Source: Defluviicoccus sp. (GTDB lineage: Bacteria > Pseudomonadota > Alphaproteobacteria > MPNO01). Taken from it: a stretch of DNA of 64,000 nucleotides. Location: assembly GCA_022823775.1 (NCBI GenBank), contig JAJEHI010000030.1:1-64000 (forward strand). The letters are read 5' to 3'. Position numbers and translations under genes: made by a program. Below, piece after piece: positions 1 through 64,000 of this stretch (position 1 is its first letter; every line of letters starts with the position of its first letter). The notes under the pieces were generated by a model, which was not told the DNA's origin, did no database searches, and worked only from the letters and a program-made list of their open reading frames with translations.

Positions 1-119
1 CAGCGCGCCACCGCCGGGGCCGCCCGCCGCCCGCGCGGCGCGAGCGGCCGGTCGAAATCGTCGAGCCCGGGATCGCCCCAGTCCGATTTCGCGTGTCTCA
101 GCAGATAAAGCGTGCGCAT
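1..119 (-). CDS. sixA: SixA-type phosphohistidine phosphatase, N-terminal part
   Basis: Only the first 39 or so codons lie in the window; the gene runs off the left edge. The ATG at 119 opens the protein [14 protein letters not shown], with the RHG catalytic motif of the histidine phosphatase superfamily in the SixA form (LLRHAKS). Family members remove phosphate from phosphohistidine, classically on the ArcB HPt domain. The gene is divergent from ppk, and sixA beside ppk is a familiar alphaproteobacterial arrangement. The family call is firm; the substrate is inference. Confidence 0.85.
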
Positions 120-191
120 CGCCGAAAAGGATAGGCCGGCGGGGGAGGCCGTGTCAGGCCCCGGCTTTCCCTTGACGGTCGCGGCGAAAGC

Positions 192-2351
192 GTGAACGCT
201 CGACCGATGGACGACGCGCGACCGCAAACCGTTGCCGCGGGCGAACGCCCGTCCTCGCCGCTCGCCGGCAGCCCGGACCGCTTCATCAACCGCGAGCTTT
301 CCTGGCTCGCCTTCAACGAGCGCGTGCTCGAGGAGGCGTCCAACACGGCGCACCCGCTGCTGGAGCGGCTCCGTTTCGTCTCGATCTCGGCGGCCAATCT
401 GGACGAGTTCTACATGGTGCGCGTCGCCGGGCTGAAGAGCCAGATCCAGGCCGGCGTGACCGCGCGCAGCGCCGACGGGCTGACTCCGGGCGAACAGCTG
501 CACGCGGTCAACGAACGCGCCCGCACGCTGATGCGCGACCAGCAGCGCTGCTGGCGCGAGCTCCGCGAGGGGATGCGCGACGAAGGGATCGAGGTGCTGG
601 AGCCGGAGGCGCTGACGGACGACGAGAGCGCCTGGCTCAGGGCCTGGTTCGTGAGGGAGATCTTCCCCGCCCTCACCCCGGTCGCGATCGACCCGGCGCA
701 CCCCTTCCCCTTCATCCCCAATCTCGGCTTCTCGCTGGTGCTGTCGATGAAGCGGAAGGACGAGGAGACCTCCGCCGGGCTGGTCGCGCTGCCGCGCACG
801 ATCGACCGCTTCGTCCGGCTGGAGAGCCGGAAGTCCGCCTTCGTCGCGCTCGAACAGGTGGTGCGGGTCCATCTCGACCTGCTGTTCCCCGGCTTCGAGC
901 TGCAGGACGTGGGCGTGTTCCGCGTCATCCGCGACAGCGACATCGAGATCGAGGAAGAGGCCGAGGACCTGGTCCGCGAGTCCGAGGAGCTGCTGCGCCG
1001 GCGCCGGCGCGGTTCGGTGATCCGCCTCAAGATCAACGCCGACGTGCCGGCCGCGCTGCGCGCCTTCGTGGTCGAAAGCCTCGGCGTCGACGAGGAGGAC
1101 GTGTTCGATGTCGACGGGCTGCTCGGCCTCGCCGAGACCTCGCAGCTCATCCTGCGCGACCGTCCGGACCTCGTCTTCGAGCCCTACACGCCGCGCTTCC
1201 CCGAGCGCATCCTCGACCACGACGGCGACTGCTTCGCCGCGATCCGCCAGAAGGACATCATCGTCCACCACCCCTATGAGAGCTTCGACGTGGTGGTGAG
1301 CTTCCTGCGCCAGGCGGCGGAAGACCCCAACGTGGTCGCGATCAAGCAGACGCTCTACCGCACCGGCGAGGACTCGCCGATCGTCGCCGCGCTGCGCGAC
1401 GCCGCCGAGCGCGGCAAGTCGGTCACCGCGCTGATCGAGCTCAAGGCGCGGTTCGACGAGGAGCGCAACATCCGCTGGGCGCGCGACCTCGAACGCGCCG
1501 GCGCGCAGGTGGTGTTCGGCTTCGTCCAGCTCAAGACCCACGCCAAGGTCTCGCTGGTGGTCCGGCGCGAGCAGAACGGGCTGCAGACTTACGCTCATTT
1601 CGGCACCGGGAACTACCACCCGGTCAACGCCCGCATCTATACCGATCTCTCGCACTTCACCTGCGACGCGACCTTCTGCCGGGACGCGGCGAAGCTGTTC
1701 AACTACATGACCGGGACGGGCGTGCCGGAGGCGATGGAGCGGATCTCCGTCTCGCCCATCGACATGCGCGATACCCTGGTCCGCCTGGTCGATGACGAGA
1801 TCGAGAACGCGCGCGCGGGCCGGCCCGCCTGGATCCTCGCCAAGATGAACTCGCTGGTCGACCCGGAGATCATCGACTGCCTCTACCGCGCTTCGCGGGA
1901 GGGCGTCGGCATCGACCTGATCGTGCGCGGCATATGCTGCCTCAGGCCGGGCGTGCCGGGCCTGTCGGACAACATCCGGGTGAAAAGCATCGTCGGCCGC
2001 TTCCTGGAGCACAGCCGGATCGTCTGCTTCGGCGCGGCGCATCCGCGCGGCTCGTCGAAGGCCAAGGTCTACATCTCGTCGGCCGACTGGATGCCGCGCA
2101 ACCTCGACCGCCGGGTGGAGACCCTGATCCCGATCCTCAACCGGACCGTCCACCGCCAGGTGCTCGACCGGATCATGGGCGCGAACCTGATGGACGAGGC
2201 GCAGAGCTGGACGCTCGACGCGGACGGCACCTACCGCCGCGCCGACGCCACCGAGCACGCCTTCAGCGCCCACGAATACTTCATGACCAACCCGAGCCTG
2301 TCGGGCCGGGGAAGCGCGCTGGAAAACGAAGACTCCGGCGCCCCCGCCTGA
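192..2351 (+). CDS. ppk: Polyphosphate kinase 1
   Basis: Makes long-chain polyphosphate from ATP through a phosphohistidine intermediate. The 719-residue protein matches the length of PPK1. The N-terminal domain carries [15 protein letters not shown]. The two catalytic histidines sit at about 450 (KTHAK) and 469 (HFGTGNYHP), the same 19-residue spacing as His435 and His454 of the E. coli enzyme. The start is GTG at 192; an ATG at 207 is an alternative five codons later. It is followed after 32 bp by ppx, so synthesis and breakdown of polyphosphate are probably co-transcribed. Confidence 0.97.
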
Positions 2352-2383
2352 GGCGTATCCCGGGAATCCGGCCGAAAGCGTTC

Positions 2384-3904
2384 ATGCCCGCAACGAAACC
2401 GATCGAGGCGTTGGACCCGCAACCCGGCCTTGCCCCCGCCGACCCCCCGGTGGCGGTGGTCGATATCGGGTCGAACACCGTGCGGCTCGTCGTCTATGAC
2501 GGCTATCGCCGCGCGCCGGTGCCGATGTTCAACGAGAGCGCCGCCTGCGGGCTCGGCGGCGACCTCGCGACCACCGGCGCGATCGGCGGCGAGGCGGCCG
2601 GGCGGGCGTTGCGCGCGATCGCCCGGTTCGGCCGGCTCGCGCGCGGGATGGGCGTGGCGGAGCCCGCCTTCATCGCCACCGCGGCGGTGCGCGAGGCGTC
2701 CAACGGCGGTGACTTCGTGTGCGAGGTCGGGCGCCGCTGCGGCGAGACCGTCGATGTGCTGAGCGGCGAGGACGAGGCGCGGCTGTCGGCCCTCGGCGTG
2801 ATCTCCGGCATGCCGGGGGCGGACGGAATCGTGGCCGACCTCGGCGGCGGCAGCCTTGAGCTGGTCGACATCAGGCGCGGCAGGATCGCCAGCCAGGCGA
2901 CGCTGCCGCTCGGGATCCTGCGCTACGGCGACCGCCGCCCGCAGCAACGCAAGACGATGCTCGGCGAAATCCGCTCCGAGCTCGCCTCGATCCGGTGGCT
3001 CAAGGGCGGCGAAGGCCGCGCCTTCTATCCGGTAGGCGGGGCGTGGCGCGCGGTCGCCCGGCTCCACATGGCGCGCGCCGACCACCCGCTCCACATCATC
3101 GACGGATACCGGGTGCCGGCGCGAGACATGCGGGACCTCGCCGACGTGGTGGGCCGGTTGAGCCCGCGCTCTCTGGAACAGATCGCGGGCGTGTCGCGCA
3201 GGCGGCGCGACAGCCTGCCCGTCGCCTGCGACATGATGGGCGCGGTCCTGCGCGCGACCGGCGCGAAGACGGTGGCGTTTTCGGCGCAGGGCCTGCGCGA
3301 GGGCTACCTCTACGCCGGCCTCGACGCGAAGCGTCGGCGCGACGATCCGGTGCTGGTCGCCGCCACGGCGCTCGCGGCGCGGGACGCCCGCTTCGGCCCG
3401 ATCGGGGAGACGCTGTTCGACTGGATCGACCCCCTCTTCCAGGGGCGCCGCAAGGGCCGCAAGCGCCTGCGCCTGGTCGCCTGCCACCTCGCCGACATCG
3501 GCTGGCGCGAGCATCCCGACTACCGCGCGGTGCAGACGATGCACCGCATCCAGCGTTTCCCCTTCATGGGGCTGAGGCACGACGACCGCGCGTTCCTCGG
3601 CTACGCCGCCTTCGTGCGCTACGGCGGCGACGCCGGCGCGCCGGAGGCCCAGCCGCTCCACCGGCTGATGTCGGAGCGCCTCCGCCACCGCGCCGAGACG
3701 ATCGGCCAGGCGGTGCGGCTCGCGTTCCGGGTCTCGGGCGGGGCGCGGAGCGTGCTAGGCCGCTCGGCGCTGATCGTCGACAAGGACCGTCTGTCGCTCC
3801 GCCTGCCGGACAACGGCTCCTCCCCCTTCGACGATTCGGTGGCGCGCCAGTTCGACACCCTCGCCGCCACGGCCGGAATGCGCGCGGGGCGGATCGTGGG
3901 GTAG
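2384..3904 (+). CDS. ppx: Exopolyphosphatase / guanosine pentaphosphatase (Ppx/GppA)
   Basis: A 506-residue protein of the ASKHA-fold Ppx/GppA family, which removes terminal phosphate from polyphosphate or pppGpp. Visible motifs are VAVVDIGSNTVRLVVYDG near the N terminus (first phosphate-binding loop), EDEARLSALGV, and ADLGGGSLEL (second phosphate loop). The C-terminal 180 or so residues match the helical HD-like extension of long Ppx proteins. The open frame extends far upstream inside ppk; the ATG at 2384 gives the expected N terminus just after the ppk stop. It pairs functionally with ppk. Confidence 0.94.
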   Translation: MPATKPIEALDPQPGLAPADPPVAVVDIGSNTVRLVVYDGYRRAPVPMFNESAACGLGGDLATTGAIGGEAAGRALRAIARFGRLARGMGVAEPAFIATAAVREASNGGDFVCEVGRRCGETVDVLSGEDEARLSALGVISGMPGADGIVADLGGGSLELVDIRRGRIASQATLPLGILRYGDRRPQQRKTMLGEIRSELASIRWLKGGEGRAFYPVGGAWRAVARLHMARADHPLHIIDGYRVPARDMRDLADVVGRLSPRSLEQIAGVSRRRRDSLPVACDMMGAVLRATGAKTVAFSAQGLREGYLYAGLDAKRRRDDPVLVAATALAARDARFGPIGETLFDWIDPLFQGRRKGRKRLRLVACHLADIGWREHPDYRAVQTMHRIQRFPFMGLRHDDRAFLGYAAFVRYGGDAGAPEAQPLHRLMSERLRHRAETIGQAVRLAFRVSGGARSVLGRSALIVDKDRLSLRLPDNGSSPFDDSVARQFDTLAATAGMRAGRIVG

Positions 3905-4086
3905 CGATACCGGAGAGCCGCGGGCGGCGGATTTTTCGGCGGCCTGTCAGACCATGTCGCTCAAGAGCGTTGCGATACCCAGAAAGCTGAAGAAGCCCGT
4001 CACGTCGGTCACGGTGGTGAAAACGATCGACGAGGATTGGGCCGGGTCCCGCCGCAGCGCGGTCGGCAGCATCGGAATCGCGCCGC

Positions 4087-4908
4087 CTAGTGCGACATCA
4101 GGACCGGCACGGTCATGCGTCTCAGGATGTCGCGCGTCATGCCGCCCAGCAGCAGCTCCCTCATGCGGTGACGACCGTAGGCGCCCATGACGAGCAGACC
4201 CGCGCCGTCGTCGGCGACCGCGTTCAACAGGACGTTGCCGGCGTCGATATCCGTCGTGGAGACCGTGTGCCGAGCCTCCGCCGTCACGCCGTGCCGCGCC
4301 AGGTGGGCGCAGATGTCGGTTCCGGGCGTGTGCGTGCCATCGCCGGTATCGACCCCGAGCACGACGACCTTCCTTGCGCGCCGCAGCAGGGGCAGCGCGT
4401 CGGAGACGGCGCGTTTCGCCTCCCGCGTGCCGTTCCACGCGACCGTGACGGTCGCCGGGTCGAGGTCGAACGAGCCGGTACAGGGCCAGACGAGAACCGG
4501 ACCGCCGGCGCCCATCACGACGCTGTCCGCGAGCCCCTGGGTGCTCCGCGCGTCGTCGGAATCGGTCTGGCCGACGACGGTGAGGTCGGCATAGTGGGCG
4601 TTCGTCGTGACGACTTCGACGGGGTCGCCGGCGAAGAGTCGCCATTCCGCGGGCGCCGACGCCTTTGCCGTCCGTTCCCCGAACCGCCGCTCGGCCTCCT
4701 CGGCGCGCTGACGGCGCTCCGCCGCCAGCCGTTCGCGGAACTCCGGCGGAAAACCGTCGCTGGCGTATTCGGGAATGGCGAGCGACGGCGCCACATACGC
4801 GCCCGTCACCCTGCTCTCGTGCAATTCCGCCAGTCCGATCGCCGCATCCAGGCGCGCCGGCGAACGACCGTCTTCCCCAAGATGAACGACAATATCCCGG
4901 TAAGCCAT
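4087..4908 (-). CDS. Universal stress protein, UspA family
   Basis: A 273-residue cytoplasmic protein, about twice the length of a single Usp domain. The first half (YRDIVVHLGEDGRS) is degenerate. The second half ends in GAYGRHRMRELLLGGMTRDIL, the G-2x-G-9x-G-T pattern of ATP-binding Usp domains. Two ATGs are possible; the one at 4908 has GAGG seven bases upstream and is preferred over 4914. It stands alone, convergent with ppx. The family is clear; the stress to which it responds cannot be read from the sequence. Confidence 0.88.
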   Translation of the reverse strand: MAYRDIVVHLGEDGRSPARLDAAIGLAELHESRVTGAYVAPSLAIPEYASDGFPPEFRERLAAERRQRAEEAERRFGERTAKASAPAEWRLFAGDPVEVVTTNAHYADLTVVGQTDSDDARSTQGLADSVVMGAGGPVLVWPCTGSFDLDPATVTVAWNGTREAKRAVSDALPLLRRARKVVVLGVDTGDGTHTPGTDICAHLARHGVTAEARHTVSTTDIDAGNVLLNAVADDGAGLLVMGAYGRHRMRELLLGGMTRDILRRMTVPVLMSH

Positions 4909-5102
4909 GGTCATACCTCATGCGTTGAACGATGCGGCATTCGAAATCCGCCGTGCCCCAAACCTGGTCTCCGCCGACGGGATCGAGATGGAAGGGGCGG
5001 TATCGCGGGCCGGAAACCGAATGCCGCCATCGCGGGTGCGTCGGCGGATTGGAGAATAGCGGCGAATGCCCGGGATGTGCGCGCGTCCGCCGCGTTTTCA
5101 GG

Positions 5103-5396
5103 TCAGGGCGCCTTGCGGTCGATCCGCTTTCGGCCGCCGCTGTCGATCGCGATCGTGCGCGGCTTGAGCGCCTCGGGAACCTCCCGCACCAGGTCGATAT
5201 GGAGCAGCCCCTTGTCGAGAGCCGCGCCGGTCACCCGGATGCGATCGGCGAGGTCGAAGCGCCGCTCGAACCCGACGGTCGGGATCCCGCGGCGAAGGTA
5301 CGCGTCGCCGCGCTGAAAGCTCGACGCCGCGGACGATGAACCGGTCCGCTCTAATGTTTCATGTGAAACAAAGGTCAGCACTGCTGACTTATCCAT
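5103..5396 (-). pseudogene. Hsp20/IbpA-type small heat-shock protein remnant (C-terminal half only)
   Basis: The last 70 or so residues match the C-terminal half of IbpA-like alpha-crystallin proteins: YLRRGIPTVGFERRFDLAD, then VTGAALDKGLLHIDLVREVP. The N-terminal half of the alpha-crystallin domain is missing. The frame upstream (MDKSAVLTFVSHETLER) has no Hsp20 character and covers a parS-like palindrome. Read as a 97-codon frame it could still be translated, but a truncated pseudogene is more likely. The 190 bases between it and the Usp gene hold nothing recognisable. Confidence 0.6.
5355..5370. promoter_or_regulatory. parS-like ParB binding site
   Basis: The 16-mer TGTTTCATGTGAAACA differs from the conserved bacterial parS palindrome TGTTTCACGTGAAACA at one central base. 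A partial half-site (CGTGAAACA) lies about 165 bp away at 5534-5542. Chromosomal parS sites usually lie near the replication origin and recruit ParB. No parAB, gidAB or dnaA gene is in the window, so function is unproven. Confidence 0.5.
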
Positions 5397-5547
5397 CGCT
5401 TGAAGAAAATGCCCTAACTGGACAAAAGCCGGGGCGCGCGAAACATTATTTCGCGCACCGCCCGGTTTCCCGTCCCCCGGGGACGCGAATCGCCGCTTTC
5501 CGGCCCCCGGCCCCGCCCGCCGACGAATCGGGTCGTGAAACACGTTT

Positions 5548-5578
5548 CCTATTCGTCGTACAGTTTGCAACGAATAGG
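5548..5578. repeat. Inverted repeat with 9-bp perfect arms
   Basis: CCTATTCGT at 5548-5556 is the exact reverse complement of ACGAATAGG at 5570-5578, with a 13-base loop. It lies 10 bp downstream of the stop codon of the minus-strand thiolase gene. It could be a 3'-end hairpin, although no T-run follows. A smaller inverted repeat (GAAAC-AC-GTTTC, 5537-5548) abuts it. Confidence 0.45.
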
Positions 5579-5587
5579 TCGGGCCCC

Positions 5588-6790
5588 CTACCCGTCCCCC
5601 ACCTCGACCACAACCGCCATCGCGCTGTCGCCAGCGGCGCAGCCGGTGAAGAGGCCGTAGCCGCCGCCGCGGATCGCGAGCTCCTCGATCAGCTCGATGA
5701 CGGCGCGCATGCCGGTCGGGCCCTGCGGGTGGCCCCAGATCAGGGAGCAGCCGTAATTGTTCATGGCGTCTATGTCGGCGCCGGTCTCGCGGCAGAACAC
5801 CACGTCGTTCACCGCGAACGGGTTGTGGGTCTTGATCGCGGCCACGTCGTCGAGCGAGATCCCGGCATCGTCGAGCGCGCGGCGGGCGGCGCCGATGGGC
5901 GCTTCCGGCATGTGGCGCACCGCCGCCCGCGACGTGCCGAAGCCGGCGAGGCGGACGGAGATGCCCTTGTCGCGCGAGAGCTCGCGGGCGCGCTCGCGGC
6001 CGGTCACGATAAAGCCCGCGTTGCCGTCCGCCGGGTGGGTCTGGCCGGCATAGGTCACGGTGCCGTCCTCGGCCACCGGGCGCAGCCGGTCGAGCCCCTC
6101 GCGCGTGGTCTCGTGTATCCCCTCGTCGCCCTCGAGAACGCCGGCGGTCTTGCGGTAGCGCGCGTCGGGCACATCGAGCGGCAGCGTCATGTAGCGCTTC
6201 TGGAATGCCCGGCCGTCGGCGACGGCGTCCTCGTACTGGTTGTAGCGCCGGAGCACCACGTCGTGCTGTTCCTCGGTGGTGATCTGCCATTTCCGGGCGA
6301 CCGTCTCGGCGGTGTCGATCATCCCGCACTTGGCATAGGGGTCGTCGGAGAAATTGCCCAGCACCCAGTTCTCGTGCTCGCCGGTTCCGCCCGGCGCGTG
6401 CGGCGCGGGGTAGTAGATGTGCGGGCCGTTGGAGGTCCGGTCGCCCGACATCGCGAGCGCGACCCCGGCGCCGCCGCCCTCGATCTCCTGGCTCGCCGCC
6501 TGGAGGCAGCGCGCGCCCGTCGCGCAGGCATGGTTGACGGTGGGGCCGGGGATGTGCGCGGCGCCCATCATCCCGGTCACCCAGGGCAGGCCGAAGAAGC
6601 ACTGCTTCTGCGCCACCGTCAGCCCGAGCACGCCGTAATCGATCTCGTCCAGCGCGACGCCGCGGCGCTCCAGCTCGCCGCGCGCGGTGTGGGCGAGAAA
6701 TTCCATGCTGTGGAGATGCGCGAGCCCGCCCTGCCAGCGCGAGAACGGCGTGCTCCAGTAAACCCCGTAGGGGACGTACGCCTCATGCAT
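5588..6790 (-). CDS. Thiolase-like acyltransferase (acetyl-CoA acetyltransferase / lipid-transfer family)
   Basis: A 400-residue thiolase-fold protein. The nucleophilic-cysteine region reads HACATGARCLQAA, and the C-terminal half carries HNPFAVND and GHPQGPTG, as in the SCPx/lipid-transfer thiolase group that acts on branched or bulky acyl-CoAs. The ATG at 6790 has an excellent AGGAGGAAC Shine-Dalgarno sequence. No partner DUF35/OB-fold gene is next to it. Neighbouring VOC and aminotransferase genes on the other strand suggest amino or keto acid catabolism, but the substrate is unknown. Confidence 0.82.
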   Translation of the reverse strand: MHEAYVPYGVYWSTPFSRWQGGLAHLHSMEFLAHTARGELERRGVALDEIDYGVLGLTVAQKQCFFGLPWVTGMMGAAHIPGPTVNHACATGARCLQAASQEIEGGGAGVALAMSGDRTSNGPHIYYPAPHAPGGTGEHENWVLGNFSDDPYAKCGMIDTAETVARKWQITTEEQHDVVLRRYNQYEDAVADGRAFQKRYMTLPLDVPDARYRKTAGVLEGDEGIHETTREGLDRLRPVAEDGTVTYAGQTHPADGNAGFIVTGRERARELSRDKGISVRLAGFGTSRAAVRHMPEAPIGAARRALDDAGISLDDVAAIKTHNPFAVNDVVFCRETGADIDAMNNYGCSLIWGHPQGPTGMRAVIELIEELAIRGGGYGLFTGCAAGDSAMAVVVEVGDG

Positions 6791-6839
6791 GTCGCCGTTC
6801 CTCCTGTTTCGGTGCGCCAACGGCGGGAACTCCGGCCGC

Positions 6840-6917
6840 CCCCTCCCCCGCAAGCGGGGGAGGGGTTCCGCCGCGGCCGACCTCCCCTCCCGCGCGCGGG
6901 AGGGGCCGGGGGAGGGC
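6840..6917. repeat. Pair of GC-rich extragenic palindromes
   Basis: A perfect 12-bp stem with an AA loop (6840-6865, arms CCCCTCCCCCGC and GCGGGGGAGGGG) is followed by a 22-bp perfect palindrome (6884-6905). A tail of GCCGGGGGAGGG runs to 6917. The second palindrome and tail share over 20 bases with the element near 8764-8784, so these are members of one dispersed extragenic repeat family. Confidence 0.75.
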
Positions 6918-7015
6918 ATCGCGACGATGGTAGCCTTAACCCCTACACCTCACCGCGTTCAGGCCCTAGATTACGCCCTCGAACGATGTCCTCATCGCCG
7001 GGAGCGAAAATACCG

Positions 7016-7459
7016 ATGCCCCTTCTCGATATCCATCACGTCGCGATCAAGACTCAGGACCTCGAAGCCACCGACCGGTTCTACGAAGAGGTGCTCGGCC
7101 TGGAAAAGATCGACCGGCCCGATTTCGACTTTCCGGGCACGTGGTTCGACCTGGGCAGCACGATGTTCCACATCATGGCGGGCAACGCCGGGCTCGACAA
7201 CGAGGGCAACCCGACGCACGGCAGCGCCTCGGTGGACCACGTCGCGGTCAAGGCGCACGATTTCGACGGCATGAAGCAGAACGTGATCGACCGCGGCATG
7301 CCGCACCGCGAGTTCGCGATTCCCGATTTCGGGCTGTGGCAGCTCTTCGTGCGCGACCCCAACGGCGTCATCATCGAGCTCAACTTCACCGTCGCCGACG
7401 AGCCCGAGGGGAACGAGGGCCCCGGCACCGACAACCTGTTCGTCCCGGGCGAGTTTTGA
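7016..7459 (+). CDS. VOC-family (glyoxalase/dioxygenase-fold) protein
   Basis: A 147-residue single vicinal-oxygen-chelate protein. It opens with DIHHVAIKTQDLEATDRFYE and has DHVAVKAHD and RDPNGVIIEL, giving candidate metal ligands at His, His and Glu. VOC proteins include glyoxalase I, extradiol dioxygenases and methylmalonyl-CoA epimerase; the exact reaction cannot be assigned. The ATG at 7016 has GGGAG about 10 bases upstream; an in-frame ATG at 6986 would add ten residues. The next gene starts at or soon after its stop. Confidence 0.85.
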   Translation: MPLLDIHHVAIKTQDLEATDRFYEEVLGLEKIDRPDFDFPGTWFDLGSTMFHIMAGNAGLDNEGNPTHGSASVDHVAVKAHDFDGMKQNVIDRGMPHREFAIPDFGLWQLFVRDPNGVIIELNFTVADEPEGNEGPGTDNLFVPGEF

Positions 7460-7521
7460 GCTCCGCGCCAGCGCCGGGGGCGCGGCGGGCGGCGACGCCC
7501 GCCGCCGTTCCGCCGCGCGCG

Positions 7522-8667
7522 ATGCGGCCCGAGATCGAACGGCTCGGCGGGTCGCTGATCCGCGCGGTGGCCGAGGCGAATATCGGCCGCGACGACGTGA
7601 TCCCGCTCTGGTTCGGCGAGCCCGACACGGCGACGCCCGACTTCATCAAGGAGGCCGCGGTCCGCGCGCTCGCCGCCGACCGCGTGTTCTACACCCAGAA
7701 CCGCGGGATCCCGCCGCTCAGGGAGGCCATCGCGGCCTACGCGAGCGGCCTCCACGGGCGGGACATCGGGACCGACCGGATCACCGTCACCGCGTCGGGC
7801 ATGAGCGCGATCATGCTGTGCTCCCAGCTCATCGTCGCGCCCGGCGACAACGTCGTCGCGGTCGGCCCGATCTGGCCCAACTGCATCGAGACCGTCCACG
7901 TGATGGGCGGCGAGACGCGGATCGTTCCCCTGGACGCGGACGGCGGCACCGGCTGGCGGCTCGATCTCGACCGGCTGATGGACGCCTGCGACGACCGGAC
8001 GGTGGGGGTTTTCGTCAACTCGCCGGCCAACCCGACCGGCTGGGTGATGACGGCGGACGACCAGCTTGCGCTGCTCGAACGGTGCCGCGAGCGCGGCATC
8101 TACGTGATCGCCGACGAGGTCTATATCCGGCTCGCCTACAACGCGCCGCGCGCGCCCTCCTTCCTCGACATCGCCGAGCCCGAGGACCGGCTGCTCGCGG
8201 TCAACAGCTTCTCCAAGTCGTGGTCGATGACCGGCTGGCGGCTCGGCTGGCTCACCCACGCGCCGGAGCTGGGCGACGCCTTCGCCAAGCTCAACGAGTA
8301 CAACCTCGCCTCGCCGACGACCTTCGTCCAGCATGCCGGCATCGTGGCGGTCGAGGAGGGCGAGCCGTTCGTCGAATCGGTGCTCGAACGCTACCGCCGC
8401 AACCGCGACCTCGTGGTGCAGCGCCTCGGCGCGATGCGCCGCGTCCGGCTGCCGCACCCGGACGGCGCGTTCTACGCCTTCTTCGCCGTCGACGGCGTTT
8501 CCGACAGCCTCGCGCTGGCGCACCGGCTGATCGAGACCGCCGGCGTCGGCCTCGCGCCCGGCCGCGCCTTCGGCGAAGCCGGGGAGGGCCGGCTCAGGCT
8601 CTGCTTCGCCGCCGGCGCGGACACGCTCTCGCGCGCGCTGGACCGGCTGGAACCGCATCTGAGCTGA
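7522..8667 (+). CDS. PLP-dependent aminotransferase, class I/II
   Basis: A 381-residue fold-type I aminotransferase. Substrate-recognition and PLP motifs are IPLWFGEPD near the N terminus, NSPANPTGWVM, and SFSKSWSMTGWRLGW with the Schiff-base lysine. The ATG at 7522 is chosen. A TTG at 7456 overlapping the VOC stop would add 22 Pro/Ala/Arg-rich residues and may be the real coupled start, since no clear Shine-Dalgarno precedes 7522. Likely substrates are aspartate, aromatic or branched-chain amino acids; the nearby leucine-dehydrogenase-type gene favours amino acid catabolism. Confidence 0.9.
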   Translation: MRPEIERLGGSLIRAVAEANIGRDDVIPLWFGEPDTATPDFIKEAAVRALAADRVFYTQNRGIPPLREAIAAYASGLHGRDIGTDRITVTASGMSAIMLCSQLIVAPGDNVVAVGPIWPNCIETVHVMGGETRIVPLDADGGTGWRLDLDRLMDACDDRTVGVFVNSPANPTGWVMTADDQLALLERCRERGIYVIADEVYIRLAYNAPRAPSFLDIAEPEDRLLAVNSFSKSWSMTGWRLGWLTHAPELGDAFAKLNEYNLASPTTFVQHAGIVAVEEGEPFVESVLERYRRNRDLVVQRLGAMRRVRLPHPDGAFYAFFAVDGVSDSLALAHRLIETAGVGLAPGRAFGEAGEGRLRLCFAAGADTLSRALDRLEPHLS

Positions 8668-8699
8668 GCGGGACATTTTTCGGCCGGTTCCCCCCTGAC

Positions 8700-8784
8700 C
8701 CTCTCCCCGCTGGGGAGAGGAGACTCGCTTGCCCGCTCCTGCCTGCCTTCCCCCCTCCCGCTTGCGGGAGGGGCCGGGGGAGGG
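8700..8784. repeat. Second cluster of GC-rich extragenic palindromes
   Basis: Two hairpins lie in the gap after the aminotransferase: CCTCTCCCC-GCT-GGGGAGAGG (8700-8720) and CCCCTCCCGC-TT-GCGGGAGGGG (8752-8773). A GCCGGGGGAGGG tail follows the second. The second hairpin and tail match the element ending at 6917 almost exactly. They may also act as a transcript end, since each is strongly self-complementary. Confidence 0.75.
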
Positions 8785-8899
8785 CGGGTCGGCCGGTACG
8801 CCCCGCCGGATCACGATTCCGCGATTTCAGAACAGCGGCCTTGCACCGGAATTGCGGCCCCCCATGTCTCAATCCTGCCCATTCAGGAAAGAGATCGTC

Positions 8900-10018
8900 A
8901 TGGAAGCGCTGGCCGTTCGCGAGACCCCGGAAATGCCGGACAACGTCGAGATAACGGACATCACCGCCATGGCGCGGACCGACGCGGCCTTCGACGGCCA
9001 CGAGCGGGTCGTCCGCGCGGTGGACCCGGCCGCCGGCCTGCACGCGATCGTCGCGATCCACGACCGGACGCTCGGCCCCGCCATCGGCGGCTGCCGCATG
9101 TGGCCCTACGAGAGCGAGGACGAGGCGCTCACCGACGCGCTCAGGCTGTCGCGCGGGATGACCTACAAGTCCGCCCTGGGGAACGTCCCCTTCGGCGGCG
9201 GCAAGGCGGCGATCCTGGGCGATCCCCGTACCGGCAAGTCGGAGGCGCTGTTCCGTGCCTTCGGCCGGGCCGTGGAGGCGCTCGGCGGGCGCTACATCAC
9301 GGGCGAGGATGTCGGCGTTTCCGTGGACGACATGAACCGCGCGGCCGAGGAAACCCGGCACATCCTCGGCACCGGCGCGCGCGGCGGAGACCCCTCGCCC
9401 TGGACCGCCCGGGGCGTGCTCGCCGGCATCGAGGCTGCCGTGAAGCACCGGCTGGGACGCGATTCGCTCGCCGGCACGACCGTCGCGGTGCAGGGCGCGG
9501 GCAGCGTCGGCTACAAGCTCTGCGGGCGCCTCGCGGGCCGGGGCGCGAAGCTGGCGGTCTCCGACATCTCTCCCGACGCGGCGAAGCGGGCGGCCGCGTC
9601 GTTCGGCGCCGTCACGGTCGCGCCGGAGGCGATCTACGACGTCGAGGCCGATGTCTTCGCCCCCTGCGCGCTCGGCGCCGCGATCGACGACGACACGGTG
9701 GGGCGGCTCCGCTGCGCGGTCGTCGCGGGCTCGGCCAACAACCAGCTGCGCGAGGCGCGCCACGGCGAGGCGCTTCGCGCGCGCAACGTGCTCTACGCGC
9801 CCGACTACGCGATCAACGCGGGCGGGATGATCGCGCTGACCCTGCACCTCCACCCGGACGGATTCTCGCCGGAGCGCGCCCGGAGCCGGACCGCCGCGAT
9901 CGGCGGGACGCTCGCCGAGATCTTCGAGCGCGCCGACCGCGAGGGCACCTCGCCCGGCGCGATCGCCGACCGCATCGGCAGGGAACGCCTCGCCGACCCC
10001 GCCCGCGGGTCCTGGTGA
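8900..10018 (+). CDS. Glu/Leu/Phe/Val dehydrogenase (leucine dehydrogenase type)
   Basis: A 372-residue NAD-dependent amino acid dehydrogenase, the length of leucine and phenylalanine dehydrogenases rather than glutamate dehydrogenase. The substrate domain has GGCRMWPYE and the catalytic lysine in NVPFGGGKAAI. The Rossmann domain has VAVQGAGSVGYKL, and GSANNQL lies further on. It deaminates branched-chain or aromatic amino acids to keto acids. The ATG at 8900 follows AGGAAAGAG. The aminotransferase upstream fits the same role. Confidence 0.9.
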   Translation: MEALAVRETPEMPDNVEITDITAMARTDAAFDGHERVVRAVDPAAGLHAIVAIHDRTLGPAIGGCRMWPYESEDEALTDALRLSRGMTYKSALGNVPFGGGKAAILGDPRTGKSEALFRAFGRAVEALGGRYITGEDVGVSVDDMNRAAEETRHILGTGARGGDPSPWTARGVLAGIEAAVKHRLGRDSLAGTTVAVQGAGSVGYKLCGRLAGRGAKLAVSDISPDAAKRAAASFGAVTVAPEAIYDVEADVFAPCALGAAIDDDTVGRLRCAVVAGSANNQLREARHGEALRARNVLYAPDYAINAGGMIALTLHLHPDGFSPERARSRTAAIGGTLAEIFERADREGTSPGAIADRIGRERLADPARGSW

Positions 10019-10024
10019 GGCGGC

Positions 10025-10068
10025 CCTTCGATACGCCCGGAACAAAGCCGGGGCCATTCAGGGTGAGG
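10025..10068. repeat. Candidate dispersed intergenic repeat
   Basis: The segment CCTTCGATACGCCCGG ... ATTCAGGGTGAGG looks like a divergent copy of the 'CCTTCGATACGCC...CTCAGGATGAGG' type of intergenic repeat seen in many alphaproteobacterial genomes (recalled, not searched). A short related piece, CTCAGGATGAGG, occurs at about 39369-39380. Only these partial copies are in the window, so confidence is low. Confidence 0.3.
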
Positions 10069-10199
10069 AAGAGTCGAACAAGGTCCTCCAGCCCGGTGTG
10101 ACCGACTGAACTTGCGAAGGGGTGCTGGGTTGGCTCGCCGAGATTCGAATTCCTGTCGTGACGAGGAAAAATTCGGCGGCACAGCCGGTGACATACGGG

Positions 10200-10220
10200 T
10201 CCTCCCGAGTATCGGGAGGA
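10200..10220. repeat. Perfect 9-bp hairpin upstream of the P450 operon
   Basis: TCCTCCCGA (10200-10208) and TCGGGAGGA (10212-10220) are exact inverted repeats with a three-base loop. The hairpin lies in the 424-bp gene-free stretch 10019-10442, which also holds a repeat at its left end and a promoter-like TATAAT at its right end. The rest of that stretch shows nothing recognisable. No T-run follows, so it could be an operator or the end of the upstream transcript. Confidence 0.45.
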
Positions 10221-10384
10221 ACGAAGGCGGTTGCGGGGCGGATGCCGTCCCCGGGGCGGCGTACGAAGCGACGGCCCCCGGCCGTGTGGCGACCGTCGGT
10301 AGGCCGATCGAACCGCCGGGCGCATCGTCGACGCAGGCGAAACATCGAGGAATTTTGGAAGTGCATCGTCAGCATCGTTAAGTC

Positions 10385-10390
10385 TATAAT
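10385..10390 (+). promoter_or_regulatory. Candidate -10 box for the P450 operon
   Basis: TATAAT, a perfect sigma-70 -10 hexamer, stands in an AT-rich patch about 55 bp before the P450 start. No good -35 is seen at 17 bp; the nearest is TGCATC at 10362. A purine-rich GAGGGAGAGGA lies at about 10416-10426. Confidence 0.4.
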
Positions 10391-10442
10391 TTTGCCCGGA
10401 AATCCTCGTAATCATGCGAGGGAGAGGACAACAGGTTCATTG

Positions 10443-12476
10443 GTGACTCACGAAACAGCGGTTCGAACGGGCCAGGGTGCGTCCGCGCTGAGTCTGCCGG
10501 AAGAGTTGCTGCTGGCGCTGCTGGACGAAGAGAGGGGTTATTTTCGTCAGGTACCCGGCTGGAACCTGAACTGCGCCATGGTCGGCGCGGCGCTGGGTGA
10601 ACTGTCGCTGCTCGGTCGCATCGACACCGATCTGGAGTCGCTGACTCTGTTGGATGCGACCGACACCGGTCGTCCGCTGCTCGACCCGATCTTGCGGGAG
10701 ATCGCGACCGAAACGGAACCGCACGATGCCCGCTACTGGATCGAGCGGCTTGCTCCGCAGTCCGAGTCGTTGATCCCCCAAGCGCTGGACGGGCTCGTCC
10801 AGCAACAGATTCTCGACGTCCACACGGGCGGTTTCTACACCTTCGCCAAGCGCCAGCGGCCGGGCGAAACATCGCTCGGAGAAGACCGCCTGGCGGGCGA
10901 GACCGTAAAGGCCCAGCTGACCAGGATCATCTTCACGGACGAGGTTCCGGGTCCGCGCGACGTGATCATCACCGGCCTCGTCAATGCCTGCCACGTGTTC
11001 CCTCTGATGTATCAGATCGACGAGGAGGTGGAGGAACGGATTCAGTTCGTCAGCCAGATGGACCTGATTGGCCGAGCGATCGCGGCAGCGGTGAGCCAGA
11101 GCATCCTCGCGCCCTCGCTTCGCCGGCCCTCGCTGACCAAGGCGATTCCAACCGTGTCCCTGCGCGACCTGGTGTTCAACCGCGAGCTGCGAGAGGGCAG
11201 GCTGCCGGCGGGATTCGCCAATTTGGCCGACAAGTACGGTCCGGTGTTCGAGCTCCGGCTCCCGTTCATCCGGAACGTGATTGTCCTGGCGGGGTTGAAG
11301 ACGAATGAGTGGGCCCATCGCATGGGGCGGGTGTTCCTGCGGTCGAAGGAGTATTTCGAGGGCGTCGACAAGGCGTATGGCGTGTCGCGCTCGATGCACT
11401 CGATCGACGGTGCCGATCACTTTCGCTTTCGCAAGGCGCTGCATACCACCTACTCTTCCAGTACTTTGACCAAGCGTCTGGACGAGGTCTATGACTTGGC
11501 CCGCACGCACATGGCGAGTTGGGACGTCGGCACCACGATGCCGGCGCAGGTGATGCTGCGACCGTTTGTGAACGCGCAGACATCGCCGCTCCTGGCCAAC
11601 ATTGACACCCAGGCCGAGATTGTCGACGCGCTCGAGTACAAGGTACGGGTGCTCAATGTAGGCATCGTCAAGATGATGCCGCGTTTCATGCTCAAGACCC
11701 CGTCGATGCGCCGCCGGGCGAAGGCCATGCAACGGATCGTAGATCGTATGCAAAGGACGCATACGGCCGCGCAGCGGGTTGGGATGCATGAGGACGTGGT
11801 GGACGCGTATCTGGCCCTGCACGCGTCCGATCCCCAATTCCTGCCCGAATCGGACCTGTCGCTGCCGCTAGGGGCGATCTTGATGACCGCCATGTACATG
11901 GGCGATCAGGTTGGCTTCGCCCTTTACTGGTTGCTGCAGAATCCCGAATTGTACGAGCGAGTCACGGCTGAAGCGGACGCGTTGTGGGCCGAGGGCGATC
12001 CCAGCGCCGATGACTTGAGCCGAGACCGGATCGACGTGACCCATCGGGTGCTGATGGAGACTCTGCGGATGTCGCCGATCGTGCCCATGTCGATGCGCAC
12101 GGTGATGAACACCTGCGTGGTGGAGGGTTACGAACTACCGGTCGGGGCGCAGCTCGTGATTGCGCAGACGGCCACGCATTACTCGGAAGAGGCGTTTCCC
12201 GATCCGTGGAAGTTCGACATCGACCGCTATGTGTCCCCGCGAAACGAGCACATGGGCAGAGGCTACGCGCCCTTCGGGCTGGGCACGCACTCATGTCTCG
12301 GGAGCCGCTGGGCCGAGTTGCACATAGTGATCAACCTGCTGATGCTCACGCATCATTTCAGGATCGAGCTGGCCCGCCCCTACGCGCGGTTGCCGATGGA
12401 TCCGTTGCCCTCACAGTCGCCCAGCAACAAGCTCAAGTTCAGGCTCGCCGAGCTGCGGCACGAAATTCGGGTCTGA
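10443..12476 (+). CDS. GPP34 (GOLPH3/Vps74-like) domain fused to cytochrome P450
   Basis: A 677-residue two-domain protein. Residues about 16-215 match the GPP34 fold: LSLPEELLLALLDEERG, then PGWN and LGELSLLGRID, LLDPIL and YWIERL, in the order seen in human GOLPH3. From about 235 to the end is a cytochrome P450: ExxR at 539-542 (ETLR), FDIDRY, and the haem loop APFGLGTHSCLG with Cys618 as thiolate ligand. The I-helix reads TAMYMGDQVG (about 482-491) and lacks the usual acid-threonine pair. The start is GTG 10443 (TTG 10440 is also possible). It is the first gene of a lower-GC cluster with an SDR and a 5-alpha-reductase. Substrate is unknown; a sterol or isoprenoid lipid is inferred from neighbours. 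Confidence 0.88.
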   Translation: MTHETAVRTGQGASALSLPEELLLALLDEERGYFRQVPGWNLNCAMVGAALGELSLLGRIDTDLESLTLLDATDTGRPLLDPILREIATETEPHDARYWIERLAPQSESLIPQALDGLVQQQILDVHTGGFYTFAKRQRPGETSLGEDRLAGETVKAQLTRIIFTDEVPGPRDVIITGLVNACHVFPLMYQIDEEVEERIQFVSQMDLIGRAIAAAVSQSILAPSLRRPSLTKAIPTVSLRDLVFNRELREGRLPAGFANLADKYGPVFELRLPFIRNVIVLAGLKTNEWAHRMGRVFLRSKEYFEGVDKAYGVSRSMHSIDGADHFRFRKALHTTYSSSTLTKRLDEVYDLARTHMASWDVGTTMPAQVMLRPFVNAQTSPLLANIDTQAEIVDALEYKVRVLNVGIVKMMPRFMLKTPSMRRRAKAMQRIVDRMQRTHTAAQRVGMHEDVVDAYLALHASDPQFLPESDLSLPLGAILMTAMYMGDQVGFALYWLLQNPELYERVTAEADALWAEGDPSADDLSRDRIDVTHRVLMETLRMSPIVPMSMRTVMNTCVVEGYELPVGAQLVIAQTATHYSEEAFPDPWKFDIDRYVSPRNEHMGRGYAPFGLGTHSCLGSRWAELHIVINLLMLTHHFRIELARPYARLPMDPLPSQSPSNKLKFRLAELRHEIRV

Positions 12477-12525
12477 GTTCGCGACGCCCGGTCCGGTCTA
12501 CGATTCGGGAATCGAGCCTTTCGCA

Positions 12526-13554
12526 ATGAAATCATCTGGCGGCGGGCGACCTCGCACCGTACGGGCGATTACGGGAGCAAGCGGGCAGATCGGCGGGGTC
12601 CTCGCGCGGGCCCTGGCCGACCGGTACGGGCCCGGTCGGATCCGCGCGATCTACCGGGAGCGTCGAGGCACGGCGGCGGACCTGGATATCGCATGGGTCA
12701 ATGGCGACATCCTGGACAGGGAATCGCTGATCGCCGCCTTCAAGGGCGCGGAGGCCGTGTTTCATCTGGCCGCGCTGGTCTCGATCGATGCCGTCGGGGC
12801 GCAGGAGTTCCATCGCACGAATGTCGTGGGCACACGCAACGTCGTGGAGGCGGCCCTTGCATGTGGCGTACGGCGCCTGGTCCACGTTTCCTCGATCCAC
12901 GCCTACGACCAGCACCCGCTGGACGAAGCTCTCGATGAGAGTCGCCGTCCCGCGGATGGCCTGCATCATGGTCCGTACGACCGTTCGAAAGCCGCCGGCG
13001 AAGTGGAAGTCCGCCGCGGCATCGACCGCGGCCTGGACGCCGTGATCCTGAATCCGACCAGCGTGATCGGCCCTTACGACGGCGAGCCGTCCCCTATGGG
13101 ACAGGTCTTTCTCGACCTCTACCGCGGGCGGATTCCCGCGCTGATCGCGGGCGGCTACGACTGGGTCGACGTGCGGGATGTCGTGGCGGCCGCGATGGCC
13201 GCCGAGACGAAGGCGAGATGTGGCGAGAACTACCTCGTCTCCGGCCACTGGCACACCGTGCGCGAATTGGCCGAGCTCTCTCGGCAGGCGACCGGTGTCG
13301 CCGCACCCCGTCTCCAGTTCCCGTTGTGGGTCGCCCGGCTGTGGGCGCCCTGCCAGGTCGTCCTGGATCGATGTCGCGGCCGCCGGCCGCTCTACACGCC
13401 GGAGGCCGTCCGAGTCATGGCCGACGGCAATCGGAGGATATCCAGCGCCAAGGCGCGGGCGGAGCTCGGGTTCCGCCCGCGCCCTCTCGCGGAATCGGTC
13501 GAGGACACGTATCGCTGGTTCCATGAACACGGCATGCTGGGCGAAGGGGCGTGA
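12526..13554 (+). CDS. NAD(P)-dependent epimerase/3-beta-hydroxysteroid dehydrogenase-type SDR
   Basis: A 342-residue extended short-chain dehydrogenase. It has the nucleotide-binding ITGASGQIGG near the N terminus, a VFHLAALVS segment, VSSIHAYD, and the catalytic YDRSK. The architecture resembles 3-beta-HSD/isomerases and dihydroflavonol reductases, which oxidise or reduce a ring hydroxyl; bacterial sterol C4-demethylation also uses such a reductase (SdmB). The start is ATG 12526, 50 bp after the P450. Its last codons overlap the likely start of the 5-alpha-reductase. The reaction is inferred only from family and context. Confidence 0.85.
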   Translation: MKSSGGGRPRTVRAITGASGQIGGVLARALADRYGPGRIRAIYRERRGTAADLDIAWVNGDILDRESLIAAFKGAEAVFHLAALVSIDAVGAQEFHRTNVVGTRNVVEAALACGVRRLVHVSSIHAYDQHPLDEALDESRRPADGLHHGPYDRSKAAGEVEVRRGIDRGLDAVILNPTSVIGPYDGEPSPMGQVFLDLYRGRIPALIAGGYDWVDVRDVVAAAMAAETKARCGENYLVSGHWHTVRELAELSRQATGVAAPRLQFPLWVARLWAPCQVVLDRCRGRRPLYTPEAVRVMADGNRRISSAKARAELGFRPRPLAESVEDTYRWFHEHGMLGEGA

Positions 13555-14317
13555 ACTGACCGAGGAACGACTGCACGGGATGCTGGTATGGGCTGTCTTC
13601 GCGACGGCGGTCCTGACTTTCCTGTACCTGTTCCGCAGAGCTGCACCGTACGGGCGCCACTACGCGGGCGCGGGGTGGGGACCGCACATTTCCGCGAGGC
13701 TCGCTTGGGTCGTCATGGAACTGCCGGCGCCCGTGCTCTTTCTCGTCGTCTATCTCAACGGCAAGGGCGCGTTCCAGATCGTGCCGCTGCTGTTCCTGGT
13801 CATGTGGCAGGGCCATTATCTGAACCGGACGTTCGTCTATCCGTTTCGTGTCCGGGCACGCGGCCGGAAGACGCCCTTGCTGCTGGTTGGGTCCGGCTTT
13901 TTCTTCAATGCGATCAACGCATACATCAACGCCCGCTTCATTTCGGAATTCGGCGAGTACGCCACCGATTGGCTGGCCGATCCCCGATTCCTGGTCGGGG
14001 TCGGGATTTTCCTCGCCGGGCTCGCGCTCAATCTTCACGCCGACAACACCCTCATGCGCCTGCGCCGGCCCGGCGAGACTGGCTACGCGATACCGCAGGG
14101 CGGCGGGTTCCGGTTCGTCTCGTGCCCGAACTATCTGGGGGAAATCCTCGAATGGCTGGGCTGGGCGGTCGCGACCTGGTCGTCGTGCGGCCTTTCATTC
14201 ATGCTGTTCACCGTCGCCAATCTCGCTCCGAGGGCGCGGAGCAACCATCGTTGGTATCTGGAGACGTTCAGCGATTATCCGGCGCGCCGCCGGGCCCTGA
14301 TACCGGGCATCTACTGA
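13523..14317 (+). CDS. Steroid 5-alpha-reductase (SRD5A1/2-like) membrane enzyme
   Basis: An integral-membrane NADPH-dependent reductase of the 3-oxo-5-alpha-steroid 4-dehydrogenase family, which reduces the C4-C5 double bond of 3-oxo-delta4 steroids. Family landmarks run in order: ERLHGML, PYGRHY, WVVMELP, HYLNRTFVYPF, DPRFLVG, LNLHADN, RRPGETGYAIPQGG, NYLGEILEW, FSDYPARRRALIP. The ATG at 13523 gives 264 residues, close to human SRD5A1 (259), and keeps the conserved EERL segment. It overlaps the upstream gene by 32 bp. An ATG at 13580 would give 245 residues. Polyprenol or enoyl-CoA reductase activity is an alternative, but these motifs favour SRD5A1/2. Confidence 0.85.
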   Translation: MNTACWAKGRELTEERLHGMLVWAVFATAVLTFLYLFRRAAPYGRHYAGAGWGPHISARLAWVVMELPAPVLFLVVYLNGKGAFQIVPLLFLVMWQGHYLNRTFVYPFRVRARGRKTPLLLVGSGFFFNAINAYINARFISEFGEYATDWLADPRFLVGVGIFLAGLALNLHADNTLMRLRRPGETGYAIPQGGGFRFVSCPNYLGEILEWLGWAVATWSSCGLSFMLFTVANLAPRARSNHRWYLETFSDYPARRRALIPGIY

Positions 14318-14465
14318 GGCCCGAGAGCTCGATCGGGAATTCTCGAGTAGCCCCGGCCCCTGGACCCGCGATGTGGTTTCGACCCCGAATCGGGAGGCTG
14401 CCATGGCATGTACCAGGGCTGCTCACGCCAGGTAGACGCGTCGGCGCCGCATCGAGGGACGCGCC

Positions 14466-15071
14466 CTAATACTCCCCCCACGCGCGTTGCACCGCGGGGC
14501 GGGCCTCGATCGCGTCGTGCCACCGTTCGACGTTGGGGTAGTCGTCGAGGCCGACGTCGCGGACCCCGTGGATGTGCACGTCGGGATAAGACGAGATGTC
14601 GGCGATCGAATAGTCGCCGGCGAAGTACTCGTTGTCCGCCAGGTGCCGGTCGAAAATCGAAAGAAGGTCGCGCAGCACGGTCTCGTAATGCGCCTTGGCC
14701 GGCGGCACTTCCGAGCCGAAGCGGTGGAAGAACAGGCCGAACTGCTGGGCGAGCGGGGTGAAGGTGGAGGTGCCGAAGAAGAACCACTGATCGACCGCCG
14801 GGTCGTCGGGGTAGAGCGCGCCGCCCGCCTTCCGGGCGAGATATTTGAGGATCGCGCCCGATTCGCAGAGCGTCACCCTGCGCCCGCCGGGACCGTCCGG
14901 GTCGACGATCGCCGGGATCTTGTGGCCCGGGCTGATCTTCATGAATTCCGGGTCGAACTGGGCCTTCTCGCGCAGGTTTATCGGCACGACCCTGTAGTCG
15001 AGCCCGGTCTCCTCGACCGCCTGCCGCGCCTTGTACCCGTTGTCGGTGGTCCAGAAATAGAGATCGATCAC
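14466..15071 (-). CDS. Glutathione S-transferase family protein
   Basis: A 201-residue protein with an N-terminal thioredoxin-like domain (DLYFWTTDNGYKARQAVEE), a cis-proline region HKIPAIVD, and LCESGAILKYLA, the glutathione gamma-glutamyl contact. An all-helical C-terminal domain follows. The start is GTG 15071, preceded by GGGGGAGG; a longer ATG reading begins at 15122 but has poorer support. The sequence most resembles the nu/YfcG-like bacterial group. It is convergent with the P450 cluster and seems unrelated to it. Confidence 0.87.
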   Translation of the reverse strand: MIDLYFWTTDNGYKARQAVEETGLDYRVVPINLREKAQFDPEFMKISPGHKIPAIVDPDGPGGRRVTLCESGAILKYLARKAGGALYPDDPAVDQWFFFGTSTFTPLAQQFGLFFHRFGSEVPPAKAHYETVLRDLLSIFDRHLADNEYFAGDYSIADISSYPDVHIHGVRDVGLDDYPNVERWHDAIEARPAVQRAWGEY

Positions 15072-15167
15072 GATATCCTCCCCCGGTCGGTCGGGGCGCA
15101 GTCTATCCGACGGCCCCGGCATCGCCTATCGTCCCGGCCGCGGCGCCGACCGTACGGAGACGCAGCA

Positions 15168-15584
15168 GTGGCCGACGACCTCAGAGCCTGCCTCGAAGCC
15201 GAACTCGCCAAGCCGCCCTTCCACCGCTGGCTTCGCCCGGCGATCGAGTCGGTCGAGGCGGAATCGGACGCGCTCACGATACGGATCCCGGCCCGGCCCG
15301 AATTCGCCCGCATTCCGGGCGAGCCCGGCTTCCACGGCGCCATCGTGGCGGGCGCGGTCGACATCGCCGCCCACGCCGCGATCGTCATCAGGACGCGCGG
15401 CCCGACCCCCACCGTCGACCTCCGGGTGGACTATCTGCGGGCGTCCACGGGCGCCGACCTGCTCGCCCGCGCGCGGATCGTCCGCGCCGGGCGGAGCCTC
15501 GGCACCGTCCGTGTCGACGTGTTCGAGCCCGGCGGGCGGGCCGTCGCGGCCGGAATCGCGACCTTCTACCTGCGGCGCGACTAA
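15168..15584 (+). CDS. PaaI-type hotdog-fold thioesterase
   Basis: A 138-residue protein with the acyl-CoA thioesterase hotdog pattern: the motif around FHGAIVAGAVDIAAHAA corresponds to the HGG...A catalytic helix region of PaaI. VDLRVDYLRAS and GTVRVDVF give the beta strands. In place of HGG it reads HGA. It hydrolyses acyl-CoA or aryl-CoA in related proteins. The GTG at 15168 has GGAGA nine bases upstream. It precedes recA by 132 bp, and the recA control region starts just after its stop. Confidence 0.78.
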   Translation: MADDLRACLEAELAKPPFHRWLRPAIESVEAESDALTIRIPARPEFARIPGEPGFHGAIVAGAVDIAAHAAIVIRTRGPTPTVDLRVDYLRASTGADLLARARIVRAGRSLGTVRVDVFEPGGRAVAAGIATFYLRRD

Positions 15585-15614
15585 CCCACTGTTCCGATTG
15601 CCGAAAAATTTTTT

Positions 15615-15661
15615 GTACGGGGTTTGTTCTTTTCCCTTGCATGCGTGAACAAATCATGTAC
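15615..15661. promoter_or_regulatory. Paired inverted LexA-type boxes in the recA promoter
   Basis: GTAC-N7-GTTC at 15615-15629 and its reverse-strand twin at 15647-15661 (GAAC-N7-GTAC) both fit GTAC-N4-TTTGTTC. They are one base from the alphaproteobacterial SOS box GTTC-N7-GTTC. Centres are 32 bp apart, about three helical turns, and TTTGTTC/GAACAAA forms a perfect inverted repeat. A promoter (TTGCAT at 15637, TACATA at 15659) overlaps the right box, so a bound repressor would block it. Confidence 0.6.
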
Positions 15662-15716
15662 ATATAGCCTTCGTTGCACGGCGAGAGCGGCTATGGAATA
15701 AGAAGCGGAGGGTTCG

Positions 15717-16802
<1,086 letters not shown>

Positions 16803-16815
16803 CGGCGGCACTTCC

Positions 16816-16857
16816 CCGGGCTCCGCCCGGCGCCCCTCGCCGGGATGCGGGGGGCGC
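16816..16857 (+). terminator. GC-rich hairpins between recA and alaS
   Basis: CCGGGC-TCC-GCCCGG (16816-16830) and GCGCCCC ... GGGGCGC (16830-16857) are stable stem-loops just after the recA stop. No T-run follows, so this is only a possible transcript end. Confidence 0.3.
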
Positions 16858-16964
16858 TTCCGGCGTGCTGGACAGATGCACGCCCGCGCTATACTCAATC
16901 CGCCCATCGGCCGGTTCGGACGGCCATGCGGCAGGCGCGGCACAGGCGGACGGCGGCGGGGACC

Positions 16965-19616
<2,652 letters not shown>

Positions 19617-19643
19617 CGCCGGGCGGGGCCCCGCGGGGGTGCG

Positions 19644-20417
19644 ATGGACGCCGGAGTCTCAGCCGGAGCGCCCCTGGTGCGGATGGAGGGCGTCGCCAAG
19701 ACGTTCGCCAACGGCACGGTTGCGCTGGACGGCCTCACGCTCGCGATCGAGGCGGGATCCTTCACCAGCATTCTCGGCCCGTCCGGTTGCGGCAAGTCCA
19801 CCGCGCTCAGGCTGATCGCCGGGCTCGGCGAGGCGACCTCGGGCACCGTCCGCCTCGCCTCCGAAACCGCCCGGCGGGACATCGGCTTCGTCTTCCAGGA
19901 GCCGACGCTGATGCCCTGGGCCTCGGCGTTCGACAACGTCTTCCTGCCGCTCCGCCTCGCCGGCCGGTCCAGATCGGAGGCGCGGAAGGACGTCGACCGC
20001 GCCCTCGACCTCGTCGGGCTCGCCGGGTTCGCGGACGCCTATCCGCGCGAGCTGTCGGGCGGGATGCGGATGCGCGCCTCGATCGCGCGGGCGCTGGTGA
20101 CCGGACCGCGCCTCCTGTTGATGGACGAACCCTTCGCGGCGCTCGACGAGATCACCCGGTTCAAGCTCAACGACGACCTGCTCGATTTGTGGAAGCGCGA
20201 AGGCTGGACGGTCGTCTTCGTCACCCACAGCGTGTTCGAATCGGTTTATCTCTCGAACCGGATACTCGTGATGACCCCCCGCCCGGGACGCATCGCGGCC
20301 GATATCGCGGTCGATGCGCCCTACCCCCGCGGCGAGACGGGTTTCAGGACCGCCGATGCCTACAACCGCCATTGCCGCGAGGTCTCGGCGCGGCTCGCGG
20401 AGGCGATGGGTGACTGA
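19644..20417 (+). CDS. ABC transporter ATPase, nitrate/sulfonate/taurine type
   Basis: A 257-residue ATPase of the NitT/TauT (SsuB/TauB/ThiZ) group. It has Walker [10 protein letters not shown], a Q-loop [11 protein letters not shown], signature [15 protein letters not shown], Walker [14 protein letters not shown] and switch VTHSVFES. Such ATPases drive import of sulfonates, nitrate or pyrimidine precursors with a permease and a periplasmic binding protein. Neither partner is encoded nearby, so it is an orphan in this window. Its stop overlaps the next start by 8 bases. Confidence 0.9.
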
Positions 20418-21729
20418 GAATGCCCGCCTCGCCCGCGCGGCCGCGCTGCACCGCGACGGGCGCCCGGCCGAGGCGGTTGCGGCCTACCGGGCATTGCTCG
20501 CGGTCGAGCCGGAGAGCGACGGCATCTGGCACAATATGGGCGTGGCCCTCGCGCAAACGGGCGATCCGGGCGGAGCGCTCGATGCCTTCGACCGCGCGCT
20601 GGCGCTCCGGCCCGACTACCTTCACGCTCATGTCAACCGGGGCGGGGCGCTGCAATCGCTCGGGCGCTACGCCGATGCCGCGGCCGCCTACGGCGAGGCC
20701 CTGAAGCTCGATCCGGCGCTTTACGAGATACGCCTGCGCCACGGGCTTACGCTGCTCGCGGCGGGGGACCGGGCGGCCGCGCTCCGGTCCTTTCGCGCGA
20801 CCCGGGCGATCCGACGCGATCCCGTCGCGATGGGTACGGACCATCCGTCCTTCGCCCGGTCGTCGCGCGCGAAGCTCGCCCACGACGCGGCGCAGTTCCG
20901 CCATCTCGCGGAAACCGGGCGGGAGGCCGAACGGTTCTCCGGCCTCGCCGCGCTCTACGACCGGGCGGCGGCGGGGATGCCCGACGGGACCGTGCCGTCG
21001 CCGCTGCCGGACGACATCCGCGCCGAGCTGGAGCCGACCTATAACCGGGCGGTCCACACAGGTCGGGCGGACGAGGCCGCGCCTGGCGCGCTTCACCCGT
21101 CCCTCGACGGCGCGGACGTGGAGACCCGCTATCGGGCGGACGCCTCGGGCCTCGCCGTCATCGACGCGCTGCTCGGCCCGGCGGCGCTCGATGCGCTCCA
21201 CGGGCAGATGCTCGAAAGCACGATCTGGCACGACTGCGAGCATATCCCGGGCTTTCTCGCGGCCTATCTCGAGGACGGGCTCGCCTCGCCGCTGCTGCTC
21301 CAGATCGCTGACGAGCTCCGCGCGGCGCTGCCCGACATTCTGGGTCCGCACCCGCTGACCCAGGCCTGGGCGTTCAAGTGCCTCACCGGGTCCCGGGGAA
21401 TCGACGTCCACGCCGATGCCGGGGCCGTCAGCCTCAATTTCTGGCTCACGCCGGACGAGGCCAATCTCGAACCGGAGGCGGGCGGGCTCACAATCCACCG
21501 CGCTCTCCCGCCCGAGGACTGGCCGATCGCGGACTACCACGGCGACAAGGTCATGATCCGGTCCTTCCTCGACCGGAGCGAAGCCGGCTCCGTCACCCTG
21601 CCCTACGCCCGGAACCGCGCGGTGCTGTTCCGCTCCGACCTGTTCCATGAGTCCGGGCGGGTACGCTTCCGGCCGGGTTACGCCAACCATCGGATCAACA
21701 TGACGCTGCTCTTCGGCGACAGAACCTGA
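20410..21729 (+). CDS. TPR protein with C-terminal 2OG-Fe(II) oxygenase-like domain
   Basis: A 439-residue protein starting with GTG at 20410 inside the end of the ABC ATPase gene. Residues 1-130 contain about three tetratricopeptide repeats (for example [17 protein letters not shown] and [17 protein letters not shown]). The C-terminal 200 residues look like a prolyl-hydroxylase-type jelly roll: [16 protein letters not shown] gives HxD, SDLFHES the distal His, and NHRI the 2-oxoglutarate-binding Arg. It may hydroxylate a protein or small molecule. Translational coupling to the ABC ATPase is notable; the joint role is unknown. Confidence 0.72.
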
Positions 21730-21746
21730 CCGTCGCCAGGTTTGTC

Positions 21747-21790
21747 CCAAATTTGGTATTTTTCTTTATTTTGAAACAAATCCGATATAG
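21747..21790. promoter_or_regulatory. AT-rich upstream region with CCAAATTTGG palindrome
   Basis: In otherwise GC-rich DNA the gap before pyrK contains a perfect 10-bp palindrome CCAAATTTGG (21747-21756), followed by a T-rich run and TATAGG near 21785. It is a likely promoter and operator area, but no hexamer pair with good spacing stands out. Confidence 0.3.
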
Positions 21791-21822
21791 GCTGCCTGCC
21801 TCTCCAACGCGGAACACCGGCG

Positions 21823-22695
21823 ATGCAGGACTTCACCGCATCCGACAAGTACACCGCCGCCCCGGTTCGCCTGGGCGAACCGGACCCCTATCCCGACCGG
21901 GTCGCGGGCGAGTTCGTCTGCCGCGTGGTCTCGAACGACCTGGTGAACGAGTCCAACCGGCTCCTGGTGCTCGATGCGCCGGAACGCGCGCTCCGCGCCA
22001 AAGCGGGCCAGTTCTTTCATCTCCTCTGCCCTACCCCGGACGGCGCGGAAGTGTGGATGCGCCGGCCCATGAGCATCTACCGCATCGACCGGGCCGGCGG
22101 GCGGCTGGAGTTCCTCTACAAGTGCGAGGGGCGCGGCACGCTCGGCATGTCGATGCTGGAGCCCGGCGGCGAGTTCAATATCGCGGGTCCGCTCGGCATC
22201 GGCTTCAGCCTCGAGCCCGGCTGGAAGAACATCGTCGTGCTGGGTCGCGGCGTCGGGCTCGCGACGCTCGCGCCGCTCTCCCAGCTCGCGGTCGAGCACG
22301 ACGTGAAAATCGCCGCGATCCTGAGCGCGCGCACCCCCGAGCTCCTGATGTCGCGCGACTTCTTCGCCGAGCTCGGGGCGGAGGTCATGACCGTCGTCGA
22401 CAGCGACGGATCGAGCGCGGTCGAGAACGTCGAGGCGATCCTGGAAGGACTCATCGCCGACGGGAAGGCGGACGCGTTCTTCACCTGCGGGTCGAACCGC
22501 CTGCTGATGCTGATGAAGCGGCTCGGAGCGGCGCACGGCATCCCGGGCCAGGTGGCGATGGAGCAGCTGATGTGCTGCGCGCTCGGCGCCTGCTACATCT
22601 GCGTGCGCACGTTCGAGGTGGACGGCAAGCGGGTTCTCAAGCGGGTGTGCCGGGAAGGACCCGTCTTCGATATCCAGGAGGCCGTGGGATGGTAG
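21823..22695 (+). CDS. pyrK: Dihydroorotate dehydrogenase electron-transfer subunit (PyrK-like)
   Basis: A 290-residue ferredoxin-reductase-fold protein with FAD- and NAD-binding regions (RRPMSIYRID, VLGRGVGLATLAPL). The C-terminal cysteines CCALGACYIC ... VC match the 2Fe-2S cluster of PyrK. It passes electrons between PyrD and NAD in class 1B enzymes. The N terminus is about 30 residues longer than Lactococcus PyrK. Its stop overlaps the start of pyrD by 7 bases, strongly implying one complex. A related flavoprotein acting with a dihydropyrimidine dehydrogenase remains possible. Confidence 0.85.
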   Translation: MQDFTASDKYTAAPVRLGEPDPYPDRVAGEFVCRVVSNDLVNESNRLLVLDAPERALRAKAGQFFHLLCPTPDGAEVWMRRPMSIYRIDRAGGRLEFLYKCEGRGTLGMSMLEPGGEFNIAGPLGIGFSLEPGWKNIVVLGRGVGLATLAPLSQLAVEHDVKIAAILSARTPELLMSRDFFAELGAEVMTVVDSDGSSAVENVEAILEGLIADGKADAFFTCGSNRLLMLMKRLGAAHGIPGQVAMEQLMCCALGACYICVRTFEVDGKRVLKRVCREGPVFDIQEAVGW

Positions 22696-23636
22696 ATCTT
22701 TCGATCAGGATCGGGGACGTCGACCTCGCCAACCCGGTGATGCCCGCCTCGGGCGCGTTTTCCTGGGAATACGCCGACGTGATCGACCTCAACCGGCTGG
22801 GCGGGCTGGTCGCCAAGACCATCTGCAAGGAGCCCCGCAACGGCAATCCGACGCCGCGCATGGCCGAGACCGAAGCCGGAATCATCCAGTCGATCGGCCT
22901 GCCCGGGAAGGGCGTCTACTATTTCCTCGACAACATCGTGCCCGAGTACAAGAAATTCACCCCGCCCTTCATCGCCAGCATTTCGGCCGAGACGGCCGAC
23001 GAGTTCGCCGAGATGTGCTCGATCCTGAGCGTCCCCGAGATCGACGTGCTGGAGGTCAACATCTCCTGCCCGACCCGGAACGCGACGGGCGGCAATTTTT
23101 CGCTGCACGAGGAGCATACGGCGAAGGTGATGCGCGACATCCGCGCCGCCACCGATCACCCGGTCTGGGCGAAGCTGTCGCCGAACGCCGGCGATATCGT
23201 CTCGATCGCGGTCGCCGCCGAGGAAGCGGGCGCCGACGCGCTGGTGATCGCCAATACCTTCCTGTCGCTCAAGATCCGGACCGACAATTTCCGCCCGGCG
23301 CTTGGCAACAAGTTCGGCGGGCTGGTCTCGCCGGCGCTCAAACCCATCGTGCTCAGGATGGTCTATCAGGTCGCGAAGGAGGTCACCGTGCCGGTCATCG
23401 GCATCGGGGGCGTCACCAAGGCCGAGGACGTGGTCGAGTACATGCTGGCCGGCGCGCACGGCGTCGGTATCGGCTATGCCGGGTTCCGCAATCCGACCGC
23501 GCTGACCGCCATCATCGACGACCTCCAAGAATGGTGCGAGGCGCGCGGCATCGAGCGGATCACCGACCTGATCGGCGCGGTGCGCGACGACGACATGGAG
23601 ACCGACACGCTGGTTGCCGCCTCCGCCGGGGTGTAA
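22689..23636 (+). CDS. pyrD: Dihydroorotate dehydrogenase, class 1B catalytic subunit
   Basis: A 315-residue FMN TIM-barrel enzyme oxidising dihydroorotate to orotate in pyrimidine synthesis. Motifs are NPVMPASGAF, a catalytic cysteine in EVNISCPTRNATGG, WAKLSPNAGD, and the phosphate-binding VIGIGGVTKAED. Cys as catalytic base marks class 1 (class 2 uses Ser). The partner PyrK gene overlaps upstream. Most alphaproteobacteria carry the membrane class 2 PyrD, so this soluble NAD-linked pair may be an extra or acquired enzyme. Confidence 0.87.
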   Translation: MVDLSIRIGDVDLANPVMPASGAFSWEYADVIDLNRLGGLVAKTICKEPRNGNPTPRMAETEAGIIQSIGLPGKGVYYFLDNIVPEYKKFTPPFIASISAETADEFAEMCSILSVPEIDVLEVNISCPTRNATGGNFSLHEEHTAKVMRDIRAATDHPVWAKLSPNAGDIVSIAVAAEEAGADALVIANTFLSLKIRTDNFRPALGNKFGGLVSPALKPIVLRMVYQVAKEVTVPVIGIGGVTKAEDVVEYMLAGAHGVGIGYAGFRNPTALTAIIDDLQEWCEARGIERITDLIGAVRDDDMETDTLVAASAGV

Positions 23637-23646
23637 CGCCCGCGGC

Positions 23647-23823
23647 TCAGTTGGTGGACCGTGTGTCCTGCTCCTGCGCCTCGTAGGCGCGCAGGCGCTT
23701 TTCCTGCTCGCCGGCGGCCTCCGCCACGATCCTTTCGAGGATCCGGTCGTCGGTGACCTCTCCGGGCCGGCGAAGGGCGCGGAGCTTCTTCAGAACTTCT
23801 TCCGAGACGACGATCGTCGGCAC
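23647..23823 (-). CDS. Small VapB-like predicted antitoxin or DNA-binding protein
   Basis: A 58-residue protein starting GTG at 23823 with a strong GGGAGGG upstream. The N-terminal half PTIVVSEEVLKKLRALRR resembles the short VapB-type antitoxin family, followed by a helical, charged tail. No toxin (PIN-domain) gene is adjacent; the next gene upstream is the selenoprotein, 22 bp away. It could equally be an uncharacterised small protein co-transcribed with the selenoprotein gene. Confidence 0.5.
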   Translation of the reverse strand: MPTIVVSEEVLKKLRALRRPGEVTDDRILERIVAEAAGEQEKRLRAYEAQEQDTRSTN

Positions 23824-23845
23824 GCGGCCCTCCCTCGCACAGGCG

Positions 23846-24523
23846 CTACAGGAGCGCCTTGAGCGCATCCTCGAAGGCTTCGTCGTCCCAGCCGAACGGC
23901 CCCTTCGCCCCGGCATAGGCGACCTTGCCGTCGGCGTCGATCAGGAACTGGCGCATCGGCAGGCCGACATATTTCTCTTCCACGTCGTTGTCGATACGGT
24001 CGACCAGCATCGGCATGTCGATATCGAGGGCGAGCTGACAGGCCGAGGCGACCTCGGTGCGTTCGTCGTCGGTGGTCGGCTCGTCGTAGATGACGTCCTC
24101 GATCAGGTTGTTGGGCACCTGCCAGCCGTTGGCGGGATGCGCTTCCCGGATGTAGATAAGGAAGAACTCGACCCGGTCCTTGTAGGTTTCGTAGAGCTCG
24201 TTAAGGCGCACGGCCTTGCCGCGGAACGGGGGTCAGGTGAACGAGCCGAACGCGATGGCGACCGGCTTCCCCCTGTAGTCCGAGAGGCGCACCTGCTCGC
24301 CCGTCCGCTTGCGGTCGCGGTCGAGCCGGTCGGCGACGAAATCGGGCGCCGTCGAGCCCACCCGGGGCACCGCCGCCTCGCGCGCCTTCTGCTCCTCCAT
24401 GTGGGCGTCGAACTGCGCCTCGGTGATATCCGAGATTTCGAGCCATACGTCCCGCCGCTGCACCATGTCCATGGCGCGGTACTCTTCGAGCGTCACCGGG
24501 CTCTCGGTCGCCGCGTTCGCCAT
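23846..24523 (-). CDS. Iodothyronine-deiodinase-like selenoprotein (in-frame TGA = Sec97)
   Basis: One 225-residue thioredoxin-fold protein is interrupted by a TGA at 24235-24233. Before it the frame ends AIAFGSFT; immediately after, in the same frame, it continues PPFRGKAVRLNELYETY. The joined active site FGSFT-U-PPF is the deiodinase motif (FGSCT-U-PPF in vertebrate DIO). Further conserved landmarks follow: YIREAHPANGW, PMLVDRIDN and DGKVAYAGAKGPFGW. The ATG at 24523 has AAAGGAA upstream. A SECIS-like hairpin follows the TGA. Bacterial relatives are presumed redox enzymes; thyroid-hormone activity is not implied. Conventional calling yields two false genes, with 96 and 121 residues. Confidence 0.9.
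24203..24217 (-). promoter_or_regulatory. Bacterial SECIS-like hairpin
   Basis: On the mRNA strand, 15 bases after the TGA, AAGGC pairs with GCCTT around the five-base loop CGTGC. The loop holds a GU, as in bacterial SECIS elements recognised by SelB, and stands about 20 bases from the UGA, inside the usual range. An alternative stem CGCGGC/GCCGTG overlaps it. Confidence 0.55.
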
Positions 24524-24603
24524 ATGCAGGTTCCTTTCCGCGCTCTCGCGATCACCTCAACTTAGGCGAGGCGAACCGGGGCTTCAACGGGCGCCGGCGG
24601 GTG

Positions 24604-24996
24604 TCAGATCACTTCCCGCGAGCCGTCGGAGTAGCGGATCTTCACCGTCACCGTCCCTTCGTTCATCAGCCACGGGCGGACGGTGAAGGAGCGCGCGCCG
24701 GAGGAATGCATCGGGTCGGACGCGGCGATCTCCTTCGCCTCCTCCAGGCTGCCTGCGCGGATGATGACCATCCCCTCGCCCAGCCATTCGGTCTCGTCGT
24801 CGGTCCAGAACGGCCCGGCGCCGAACATGATGCCGCGCTCTTCCAGCGAGACCTGGAACTCGAGATGCGGCCCGATGTTCTCCATCACCGGGCCGAGCCC
24901 GTCGGTCGGGGTCGTGAAGACGACATAGAGCTGCTTCTGCAGCATGCCCTCGCAGGCATTCATTACGTCTTCCTTCATCACCTTGGGGCCGGACAT
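24604..24996 (-). CDS. YciI-like (YCII-related) protein
   Basis: A 130-residue alpha-beta protein of the YCII-related family: LYVVFTTPTDGL, LEERGIMFGAGPFW, GEGMVIIRAGSLEEAKEIAASDPMH. The last segment is the family's conserved Asp-Pro helix end. Start ATG 24996 is preferred over 25002 because AAGGAG lies six bases before it. Function is not established for most of the family; some act in degradation pathways of chlorinated or aromatic compounds. It lies 80 bp upstream of the selenoprotein gene on the same strand. Confidence 0.78.
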   Translation of the reverse strand: MSGPKVMKEDVMNACEGMLQKQLYVVFTTPTDGLGPVMENIGPHLEFQVSLEERGIMFGAGPFWTDDETEWLGEGMVIIRAGSLEEAKEIAASDPMHSSGARSFTVRPWLMNEGTVTVKIRYSDGSREVI

Positions 24997-25015
24997 GATC
25001 ATCTCCTTCTGTGGG

Positions 25016-25426
25016 TCAGCGGAACGAAGCGCGGAAGCGGCGCGCGAAGTCTCTCTTGTGGCAACGCTGCCAGACCTCGACGGTCCACGGCGTACCGGTC
25101 GGGCGGGCGAGCGGGCCGGCGACGAACACCCGCGCCCTCACCGTTCGTCCGTCATCGACCAGGACGGTGCGCTCGGCGTCTACATATTCGTCGCTCTCGA
25201 ACTCCGCAAGGCGGCGGACCGCGTGACGATCCAGCCCTTCGGCGAGCAAGCCCTCGACCGCATCCCCGGCGGCGGGGATCGCGACCGGATAATGGCGGCC
25301 CCGGATATAGACACGCCGATAACCGGGAAGCCGGGCCTTGCGCAGTGGCCGCCGATTTATCCATGAACCGAGGATGTGGGCCCGGACATCGGGATCGAGC
25401 AGCGTGCCGTAAAAGAAATAGCGCAC
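25016..25426 (-). CDS. AIG2-like gamma-glutamylcyclotransferase family protein
   Basis: A 136-residue GGCT-fold protein with the signature YFFYGTLLDP at the N terminus, RRVYIRGRHYPVAIP, and a candidate catalytic Glu in LAEFESDEYV. Such proteins form pyroglutamate from gamma-glutamyl amines, or are tolerance factors of unknown substrate. It sits between the YciI-like and nicotinamidase-like genes, all on the minus strand with 5-20 bp spacing, so they are likely one operon. Confidence 0.8.
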   Translation of the reverse strand: MRYFFYGTLLDPDVRAHILGSWINRRPLRKARLPGYRRVYIRGRHYPVAIPAAGDAVEGLLAEGLDRHAVRRLAEFESDEYVDAERTVLVDDGRTVRARVFVAGPLARPTGTPWTVEVWQRCHKRDFARRFRASFR

Positions 25427-25431
25427 CGGCC

Positions 25432-26163
25432 TCAGCGAACCTCCGCCGCCAGCAGGGCGCCTCGCGATGCCATGAAGTAGAGGCCGAGATGGTGCGCCAG
25501 CGCCTGCGGGTGGGACGCGGTTTCCGGCAGTCCCAGCTCCGCCGCGGTCTCCAGATCCAGCCCGTAGGTCGCGCAGCCGGGCTCGTAGACCACGATTTCG
25601 GCGAGCTCAGGCATCAGCCCGTGGTTGCGCGCCGACAGCATGGTCAGCACGAAGTCCATCACGCAGATATCGGTGCAGATACCGACCACCAGCGCGGTCT
25701 CGATGCGTCCGGCGCGCGCCCAGTCGACGATCCGGTTGACGCCGCCTTCCGCGTCGATCGCGCCGACGAAACCGTTGATGCAGTCCTTCTCGATCAGCGT
25801 CGCGTGCTCGCAATCGTGCAGCCAGACGAGTTCCGGCACCAGCTCCTCCTGCCCGGTGCCGCGCTCGCAATGGGGCGGATAGGGCGGCTCCGGCTTGCCT
25901 GGCGTGTGGGTGTCGAGAAAGGCCGCGATCGGCCAGCCCCGGTCGGCGAAGCGGCGCGCGAGGCGGTCGGTCTCCTCGACCATGCGGCTGACCTGCGGGT
26001 TGGGAACGGGCGGCGCGAGGGGTCCGGCGCCTACGGTCGCGAAGCCGTTCACCTCGTCCACGATGACGAGGCCGGTGCGCTGCGCCGCCGCGTCGAACGG
26101 CGCCGTCGCGATCGGCATGTGAGTCCGAAGCCCCTGCAAGAGGGTGTCGATGTCCGCGCTCAT
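25432..26163 (-). CDS. Isochorismatase-family cysteine hydrolase (nicotinamidase-like)
   Basis: A 243-residue hydrolase. The catalytic Asp is in VIVDEVNGF, the Lys in IEKDCINGF, and the Cys in VGICTDICVMDF, the D-K-C triad of nicotinamidase and isochorismatase proteins. DTHTPGKPEPPYPPHC resembles the metal-site segment of PncA (DxHxxxH) but with changes. It probably cleaves an amide such as nicotinamide. The stop lies 5 bp before the GGCT gene start. Confidence 0.85.
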   Translation of the reverse strand: MSADIDTLLQGLRTHMPIATAPFDAAAQRTGLVIVDEVNGFATVGAGPLAPPVPNPQVSRMVEETDRLARRFADRGWPIAAFLDTHTPGKPEPPYPPHCERGTGQEELVPELVWLHDCEHATLIEKDCINGFVGAIDAEGGVNRIVDWARAGRIETALVVGICTDICVMDFVLTMLSARNHGLMPELAEIVVYEPGCATYGLDLETAAELGLPETASHPQALAHHLGLYFMASRGALLAAEVR

Positions 26164-26199
26164 CCCCAGCCTCCGCGATCGGTATGCGAGGAGGAAAGT

Positions 26200-27582
26200 C
26201 TACATGTCGGGAGCGTCGACGCCAGATTCGTCGAGCTGCCGGCGGAGCGATGCCTTGAGGCGGTCGAGCCCGTCCTCGTCCACCGCCTCGCAGCGCGCGA
26301 CCAGGGCTTCCTCGGTGTTGGACGCCCTGAGCAGCCACCACCCGTCCCCGGTACGGACGCGAACGCCGTCGACCTCGCTCATCTCCGCTCCGTCTTTGCG
26401 CAAACGACCGCGGATTTCCTCGACCACCCCGAACTTGCGCGAACCGTCGCATGGGAATCGAAGCTCGGGCGTGGCGATTGCCGCCGGCAGGCGATCGCGG
26501 ATTTCCGCCAGGGTCGAGCAGGAGCGGGAGAGGAAACCGAGAAGCCGGACCGCGGCATAGATCGCGTCGTCGTAACCGAAATATCGGTCGGCGATAAAGA
26601 CGTGCCCGCTCATCTCGCCGGCGAGCGGCGCGCCGGTTTCCGCCATCTTCGCCTTGATCAGCGAATGCCCGCTGCTCCACATCAGCGGTACCCCGCCCAG
26701 GCGCGCGATCTCGTCGAACAGGAACTGGCTCGCCTTCACGTCGGCGATCACCGTCGCGCCGGGGTGCCGCGCGAGCACGTCGCGCGCGAGCAGCATCAGG
26801 ATCTGGTCGCCCCACAGGATTCGGCCGGCGCCGTCGACGACGCCGATCCGGTCGCCGTCGCCGTCGAAGGCGATGCCGGCCTCGCACCCTTCGGCGGTCA
26901 CCGCGCCGATCAACTGGCGGAGATTGTCCGCCACGGTGGGATCGGGGTGGTGCGAGGGGAAGGTTCCGTCGATCTCCTCGTTGAGCAGGATGTGCGTGCC
27001 GGGCAGGCGCGCGCACAGCATCCGCATCGCCTCGCCGGCGGAGCCGTTACCGGCATCCCATGCAACCCTGAGCGGACGGCCGCCGTGGTAGTCCAGGGCG
27101 ATCCGGTCGACATAGGCATCGAGGACCGACCTGTCCTCCCTCGTGCCGCGACCGGATTCGAACGCCTCCCCGGCCACGATCCGGCCGAGCCCCGCGATGT
27201 CCTCGCCGTGGAACGAGCCGGACGCCATCTGGAACTTGAAGCCGTTATGGTCGGGCGGGTTGTGGGAGCCCGAGACCATCACGCCGGCATCGGCCTCGAA
27301 CTTCTTCACCGCGAAATAAAGCATCGGCGTCGGACCGAGACCGACGCGCATCACGCGCGCTCCGGCGCCCGCCAGACCGTCCACCAGCGCCGCTTCGAGC
27401 GCGGGCGAATGCAGGCGCCCGTCATAGCCGACGCAGACCGAACGGCCTCCGCTCTTGCGCACGACCGTGGCGAAGGCGCGCCCGATGGCCTCCGCGTCGT
27501 CCGGCGACAAGGTCTGTCCCACGATCCCGCGAATGTCGTAGGCCCGCAGGATCGACGGGTGGAGCGACCTCGCCGCGCTCAT
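26200..27582 (-). CDS. Phosphomannomutase/phosphoglucomutase
   Basis: A 460-residue alpha-D-phosphohexomutase that interconverts hexose 1- and 6-phosphates for polysaccharide synthesis. Motifs are the phosphoserine loop GVMVSGSHNPPDHNG, the metal loop AFDGDGDRIGVVD, sugar-binding GEMSGHVF, and RASNTEEALVARC for phosphate binding. The N terminus HPSILRAYDIRG is typical of AlgC/PgmG. Its ATG at 27582 overlaps the stop of the UDP-glucose dehydrogenase gene by 4 bp, so both feed one sugar-nucleotide pathway. Confidence 0.93.
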   Translation of the reverse strand: MSAARSLHPSILRAYDIRGIVGQTLSPDDAEAIGRAFATVVRKSGGRSVCVGYDGRLHSPALEAALVDGLAGAGARVMRVGLGPTPMLYFAVKKFEADAGVMVSGSHNPPDHNGFKFQMASGSFHGEDIAGLGRIVAGEAFESGRGTREDRSVLDAYVDRIALDYHGGRPLRVAWDAGNGSAGEAMRMLCARLPGTHILLNEEIDGTFPSHHPDPTVADNLRQLIGAVTAEGCEAGIAFDGDGDRIGVVDGAGRILWGDQILMLLARDVLARHPGATVIADVKASQFLFDEIARLGGVPLMWSSGHSLIKAKMAETGAPLAGEMSGHVFIADRYFGYDDAIYAAVRLLGFLSRSCSTLAEIRDRLPAAIATPELRFPCDGSRKFGVVEEIRGRLRKDGAEMSEVDGVRVRTGDGWWLLRASNTEEALVARCEAVDEDGLDRLKASLRRQLDESGVDAPDM

Positions 27583-28904
27583 GCCGCGCCTTCGACCGTC
27601 CTGCGCCCGACGCTCCGATAGTCGAAAGAGGCGTTTTCCATCTCGTCGAGCTCGTAGATGTTGCGCATATCGACGATCGTCGGCGTCTTCATCAGCGCGC
27701 GCACGCGCGAGAGGTCGAGGGCGCGGAACTCGTTCCATTCGGTGACGATGGCGAGGCAGTCCGCGCCTTCCATCGCGGCGTAGGCGTCCTCGCACCATTC
27801 GACCCCGCCGAACAGGCGCCTGGCCGCGTCCATCCCTTGCGGATCGAAGGCCCGGAGGTTCGCGCCGCGCTCAAGAAGCCCGGCCAGGATGCCGAGGCCG
27901 GGACTCTCCCTGATGTCGTCCGTATTGGGCTTGAAGGTGATCCCGAGCACCGCGATGCGCCTGCCCGAGACCGAACCGCCGCAGGCCGCCTCGACCTTGT
28001 CGATCATGCGCCGCACCCGAGCCTCGTTGGCCTCGACGACGGCTTCGACGATCCGCACCGGCGTTCCCGCCTGCCGCGCGGCGGATACGAGCGCGCGCGT
28101 GTCCTTGGGCAGGCAGGAGCCGCCATAGCCCGGCCCCGCATGGAGGAACTTGGAACCGATGCGCCCGTCGAGCCCGATCCCGCGGGCGACGTCCTGCACG
28201 TCGGCTCCCACCTTTTCGCAAAGATCGGCGATCTCGTTGATGAAGGTGATCTTGGTCGCGAGGAAGGCGTTGGCGGCGTACTTGATCATCTCCGCGGTCT
28301 CGAGCGCGGTCAGGACGATCGGGGTCTCCAGCAGGTAGAGCGGGCGGTAGACGGCCTGCAGGATCCGCGCGGCACGCTCGCTCTCGACCCCGATCACCAC
28401 CCGGTCGGGGCGCATGAAGTCGCCGATCGCCGAACCCTCGCGGAGGAACTCGGGGTTGGAGGCGATGTCGAACGTCTCCGGCGGGCGGTGCTTTGCTACG
28501 AGCTTTCCGATCTCGCGGCCGGTGCCGACCGGGACGGTCGATTTCATAACGATGACCTTGTAGCCGTCGTCCATGCAGCGGGCGACGTCCTCGGCCGCCT
28601 CGCGAACGTTATGGAGGTCGGCCCGGCCGTCGCCGTGGCGGCCCGGGGTTCCGACCGCGATGAAAACCGCCTCCGAACCCGCCACGGCGTCTTCGGTCTC
28701 GGTGGTGAAGGAGAGCCGGCCGGCGCGGGCGTTGGATCGGACCAGGGATTCGAGTCCGGGCTCGTAGATCGGAATTTCGCCGTCCCGCAGCATGTCGATC
28801 TTCGACGGGTCCCGGTCGACGCACACCACGTCGATTCCGAACTCCGAAAAGCAGGCGCCGGACACAAGACCGACATAACCCGCACCGATCATTCCGATGC
28901 GCAT
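27579..28904 (-). CDS. ugd: UDP-glucose 6-dehydrogenase
   Basis: A 441-residue NAD-dependent enzyme making UDP-glucuronate, a precursor of envelope polysaccharides. It has the Rossmann GAGYVGLVSGACFSEFG, the NPEFLREG segment, and the catalytic cysteine in GPGYGGSCLPKDT, followed by LGITFKPNTDDIRESP. The ATG at 28904 gives the usual MRIGMIGAGYVGL start. It precedes and overlaps the phosphohexomutase gene. Confidence 0.95.
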   Translation of the reverse strand: MRIGMIGAGYVGLVSGACFSEFGIDVVCVDRDPSKIDMLRDGEIPIYEPGLESLVRSNARAGRLSFTTETEDAVAGSEAVFIAVGTPGRHGDGRADLHNVREAAEDVARCMDDGYKVIVMKSTVPVGTGREIGKLVAKHRPPETFDIASNPEFLREGSAIGDFMRPDRVVIGVESERAARILQAVYRPLYLLETPIVLTALETAEMIKYAANAFLATKITFINEIADLCEKVGADVQDVARGIGLDGRIGSKFLHAGPGYGGSCLPKDTRALVSAARQAGTPVRIVEAVVEANEARVRRMIDKVEAACGGSVSGRRIAVLGITFKPNTDDIRESPGLGILAGLLERGANLRAFDPQGMDAARRLFGGVEWCEDAYAAMEGADCLAIVTEWNEFRALDLSRVRALMKTPTIVDMRNIYELDEMENASFDYRSVGRRTVEGAA

Positions 28905-29031
28905 CCCTCGAACCCTTGCTCCTGGATTGCCGGGCGGGGAACGGACGGCAAAGCGGACCGCGCCGACACCCGGGACCGCGCTTTGTGCCACGCATCACGG
29001 ACAGGCGCAATCGAACCGGAGCGCCGGCCCT

Positions 29032-29739
29032 TCAGCTCCCGAGCAGTATTTCCTTCGCCTGGTTGATCTTGGCGGCAAGGTAGGTCGAGCCGCCCTGGTC
29101 GGGGTGGATCTTGAGCATGAGCTTACGGTGGGCGTCGCGGATTTCGTCGGCATCGGCGCCCCGCCGCACCCCGAGAATCTCGTACGCCTCGTCGACCGTC
29201 ATCGGTTGCCCGTCGGGCGCGCCGCCGTTTCCGTCATGCGCACCGGCATCGCCGCCGCGCCATTCCGGGCCGTGCACACGGTCGAGATAGGATTCGATCA
29301 ACTCCGCCGATTGCGTGTCGTTGACGCGGCAATCGCGCAGCAGCGCGAGCAGCTCCTCGAGGCTGAGCTCCTCGATCAGCCGTCCTCGGAACGGCCCCTC
29401 CAGAACGGTGCCCTGGAGCTCCCCGGTGTCGTGGTCGAGAGACATGCGCAGATAGTCGGTCTCGACATCGGAAGACTGGCCCGGCGAGGGACCGCGAAAG
29501 CTGCGCGCCGCCTGGGCGATGCGCCGCGCGCGGAACAGCATGGGCAGCAGGCCGGCGGCGATCATCGCCGCGTAGGCGATGCGGCCGGTCACCGTCAGAT
29601 AGGTCCCGATGCCGATGCCGAGGATCGCGAAAGTCCATTTGAGGATTCGCAGCAGCACCCGCGGGTCGATGCCCTGGATCCCGCGGACCAGGAGATAGAG
29701 GCCGATAGCGACCGCGATGACGAGGATCAGATAGGACAT
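29032..29739 (-). CDS. Membrane-anchored DnaJ-domain protein
   Basis: A 235-residue protein. Two hydrophobic segments near the N terminus (about 3-18 and 33-68) anchor it in the inner membrane. The C-terminal 60 residues form a J domain, [16 protein letters not shown] ... KIHPDQGGS, with the HPD motif that stimulates DnaK ATPase. [17 protein letters not shown] segment in the middle is common in alphaproteobacterial relatives. The layout resembles Tim14/DjlC-like proteins. The VWA gene lies 20 bp upstream on the same strand. Confidence 0.85.
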
Positions 29740-29758
29740 GGCCGGGCGTCGAAAGCGT

Positions 29759-30478
29759 TCAGCCGATCTGCTTGGTGATCTGCAACGCCGCCCCGCCGGT
29801 GCGCTTGCCGTAATCGCTGAGCGCAAGCCTGCCGCCGGCGGCGAAGACCGCGACCGCGCCGAGCAGCTCCCGCAATTGCCGGGCGGAGGAAGAGTCGAAG
29901 TTGCAATAGGCGCCGCCGGTAAGCCTCGCGATCTGCCGGAAGGCGCGCGTCGCGATCGGCTCGCCCCCCTCCTGAAACATGAACGCCGGCGTTCCGAGCA
30001 CCCCGAGCCGGCCCGCGTGGTGGCACAGCCGGTCCACATCCTCTTCCATGCAGTCGCCGACGAAGACCAGCGCGTTGACCTTCTTCTTCTCGGTCTCCTT
30101 GAGGGTGTGCCTGAGCACCTTTCCGATCTGGGTCTGTCCGCCGAGGCAGCGAACGGCGGTCATGCGCCGCACCAGGTCGCCCGAGGAATCGACCCACGGG
30201 CTCGCCTTGCACTCGCCGAAGCCGCGGTAGAAGACGAGCTGAACCTCGAGCCCGCCAAGGACCTCGGTCTCCCGGAACATTTCGGCCTGAATGTGGCAGG
30301 CCCGGTCCCAGGTCGGCTCGCGGCTCGCCGTCGCGTCCATCGCGAAAACCAGCCGGCCCCGCCCGCCCGCGGCCTTCAGGTTCGGCGTCTGCGCCAGTCG
30401 GTCGAGGAAGCTGGCCACGTCGCCGCTGTTCGACCTGGCGGCCTCTCTGCCGGTTCTGCGGGTCACATCCTTCGACAT
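29759..30478 (-). CDS. VWA-domain protein
   Basis: A 239-residue cytoplasmic protein with a von Willebrand A fold. The MIDAS-like motif is [15 protein letters not shown] (DxTxS), followed by [13 protein letters not shown] and [10 protein letters not shown]. There is no signal peptide. Start ATG 30478 is chosen; GTG 30487 is possible. Relatives sit beside J-domain genes in alphaproteobacteria, but their role is unknown. Co-transcription with the DnaJ gene is likely. Confidence 0.75.
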
Positions 30479-30547
30479 CGGTCCCACCCGTTGTACCGGG
30501 GAAATAGTGTACGCCTTTCCCCGTATCCAGAGGCTTGTCCTTAGTCC

Positions 30548-32620
30548 TTAACCGGCGGGCGCGATCCAGACGGCGGTATCGTGGAACACCGCCCCGCCGA
30601 GCGGCGGGCCGGGTTCGGCGCTTACCAGGAGATTGATGCCGATCTCCTCCTCGAACGCGCTGCCGGGCCAGATCCCCTCGACGATCGTCACCCCTTCCTG
30701 AAGCCCGTCGAACGGCTCGGCAAAGAGCGTAACCGCACCCCTGTCGTTCCCCATGCGGACCCGGTCCCCCTCGGCGACGCCGAGACGGCGGCAATCCTCG
30801 GGATGGATCTTGGCCCGCGGCCGGTCCTCGTGCGCCCGTCCGGTCGGGGTCTCGGTAAAGCTCGAATTGAGGAAGCTCCGCGACGGCGCGGTGACCAGGC
30901 GAAAGGGGTGACGCTCGTCCGCCTCGTCGATGATCGCATGGTGGTCCGGAAGCGGCGGCATCCCTTCGTGGCACGGGCCTATCGCCGACCAGTCGGGCGC
31001 GAAGCGGAAACGCCCGTCCCCGGTCGGGAATCCTTCGATGAAATGGCCCTTCTCGAAGGGAGGCGCGCAGTCGATCCAGCGCTTCCGGCGCATTTCGTCG
31101 GCCCCGCAATAGCCGGATGCCAGCAGGGTCCGGTCGATGACCTGCCAGGCATCGATGCCGAAACCCTCGTGGTCCGCGCCGAGGCGTCGGGCGAGGCCGC
31201 GCAGCACCTCGTGGTTCGAGCGCGCCTCGCCGAGCGGCTCGATGACGCGCGGCCCGATCTGCAGATGGGTATGGCCGAGGGAGATATAGAGATCGTCGTG
31301 TTCCAGAAACGTCGTCGCGGGCAGGACGATGTCCGCCATGCGGGCGGTCTCGGTCATGAACTGCTCATGGACGCAGACGAACAAGTCGTCGCGGGACAAC
31401 CCCCGCCTCACCCGGCCGAGATCGGGCGCGACCGACATCGGATTGGTGTTCTGGATCAGCATCGCGGTTACCGGCGGGCCATCGCCGATGTCGCGCGGAT
31501 CGCCGGTCAGCACCGGACCGATGCGCGACATGTCGAGCACCCGGGTGCTTCGATCGACCGCGTCCGTTCCCTCGATCAGCCGCATGTCGAGCCCGAAGAG
31601 CCCGCTGTTGGAATAGAGCGCGCCGCCGCCCTCGTGCGCCCAGGCTCCCGTCACGGTCGGCAGGCAGGTCACCGCGTGGTAGTTGACCGCCCCGTTGCGC
31701 GAGCGCGAGAAGCCGTACCCGGCGCGGATCATCGCCCGCTTGTTGGCGCCGTAGAGTGCCGCGAATTCCTCGATCTCCTCGACGTCGAGCCCGGTTATGG
31801 ACGCGGCCCATTCGGGAGTCCGGTCGACGAGATGGGCTTCCAGCCGGGCGGGGTCGTCGGCGTAACGCGCCATGTAGTCCCGGTCGGCCCAGCCGTCCCG
31901 GAACAGGACATGCATCGCGGCGCAGGCGAGCGCGCCGTCCGTCCCCGGCCGAAGGGCGAGGTGGAGGTCGGCGATTTTCGCCGTTCCCGTCCGGTAGGGA
32001 TCGATCGCCACGAGCTTCGCCCCGCGCTTCTTCCGCGCCGTGGCGATGTGGTGCATCAGGTTGACCTGGGTGTGGACCGGGTTCGAACCCCAGACCACGA
32101 TCAGGTCGCTGAGCGCGATCTCGCAGCTGTCCGGCCCGTATTTGGCGCCCACGCCGGCCAGCCAGCCCGCGTCGGTGAGCGCCGAACAGATCGTCTTGAG
32201 CTGCCGGGAATAGCGCATGACGTGCCGCAGCCGGTTGATGCCGTCGCGCTGCACCAGGCCCATCGTGCCGGCATAGTAGTAGGGCCAGACCGTCTCGCTG
32301 CCATGGCGCGCGGCCTTCGCGAGAAAAGCATCGGCGACCCGGTCGAGCGCCTCGTCCCAGCCGATCTCGGCGAAGTCGCCGGACCCCTTCGGCCCGGTCC
32401 GGAGCAGCGGCTTCGTCAGCCGGTCGGGATGATGGACCCGCTCGGCGTAGCGGGCGACCTTGGCGCAGACGACGCCTGCGGTATAGCGGTTGCCTTCGGC
32501 GCCGCGCACCGCTCCGATCCGGTCCGGCGCGAGACGCTCGACGTCGAGCGCGCAAGCGCTCGGGCAGTCATGCGGGCAAACCGAATAGGCGGTGTCCGGA
32601 AATGCTGCGTCGAGGGGCAT
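30548..32620 (-). CDS. Molybdopterin oxidoreductase, DMSO-reductase family
   Basis: A 690-residue molybdenum bis-MGD enzyme. An N-terminal 4Fe-4S motif CPHDCPSAC ... VVCAK is present. Cofactor segments include VVWGSNPVHTQ and LIQNTNPMSVAPD, and a C-terminal molydopterin-dinucleotide-binding domain carries FLNSSFTETP. No in-frame TGA or Cys/Sec position of formate dehydrogenase is seen; a Ser in TICSALTDAG is the likely Mo ligand (inference). There is no Tat signal, so it is probably cytoplasmic. It lies 115 bp downstream of TRAP transporter genes on the same strand, which may import its substrate. Confidence 0.88.
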   Translation of the reverse strand: MPLDAAFPDTAYSVCPHDCPSACALDVERLAPDRIGAVRGAEGNRYTAGVVCAKVARYAERVHHPDRLTKPLLRTGPKGSGDFAEIGWDEALDRVADAFLAKAARHGSETVWPYYYAGTMGLVQRDGINRLRHVMRYSRQLKTICSALTDAGWLAGVGAKYGPDSCEIALSDLIVVWGSNPVHTQVNLMHHIATARKKRGAKLVAIDPYRTGTAKIADLHLALRPGTDGALACAAMHVLFRDGWADRDYMARYADDPARLEAHLVDRTPEWAASITGLDVEEIEEFAALYGANKRAMIRAGYGFSRSRNGAVNYHAVTCLPTVTGAWAHEGGGALYSNSGLFGLDMRLIEGTDAVDRSTRVLDMSRIGPVLTGDPRDIGDGPPVTAMLIQNTNPMSVAPDLGRVRRGLSRDDLFVCVHEQFMTETARMADIVLPATTFLEHDDLYISLGHTHLQIGPRVIEPLGEARSNHEVLRGLARRLGADHEGFGIDAWQVIDRTLLASGYCGADEMRRKRWIDCAPPFEKGHFIEGFPTGDGRFRFAPDWSAIGPCHEGMPPLPDHHAIIDEADERHPFRLVTAPSRSFLNSSFTETPTGRAHEDRPRAKIHPEDCRRLGVAEGDRVRMGNDRGAVTLFAEPFDGLQEGVTIVEGIWPGSAFEEEIGINLLVSAEPGPPLGGAVFHDTAVWIAPAG

Positions 32621-32735
32621 CTAGGGACCGGGTTTTCGCAAGACAGCCTCTTTGCGGACTGTCCGAATATAAGCGCCGTCCGGTCGGGCGACAACGGGCG
32701 GAACCGGCGGCAAAGCGAGTCGGCGGCCGACCGGA

Positions 32736-34037
32736 TCATTTTGCCAACGCCGGCAGATAGACGGCGATCTCGGGAAACAGGATCAACAGCAGGATGCCCG
32801 CGGCCAGGGGCACGATGAAGATCAGCGAGCCGTTGATGACCTCCGAGAGCTCCGCGTCGGGAACGACGGATTTGAGAACGAACAGGTTGAAGCCGATCGG
32901 CGGCGATATCGCGGCGATCTCGATATTGATGGTCACCAGCACCCCGAACCACACCGGGTCGTAGCCCATCGCGAGGATCGCCGGGAAGAACACCGGCACG
33001 ATGATGACCAGCACGCTCATCGGGTCCATGAACATCCCGAGCGCCATCAGCAGCAGGTTGATCAGGATGACGATCAACCAGGGCGGCAAGTCGAGCGCGA
33101 TCAGCGCCTTCGCCATTCCCTGGGGCACGCCGAGGCGGGTCAGCATGAAGGCGCTGAACAGCCCGCCGATCAGCAGCAGCATGAACATCGCCGTGGTGCG
33201 CACGGTGTTGCCGAGAATCCGGCCGACGATCTCGCGGTCGAGCTTTCCCCAGAACGCCGCGATGCCGAACGCGCCGGCCGCGCCCACCGCGCCGGCCTCG
33301 GTGGGCGTGGCCACCCCGAAATAGATCGACCCCAGGACCATGAAGGAGAGTGCGAGGACGGGGAACACGACCTTGAGGGACTGCAGCCGTTCAGCGAGCG
33401 GCGCCCTGACCGCGACCCTCGGCGCCAGACCGGGGCGGGCGAGAACGAGCGCCACCACGGTCAGGGAGAGCAATCCCGCGATCAGGATGCCGGGCAGCAA
33501 CCCCGCGATGAACAGGTCCCCGATCGACGTCTCGGTGATGACGCCATACAGGATCATCGCGATCGAGGGCGGTATCAGGATGCCGAGCGTTCCGCCGGCC
33601 GCGGTCACACCGAGAGCGAGGCGCCGGTCGTAGCCGTGGCGGACCATCTCGGGAACCGCCATCGCGCCGATGGTGGCCGACGTCACCGGGCTCGATCCGC
33701 ATACCGACGAGAATCCGGTGCAGGCGAAAATCGTCCCGACGGCGAGCGATCCGGGGATCCGGTAAAGCCACAGCTGGGCCGCGCGGAACAGGTCCCTGCC
33801 TATCCCGGTCACCGCCAGCGCTTCGCCCATCATGATGAACAGCGGAACCACGGTGAGGATGAAGTAGCTTGAGGTCGAGAAGGCCACGGTCGCGATATGC
33901 GCCACCGCGAAGGGGGACACGAACAGATAGGTCCCGATCAGGCCGATCAGCCCTGTCGCCACGGCCACGGGTATGCCTGTCGCGAGGAAAGCGAGCAGCG
34001 CGAGCGCGAAGACCAGGAAGCTGGCGAAGGCTTCCAC
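32736..34037 (-). CDS. TRAP transporter large permease (DctM type)
   Basis: A 433-residue membrane protein with about 12-13 hydrophobic helices. It has family segments GMFMDPMSVLVIIVPVFFPA and GVTAAGGTLGILIPPSIAMI. This is the ion-coupled transport subunit of a TRAP system taking up organic acids. It lies 3 bp after the small-permease gene. The substrate cannot be read from the permease; keto or carboxylic acids are usual. Confidence 0.93.
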   Translation of the reverse strand: MEAFASFLVFALALLAFLATGIPVAVATGLIGLIGTYLFVSPFAVAHIATVAFSTSSYFILTVVPLFIMMGEALAVTGIGRDLFRAAQLWLYRIPGSLAVGTIFACTGFSSVCGSSPVTSATIGAMAVPEMVRHGYDRRLALGVTAAGGTLGILIPPSIAMILYGVITETSIGDLFIAGLLPGILIAGLLSLTVVALVLARPGLAPRVAVRAPLAERLQSLKVVFPVLALSFMVLGSIYFGVATPTEAGAVGAAGAFGIAAFWGKLDREIVGRILGNTVRTTAMFMLLLIGGLFSAFMLTRLGVPQGMAKALIALDLPPWLIVILINLLLMALGMFMDPMSVLVIIVPVFFPAILAMGYDPVWFGVLVTINIEIAAISPPIGFNLFVLKSVVPDAELSEVINGSLIFIVPLAAGILLLILFPEIAVYLPALAK

Positions 34038-34040
34038 CGG

Positions 34041-34571
34041 TTAGTCGCCCGTGTCGCGGATGCCCGCCGCGAGAAGCACCAGCGCGGTCAGGACGAATTG
34101 CGCGACGCCCACCGGGCCGATAACCCAGATGTATTTCATTTTCATCGGGATGGTCGATGCCGGGAAGGGGTTGTCGTCGGCGAAAGCTTCGATCGTGTCG
34201 TTCAGCAGCATCTTCCACAGGATCGCGCCGAACGCGACGGTGAGCGCGCCGCCCAATACGAGAACGCCGCGCCGGTAGCGGGGCGGAACGAGCTCCCTGA
34301 ACAGGTCGACCGACACGTGGCTGCCCGCTTCCAGCGCCGGCGCGAGCGCGAGGAAGAACAGGTACACCAGCATGAACGAACAGATATCGAGCACCCAGGC
34401 GCTGGGATCGTTGAACGCGTAGCGCCTGACGACGTCCTGCAGGATCACCAGCATGATCGCGGCGGCGAGCCCGCCGCTGACCGCCAGGAATACGGCGTTG
34501 ATACGGTGCGTTAACCGCGCCACCGCGGCCAGCCAGGCCGGAACCGCGCCCGGCCGGCCGCGCGGGGTCAT
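34041..34571 (-). CDS. TRAP transporter small permease (DctQ type)
   Basis: A 176-residue protein with four hydrophobic helices, the expected size of DctQ. The middle has MLVILQDVVRRYAFNDPSAW and GSHVSVDLF, typical of the family. It links the binding protein to the large permease. The ATG at 34571 lies 7 bp after the binding-protein stop. Confidence 0.9.
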   Translation of the reverse strand: MTPRGRPGAVPAWLAAVARLTHRINAVFLAVSGGLAAAIMLVILQDVVRRYAFNDPSAWVLDICSFMLVYLFFLALAPALEAGSHVSVDLFRELVPPRYRRGVLVLGGALTVAFGAILWKMLLNDTIEAFADDNPFPASTIPMKMKYIWVIGPVGVAQFVLTALVLLAAGIRDTGD

Positions 34572-34578
34572 GCCCGCC

Positions 34579-35574
34579 CTACCAGTGCGGCTCGAGTATC
34601 TTCCGGACCAGCTTGCCGTCGGCCCCCGAGACACCGTCCATCTTGTCGAAGACCGGCCTGATCGCGTTCACGAACGCGGCCTTCTCGGCGGCGTTGAGCG
34701 AATAGACATCGCCGCCGGCCTTCTTGATCTTCCCCCGCAGCTCCGGCTGCAGCGGATCGAGATAGCGTGCCGCGACGCCTTCGGCTTCCGCCGCCAACTG
34801 TTCGACCGCCTTGCGGTCGGCCTCCGAGATACTGCCCCAGACCCGCTTGTTCGCGATGTAGATCAGAACGTTCACCGGCACGCCCAGATTGACGATCTTG
34901 GGCGCGACCTCATAGAGCTTGAACGCGAAGGTGATTTCGTGGTTGCTGAGCACGCAGTCGAGCGTACCGTTCTGCAACGCCACATATTGTTCGGCGGGGT
35001 CGGTCGCCACCGGGTTGGCGCCGAGCGCCTTGATCTGTTCCACTTGCCAGCGCCCGGCGGTGCGAACCCTCAGGTTCTTCCAGTCGGCCGGTTTCTTGAG
35101 CAGCCGTTCGCGGCAATTCACGGTCCCGCCGAAGGACGGCTGCATCCACAGATATTTCACGCCCTGGGCATCGAACAGCCTGTCGAGGATCGGCCGGAGT
35201 TGCGCCGCGACCTTTAGCCATGCAGCGGCCTCGTTCGGCATCCCGGCCTCGCCCTCGACATAGGACAGGGCGGGAATCCGGCTGGACTCGACGCCGGCGG
35301 CGGTGGTGCCGAAATGGACCGCGCCGCTGCGAACCGCCTTGAAGGTCTCGGTGATCCGCCCCAGCGCGCCGGAATAGAACGGGCGGAACTCGACCCTGCC
35401 CTCGGTCCTCTTCTTCGTTTCGTCCATCCAGAACTTGAGGGCGTGGGTCCAGGCGAACCGCTCCGAGTGCCAGACGGAAACGTCGAATTTCGCCGCCCCC
35501 GCCGACATCGGCACCGCGCAGGCCAGCATCCCGATAAGAACGGCGGAAACGATCCCTTGTCTTCGGCCATCCAT
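34579..35574 (-). CDS. TRAP transporter substrate-binding protein (DctP type)
   Basis: A 331-residue periplasmic protein with a signal peptide ending near AGAA. Family features are GRVEFRPFYSGALGRI near the N terminus, FGTTAAGVESSRIPAL, and LRVRTAGRWQVEQIKALGANPV, which holds the conserved carboxylate-binding Arg. It opens the P-Q-M operon. The 60 or so bases between it and the DUF3179 gene show nothing of note. Confidence 0.93.
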   Translation of the reverse strand: MDGRRQGIVSAVLIGMLACAVPMSAGAAKFDVSVWHSERFAWTHALKFWMDETKKRTEGRVEFRPFYSGALGRITETFKAVRSGAVHFGTTAAGVESSRIPALSYVEGEAGMPNEAAAWLKVAAQLRPILDRLFDAQGVKYLWMQPSFGGTVNCRERLLKKPADWKNLRVRTAGRWQVEQIKALGANPVATDPAEQYVALQNGTLDCVLSNHEITFAFKLYEVAPKIVNLGVPVNVLIYIANKRVWGSISEADRKAVEQLAAEAEGVAARYLDPLQPELRGKIKKAGGDVYSLNAAEKAAFVNAIRPVFDKMDGVSGADGKLVRKILEPHW

Positions 35575-35650
35575 GCGCTTTCTCCCCCTTGAGGTTGCCC
35601 GTCAAGAGCATCATGCTACACGGAATCGCTTCGCGGCAACCGCCGCTCGC

Positions 35651-36646
35651 TCAGCCTTTGTGGAGCTTTCCGTCGGGCACGAAAGCGTGGAACACGAAGG
35701 CGAAGGTGAGATCGTGCACCGCGTCCTTCCACGCGTCGCCGTCGCGGCGCTCGACGATCAGGTTGCCGATGTCACGGCCTTCGGCGATCGTGCCGCTGTC
35801 GAGCGCCGAGTTCTGACCCGCCACCCAGCGGAAGCGGATGTCGCCCGCGATCAACTCGCCCTTCCGCCTGATGAGGTCGAGCGGCCACGCTTCCTTCCCC
35901 ACCTTCACGACATAGGCCATCGGCGCGATGCCTTCGGGCAAGTCCCCCCGGTAGAGGAACGGGCGCGCCGCGCTGTCATAGCCTTGGTAGGGATTCGCGC
36001 CGTAAGGCCGCATCGCGGGGTTGCTGGGCACCAGCACGCGCCCGTTCGCGTGGCGCTGCTTGAACAGGGCGAAGGACTCGACGCGGGACGGCAGGAACTT
36101 GAGGACCGTGCCGTCGAACTCGCCCACGATCCCGGTGCCGGTGAATTGCTGCCACCAGCTCTCGGTCTGGCGGTCGTACATGACGAGGTCGCTGTTGCGC
36201 AGCTTTCCGGTGGTGCCGAAATCGAGCACCCGGCCGTCGACCCTGCGGTCGAACACGATCGCCGAGTTGCAGAGCGGGCAATAGGTGACCGAAACGGGCA
36301 CGCCGCCCACCGTGTCGTTCACGATCTCGTGCCAGATCAGGATCCGCAACGGGTAAGCACGCGCGTCGTCGCCGATCTTGAAACTCACCACCGGCTCGGT
36401 GGCGGCGAGGTCCTTCGCCTCGGAGAGCGGGACGAATTTCGGGTCGTCGATCGACGGTATGCCGTCCTTGGGCGGCCCTCCCGACATGATCTCTTCGAAC
36501 GCGACCGAATGTCTGGAGAAATCCGTCTTGGGCCAGAACGGCTTCCAAAGCTCGGGTTTGGCCATTGCCGGCCCCGCCAGCAGGAGGAACGCCGCGGCGC
36601 TCCCGGCTGCGAGCGCGCGGGCGAATATCCTGGACGTTTGCGCCAT
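35651..36646 (-). CDS. DUF3179 secreted protein
   Basis: A 331-residue protein with a signal peptide cleaved near AMA-K. The conserved core has YPLRILIWHEIVND, VTYCPLCNSAIVFD and LVMYDRQTESWWQQFTG, the hallmarks of DUF3179. The YCPLC pair might bind metal or form a disulfide. No function is established for the family. It is not tightly linked to either neighbour (77 bp and 202 bp gaps). Confidence 0.85.
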   Translation of the reverse strand: MAQTSRIFARALAAGSAAAFLLLAGPAMAKPELWKPFWPKTDFSRHSVAFEEIMSGGPPKDGIPSIDDPKFVPLSEAKDLAATEPVVSFKIGDDARAYPLRILIWHEIVNDTVGGVPVSVTYCPLCNSAIVFDRRVDGRVLDFGTTGKLRNSDLVMYDRQTESWWQQFTGTGIVGEFDGTVLKFLPSRVESFALFKQRHANGRVLVPSNPAMRPYGANPYQGYDSAARPFLYRGDLPEGIAPMAYVVKVGKEAWPLDLIRRKGELIAGDIRFRWVAGQNSALDSGTIAEGRDIGNLIVERRDGDAWKDAVHDLTFAFVFHAFVPDGKLHKG

Positions 36647-36848
36647 GGTCTTGTCCCTCCGGAACGACGTGTAGCCCCTTAGGTTGGGTCGCCGGCGGCG
36701 ACCGCAAGGAAGAGTCTCCTCACAATCGGGTGAGCATAGCCTACCGGCGCCGTCGCCCGGGCCGGACCGATGGTCGTGCTGTGCGCGTTCGGCGCGATCC
36801 CGGCGATCGGCCGCCCCGGCGAGCGGCGACGTCGCGCGCGGAGCGCGG

Positions 36849-37829
36849 TTAGACGGTCTGAGCCTCGCCCGTCTCGGCCGACCGGATTACCGCTTCCAGA
36901 ACGTCCACCGCGTGGCCGATCTCGTGGGGCGGTATGGGAAACGGCGGACCGCCGGAGGCCGCGGCCGCGAACGCCTCGAGGCATTCCCGGATCGTGCGGT
37001 AGCCGGGATAGTCGTAACCGTCCCACCGCCTGTCGTGGCGGTTGCCGTCGCGAAAATCGGCCTCGAGCCTGTCGAGACCGTGGATCTGGGCCCATCCTTC
37101 GGTCCCGAATACGCGCACCTGGTAGAGATGGGCGGTCGCGGCGACGGTGCCGAGATAGCCGGTGCAGCCGTTCTCGAAATCGATGAGGACCGAGGTCGCG
37201 TCGTCGACCCCGAAGGGCAGCGCGATACGCTTGCTGCGGGTCCGCACCGACGCCATCCGCCCGGCGAGCGCGACGAAAGCGTCGACCACGTGGATGCCGA
37301 GCGAGGTCATCCCGCCGGCCGGACTCTCCGCGGCATCGGCCCGCCAGGTTTCGACCGCCCGGGTGAGGTCGGCCGAGAAATTGCCTTCGACGTGGAGGAT
37401 TTCGCCCAGCCGGCCCTCCTCCAGGATCGCGCGCAGCGCGAGGAAATTGGGCGCGAAGCGACGGTTATGGCCGATCGCAAGCGCAAGGCCGGCCCCGTCC
37501 ACGGCCCTGATGGAAGCGGCCGCGTCGTCGGCCGAAAGCGTCAGGGGCTTCTCGCAGAAGACATGCTTGCCCGCCTCGGCCGCCGCGACGATCTGCCGGC
37601 CATGAAGCGAATGCGGCGTCGCGAGCACAACCGCGTCGATGTCGGGGTCCGAGAGCATGTCGTCATAGTCGGAACCGAGGGCCATCCCCTTGGCCGCGGC
37701 GTAGTCCCCCACCTTGGACGGTGTGCGCGTGACGGCGCGGGTGAACCGGATCGCGTCCGAGCCCTCGCCGAGCGAGTCGACCAGCGTTTGGCCCCAACGG
37801 CCGAGGCCTACGATGGCGGCATCGATCAC
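36849..37829 (-). CDS. Gfo/Idh/MocA-family oxidoreductase
   Basis: A 326-residue NAD(P)-dependent sugar or cyclitol dehydrogenase. The Rossmann motif is AIVGLGRWGQTL, followed by the conserved CEKPLTL with the catalytic lysine and GHNRRFAPNF. The start is GTG 37829, only 2 bp after the aldehyde dehydrogenase stop; no ATG is available nearby. Coupling to that gene suggests one pathway oxidising an alcohol or sugar through an aldehyde to an acid. Confidence 0.88.
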   Translation of the reverse strand: MIDAAIVGLGRWGQTLVDSLGEGSDAIRFTRAVTRTPSKVGDYAAAKGMALGSDYDDMLSDPDIDAVVLATPHSLHGRQIVAAAEAGKHVFCEKPLTLSADDAAASIRAVDGAGLALAIGHNRRFAPNFLALRAILEEGRLGEILHVEGNFSADLTRAVETWRADAAESPAGGMTSLGIHVVDAFVALAGRMASVRTRSKRIALPFGVDDATSVLIDFENGCTGYLGTVAATAHLYQVRVFGTEGWAQIHGLDRLEADFRDGNRHDRRWDGYDYPGYRTIRECLEAFAAAASGGPPFPIPPHEIGHAVDVLEAVIRSAETGEAQTV

Positions 37830-37831
37830 GG

Positions 37832-39352
37832 TCAGGCGTCCGTCTTTTCGCGCGGCACCAGCATGTCGTACCAGGGCTTGTTGTCGCGCGTCCGGGTGTC
37901 GTCGACATGGAGCGCCTTGACCTCGGTGTACTCGTTCAGCCCTTCCTCGCCGAACTCGCGCCCGATACCGGACTGCTTGTATCCGCCGAACGGCATCCGC
38001 TCGCTCAACAGGTGCCAGTCGTTGATCCAGACCGTCCCGGTCCGCATCCTGGCGGCGATCTCCCGCGCGTGGTCGAGGTCCTCGCTCCAGACGCCCCCGC
38101 CGAGGCCGAAGATCGAGTCGTTGGCGATCTCGACCGCCTCGTCCTCGCCGTCGTATTTGAGCACGCAGAGGACCGGGCCGAAGATCTCCTCCTGGGCGAT
38201 CCGCATGTCGTTGGTGACGTCGACGAAGATGGTGGGCTCGATGAAGTATCCCTTGCCGAGCGGCCCCTCGGTCGCGCGCGCGCCGCCACAGGCAAGCGTC
38301 GCGCCCTCCTTCTTGCCGAGCTCGATATAGTCGAGGACGGTCTCCATGTGGCGCTCGGACACCACCGGCCCGAGCTTGGTCGCCGGATCGAGCGGATCGC
38401 CCATCGGGAGCGCCTCGAGCTTGGCCACCATCCGTGCCACGAAATCGTCGTGCCTGTCCCTCGGCAGCAGCAGCCTCGTGCCGGACTCGCAGACCTGGCC
38501 CTGGTGGTAGAACGACGCGAAGATCGAGCCGTCGATCGCGATGTCCCAGTTGGCGTCGTGCAGCACGATATTGGCCGACTTGCCGCCGCATTCGAGAGTG
38601 ACCTTCTTCAGCGTGCCGGACGCCTTGGCCATTATGTCCCGGCCGACCTCCGTGGAGCCGGTGAAGGCGACCTTGTCGACCAGCGGGCTGGTGGTCATGA
38701 CCTCGCCGATGCCGCCGCCCGGCCCGGCGATGACGTTAACCACCCCCGGAGGGAAGCCGATCTCGTCGACGATGCGGGCGAGTTCCAGCGCATTGAGCGG
38801 CGTGTCGCTCGCGGGCTTGAGCACGATCGTGTTGCCGGTGGCGAGCGCGGGCCCGAGCTTCCAGACCGCCATCAGCAGGGGGAAGTTCCACGGGATGATG
38901 GAGGCGCAAACGCCGATCGGCTCGCGGATCGTGTAGTTGAAGGACCGCCCCGGCCGGGACATGCCTTCGATCTCCATGGCTTCGGCGTTGTAGCGCTTGG
39001 CCATGTCGCCGAAATACGCCATCTGCCGCTGGGCGAGATAGGCGTCCGCGCCGCATTTCGCGATGGTGCCGCCGGAGTCGCGCGACTCGTTTGCCGCGAG
39101 CTCTTTCTGACGTTCCTTCATCGCGGCCGCGAGCTTGCCGATCAGCGCCGAGCGCTCCTCGCCGCTCATGCGGGGCCAGGGTCCGTCGTCGAACGCCCTG
39201 CGCGCCGCCAGGATCGCCTTTTCCGCGTCGGCGGGGCTCGCCACGGGGATGCCGGCGATAGCCTCGCCGTCGAACGGGTTGATGCTGGGCCGCGTCCTGC
39301 CGCCTTCGGCGTCGACGAACGCGCCGTCGATATAGAGCTGGTAGGTCTCCAT
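37832..39352 (-). CDS. NAD(P)-dependent aldehyde dehydrogenase
   Basis: A 506-residue ALDH-superfamily enzyme. Catalytic Glu is in TLECGGKSAN and the nucleophilic Cys in GQVCESGTRLLL. IIPWNFPLLM and KPASDTPLNALEL form the coenzyme site. The C terminus MPFGGYKQSGIGREFGEEGL is typical of betaine-aldehyde-like or phenolic-aldehyde dehydrogenases. The substrate is unknown. A CTCAGGATGAGG piece of a possible intergenic repeat lies about 20 bp upstream of the start. Confidence 0.93.
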   Translation of the reverse strand: METYQLYIDGAFVDAEGGRTRPSINPFDGEAIAGIPVASPADAEKAILAARRAFDDGPWPRMSGEERSALIGKLAAAMKERQKELAANESRDSGGTIAKCGADAYLAQRQMAYFGDMAKRYNAEAMEIEGMSRPGRSFNYTIREPIGVCASIIPWNFPLLMAVWKLGPALATGNTIVLKPASDTPLNALELARIVDEIGFPPGVVNVIAGPGGGIGEVMTTSPLVDKVAFTGSTEVGRDIMAKASGTLKKVTLECGGKSANIVLHDANWDIAIDGSIFASFYHQGQVCESGTRLLLPRDRHDDFVARMVAKLEALPMGDPLDPATKLGPVVSERHMETVLDYIELGKKEGATLACGGARATEGPLGKGYFIEPTIFVDVTNDMRIAQEEIFGPVLCVLKYDGEDEAVEIANDSIFGLGGGVWSEDLDHAREIAARMRTGTVWINDWHLLSERMPFGGYKQSGIGREFGEEGLNEYTEVKALHVDDTRTRDNKPWYDMLVPREKTDA

Positions 39353-39486
39353 CGTCCCCGATCTCCCTCAGGATGAGGCCCCGGCGGGCCGCGCGGAGAT
39401 ATAGCGAGCGCCGTCCGGCCGGTCCATAGCACCCCCGGGCCGCGTGGCTATAATGCCGCCCTTTGCAGGACAGGCCGGAGGCTGGC

Positions 39487-40296
39487 GTGACGGAAGACAA
39501 CGAGGGTTACGAGACCATCAGGGTCGAGAGGCGGGACGCCGCGCTCGAAATCACGCTCGACCGGCCGGAGGTGATGAACGCGATCAACGAGCCGATGGCC
39601 GACGAAATCATGGACGCCATGGCGGCGGTCGAGCTCGACCGCGAAATCCTCGTCGTGATCCTCCAGGGGAACGAGCGCGCGTTCTGCGCCGGCGCCGACC
39701 TGGGCGGCTTCAAGGACGAGATCCACGAGCGTTACGACAATTACCGCGCGCGCTACAACGTCCGCCGCAACCGGGTCCTCTACAAGTTCATACAGGCCTA
39801 CACCAAGCCGGTGATCTCCGCGGTGGAGGGGTACTGCCTCGGCGGCGGGTTCGAGCTCGCCATGTTCGGCGACATGATCGTCGCGGGCGAAGACGCGCAG
39901 TTCGGCCTTCCCGAGGCCCGCCACAGCCTGATCCCTGGGGCCGGCGGCACGCAGAACCTGCCCCGCATGATCGGCGCGGCGCTCGCCAAGGAGCTGATCT
40001 GGACCGCGCGCCGGATCGGCGCCGAAGAGGCGAAATCGTACCGCATCGTCAACCACGTCACGCCCAAGGGAGAGGCCCTCGCCAAGGCGCGCGAGATCGT
40101 CGCGGCGATGGCGAAGAACGGCCCGCTCGCCATCATGATGACCAAGCAGGCGATAAACCGCGGCATGGACATGCCGCTGATGCACGGTTTCATGCAGGAA
40201 GCGGACCTCGCCTACATGCTCGCCTGGTCGGACGACCGTGCCGAGGGCCTGAAGGCGTTCGCCGAACGCCGTCCGGCCAAGTTCAAGGGTCAGTAA
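39487..40296 (+). CDS. Enoyl-CoA hydratase/isomerase family protein
   Basis: A 269-residue crotonase-fold protein. Oxyanion-hole segments are AFCAGADLGGFKD and EGYCLGGGFELAM, and the catalytic region is LPEARHSLIPGAGGTQNLPR. The start is GTG 39487 with CGGAGG five bases upstream; an ATG at 39463 would add eight residues. It would hydrate an enoyl-CoA or catalyse a related crotonase reaction. It is followed after 80 bp by the UbiD-type gene. Confidence 0.9.
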   Translation: MTEDNEGYETIRVERRDAALEITLDRPEVMNAINEPMADEIMDAMAAVELDREILVVILQGNERAFCAGADLGGFKDEIHERYDNYRARYNVRRNRVLYKFIQAYTKPVISAVEGYCLGGGFELAMFGDMIVAGEDAQFGLPEARHSLIPGAGGTQNLPRMIGAALAKELIWTARRIGAEEAKSYRIVNHVTPKGEALAKAREIVAAMAKNGPLAIMMTKQAINRGMDMPLMHGFMQEADLAYMLAWSDDRAEGLKAFAERRPAKFKGQ

Positions 40297-40376
40297 CGCC
40301 CGCCCCGCCCTCTCCAGATCCACGCCGAAGCCCGGACCGTTGGCCGTTCGGGAAAGCGTTTCCCGGAGTCTCGCCT

Positions 40377-41780
40377 ATGCCAGATCAATCGTACCGCACC
40401 TTCCTCGCCAACCTGCAGCAGCAGGGCGAGATGATCCACTTCACCAAGGAGGTGGACCCGTTGTCGAACATGTCGGCGGTCGAGTGGAAGACCTACAACG
40501 ATCTCGGCAAGTCGAGCCTATTCACCAACATCAAGGGCCACGACGGCTGGCAGGCCTGCAGCCAGATCCTCGCCGACCGCGGAAAATGGTCGATCGGGCT
40601 CGGCATTCCGGAAGACGAGATGCTGGAGACCATGTCGCTCCGGCTGCGCGAGCCCATCCCGACCGAGGACGTCGACCCCGACAGCGCGCCGGTCAGGGAG
40701 GTGATCCTCAAGGGCGAGGACGCCGACCTCAACGACATCCCGGCGATGCTCACCTCGGAGAAGGACGGGGGCCGCTTCCTCGCCTCGGGCATGGCGATCA
40801 TCAAGGATCCGGAGACCGGCATCCGCAACATGTCGATCCACCGCCAGCAGATCATGGACCGCGACAAGACCGGGTTCCTGATGCTGCACCGCCAGGCGCG
40901 GCGGATCTACGACATGTATTGCGAGCGCAACGAGCCGACCCCGGTCGCCATGGTATTCGGCGTGCATCCGGCGATCTTCTTCGGATCGGCCTACACGACC
41001 CGCTTCGGCGTCGATGAGCTGGAACTCTCGGGCGGGCTGCTCGGAGAGGCGGTGCGGATGGTCAAATGCGAGACCATCGACGTCGAGGTCCCGGCGGAGG
41101 CCGAATTGGTGATCGAGGGCGAGGTGCTGCCCAACCATCTGGAGCCGGAAGGGCCGTTCGGCGAGGTGCCCGGTACCTACGCCATGCAGGGCCACTCCGA
41201 AATCTTCAAGGTCAAGGCGATCACCCGGCGCAAGGACCCGATCTTCTACGCAATCCATTGCGGCTTCCCGGTGACCGACACGCAGCAGACCACCGCGCTC
41301 GGCATCGAGATCGCGACCCGCGAGCATCTGCGCAACGTCGAGGGCGGGCTCGATCTGCGCGACGTCCGCTGTGTCACCGCGGCCGGGCTGATGATGCTGG
41401 TGCTGAAGATGCGCCCGCGCGTGGAAGGCCAGGCCAAGACCGCGCTGATGGCCGCGCTGTCAGGCCCTTATCTCCACCCCAAGGTGGCCATCGCGGTGGA
41501 CGAAGACATCGACGCGGCGGACCTGCGCCAGGTGATGTGGTCGATGACCACCCGGGTTCACGCGGAAAAGGACGTCGTCCTGATTCCCAACACCCGCGTG
41601 TTCCCGCTCGACAACATCTCGCCCATCGTCGAGGGGATGGACAGCCTGCACCGGATCGGCACCAAGTGGCTGGTCGACGCCACCATGCCGGCGCCGACCC
41701 AGGTCGAGGCCCGCGCCCGCTTCGAGCGCGCGATCCCCAAGAACTTCGACAGCGTGAACCTGGACGATTTCCTTCCCTGA
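40377..41780 (+). CDS. UbiD-family decarboxylase (prenylated-FMN dependent)
   Basis: A 467-residue UbiD-fold enzyme. Family signs are GMAIIKDPETGIRNMSIHR, EGPFGEVPGTYAMQG and AVDEDIDAADLRQVMWSM, the last being the conserved acidic metal/prFMN region. UbiD relatives reversibly decarboxylate aromatic or alpha-beta-unsaturated acids. Divergence from ubiquinone-pathway UbiD and the adjacent enoyl-CoA hydratase suggest a catabolic substrate. No UbiX flavin prenyltransferase is in the window. Confidence 0.88.
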   Translation: MPDQSYRTFLANLQQQGEMIHFTKEVDPLSNMSAVEWKTYNDLGKSSLFTNIKGHDGWQACSQILADRGKWSIGLGIPEDEMLETMSLRLREPIPTEDVDPDSAPVREVILKGEDADLNDIPAMLTSEKDGGRFLASGMAIIKDPETGIRNMSIHRQQIMDRDKTGFLMLHRQARRIYDMYCERNEPTPVAMVFGVHPAIFFGSAYTTRFGVDELELSGGLLGEAVRMVKCETIDVEVPAEAELVIEGEVLPNHLEPEGPFGEVPGTYAMQGHSEIFKVKAITRRKDPIFYAIHCGFPVTDTQQTTALGIEIATREHLRNVEGGLDLRDVRCVTAAGLMMLVLKMRPRVEGQAKTALMAALSGPYLHPKVAIAVDEDIDAADLRQVMWSMTTRVHAEKDVVLIPNTRVFPLDNISPIVEGMDSLHRIGTKWLVDATMPAPTQVEARARFERAIPKNFDSVNLDDFLP

Positions 41781-41787
41781 GGGGACC

Positions 41788-42531
41788 TCAGGCCGCCACG
41801 CCGGGCGGGAGAATTTCGGCTTCGTTGAGCACGTGCTCGCGGTAGATTTCGGTGATCGACGCCCATCGCAGCCGGACCGCTTCGTCGCAAACCTGGAGGG
41901 TGCGCTCCTCAAGATCGGGCGTGACGTATTTCTCGCAGAGCGCCATCTGGCGGTTGGAGTGCTCGAGATCCGCCTCGGCATGCTCGACGAAGAAGGCGAT
42001 CTCCTTGGCGTCCGGACCGTAGCCGTAATGCTTAGCGAACGACGGGATGGTGATCTCGACGTTGAGCGCGACCTGCTGGCCCTCCTGGGTCGATTGCATG
42101 GCGAGCGCGACCCCGACCGGCTCGTCCCGCAGGCAATGGACGTAGTGGAGCGTCCGCGCCCACCATGCCGGTCCCATCTTCAGCGCCTTGACCTCCTCGG
42201 TGGTCAGTCCCGCCGCATTGCAGAAATCGAAGATCATCTCCATGTGATCGTGCGGCTCCTTGCCCTCGCCGGGCGAGGCCATCAGCCCTTCTTCTTCGGC
42301 CAGGTTCTCGACCAGCGACTGCGTTACGTCCTTGGGCGCGCGGTAAAGCAGCAGACCGAAGGAGGGCAGCGCCTGCTCGACGAACTTGTAGTGGTTCGCC
42401 ATGTAGATCCCGAGCGCCCTGAGCGGCAGGGAGCCGTCCGTCATCGACTGGAAGAACGGGTGCTTCTTGGTGTGCCAGATCTCCCTCAGGGCGACGACCT
42501 TGTCGCCGATCCCGGTCGCGGTGCCGTCCAT
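41788..42531 (-). CDS. TenA/PqqC/CADD-fold protein (possible diiron enzyme)
   Basis: A 247-residue all-helical protein of the haem-oxygenase-like fold. Possible metal ligands are in NLAEEEGLMASPGEG ... PHDHMEMIFDF and FFVEHAEADLEHS, the E/H pattern of iron-containing redox enzymes such as CADD. It is not thiaminase TenA by its conserved residues, and the PQQ cluster is absent. ATG 42531 has GGAGGATCGAC in front. It is tail-to-tail with the UbiD gene, 7 bp apart. Confidence 0.75.
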   Translation of the reverse strand: MDGTATGIGDKVVALREIWHTKKHPFFQSMTDGSLPLRALGIYMANHYKFVEQALPSFGLLLYRAPKDVTQSLVENLAEEEGLMASPGEGKEPHDHMEMIFDFCNAAGLTTEEVKALKMGPAWWARTLHYVHCLRDEPVGVALAMQSTQEGQQVALNVEITIPSFAKHYGYGPDAKEIAFFVEHAEADLEHSNRQMALCEKYVTPDLEERTLQVCDEAVRLRWASITEIYREHVLNEAEILPPGVAA

Positions 42532-42604
42532 GTCGATCCTCCCTCCGCGTTGAAGCGTGGCGATGCTACACACCGGCGATGCGACCGACAATCCGGGCGC
42601 GGCG

Positions 42605-43372
42605 TCAGCTCATCAGGCGTTTCCGCACGCCGCGGCGGGCGAATTCCAGCAGCACCGCCGAGACGACGAGGATGTACCCCGCGTCCCATAGCGCGATCCA
42701 GCCCCACTCGCCCTGGAAGGCCGACCGGGCGAGGCGCACGGGATGCAGGAGGGGCAACGCTTCGGCCACGATCAGCCAGGCGCCCGGCAGGCGTTCCCCG
42801 ATCGGGAAGAACACGTCGGAGAACAGGAACAGCGGCGTGAGGAACAGGGTGAAATAGAAGCTGAACACGTCGATCGTCGGGATGCGGATGGTGAAGGCGA
42901 AACCGATTGCCGCGAAGAGAAGCCCGGCGAGGGGGATCACGACCAGCGCGGCGAGCCCGCCCGGGAACGGCACCAGGCCGAACAGCATCGCGACGATGAA
43001 GAATCCGCCCCCGTAGAACAGCGAACGGGTCATCGACCACAGCACCTCGCCGACCAGGATGTCGTCGGGCCCGACCGGCGTGGTCAGCATGCCGTCATAG
43101 GCCTTCTCGAAATGGATCCGGACATAGACGTTATAGGTCACCTCGAAGCTCGCGCCGTGCATCGCGGCGACCGCGAGCATTCCGGGGGTCAGGAACTCGA
43201 TATACCGCATCCCTCCGATGTCGGAGATATAGGCGCCGACGCCGATGCCGATTGCCGTCAGGTAAAAGACGGGCTCGAAGAAATTCGGCAGGATTGTCAG
43301 CTTCCAGGTGCGCCGGTAGAGCGTCGCGTTGCGCCGCCAGACAGACCAGGCGTGACGGAACGAGAGGTCCAA
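42605..43372 (-). CDS. ABC-2 type export permease
   Basis: A 255-residue membrane protein with about six helices of the ABC-2/NodJ/DrrB type (ILPNFFEPVFYLTAIGIGVG, FTLFLTPLFLFSDVFFP). The start is TTG 43372 with GGAGGG five bases before it; no ATG lies nearby in frame. One base separates it from the ATPase stop. Together they form an exporter of a lipid, drug or polysaccharide. Confidence 0.88.
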   Translation of the reverse strand: MDLSFRHAWSVWRRNATLYRRTWKLTILPNFFEPVFYLTAIGIGVGAYISDIGGMRYIEFLTPGMLAVAAMHGASFEVTYNVYVRIHFEKAYDGMLTTPVGPDDILVGEVLWSMTRSLFYGGGFFIVAMLFGLVPFPGGLAALVVIPLAGLLFAAIGFAFTIRIPTIDVFSFYFTLFLTPLFLFSDVFFPIGERLPGAWLIVAEALPLLHPVRLARSAFQGEWGWIALWDAGYILVVSAVLLEFARRGVRKRLMS

Positions 43373-43373
43373 G

Positions 43374-44348
43374 TCAGCCCTCCCCGTCGAGGCGCGTTCC
43401 GCTGAGCGAGAGGAACACGTCTTCCAGATTGGCCGGGCGGAGCACGATCGGCCTTCGGTCGCCGCCGTCGAGATCGCGCAGCGCGTCCTGCAAGCGGCTT
43501 GCGTCGTCCGCGAAGGCCATCGTCCGGTTTCCGGCCCGGAGATGCGGGACGCCGTTGCCGAGACTTGCGAGAAACCGGCGCTCCTCCGCTTCGTCGCAGT
43601 CGAACTCGATCGCCTCGCGCGCGAGATGGGTGGCAATCAGCGCGGCCGGCGCGTCGTCGGCGATCGCGCGGCCCCGCGCCATGATGACCACCCGGTCGCA
43701 GAGGCGTTCGGCCTCGTCCATGTAATGCGTGGTGATCAGCACCGTGGTCCCCGAAGCCCTGAGCGCGCGGACCCGCGACCACAGCCCCTGCCGGACGTTC
43801 GGATCGAGGCCCGTCGTCGGCTCGTCCAGAATCAGCAGCTCCGGCATGTTCATCAGCGAGAGCGCGATCGCGAGCCGGCGCTTGAAGCCGCCGGAGAGCC
43901 GCCGGACGATCATGTCGGCGTGCGAGCCGAGCTGGAGGAATTCGACCAGCGTATCCGCCCGGCGCGCGATGGTGTCGGCGTCGAGCAGATAGTGGCGTCC
44001 GAAGATCTGCATGTTTTCGCGCGCCGTCGCGGTCTCGATCAGCACGTTGTCCTGGAGGGTCACGCCGAGCCGCGCGCGCACCTCCCGGGCGCTCCGGGCG
44101 ACCTCGAGGCCGAACACCGAGACCGCGCCGGCGCTGGGTTGGGAGGCGCCGTAGATCATCCTGAGGGTGGTCGTCTTTCCCGCGCCGTTGGGACCGAGCA
44201 ACCCGAAGCACTGCCCTTCCGGCACGTCGAGGTCGAGACCGTCGACCGCCCGGCGCTCGCCGTAGCGCTTGGTCACGCCCCGCATCGAGACCACGGGCGA
44301 ACGGGACTCAGTCGATGCCACGGAGACGCCTTGCAGCGGAACCGGCAT
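43374..44348 (-). CDS. ABC exporter ATPase (NodI/DrrA type)
   Basis: A 324-residue ATPase with Walker A GLLGPNGAGKTTT, signature RRLSGGFKRRLAIALSL, Walker B LLILDEPTTGLD and switch TTHYMDEAERL. A C-terminal extension of about 80 residues, LRPANLEDVFLSLSG, is typical of DrrA/NodI. It powers the permease gene just downstream. The substrate is unknown. Confidence 0.92.
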   Translation of the reverse strand: MPVPLQGVSVASTESRSPVVSMRGVTKRYGERRAVDGLDLDVPEGQCFGLLGPNGAGKTTTLRMIYGASQPSAGAVSVFGLEVARSAREVRARLGVTLQDNVLIETATARENMQIFGRHYLLDADTIARRADTLVEFLQLGSHADMIVRRLSGGFKRRLAIALSLMNMPELLILDEPTTGLDPNVRQGLWSRVRALRASGTTVLITTHYMDEAERLCDRVVIMARGRAIADDAPAALIATHLAREAIEFDCDEAEERRFLASLGNGVPHLRAGNRTMAFADDASRLQDALRDLDGGDRRPIVLRPANLEDVFLSLSGTRLDGEG

Positions 44349-44443
44349 GAATGACCGTCATGCTCGGGACCGTGCGCCGCGCCGCTTCCACCGTCAAGGT
44401 CGCGGCCGGAACGGCGCGACGGTCCATCCGGCCCGCCCGGTGA

Positions 44444-45370
44444 TCAATCCCGGCCCGGCATATTTTGCGCACGGATTTCCTCTGCGATCTCGGAAACGAC
44501 ATTTCGGACCCAGCGATGCGCCGGCGACCGGTGGGTCCGCGTGGTCCAGAACTGGAATATGGCGACTTCGGTGTCGAACGGGCTCTCGCGGACGCGCATG
44601 TCGCCGCCGATTCCACGCGCGAGGCGGGACAGCATCGTCAAAACCAGGTCGGTTCCGTCTATGAAGTCGACAAGGTCGGCCGAACTCGGCATTTCAACCG
44701 CTATGTCGATGGCTACTCCTTCCGCCGCGAGGCTGTCCATGTAGAGAGGACGCCAACCGCCTTCCCGCGTCAGTGCCGCATGCCGGCAGGTTCCGTACCG
44801 CTCCAGCGTGATCGTTCCATGCGCGAGCGGGTGATCCGCGCCCATGACGCAAACGAACCGGTCTTCGAGCAACCTTTGCTGGAACAGCGTGTCGGACTCG
44901 GCCCGTCTCGGCGACAGCAGGATGTCGCACTCGCCGGCGCTCAACTGGCGATGGCCCTGGAGGAGGGATTGCAGCACGCGCAACCGGATACCCGGCGCAT
45001 CGCGTGCCATGCGCCGCGCGATGGGCGGAATCAGCACGCTGCGTTCGTAATGATTGCACGAAATGCCGACCGTCTCGTCCGAGGTCGCGGGATCGAATGC
45101 CGGAGCGTGAAACAGACTTTCCATCCGGTCGAGTATGTCGCCCGCCGCGTCGACGATCTCACGGCACCGCACGGTCGGCTCCACGCCGCGGCCCGAGCGC
45201 ACGAAGAGCGGATCCCCGAACGCCTCGCGCAACCGGTTGAGGGTGTAGCTGACGGAAGACTGGTTCTGTCCGAGCTCCGCCGCCACCGCGGAGACCGATC
45301 CCCGGTCGTGGACCCGCTTGAGAATTTCGAGCGAACGGAAGTCGAGCCGCAAATGATCGGTTTTTTGCAT
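44444..45370 (-). CDS. LysR-family transcriptional regulator
   Basis: A 308-residue LTTR. The N-terminal winged helix DFRSLEILKRVHDRGSVSAV ... QNQSSVSYTLNRLREAFGDPLF is standard, followed by a substrate-binding domain. It is divergent from the VOC and arylsulfotransferase-like genes across an 82-bp gap, the usual sign that it controls them. The nearest named relatives by motif are NodD/SyrM-like or LeuO-like LTTRs, but the inducer is unknown. Confidence 0.92.
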   Translation of the reverse strand: MQKTDHLRLDFRSLEILKRVHDRGSVSAVAAELGQNQSSVSYTLNRLREAFGDPLFVRSGRGVEPTVRCREIVDAAGDILDRMESLFHAPAFDPATSDETVGISCNHYERSVLIPPIARRMARDAPGIRLRVLQSLLQGHRQLSAGECDILLSPRRAESDTLFQQRLLEDRFVCVMGADHPLAHGTITLERYGTCRHAALTREGGWRPLYMDSLAAEGVAIDIAVEMPSSADLVDFIDGTDLVLTMLSRLARGIGGDMRVRESPFDTEVAIFQFWTTRTHRSPAHRWVRNVVSEIAEEIRAQNMPGRD

Positions 45371-45381
45371 GAGCCATATTG

Positions 45382-45393
45382 ATTCTATCGAAT
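45382..45393. promoter_or_regulatory. Possible LysR operator
   Basis: ATTC-TATC-GAAT is an interrupted dyad in the 82-bp AT-richer gap between the divergent LysR and VOC genes. Such dyads with a T-N11-A core bind LTTRs. A second GAATG follows nearby. Confidence 0.35.
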
Positions 45394-45452
45394 TGTCGAA
45401 TGCAACCGTTTGTCCTAGCCTTGCGCCCGGACCATGACGCAGGGAGGTTCGG

Positions 45453-45977
45453 ATGAATGAGGTTCCGACCGGCGAACACGGCGGCAAGGTCGCCGGTCCG
45501 CCCCGCTTCGACGGTATCGACCATGTCAGCTTTCCATGCCGGGACCTCGAGGAAGGGATCCGGTTTTACCGCGACGTCCTCGGCGGCAAGATGCTGGTCA
45601 AGGAAGACGCTTTCGCGTTGTTCGAAATCTCCGGTGCGCGGATCGGGATCGGCTCGGCAGGCTGCACCTTCATCGAGCCGGGTAACGAATATCCCCACAT
45701 GGGATTCGCCTGCAACGCCGAAACGCTTTCCGCGACGCAGGAATGGCTTGCCGCGTGCGGAATCCCGACCACCGATCCGTGGACCCGGCAGGGAATCGAA
45801 ACCCTGCTGTTCTTCCGCGACCCCTCGGGAAACGTGATCGAGCTCTTCTGCCACGAAGGATATGAGGGCGCGGCCGATCTCCCGCGGGGCCCGGCGCGCG
45901 GACACGGCATCACGATCGATATCGACGCCATCTCCTATTCCGAGTGGCACCTGCCGGAAGGCTTCGAACGAGCGTAG
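45453..45977 (+). CDS. VOC-family protein
   Basis: A 174-residue vicinal-oxygen-chelate protein. Family segments are FDGIDHVSFPCRDLEEGIRFY and FRDPSGNVIELFC, with His and Glu as likely metal ligands. Reaction unknown; the fold serves glyoxalases, dioxygenases and fosfomycin-resistance enzymes. ATG 45453 has GGGAGG nearby. It is divergent from the LysR gene and 14 bp before the next gene. Confidence 0.85.
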   Translation: MNEVPTGEHGGKVAGPPRFDGIDHVSFPCRDLEEGIRFYRDVLGGKMLVKEDAFALFEISGARIGIGSAGCTFIEPGNEYPHMGFACNAETLSATQEWLAACGIPTTDPWTRQGIETLLFFRDPSGNVIELFCHEGYEGAADLPRGPARGHGITIDIDAISYSEWHLPEGFERA

Positions 45978-45991
45978 CGGGCTGTCCTCGG

Positions 45992-47044
45992 ATGCTCGTC
46001 CAGCAGGCCGGGATAACCTTCCACGACCCGGCCCGGTCGACGCCCGGCTATACGCTCTTTTCCCGCACCCAGAGCAGGGATGTCTACCTGATCGACATGG
46101 CCGGCGAAGTCGTCCGGCACTGGGAAACCGGCGGCGGTTCGACGCATTTCGCGTATCTGTTGCCGAACGGGAACCTCTGGGTCTGCGAGCGCTCCGAGGA
46201 TGCGCCCCGGATCATGGCCGGCCCGGGCGGCCGGATGCGCGAATACGACTGGGACGGCAACGTCGTCTGGGAACATGTCGACCGCATGCAGCATCATGAC
46301 GCGCGGCGGCTGGCGAACGGCGGGGCGGCCTACATCGCGTGGGAGCGTCTCGATGACGAGACCGCAAAGCGGGTAAAAGGCGGCGTCCCCGGAACCGAAC
46401 GCCCGGAAGGCATGCTCGGCGAGACCGTCCGGGAGGTCGATGCCGCCGGCGAGACGGTCTGGGAATGGCGGATCGCCGACCTCGACATCGAACGATACCC
46501 GCTGCACCGCAACGCTCCGCGCGGGATCTACGGTCACTGCAACACGCTCGACGTGCTGCCGGGAGGCGACTACCTGCTGAGCTTCAAGACCCTGAACCTC
46601 CTGGTGATCCTCGACCGAAGCACCGGCAAGGTGAGATGGACGTTCCAGAACGACGATCTTGGGGGTCAGCACGACGCCCAGACGATCGAAGGCGGGAACG
46701 TGCTCGTGTTCGCGAACGGCGCCTACGCATCCGACATACATTTCTCGTCGGTCTGGGAGATCGAGCCGGAGACCGGCGAGGTGGTCTGGCGCTACAAGGC
46801 GAAGCGCAACGCGTGCTCGTTTTACAGCCCCCATATCAGCGGCTGCCAGCGCCTTGCCGGCGGCAATACCCTGATCTGCGAGGGAGCCAAGGGCGCGATC
46901 TTCGAGGTCACGCCGGAATGCGACGTGGTGTGGGAATATGTCTGCCCCTATTGGGGGGCGCACCCGCATTTCGGGGAGATCAATTTCATCTTCCGCGCCA
47001 GGCGGTACGAGGCGGACTCGGCCGAAATCCGCAACCGGGTCTGA
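45992..47044 (+). CDS. Arylsulfotransferase-family (ASST-like) beta-propeller protein
   Basis: A 350-residue protein built from repeated propeller blades (for example LLPNGNLWVCE, TLDVLPGGDYLLSFK, IEPETGEVVWRYK). These match the arylsulfotransferase (ASST) family, whose true enzymes are periplasmic and use a catalytic His. No signal peptide is visible here, so a cytoplasmic protein of other function is possible. ATG 45992 is chosen. Likely co-transcribed with the VOC gene under the LysR regulator. Confidence 0.75.
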   Translation: MLVQQAGITFHDPARSTPGYTLFSRTQSRDVYLIDMAGEVVRHWETGGGSTHFAYLLPNGNLWVCERSEDAPRIMAGPGGRMREYDWDGNVVWEHVDRMQHHDARRLANGGAAYIAWERLDDETAKRVKGGVPGTERPEGMLGETVREVDAAGETVWEWRIADLDIERYPLHRNAPRGIYGHCNTLDVLPGGDYLLSFKTLNLLVILDRSTGKVRWTFQNDDLGGQHDAQTIEGGNVLVFANGAYASDIHFSSVWEIEPETGEVVWRYKAKRNACSFYSPHISGCQRLAGGNTLICEGAKGAIFEVTPECDVVWEYVCPYWGAHPHFGEINFIFRARRYEADSAEIRNRV

Positions 47045-47057
47045 CGCAGCGCCCCGG

Positions 47058-47486
47058 TCAGGGCCGTTCCCAGTCCGCGACCCCGCCTTCGACGATCCGG
47101 AACAAGGGGTGCGGGCGGGGCGTCGCGACCGATGCCCAGCGCCCGTGCAGCTCCGGGGCGCGGTCCGCCAGCTTATCCATCAGATGCTCCCACTCGAAGG
47201 CGATCTGGCCGTCGGTCACGCGGATTCGGCCGGCCGCGCCGGGAGACGCGATCCGGCCCGCGTCGAAGCGGTATCCCCGTCCGGCCGCTTCGTCATGGAC
47301 GGCCTTCAGATAGGCGGCAATGAACGCCGGCGGGTCGCTCTCGGCCCTGAACCGGCTCAATTGCGGATGGCGCCGGTAGCCCTTCGTACGGCCGCGCAAC
47401 ACCGCCTGCGCAAGCAGGGCCTCGCGCCAGAGCGCGACCAGACCACGTGAATCGAGATATTCCGGATGGATGCTCCATAGCCGCAC
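47058..47486 (-). CDS. Pyrimidine-dimer DNA glycosylase family protein
   Basis: A 142-residue protein beginning MRLWSIHPEYLDSRGLVALW, the signature of the pyrimidine-dimer DNA glycosylase (T4 endonuclease V-like, Pyr_excise) family, followed by LLAQAVLRG and YRRHPQLSRF. Phage T4 DenV uses its N-terminal Thr as nucleophile; here residue 2 is Arg, so the reaction may differ. Bacterial members are common and poorly studied. It is convergent with the arylsulfotransferase-like gene. Confidence 0.8.
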   Translation of the reverse strand: MRLWSIHPEYLDSRGLVALWREALLAQAVLRGRTKGYRRHPQLSRFRAESDPPAFIAAYLKAVHDEAAGRGYRFDAGRIASPGAAGRIRVTDGQIAFEWEHLMDKLADRAPELHGRWASVATPRPHPLFRIVEGGVADWERP

Positions 47487-47493
47487 GGCGCCG

Positions 47494-48804
47494 CTACCCC
47501 GCCTGGCCGGCGCTCCGCCTCGGAAGCTCCTGCACCGCCGGCTCGGCGGGGGACACGCGAATCCGGGTCAGCTGGTTCCGCTCGCGCCCGACCACCTCGA
47601 AGCGGAAACCGTGAAATACGAAGATCCGGCCGATCTCGGGGATGATCCTGGCCTCATGGATGACGAGCCCGGCGATGGTCGCCGCCTCCTGGTCCGGCAA
47701 CTCCCAGTCGAAGCGCCGGTTGAGGTCCCGGATCGTCACGTCGCCGTCGATCAGGTAGGAACCGTCGCGCTGGCGCCGGACCCCGATGGGAACGATATCG
47801 TGCTCGTCCGAAATGTCGCCGACGATCTCCTCGATGATGTCTTCCAGCGTGATGATGCCCATCAGCGACCCGTACTCGTCGACGACCAGCGCGAAATGCT
47901 CATGACGGCGCCGGAAGGCCTGGAGCTGGTCGATCAGCGTCGTCGTTTCGGGCACGAACCAGGGCCGCGCGGTGATGCGGTCGATTTCGAGCGAATCGAG
48001 GTCGCCGGCATGCGCGCGAACGGCGCGCGCGAGCTCCCTGGCATGCAGCACGCCGACCACGTTGTCGGGGTTCCCGCGCCACAGCGGGATCCGGGTATGC
48101 GGGCTGCCGAGGGCCTGATCGACGATCTCCGACGCCGTCAGATCGGCGTCCAGCGCGACCACGTCCTTGCGGTGCCGCATCACCATCTCGACCTCGACAT
48201 CGTTGAGATCGAGGATGCTGCGCAGCATCGCCCGCTCCTGGTCGGCGGAATTCCCGCTGCCGGGGTGGAGCTCGATCGCTCCGCGAAGCTCCTCCAGCGC
48301 GCGGGCGCGGTCCTCCTCCGCGCGTGAATAGACCTTGAAAGCGCCGAGTATGCCGCGGATCACGATCTGGAAACCATCCGTGATCGGCCCAAGCACGGCG
48401 ACGATCACGCGGAAGACAGGGGCGAACAGGAGCGCCACCCGGTCCGGGTTGTGGAACGCGTAGGTCTTGGGAAGGATCTCGCCGAATATGAGCACCAGCA
48501 GGGTCATCGCGACGGTGGCGTAGACCACACCCGCCTCGCCGAAGGCGGAGATCAGAACGCTGGTGGCGAGCGCCGAGGCGAGAATGTTGACCAGGTTGTT
48601 GCCGAGCAGGATGGCGCCGATCATCCGCTCCTTGCGCCGGCGCAGCCGGTTCACGATCCCCGCGCGGCGGTCGCCCTTTCGCTCCAGTTGATGCATGCGG
48701 GGATGCGACGCCGCGGTGAGCGCCGTCTCGGAGCCCGAGAAGAGCGCGGACAGCAGGATCAGGACGGCAATGCCCGCGAGCGTCGCGACCATGGCAACGG
48801 TCAT
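47494..48804 (-). CDS. CorC/HlyC-family membrane protein (CNNM-like, CBS domains)
   Basis: A 436-residue inner-membrane protein. The N-terminal DUF21 domain has about four helices with LFSGSETALTAA and FGEILPKTYAFHNP. A CBS pair follows (RIPLWRGNPDNVVGVLH, LVVDEYGSLMGIITLEDIIEEIVGDI). A C-terminal CorC_HlyC domain ends the protein. Members are implicated in magnesium or cobalt efflux. It overlaps aroB by 4 bp, a conserved alphaproteobacterial order. Confidence 0.92.
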   Translation of the reverse strand: MTVAMVATLAGIAVLILLSALFSGSETALTAASHPRMHQLERKGDRRAGIVNRLRRRKERMIGAILLGNNLVNILASALATSVLISAFGEAGVVYATVAMTLLVLIFGEILPKTYAFHNPDRVALLFAPVFRVIVAVLGPITDGFQIVIRGILGAFKVYSRAEEDRARALEELRGAIELHPGSGNSADQERAMLRSILDLNDVEVEMVMRHRKDVVALDADLTASEIVDQALGSPHTRIPLWRGNPDNVVGVLHARELARAVRAHAGDLDSLEIDRITARPWFVPETTTLIDQLQAFRRRHEHFALVVDEYGSLMGIITLEDIIEEIVGDISDEHDIVPIGVRRQRDGSYLIDGDVTIRDLNRRFDWELPDQEAATIAGLVIHEARIIPEIGRIFVFHGFRFEVVGRERNQLTRIRVSPAEPAVQELPRRSAGQAG

Positions 48805-49910
48805 TCGGCAAGCGCTCCGGCGAGCACCCGTTCGAGGGACGACGCCTCGACATCGGAGGTGATGAACGCCTCGCCGATGCCGCGTGCGAGGATGAAGGTG
48901 AGCCTGCCGTCGCGCACCTTCTTGTCGTGTTTCATCGCCGCGACGAGATCGTCGGCGCCGCCGGCGTCGATACCGAGATCGGCGACCGTCACCGGGAGGC
49001 CGACGGCCCGCAGATGGCGCCGGACACGGGCCGCGTCCCCGGCCGGGCACAGGCCGAGCTCGACCGACAGCGAAAAGGCAAGGACGAGACCGACGGCGAC
49101 CGCCTCGCCATGAAGCACGGCTCCGTCGTAGCGCGCCCGCGCTTCGAGCGCGTGGGCGAAGGTGTGGCCGAGATTGAGCAGCGCGCGGGCGCCCTGCTCT
49201 GTCTCGTCGCCCGAGACGATGGCGGCCTTCGCGGCGCAGCTCTTGCGGACCGCGTATTTTCGCGCGTCGCCGTCGCCGCCGATCGCCGCGGGGCCGTTGT
49301 CCTCCAGCCAATCGAAGAAAGCGGGGTCGTCGATCAGGCCGTATTTGACGATCTCCGCGTAACCGGCAAGGCGTTCGCGGCGGGGCAACGTGTCGAGCAC
49401 GCCGGTGTCGGACAGGACGAGGCGCGGCTGGTAGAAGGCGCCGATGAGATTCTTGCCGTGGGGAGCGTTGATGGCGGTCTTGCCGCCGACCGCGCTGTCG
49501 ACCTGGGCGAGCAGCGTCGTGGGAACCTGAACAAACCCGATGCCGCGCAGCACGAGGCTTGCGGCGACCCCCGCGATATCGCCCACCACCCCACCCCCGA
49601 GGGCGACGAGGACCGACGACCGTTCCGGCCCGGTTTCGAGAATGGCTTCCACGAGGTGCTGCAACTCGGCGAAATTCTTGGTCTCCTCGCCGGCCGGCAG
49701 CACGAAGCGGCGATGGGCCAGGCCCGCGGCGTCGAGCGACGATTCGAGGCGAGCCAGATAAAGCCCGGCCACGTTCTCGTCCGTGACGACGAGCAGCGGC
49801 GCCGGCCCCGCAAGAGGCGCCAGATGGCGGCCTGCGTCGTCGATCAACCCGTCGCCGATGAGAATGTCGTATGAGCGATCGTCGAGATCGACTCTAAGCG
49901 TCTGGCTCAT
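48801..49910 (-). CDS. aroB: 3-dehydroquinate synthase
   Basis: A 369-residue NAD- and Zn-dependent enzyme, the second step of the shikimate pathway. Motifs are ALGGGVVGDIAGVAAS, QVPTTLLAQVDSAVGGKT, GYAEIVKYGLI and the metal-binding NLGHTFAHALE. It overlaps both the shikimate kinase gene upstream and the CorC gene downstream by 4 bp each. The ATG at 49910 is fixed by that overlap. Confidence 0.97.
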   Translation of the reverse strand: MSQTLRVDLDDRSYDILIGDGLIDDAGRHLAPLAGPAPLLVVTDENVAGLYLARLESSLDAAGLAHRRFVLPAGEETKNFAELQHLVEAILETGPERSSVLVALGGGVVGDIAGVAASLVLRGIGFVQVPTTLLAQVDSAVGGKTAINAPHGKNLIGAFYQPRLVLSDTGVLDTLPRRERLAGYAEIVKYGLIDDPAFFDWLEDNGPAAIGGDGDARKYAVRKSCAAKAAIVSGDETEQGARALLNLGHTFAHALEARARYDGAVLHGEAVAVGLVLAFSLSVELGLCPAGDAARVRRHLRAVGLPVTVADLGIDAGGADDLVAAMKHDKKVRDGRLTFILARGIGEAFITSDVEASSLERVLAGALAE

Positions 49911-50473
49911 ATCGCCGGTTGCGCCGTCCGCTCCTCCGCGAGGAAATCCGTCACCGCCTCCGCCACGCGCGCCGCGGTCGCACGCGGCTTCTCGTCGGTG
50001 GTATCGACGACCACGTCTGCCTCCGCATAGACGGGATAGCGTTCCTCCATCAGACGCGTGAGAACCTTCCGGGGATCGTCCGCCTTCAACAGCGGACGAT
50101 CGTTGCGGCGCGCCACCCGACGCAACAGGAGGTCCAGATCGGCCCGCAACCACACCGAAATCGCCTTGGCGCGAATCGCGGCGCGGGTGTCGGGGTCCAT
50201 GAACGCGCCTCCGCCGGTCGCCAGCACCTGCCTCGGCCGGTCGAGAAGCCGCGCGATCACCCGGCGTTCGCCGCTGCGGAATTCCCGTTCCCCGTAAAGC
50301 TCGAAAATGTCCTCGATGGAACAGCCGGCCGCGGCCTCGATCTCATCGTCCGCGTCGGCGAACGGCAGCCGGTAGCGTCCGGCGAGCTCGCGGCCGATAC
50401 AGGTCTTGCCGGCCCCCATCAGCCCGACAAGGACGATCGAGCGCGGGATTTCCGGGGTATCGCGTTCGGTCAA
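49907..50473 (-). CDS. aroK: Shikimate kinase
   Basis: A 188-residue P-loop kinase phosphorylating shikimate. Walker A is GLMGAGKTCIG, the shikimate contacts are in FADADDEIE, and GGGAF is the Walker-B-like loop. RNDRPLL is the lid. The start is TTG 50473 (no ATG available), with GAGGGACG upstream. It heads the aroK-aroB-corC operon. Confidence 0.96.
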   Translation of the reverse strand: MTERDTPEIPRSIVLVGLMGAGKTCIGRELAGRYRLPFADADDEIEAAAGCSIEDIFELYGEREFRSGERRVIARLLDRPRQVLATGGGAFMDPDTRAAIRAKAISVWLRADLDLLLRRVARRNDRPLLKADDPRKVLTRLMEERYPVYAEADVVVDTTDEKPRATAARVAEAVTDFLAEERTAQPAI

Positions 50474-50569
50474 GGCGACCGTCCCTCGGCAAACTCGAAG
50501 AAGTGGCGGGTTATCGCGGCCGAACGACGGCCCGCCGCAAATTTGCCACAGTCATACATTACCGATCGA

Positions 50570-50598
50570 ATTATAGTATGGATCGCTCCTATTGTCGC
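50570..50598 (-). promoter_or_regulatory. Promoter for the aroK operon
   Basis: On the minus strand a perfect TATAAT (50575-50570) lies 17 bp after GCGACA (50598-50593, 4 of 6 bases to TTGACA). Transcription would start about 90 bp before the aroK TTG. Confidence 0.45.
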
Positions 50599-50654
50599 CG
50601 GTATGCGGCGCCTGGCGGTTTTCCTCCGGCCCGATTCGAGGTTCGATTCGCTCA

Positions 50655-50795
50655 ATGTTCAGGTTGTCCCGCGTCCTGCTCGTTTGCGTCTTGCTGGCGC
50701 TCGTCGCGGGCGCGATATTTTTCGCGGTTTCCGATATTCCTCCTCCTTCGGCAAAGGTCGAAAAGGTCATCCCCGATGATCGCCTGCCCCGATAG
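50655..50795 (+). CDS. Small single-pass membrane protein
   Basis: A 46-residue protein: a hydrophobic helix LLVCVLLALVAGAIFFAV followed by DIPPPSAKVEKVIPDD. The proline-rich DIPPP and the acidic end recall small proteins next to xerD in other Rhodospirillales (recalled, unchecked). Its last 20 bases overlap the next gene. No function is known. Confidence 0.65.
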   Translation: MFRLSRVLLVCVLLALVAGAIFFAVSDIPPPSAKVEKVIPDDRLPR

Positions 50796-52656
50796 GTCCG
50801 GGACGCGCTTCTTCCTCGCGGGCGCGATTGCGGCGGCAAGTATCGCGTTCGGCGCACCGGCCGGAACCGCGAACGAGCGAGCCGCCCCGGGCGACGGTCC
50901 CGTCCGGCTCGCTCAGGCGGCACCGTCCGATTCGCGGACCGCGCCGGTTCGCCTGGTGCCTCCGGGCGGCGCCCCTCCGTCCGCCGGCCCGTCGGAGGGG
51001 GCGCAAGAGCCGAAGCCGTCCCCCACCCCGGAGGGGAATACGCGCGCGTCCGATGCCGGCGGCGTGACGACGACCGCGCTGAGCGACCTCGATACGGCGG
51101 CCGTCGGATTGATCGATTCGTCGGAGGGGGGGCTGGGCATCTCGATCTGGCGGGGATCGAAGCGCGGCCTGATCGAAAAGCTGATCTCGAGATTGCCGAC
51201 GAGGACCCGGTCGGTCGCGGCCCGCAAACTCGCGATCAGGCTGCTCGCGACCCGCGCGGAAGCGCCGCAAGGCGCGTCGAACGGACCGGATCTCCTGACT
51301 TCGCGGGTCTCCCGGATGGTGGAGCTCGGCGAAGTGGATGTGGCGAGCCGGCTCGCCGACCAGATCTCGGTGGAGCGGACCGGCGAATCGCTGGCCCGCA
51401 GCGCGGTCGAGGCGCTTTTCCTGCAGAACGACAATGCCGGCGCCTGCCAACGGGTACGCGATTTCGCCCTCCGCTCGGCGGAACCTTACTGGCAGCGCGC
51501 ATTTGCGTTTTGCCTTTTGCTGTCGGGCGACGGAGCGCGGGCGGACATGATCGTCGACGTCCTCGCCGAGCGCGGCGAGGACGACGCCGGGCTGTTTTCG
51601 GAACTCATCGAAACGCTGAACGGCGGCGAGCCGGCGGCGGTGGAAAGCCTGTCCGACCCGGCCGGCCTCGATCTCGCGATGATGCGGGCCGCCAATATTC
51701 CCCTGCCCGCCGACGTCCTGAGCTCCGACCGGCCGGCGGTTCTGCGTACCGTGGTCAGGAGCCCGAACGCGGATCTCGATCTCCGCCTCGAAGCGGGGGA
51801 ACGCGCCTTTCTCTACGGGGCCATCGGCGCGGACGGGCTGGGCGAGCTCTACGCCGCGGTCGAATGGTCGGAGGCCGAGCTGAACGACCCCGTATCGACC
51901 GCGGAAGGCAGATGGGGATCCCGCAGCCGCGCGCTGCTGCTGCGGGCGGCGGCGACCGCGGAGAGCCCTTCCATGAAAGCCCTGATCCTCAGCCGCGCCT
52001 TCGGCCTGGCCCGGGAAAAGGGGGGCCGCGACATCGTCGCGGGAGCCAGCGCGCCGGTATTGAAGTCGATTCCGCCCGACCCCGCACTGGCCTGGTTCGC
52101 TCCGGAGGCCGTGTCCGCCCTGTTGGCGACAGGCCATGTGGAGGAAGCACGTGCCTGGCTCGGAATGACCGGCGGCGGGACCGAGACGGGACCGCAAACG
52201 AGCAAGACCGTAGCCCGGTTGTGGGCGCTCCGCCTCCTCGCCGCGCCGGAGATCGAGTCGGCGACGGTTGACGAGCAGGCCTTGCGGATATGGCGAGATG
52301 CCGCCTACGGGAACGACACCGAGGCCGCGCGCCGGGCGACGGTTCTCGCCTTCACGCTCCTCGAGGCGATGGGGGTCGAACCGGGTGCCGGGCGATGGGG
52401 CGAACTGCTCGCCGAAGGTCCACCCGCCCGCGTTCCGGCCCCGAACGTGGCCTGGACCCGCGCCCTCGACGAGGCTTCCGCCGACGGGCGGGTCGGCGAG
52501 ACGGTCCTGATCGCGCTGCTCGGCCTCGCGGGCTCCAACGCCGACCCGCCCGGCCCGGCGGCGATCCGAAAGGCGGTGGAGAGCCTGCGGCAGATCGGAC
52601 TCGATTCCGAGGCAAGGGCGCTCGCGCTCGAGACCGCTGTCGCCCACGGGCTGTGA
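50776..52656 (+). CDS. Exported protein of unknown function
   Basis: A 626-residue protein. It has an N-terminal signal peptide (FFLAGAIAAASIAFGAPAG), a proline/alanine-rich linker to about residue 95, then a long all-alpha region of short repeated helices (for example GEVDVASRLADQIS, GHVEEARAWLGM) like a TPR or Sel1-type solenoid. I recognise no catalytic motif. It overlaps the small membrane protein gene by 20 bp and precedes xerD by 5 bp, so the three are probably co-transcribed. Confidence 0.75.
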   Translation: MIACPDRSGTRFFLAGAIAAASIAFGAPAGTANERAAPGDGPVRLAQAAPSDSRTAPVRLVPPGGAPPSAGPSEGAQEPKPSPTPEGNTRASDAGGVTTTALSDLDTAAVGLIDSSEGGLGISIWRGSKRGLIEKLISRLPTRTRSVAARKLAIRLLATRAEAPQGASNGPDLLTSRVSRMVELGEVDVASRLADQISVERTGESLARSAVEALFLQNDNAGACQRVRDFALRSAEPYWQRAFAFCLLLSGDGARADMIVDVLAERGEDDAGLFSELIETLNGGEPAAVESLSDPAGLDLAMMRAANIPLPADVLSSDRPAVLRTVVRSPNADLDLRLEAGERAFLYGAIGADGLGELYAAVEWSEAELNDPVSTAEGRWGSRSRALLLRAAATAESPSMKALILSRAFGLAREKGGRDIVAGASAPVLKSIPPDPALAWFAPEAVSALLATGHVEEARAWLGMTGGGTETGPQTSKTVARLWALRLLAAPEIESATVDEQALRIWRDAAYGNDTEAARRATVLAFTLLEAMGVEPGAGRWGELLAEGPPARVPAPNVAWTRALDEASADGRVGETVLIALLGLAGSNADPPGPAAIRKAVESLRQIGLDSEARALALETAVAHGL

Positions 52657-52661
52657 CGGGC

Positions 52662-53579
52662 ATGGCGGGCGAGGTCCGGCACCTCGATTCGTTCCTCGAG
52701 ATGATGGTCGCCGAGCGCGGCGCGGCGGGCAACACGGTCGCCGCCTATCGCCGCGACGCCGAGGATCTGCTGCGGTTTCTCGCCACGCTGACCGATTGTC
52801 CGACCCTTGCGGAGGTGGAGGACCGGCATCTACGGCTCTACCTCTCGTCGCTTGCCGCGCGGGAGCTTTCGGCGCGGACCGTGTCGCGGCGGGTGGCCGC
52901 GCTCCGCCAGCTCTTCGGATTTCTGATCGCCGAAGGCGTGCGCGGCGACGACCCGTTCGCGCGGATCGACGCTCCGCGGCGCGGCCGCCCTCTCCCGTCC
53001 CTGCTGAGCGAGGACGAGATCGCGCGCCTCCTCGCCGCCGCGAAGGCACGCCCGGGAATTCGCGGGTTTCGGCTGCACGCGCTGCTGGAACTGCTCTATG
53101 CGAGCGGACTCAGGGTCAGCGAGCTGGTTTCCCTTCCGGTGGGTGCGCTGGCGGGCGACCGCAACCTGATCTCGGTCCGCGGCAAGGGAGCCAAGGAGCG
53201 GCTGGTCCCGATCGGCGAACCCGCCCGGACAGCTGTCGCGGCCTATCTCCCCCATCGCCGCAAATTCGCGCCGGGCGGAGCGGCATCGAAGTTCCTGTTC
53301 CCTTCGCGGTCCCGGGAGGGCCATCTCTCGCGATCCCATTTCGCCCGCGAACTCAAGGTCTTGGCTGGGGAATGCGGCCTTGACGCGACTCGGATCTCGC
53401 CGCATGTACTTCGTCATGCGTTCGCGACCCATCTGCTTGCCAACGACGCAGACCTCAGAAGCGTTCAGCGAATGCTGGGCCACGCCGATCTCGCCACCAC
53501 CGAAATCTATACCCACCTCGTCGACGAACGGCTCAAGCGGCTGGTCCAGGTCCACCATCCCCTGGCGAAGGGCGAATAG
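52662..53579 (+). CDS. xerD: Tyrosine recombinase XerD
   Basis: A 305-residue Xer recombinase that acts with XerC at dif to resolve chromosome dimers. The N-terminal SAM-like domain is followed by the catalytic residues: Arg in ASGLRVSEL, Lys in RGKGAKERLVP, HxxR in SPHVLRHAFATHLL, His in LGHADLATTEIYTHL, which also holds the nucleophilic Tyr. XerD rather than XerC is chosen from the position next to accA and aroKB. A GTG at 52653 is an alternative start. No dif site was found. Confidence 0.93.
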   Translation: MAGEVRHLDSFLEMMVAERGAAGNTVAAYRRDAEDLLRFLATLTDCPTLAEVEDRHLRLYLSSLAARELSARTVSRRVAALRQLFGFLIAEGVRGDDPFARIDAPRRGRPLPSLLSEDEIARLLAAAKARPGIRGFRLHALLELLYASGLRVSELVSLPVGALAGDRNLISVRGKGAKERLVPIGEPARTAVAAYLPHRRKFAPGGAASKFLFPSRSREGHLSRSHFARELKVLAGECGLDATRISPHVLRHAFATHLLANDADLRSVQRMLGHADLATTEIYTHLVDERLKRLVQVHHPLAKGE

Positions 53580-53582
53580 GCG

Positions 53583-54554
53583 GTGAGCGAGCGAAGCATA
53601 CCGAGCTTTCTGGATTTCGAGCGCCCGATCGCCGAACTCGAAGGCAAGATCGAGGAGCTCCGCCATCTCGGCGACGTAAACGATTTCGAGATCGCGGACG
53701 AGGTCCAACGGCTGCAGCAGCGAATCGAGCGCTTGCTGCGCCAGACCTACGGCAAGCTCACGCCGTGGCAGATCGTGCAGGTCGCGCGCCATCCGTCGCG
53801 GCCGCACTGCGTGGACTATCTGCGCGACCTGTTCGACGGGTTCCGCATGCTGGCCGGGGATCGTCTTTATGCCGAGGACGCCGCGATCATCGGCGGCATC
53901 GGCCGGTTCCGGGGCCGCTCGGTCGTGGTCATCGGCCAGGAGAAGGGCGCCGAGATCGAGTCCCGGATGAAGCACAATTTCGGCATGGCCCGGCCGGAGG
54001 GCTACCGCAAGGCGCAGCGGCTGATGCGCCTGGCCGACCGGTTCGGCCTGCCCGTGGTGACGCTCGTCGACACGCCGGGCGCCTATCCGGGGATCGGCGC
54101 GGAGGAGCGCGGACAGGCCGAGGCGATCGCCCGCTCGATCGAGACCTGCCTGTCGTTGCGCGTTCCGCTGGTCAGCGTCGTGATCGGAGAGGGCGGTTCG
54201 GGCGGCGCGATCGCGATCGCGGCCGCCAACACGGTCCTGATGCTGCGGCACTCGATCTATTCGGTCATCTCGCCCGAAGGCTGCGCGTCCATTCTGTGGC
54301 GCGACAGCGACCACGCGCGCGAGGCGGCGGAAGCGCTCAAGCTGACCGCGGAGGACCTGCGAGAGCTCGGTGTCGTCGATACCGTCATCGAGGAGCCGCT
54401 GGGCGGCGCGCATCGCGCACCCGCGGACACGATCGCCAGCGTCGGCGACGGGCTGGCCGCCGCGCTCGACGGGTTGGCCGGGATGGACGCCGACGCGCTG
54501 ATCGATCACCGGCGCCGGAAGTTCCTCGAGATGGGGAAGGCTTCGCTTTCCTGA
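53583..54554 (+). CDS. accA: Acetyl-CoA carboxylase carboxyltransferase subunit alpha
   Basis: A 323-residue AccA, the alpha half of the transcarboxylase that makes malonyl-CoA. It opens [20 protein letters not shown] and contains [19 protein letters not shown] and [14 protein letters not shown], the CoA-binding region. The start is GTG 53583, 3 bp after xerD. accD lies outside the window. Confidence 0.97.
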
Positions 54555-54564
54555 AGCGTCAGGG

Positions 54565-57375
<2,811 letters not shown>

Positions 57376-57580
57376 CGAGATTCCTCGGACCAACCTGTCG
57401 GGTGCATCGGGACGGGCATGTTCCCGAAGTTCTCCACAGATAGGCAGACCTCGGAGCGCTGTCAACGAAGCCATGGACGCGCCGTCCCCGCGAATCCCGG
57501 GCCGGAACACGATGGACAGCGCCGCGCGGTCGGGGCATAAGCCTTCGATCCGACAACCCCTTCATCGGGAACACCACGCT

Positions 57581-58810
57581 TTGGCGAATATTTCCCCCCT
57601 GGCGCCGGACGCCTTTCCGGCGCTTCCACCGGTTGCGGGCGTACGCATGGCCGCCGGCGCCAGCGGCGAGCGTTATGCCGGGCGCGACGACCTCCTTCTG
57701 GTCGATCTCGCGCGCGGAACGACCGTAGCGGGGGTTACTACCCGCTCCAGAACGGCGGCGCCGCCGGTGCTGTGGACCCGCGCGATGCTCGAGGCCGGGC
57801 GCGCCTCGGCATTGGTCGTGAACGCGGGCAACGCCAACGCCTTCACGGGTCCGGCCGGCGCGGACTGCGTCTCGGCGACCGCCAGGGCCGCGGCGGCGGG
57901 TCTCCGGCGGCGCGCGCGCGAGGTGGCCATCGCGTCCACGGGTGTCATCGGCGTTCGGCCGAACATCGATCGCATCACGGATACGATTCCGGACCTCGCG
58001 GCGGCGCTGACCGACGACGGATGGGCGGCTGCGGCGGACGCGATCCGCACCACCGACACCTTCGCGAAGGGCGCGGGCTCGACAACGCGGATTGGGGACA
58101 CGCAGGTAGCTATAGCCGGCATCGCCAAGGGATCCGGCATGATCGCGCCCGACATGGCGACCATGCTCGCTTTCCTCTTTACCGACGCAAGGCTTCCGGC
58201 GCCGGTCCTCGACCGGGTTCTGCGCCAGGCGGTGAACCGCTCGTTCAATTCAATCACCGTCGATGGCGACACATCGACCAGCGACATGGGGCTCCTCTTC
58301 GCCACGGGGAAGGCGGGCAACGATCCCGTGGAGGACTGGCGCGACGGCCGTCTCGCACCCTTCCGCGAAACGCTGGGCGCGGTCTGCCGGGACCTCGCGC
58401 AACAGATCGTCCGCGACGGCGAGGGCGCGACCAAGTTCGTCGCGATCCATGTGTCCGGCGCGACTTCGGAAGCCGCGGCAAGGCGCATCGGACTGACCGT
58501 CGCCAACTCCCCTTTGGTCAAGACCGCGATCGCGGGCAGCGACGCCAACTGGGGCCGGATCGTCGCGGCGCTCGGAAAGACGAGCGAGCGGATCGACGTC
58601 CAGGCGCTGACGATCTCCATGGGCGGAGTCCGGATCACCGACGGCGAATCCCTGGTCGACGGCTACGACGAGACCCCCGTGGCCGCGCACCTAGCCGGTT
58701 CCGAAATCGAGATCGCCATCGATGTCGGCGTCGGGCGCGGGAAAGCGACGGTGTGGACCTGCGATCTCACGCACGGCTACATCGACATCAATGCCGACTA
58801 CCGAAGCTGA
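57581..58810 (+). CDS. argJ: Glutamate N-acetyltransferase (ornithine acetyltransferase)
   Basis: A 409-residue enzyme of arginine synthesis that recycles the acetyl group between N-acetylornithine and glutamate. It self-cleaves before Thr in KGSGMIAPDMATML; NAGNANAFTG and VDGDTSTSD are conserved. The family N terminus ISPLAPDAFPALPPVAGVR is in frame, so a start at or before 57581 (TTG) is needed; ATG 57647 would delete it. The coupled mutT gene overlaps its end by 20 bp. Confidence 0.93.
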   Translation: MANISPLAPDAFPALPPVAGVRMAAGASGERYAGRDDLLLVDLARGTTVAGVTTRSRTAAPPVLWTRAMLEAGRASALVVNAGNANAFTGPAGADCVSATARAAAAGLRRRAREVAIASTGVIGVRPNIDRITDTIPDLAAALTDDGWAAAADAIRTTDTFAKGAGSTTRIGDTQVAIAGIAKGSGMIAPDMATMLAFLFTDARLPAPVLDRVLRQAVNRSFNSITVDGDTSTSDMGLLFATGKAGNDPVEDWRDGRLAPFRETLGAVCRDLAQQIVRDGEGATKFVAIHVSGATSEAAARRIGLTVANSPLVKTAIAGSDANWGRIVAALGKTSERIDVQALTISMGGVRITDGESLVDGYDETPVAAHLAGSEIEIAIDVGVGRGKATVWTCDLTHGYIDINADYRS

Positions 58811-59210
58811 GCGACCGGTTCTTCTGGTCGCCGCGGTGGCGCTGGTCGACGTGGACGGGCGGGTGCTGATCGCCCGACGCCCCGAGGGCAAGGCGATGGC
58901 GGGGCTCTGGGAGTTTCCGGGCGGCAAGGTCGGTGCCGGCGAAACCCCGGAGGAAGCCCTGATCCGCGAGCTCGAGGAAGAGCTCGGCATCGACGTGACG
59001 GAGAACTGCCTCGCCCCGTTCACTTTCGCATCGCACGCCTACGACCGTTTCCACCTCCTGATGCCGCTCTACGTCTGCCGGGTGTGGGAGGGATCGGTGC
59101 GTCCGCTGGAGGGCCAGACCCTCAAATGGGTGCGCCCGGTGCGGCTCGGCGATTATCCGATGCCGCCGGCCGACCGGCCCCTGGTCGCGATGCTGCGGGA
59201 CCTGTTGTGA
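58791..59210 (+). CDS. mutT: NUDIX hydrolase, MutT-type 8-oxo-dGTP diphosphatase
   Basis: A 139-residue NUDIX protein with the full box GGKVGAGETPEEALIRELEE + ELGI, and the MutT-like VLIARRPEGKAMAGLWEFPG before it. Cleans 8-oxo-dGTP from the nucleotide pool. ATG 58791 overlaps the end of argJ, an order conserved in alphaproteobacteria. Its stop overlaps the MFS start by 4 bp. Confidence 0.93.
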   Translation: MPTTEAERPVLLVAAVALVDVDGRVLIARRPEGKAMAGLWEFPGGKVGAGETPEEALIRELEEELGIDVTENCLAPFTFASHAYDRFHLLMPLYVCRVWEGSVRPLEGQTLKWVRPVRLGDYPMPPADRPLVAMLRDLL

Positions 59211-60451
59211 GCGGTCCCTCCGCGCTTCGGGTCTGGGGGATCGTCGCTCTCTGCTTCTGCGCGCTTGGCCTCACTTTCGCCGCGCGGTCCTCGGTCGGCG
59301 TGCTGATGCCGATCTGGGAGGTCGACCTCGGCTGGTCGCGCGGGCTGAGCTCGACGGGAAGTTCTCTGGTGCTCGTGATGATGGCGCTGATCTCGCCGAT
59401 CGCGGGCGATATCATCGACCGCGTCGGGCCGCGCCACGTCTTCGCCGGCGGGCTGGTCTTCATGGGTGGCGCGATCGTCGCGAGCTCGCAGATCTCGCGG
59501 GAATGGGAGTTTTTGATCCTGTTCGGCGTGATCGGCGGCATCGGCCATGGAGCGATCTCTCTGCCGCTGGTGACCACGATGATGGCGCAGCTGCTCAAGC
59601 GCCACAGCGGGCTCGCCACCGGCTTCGCGCTGTCGGGTTCCACCGCGGGCCAGCTTCCGGTGCTCACCCTCCTCGCCCTCCTGGTTACCGTTCTGGGTTG
59701 GCGGGGCGCCTATCTGAGCTTCGGACTGGGCCTTCTCGCCCTGATCCCGCTGGCCTGGCTGATGCTCAAGGGCGTGGGAAGGGAGCCGACCGCGAAGGGC
59801 GAACGCCACGGAGACGGCGAGACTCTCTGGGCGCGGCTCCGGATTCTCTCGCGTAACCGCACCTTCGTGCTCCTGACCTGCTCTTTCGTGCTTTGCGGGT
59901 TCACCACCGCCGGCGTGTTCGACGTCCATTTCGTACCTTACGCGGTGAGCTGCGGCTTCGCGCTGGTCGATTCCACGGCGGCGCACGGCGCGCACGGGAT
60001 CGGCAACATGATCGGTTTGATCCTGTTCGGATGGCTGTCCGACCGGATGCACCGCGCGCGGTTGCTGGCCGCGATGTACGCGGCACGCGCGCTTCTGTTC
60101 GTCCTCCTCCTGAACACGACGGGGAGTCTGACGCTCCTCTTCGTCTTCACGGTCGCGTTCGGCATTCTCAACTTCGCGACGCTCGCGCCCATTGCGAGCC
60201 TGATCGCCTCGCATGTGGGGATTCGCATCATGGGTCTCTCGATGGGGCTGATATTCGGTGCGCATTCGATCGGCGCGGCGGCGGGAGCGATTTTCGGCGG
60301 CTATTTCTACGACCTCACCGCGCGCTACGAAGGGGTGTGGCTGATCGCCCTCGGGCTCGCTCTCGTCGCCGCCGTCTTCGCCATCCTGGTGCGGGAGGAG
60401 CCCGACGAGAACAGGCCTCGGATGGGCGTTGCCGCTCCAGCTCCCGCTTGA
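59207..60451 (+). CDS. MFS transporter (monocarboxylate/OFA-like)
   Basis: A 414-residue carrier with 12 predicted membrane helices in two halves split near residue 205 by a hydrophilic loop (KGVGREPTAKGERHGDG). GDIIDRVGPRHVFAGG after helix 2 and GWLSDRMHRARLLA after helix 8 are the MFS motif-A loops. The sequence resembles monocarboxylate/oxalate-formate carriers. GTG 59207 overlaps the mutT stop. Confidence 0.9.
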   Translation: MSGPSALRVWGIVALCFCALGLTFAARSSVGVLMPIWEVDLGWSRGLSSTGSSLVLVMMALISPIAGDIIDRVGPRHVFAGGLVFMGGAIVASSQISREWEFLILFGVIGGIGHGAISLPLVTTMMAQLLKRHSGLATGFALSGSTAGQLPVLTLLALLVTVLGWRGAYLSFGLGLLALIPLAWLMLKGVGREPTAKGERHGDGETLWARLRILSRNRTFVLLTCSFVLCGFTTAGVFDVHFVPYAVSCGFALVDSTAAHGAHGIGNMIGLILFGWLSDRMHRARLLAAMYAARALLFVLLLNTTGSLTLLFVFTVAFGILNFATLAPIASLIASHVGIRIMGLSMGLIFGAHSIGAAAGAIFGGYFYDLTARYEGVWLIALGLALVAAVFAILVREEPDENRPRMGVAAPAPA

Positions 60452-60477
60452 GACGCTTCGTCGAAGCGGGCTAGGAC

Positions 60478-61407
60478 TCAGGACGGTTTTGCTCCTTGGC
60501 GGGCCGGGCGGGCCGGTTCGCCCGCCGAGCGTTCTTCGGCGTCCAGAGCGTCGGCCAGGCGGGCGGCGGCGCTGCCGGGGCGGAGCGGTTGCTGCTGGCT
60601 GGCGGCCGGCGCCCAGCCGGTGAGGAAGAGCACCTGGAAGGTCGCCGGAACACGCCCGTCGGCGTCGCCGAACAGCGACTCGTACCGCGTCGCCGCCGCG
60701 GCAAAGACCGTTCGCCGCGTCGGACCCCGGCGGCGCCCGGTAAGCGCGTTGGCTTCTCCCATGGCCCGCAGGTCCCGCATCAGGGCGAACGCGTCGGGCC
60801 ATGTGACGGTGAGCGTGTCGCTGTCCGCGACAGGCAACGAGAAACCCGCGCGCTGGAGGAGCGCCCCGCCGTCGCGGATATCGGCGAAGGGCGCCACCCG
60901 CGGGCTCGCGCCGCCTACCGTCTCGCTCTCCGCCTCGAGCATGACGCGGCGAAGCTCGTGCAGGGTCTCGCCTCCGAAGCACGCGGCGAGGAACAGCCCG
61001 TCCTCCACCAGTACCCGGCGGATCTGGACCAACACGCCCGGCAGATCGTTGACCGCGTGAAGGGTGAGCGCGCCGAGCACCAGATCGAAGCTCGCCGGGG
61101 CGAAGGGGAGGGCTTCCTCGTCGGCCGCGACGGGAATCCCCGTCCGTTGCCGTACCAGCGCTTCGGCGGAGTCGGAAACGACGACGCGCTCCACACCGGC
61201 CCGTGCGGCGACCGGGCCGCACAAGCGGTCGCTGAGGGACCCGAGCACCAGCACCCGGCGAAATCTGCGCTGGATGTCGTCGAGCCGGTCGGCGAGCCGC
61301 TCCGCGATCTCGTCGTGCAGGAAGGCGGCCTGCGCTCCATGCCGAGCGCTGCGGTTCCGCTGCCGGCGGACTGCCCGCCGGTCGAAGACCTGGGTGGGTC
61401 CGGCCAT
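60478..61407 (-). CDS. SAM-dependent methyltransferase, NDUFAF5/BioC-like
   Basis: A 309-residue class I methyltransferase. VLVLGSLSDRLCG stands at the SAM-binding loop in place of the usual GxGxG, SFDLVLGALTLHAVNDLPG is motif IV-post I, and a C-terminal helical region follows. The N terminus VFDRRAVRRQRNRSA matches the mitochondrial NDUFAF5 group, which hydroxylates an arginine of complex I; the alphaproteobacterial homologues are its nearest kin. A BioC role cannot be excluded. It is divergent from the rhodanese gene. Confidence 0.88.
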   Translation of the reverse strand: MAGPTQVFDRRAVRRQRNRSARHGAQAAFLHDEIAERLADRLDDIQRRFRRVLVLGSLSDRLCGPVAARAGVERVVVSDSAEALVRQRTGIPVAADEEALPFAPASFDLVLGALTLHAVNDLPGVLVQIRRVLVEDGLFLAACFGGETLHELRRVMLEAESETVGGASPRVAPFADIRDGGALLQRAGFSLPVADSDTLTVTWPDAFALMRDLRAMGEANALTGRRRGPTRRTVFAAAATRYESLFGDADGRVPATFQVLFLTGWAPAASQQQPLRPGSAAARLADALDAEERSAGEPARPARQGAKPS

Positions 61408-61525
61408 GGCCGCGTTATCGCACCGGTTGGGGCCGGGCTCAATCGCGCCGTTTTCGCCGCGTCCTCCGATGCGCGATCCTTGGCGAACGGCTAAAATCCG
61501 GATCGATAAACGGGAGCGGAAAGCG

Positions 61526-63109
61526 ATGGCGAAGACGGTGACGGCGGATGAGTTGCGGGCGATGCTGCTCGATGGGGAGGAACTGGCGCTTCTCGATGTC
61601 CGGGAAGAAGGCGCGTTCTCGGAGTCGCATCTCCTGTTCGCGAGCTCGCTGCCCTTGAGCCGGCTCGAATTCGGCATCGACGCGCTGGTGCCGCGCCGTG
61701 GAACGCGGATCGTGCTGTGCGACGACGGCGGCGGGCTCGCCGGGCGCGCGGCCGACAAGCTGGCCGATTTCGGCTACGCCGATGTCTCCGTCCTCGACGG
61801 CGGGACGGCCGGGTGGGAGCGCACGGGTAACGTCCTGTTCAGCGGCGTCTACGTGCCGAGCAAGGCGTTCGGCGAATATGTCGAGGAGATCTGCCACACC
61901 CCCAACATCACCGCCCCCGAGCTCAAGGCGCGGCTCGATGCGGGGGACGATATCGTGGTGCTCGACAGCCGGCCGATGGACGAGTTCCGGCGGATGAACA
62001 TCCCGACGGCGATCGACGTGCCGGGGGCGGAGCTCGCCTATCGGGTGCACGACATCGCGCCGTCGCCGGATACCGCGGTGGTGGTCAACTGCGCGGGGAG
62101 AACGCGGAGCATCATCGGCGCGCAGTCGCTGATCAAGGCGGGGATACCCAACCCGGTCATGGCGCTCCGCAACGGCACGATGGGCTGGGAGCTAGCGGGG
62201 TTCGAGCTCGAACGCGGCAACGAGCGCCCACCGCCCGAGGTCAGCCCGGAAGGGCTCGCGCGCGGGCAGGCATGCGCGGCCAGGGTCGCGGCGAGCCGGA
62301 GGATCGAGACCGTCGACCGGGACAGGCTGGAGACCTGGCGCGCCGAAGCGGATCGGCGTTCGCTGTTCCTGCTCGACGTGCGCGGCGTCGACGAATACGA
62401 GGCGGGGCACCTCGCGGGATCGCGCCCGATCCCGGGCGGGCAGCTGGTGCAGACGACCGACGCGGTGATCGGCACCCGCAACGCACGCGTCGTGCTGATC
62501 GACGACACCGGCGTGCGGGCCACGATGACGGCGGCGTGGCTGGTCGAGATGGGCTGGCCGGAGGTCGCGGTCTACCGGCTCGATCCGGAGGCCGACGGGA
62601 TCGAGACCGGGGCCTGGGAGCCCACCGTGCTCGGGCTGGACGAAGCCGAGGCCCGGCCGGTCGGGGTGGAGGCGCTTTCCGCCGGTCTCGGCGACGGCAC
62701 GATGGCCGCGATCGACCTTGGCGGCAGCCGCGCCTATCTGGCCGGTCACGTGCCGGGCGCCGCCTTCGCGCTCCGGTCCCGCCTGGACGACGCGCTCGCC
62801 GGGTTGCCCGAAGCGGACACCGTGGTGCTGATCTCCTCGGACGGGCGGCTCGCGCGGCTCGCGGCGGCCGAGCGCGACGGGAAATTTGCGTATCTGGCGG
62901 GCGGAACCGAGGCCTGGGTCGCGGCGGGAATGCCGCTCGCCGAGGGCGAGGAGCTCATGCTCGACAGCACCGACGACGTGTGGCTCAGGCCCTACGACCG
63001 CGGCGGGAACGTCGCGCAGGCGATGAACGCTTATCTCGAATGGGAACTTCAGCTCGTCCAGCAGGTCGAGGCGGACGGCACCGCCCGGTTCCGCCGCTTC
63101 GACGGGTGA
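61526..63109 (+). CDS. Four-domain rhodanese protein
   Basis: A 527-residue protein made of four rhodanese folds: about 1-105 (LLDVREEGAFSESHL), 125-235 (VLDSRPMDEFRRMN), 265-375 (LLDVRGVDEYEAGHL) and 390-490 (AIDLGGSRAYLAGHV). Only domain 2 has a standard active loop, NCAGRTRS. Domain 1 has Cys in LCDDGGG; domains 3 and 4 lack it (LIDDTG, LISSDG). It probably moves sulfane sulfur from thiosulfate or similar donors. Its stop overlaps the comF start by 4 bp. Confidence 0.87.
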   Translation: MAKTVTADELRAMLLDGEELALLDVREEGAFSESHLLFASSLPLSRLEFGIDALVPRRGTRIVLCDDGGGLAGRAADKLADFGYADVSVLDGGTAGWERTGNVLFSGVYVPSKAFGEYVEEICHTPNITAPELKARLDAGDDIVVLDSRPMDEFRRMNIPTAIDVPGAELAYRVHDIAPSPDTAVVVNCAGRTRSIIGAQSLIKAGIPNPVMALRNGTMGWELAGFELERGNERPPPEVSPEGLARGQACAARVAASRRIETVDRDRLETWRAEADRRSLFLLDVRGVDEYEAGHLAGSRPIPGGQLVQTTDAVIGTRNARVVLIDDTGVRATMTAAWLVEMGWPEVAVYRLDPEADGIETGAWEPTVLGLDEAEARPVGVEALSAGLGDGTMAAIDLGGSRAYLAGHVPGAAFALRSRLDDALAGLPEADTVVLISSDGRLARLAAAERDGKFAYLAGGTEAWVAAGMPLAEGEELMLDSTDDVWLRPYDRGGNVAQAMNAYLEWELQLVQQVEADGTARFRRFDG

Positions 63110-63870
63110 ACGCCGCCGTCCCGTCTGTCGTCGCCGCCGCGGGGCGGGCGTTCATCGACCTGATCCTGCCACCGCGCTGCCTGTCCTGCGGTATACCGGT
63201 GGCGAACCAGGGAACGCTGTGCGCGACCTGCTGGCCGGCGCTCACCTTCATCGGCGCGCCGTTCTGCGAAGTGTGCGGGGCTCCGTTCGTTTACGAGGTG
63301 CCGGACGACACGGTGTGCGCCGATTGCCTCCGCCGCCCGCCGCGTTACGACCGGGCGCGCTCGGTTCTGCGTTACGACGACGCGTCCCGGGATCTCGTGC
63401 TGGCGTTCAAGCACGGCGACCGCACGGATTCCGCGGCGCCGTTCGCCCGCTGGCTGGCCAACGCGGGGGGAGAACTTCTGGACGGCGACGCGCTGCTGGT
63501 GCCGGTGCCGCTTCATCCGTCGCGCCTGTTGGCGCGCCGCTACAACCAGTCGGCGCTGCTCTGCGACAAACTCGCCCGGATCGCAGAGGTCGACTGGTCG
63601 GCCGACGGGCTCGCGAGACGTCGTCGAACGCGGTCCCAGGGCCGGTTGAGCCCGACGGAACGCAGGCGCAACGTGAGCGGCGCGTTCGCGGTCACCGAGG
63701 CTGGAAAGGCGAACGTCGCCGGACGACGCGTCGTCCTTGTGGACGACGTGCTGACCACGGGAGCCACCGCCGAAGCATGCGCAAGCGCGTTGCTCCGGGG
63801 TGGGGCGCGGAGCGTCGACATATTGACGCTCGCACGCGCTGTAACGCTCAATGGGGCCGGTAACGGGTAG
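63106..63870 (+). CDS. comF: ComF-family phosphoribosyltransferase-like protein
   Basis: A 254-residue double-zinc-ribbon and phosphoribosyltransferase-fold protein. Cysteine pairs in PPRCLSCGIPV, CATCWPAL, CEVCGAP and CADCLRRPP precede the PRTase domain with VVLVDDVLTTGATAEAC. ComF proteins act in DNA uptake in some bacteria; in alphaproteobacteria the role is unclear. GTG 63106 overlaps the rhodanese stop. Confidence 0.9.
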   Translation: MNAAVPSVVAAAGRAFIDLILPPRCLSCGIPVANQGTLCATCWPALTFIGAPFCEVCGAPFVYEVPDDTVCADCLRRPPRYDRARSVLRYDDASRDLVLAFKHGDRTDSAAPFARWLANAGGELLDGDALLVPVPLHPSRLLARRYNQSALLCDKLARIAEVDWSADGLARRRRTRSQGRLSPTERRRNVSGAFAVTEAGKANVAGRRVVLVDDVLTTGATAEACASALLRGGARSVDILTLARAVTLNGAGNG

Positions 63871-63923
63871 AAAAGTCCGCGCGGAAAGGCATATTGGAGG
63901 CTGGGCAAAACGGGGGCCGGACG

Positions 63924-64000
63924 GTGAGCGGAATTGAAGTCTATTCGAGCCTGTGGTGCCCGTTCTGTGCCCGCGCGAAGGCGCTGCTCAACCGGAAGGG
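63924..64000 (+). CDS. grxC: Glutaredoxin, N-terminal part
   Basis: The first 26 or so codons are VSGIEVYSSLWCPFCARAKALLNRKG, with the CPFC redox motif of GrxC. The gene runs off the right edge. The GTG at 63924 is 53 bp after comF, the usual comF-grxC pair. Confidence 0.88.
   Translation, partial: MSGIEVYSSLWCPFCARAKALLNRK

Follow-up and report, generated by a model that had tools for sequence, protein, structure and literature searches.

The window (the whole 64,000-nucleotide stretch of Defluviicoccus sp. contig JAJEHI010000030.1 that was analysed) encodes a single protein in which a GOLPH3-like GPP34 domain is joined to a cytochrome P450. The fusion is probably (probability about 0.6) a steroid- or sterol-tailoring enzyme used by marine bacteria that live with hosts; it is encoded on a mobile module of three genes and would use GPP34 as a docking domain. 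The tailoring role is regarded as probable because the fusion recurs in at least eight bacterial phyla, all represented by metagenome-assembled genomes, beside genes that make or modify sterols. The features concerned are as follows.

10443..12476, + strand: GPP34-P450 fusion protein, 677 aa, GTG start; the N-terminus M/VTHETA... is common to close relatives
10494..11096, + strand: GPP34 (GOLPH3-like) domain, residues 18-218, found by Pfam; fold match to GOLPH3/Vps74 only
11097..11210, + strand: conserved basic linker, residues 219-256; probable recombination break at about residues 200-226
11211..12404, + strand: cytochrome P450 domain, residues 257-654, found by Pfam; Foldseek match to P450s
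11880..11918, + strand: I-helix LMTAMYMGDQVGF, residues 480-492; canonical acid-Thr pair absent
12057..12068, + strand: K-helix ExxR, E539-T-L-R542; E539 and R542 invariant in the family
12294..12296, + strand: haem-ligand Cys618 in FGLGTHSCLG, which fits the FxxGxxxCxG motif
12526..13554, + strand: extended SDR, 3beta-HSD / HpnA / SdmB-like by Pfam, NCBIfam and PDB; 342 aa as called, the start in relatives lying about 11 residues later
13523..14317, + strand: SRD5A-type steroid 5alpha-reductase (PF02544), overlapping the SDR stop; exact start uncertain
10089..14431, no strand: putative module gained by horizontal transfer, 4.34 kb; a congener has an empty site here, flanked by GDH and GST genes

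The reading frame at 10443-12476 (+) is open throughout, with 677 codons of protein and zero internal stops. Pfam places GPP34 (PF05719) at residues 18-218 (E 1e-27; 97.9 bits, cut-off 29.1) and p450 (PF00067) at residues 257-654 (E 8e-35; 120.9 bits, cut-off 22.8). A sequence-only reading had described the N-terminal 200 or so residues as GOLPH3-like and the C-terminal part as a complete P450 with ExxR and haem Cys618. Both assignments are borne out: the domain search recovers GPP34 in the region where that reading had expected it (residues 1-215), and the Pfam p450 match contains E539-R542 and FGLGTHSCLG. Structural modelling agrees, the GPP34 part matching GOLPH3/Vps74 and the P450 part matching solved P450s in Foldseek, with a whole-protein model of moderate quality (pLDDT 79, pTM 0.68). 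A total of 44 full-length fusions (scan loci plus congeners of the window, the window's own gene being counted twice, once as L006) are 47-100% identical and run unbroken across the GPP34/P450 junction, so the fusion is neither a chance event nor a sequencing artefact. The reading as separate genes was dropped, since none of the copies breaks at the linker; the frame breaks in the copies of L037, L046 and L061 fall outside it.

The GPP34-P450 fusion is a widespread family that is undescribed in the searched literature, where no paper on such a fusion was found, in line with the earlier statement that no described role was known for it. A scan with one genome per species yielded 58 fusion loci, whose records are labelled Pseudomonadota, Chloroflexota, Gemmatimonadota, Acidobacteriota, Actinomycetota, Latescibacterota, Binatota, Rhodothermota and Verrucomicrobiota. 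The first phylum sample for Alphaproteobacteria held only the window's own copy, and a class sample selected by GPP34 added six alphaproteobacterial genomes with the fusion, one copy being frame-broken. The plasmid search returned no fused relative covering 80% of the query and only unfused P450s among the matches listed, the nearest of which sits in a triterpene-type cluster. Several genome series carrying the fusion are presumably sponge or coral derived; the records name no hosts. Tandem duplicated fusion genes occur in two Acidimicrobiia bins (L048:9971-14260 and L046:2809-7102), one L046 copy being frame-broken. Most records are metagenome-assembled, as are the fusion-bearing genomes of the scan, with binning errors possible, and one Bryobacterales bin carries four fusion copies on separate contigs. 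It is nevertheless quite unlikely that mis-binned contigs account for most of the spread across phyla, as the contigs are long, their gene contexts are distinct, the Chloroflexota and Actinomycetota copies form clades of their own, and the insertion in the window is matched by an empty site in a congener.

In congener G003 the matches to the window that end at 10088 and resume at 14432 lie seven bases apart, and the 4.34-kb three-gene segment between them is missing. Congeners G004 and G005 show similar joins, which are less exact. Because exactly these three genes are missing at the empty site, the fusion, SDR and SRD5A genes are taken to be one transferable unit. The four congeners have the fusion only as a 53%-identical version located elsewhere. 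From these sequence comparisons the three-gene module is judged to be a recent, horizontally acquired insertion in the window's genome. At 8693-8788 the window has an intergenic, dispersed repeat of roughly 95 bases that occurs in many copies in G003 and G004. The SDR carries a Pfam 3Beta_HSD match, falls below the NCBIfam equivalog cut-offs (SdmB, 209.9 against 600 bits; HpnA, 218.8 against 367.65) and is the next same-strand gene in 24 of the 52 fusion copies with room downstream. The steroid 5alpha-reductase is matched strongly by PF02544 (2e-51, 174 bits against 22.6) and in the PDB by 7c83 (1e-79) and SRD5A2 7bw1 (4e-45), and is the sole SRD5A-type copy in the genome. In the proposed pathway the haem domain would act on a steroid supplied by a core sterol cluster or by the host, the SDR would oxidise the 3-OH to a 3-ketone, and the membrane-embedded 5alpha-reductase would saturate the ring.

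The survey of fusions and their neighbours that had been suggested earlier supplied the genomic context. This steroid setting, the most telling evidence of all, had gone unnoticed in the sequence-only reading, as had the absence of the I-helix motif. Of the 45 fusion loci that span 12 kb or more, 38 contain steroid or sterol genes, as does 1 of 35 control loci. The contrast is to be read as co-conservation rather than independent annotation, because the controls are on average the shorter loci and fusion loci supplied most of the reference proteins. The sole positive control, L064, is itself a truncated fusion locus, and six long fusion loci are without a recognised steroid gene. Recurring neighbours include the same SDR (29 loci) and a KshA-like Rieske oxygenase (31 loci), both members of broad families, as well as SRD5A (22 loci), an FAD enzyme (20), an MMPL/HpnN-like exporter with a sterol-sensing match (19), a LolA-like protein (14), an AcrB-type RND protein (11) and SMT-type genes (11). 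In L007, L011, L041, L049 and L050 the fusion shares a contig with varying sets of core sterol genes (CYP51, ERG24, SdmA, SdmB, cyclase, SMT), and L081 has, more weakly, core sterol-cluster genes beside the fusion. Loci of the divergent fusion type also encode a conserved, amine-oxidase-like FAD enzyme of 452 aa (L043:7252-8610 and relatives), which usually lies beside a KshA-like Rieske gene.

The window's genome has two core sterol clusters elsewhere. One (L072) encodes SdmB, SdmA, an ERG24-type reductase, a CYP51-like P450, a squalene epoxidase-oxidosqualene cyclase and an SMT; the other (L071), which ends at a contig end, has Rieske, ERG24, P450 and cyclase homologues. In this genome (G000) squalene epoxidase and oxidosqualene cyclase form one chain of about 1130 aa, at L072:9731-13123 (+) and L071:4711-8118 (-), and the L072 chain matches Pfam SE and both SQHop_cyclase N and C. 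Among GPP34-bearing Alphaproteobacteria, 7 of the 11 genomes with the fusion encode this cyclase, compared with 2 of the other 24 (p=0.0013); the sample consists of related genomes, includes incomplete ones, and counts one non-member of the class among the 24. The oxidosqualene cyclase was not found in 4 of the 11 fusion genomes, so a substrate made de novo is not universal. Symbionts of sponges were reported to have sterol gene clusters, horizontally transferred and present in multiple phyla, that include ERG24, CYP51, cyclase and SMT (Kelly et al. 2022, PMC9531527; Brown et al. 2023, PMC10070321), and the two clusters of the window's genome are of this kind. The GPP34-P450 fusion is not mentioned in the parts of those two papers that were consulted; unlike the clusters described there, it appears to mark a separate tailoring module with SRD5A, KshA-like Rieske oxygenase and RND/MMPL exporters.

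The same neighbourhoods bear on whether the module builds a product at all. It might instead degrade or detoxify host steroids: the Rieske neighbours resemble the 3-ketosteroid 9alpha-hydroxylase KshA, and some fusion genomes are without the cyclase. This is unlikely, as the linked genes are those of sterol building (SdmA/B, ERG24, CYP51, cyclase, SMT) and typical ring-cleavage genes are absent from the annotated families round the fusions, where not every neighbour is annotated. In the P450 half the I-helix (A/G)Gx(D/E)T O2-activation motif is replaced in the window by TAM-YMGDQ, one residue shorter in the alignment, and by equivalents in every fusion compared; the three closest unfused P450s found keep it (AGLDT, AGLDT, GGMET). 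Within the helix Y485, G487, D488 and F492 are invariant across the fusion family, which argues that it is under selection and not decaying. The P450 chemistry may therefore differ from the usual, since the fusions are without the acid-Thr pair that their unfused relatives keep; this altered chemistry is suggested, and unproven. Since the haem Cys is retained in the absence of this motif, the step may be atypical (a desaturation, a rearrangement or a peroxide-dependent reaction) rather than a textbook hydroxylation. The haem Cys is present in all compared fusions except that of L054 (9965-12040), where Arg replaces it (GTHTRLG) through sequencing error, decay or a haem-less variant. It is a real possibility, though one we somewhat doubt, that in the same steroid context the haem domain is no monooxygenase and serves as a haem-binding isomerase, desaturase, peroxygenase or regulatory pseudo-P450 that GPP34 brings to its partners. 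The consistent loss of the acid-Thr pair, the invariant helix residues and the L054 copy fit such a role; the otherwise conserved haem Cys and ExxR speak against it, and active P450s lacking the I-helix Thr exist, P450eryF being an example. The best PDB profile matches of the P450 half are bacterial CYP51 enzymes (4e-27), namely the Methylococcus capsulatus CYP51-ferredoxin (6mi0/7snm) and Mycobacterium CYP51, which also share a high fold match and the sterol context. The fusion differs from them in being only about 20-25% identical and in lacking the acid/His-Thr I-helix motif; with separate CYP51-like genes in the genome's sterol clusters, its identification as the CYP51 sterol 14alpha-demethylase was rejected. 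A P450-derived glycosyltransferase activator (TIGR04515) was likewise rejected (35.8 against 343 bits, with the haem Cys kept).

As to the GPP34 half, a tailoring enzyme held at the membrane could use the domain as GOLPH3 does, by binding a phosphoinositide, host-derived or bacterial, and recruiting enzymes. The fold is the same: the domain model (AlphaFold, pLDDT 87, pTM 0.86) matches only GOLPH3 and Vps74 in the PDB at E<=1e-3, with TM 0.62-0.75, and W40 pairs with the Vps74 Trp in the single-sequence alignment, though not in the profile alignment. The PI4P site is another matter. Its residues in GOLPH3 are taken here to be Arg90, Arg171 and Arg174. The Arg90 position, for which an exchange of the Arg near the lipid site to Ala had been proposed, is occupied by Val47 in both alignments made, and the Arg171 and Arg174 positions are not Arg in the profile alignment, where an invariant R172 aligns adjacent. 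The domain is also strongly acidic, with a pI of about 4.4 and a net charge of -17 in the window and a pI of 4.2-4.9 with net charges of -11 to -25 in the sampled copies, the linker carrying +3 to +9. With none of the three PI4P-site arginines kept, a GOLPH3-like PI4P mechanism is unsupported, and action as in GOLPH3 is very improbable. The fusion thus resembles GOLPH3/Vps74 (PF05719) in fold and family; those eukaryotic adaptors are separate, PI4P-binding proteins, whereas this domain is acidic, without the basic site and joined to a P450. The bacterial GPP34 protein SCO4440 of Streptomyces, which is GOLPH3-like, was linked to peptidoglycan and to wall-deficient cells (PMC12402492), and an enzyme fusion is not described there.

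A role for GPP34 in docking to a membrane or a partner, as the sequence-only reading suggested, is plausible. Several of the 32 stand-alone bacterial GPP34 genes examined overlap or abut PHO4 phosphate transporter genes or abut ammonium transporter genes; one of the set is fused to an MFS transporter (L100:7333-9294) and three to a multi-TM segment (L073, with coordinates 4295-6982, L082 and L084). The transporter-linked loci also include L099:6370-8375, L075:162-2077 and L083. Since stand-alone GPP34s so often adjoin or fuse with integral membrane transporters, and the operon partner of the fusion belongs to the integral-membrane SRD5A family, we infer that GPP34 docks at a membrane face via partners and not via PI4P. 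Through a protein or membrane partner it would then keep the P450 on the cytoplasmic side of the inner membrane. Eleven of the 32 stand-alone loci have the GPP34 gene near a STAS-domain gene of about 110 aa (L070:9472-10484, L107, L106, L115, L113, L108, L109, L069 and others), and the multi-TM-fused genes (L073, L082, L084) adjoin a multihaem cytochrome c.

If the fusion is a tailoring enzyme, bacterial GPP34 domains gain a concrete biochemical setting, and a tailoring step is named that the sterol clusters described from sponge symbionts do not include. The fusions also add a P450 family not described before, in which the oxygen-activation helix is rewritten. This bears on the long-standing question of whether the host or its bacteria make or modify sponge steroids, fossil sterane markers among them. 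A wider proposal is offered only tentatively and is more doubtful than the tailoring role: that host-associated bacteria of many phyla share a steroid-signal-like pathway, moved horizontally as whole modules, to 3-keto/5alpha-reduced, side-chain-alkylated steroids, with a KshA-like Rieske oxygenase in many loci, and that its central enzyme is a new P450 class that lacks the acid-Thr motif, depends on a GOLPH3-type docking domain and carries out haem chemistry of a non-classical kind.

The two halves of the fusion do not share one history. In L021, L025, L041, L028 and L029 the P450 is 82-91% identical to that of the window and the GPP34 only 52-58%, the change falling at residues 200-226, and the trees of the two halves disagree. 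Placing the swapped GPP34s with the window type was rejected (p=1e-4; Rhodospirillales pair, p=2e-4), as was placing the swapped P450s with the other type (p=0.004), the swap groups having been named after the identities were seen. When type-A and swapped rows were constrained to a single clade of the GPP34 tree, a looser grouping, the AU test gave no rejection (p=0.29). As judged from these trees and identities, recombination at the linker has brought together GPP34 and P450 halves of different lineages; the halves behave as exchangeable modules that yet stay joined.
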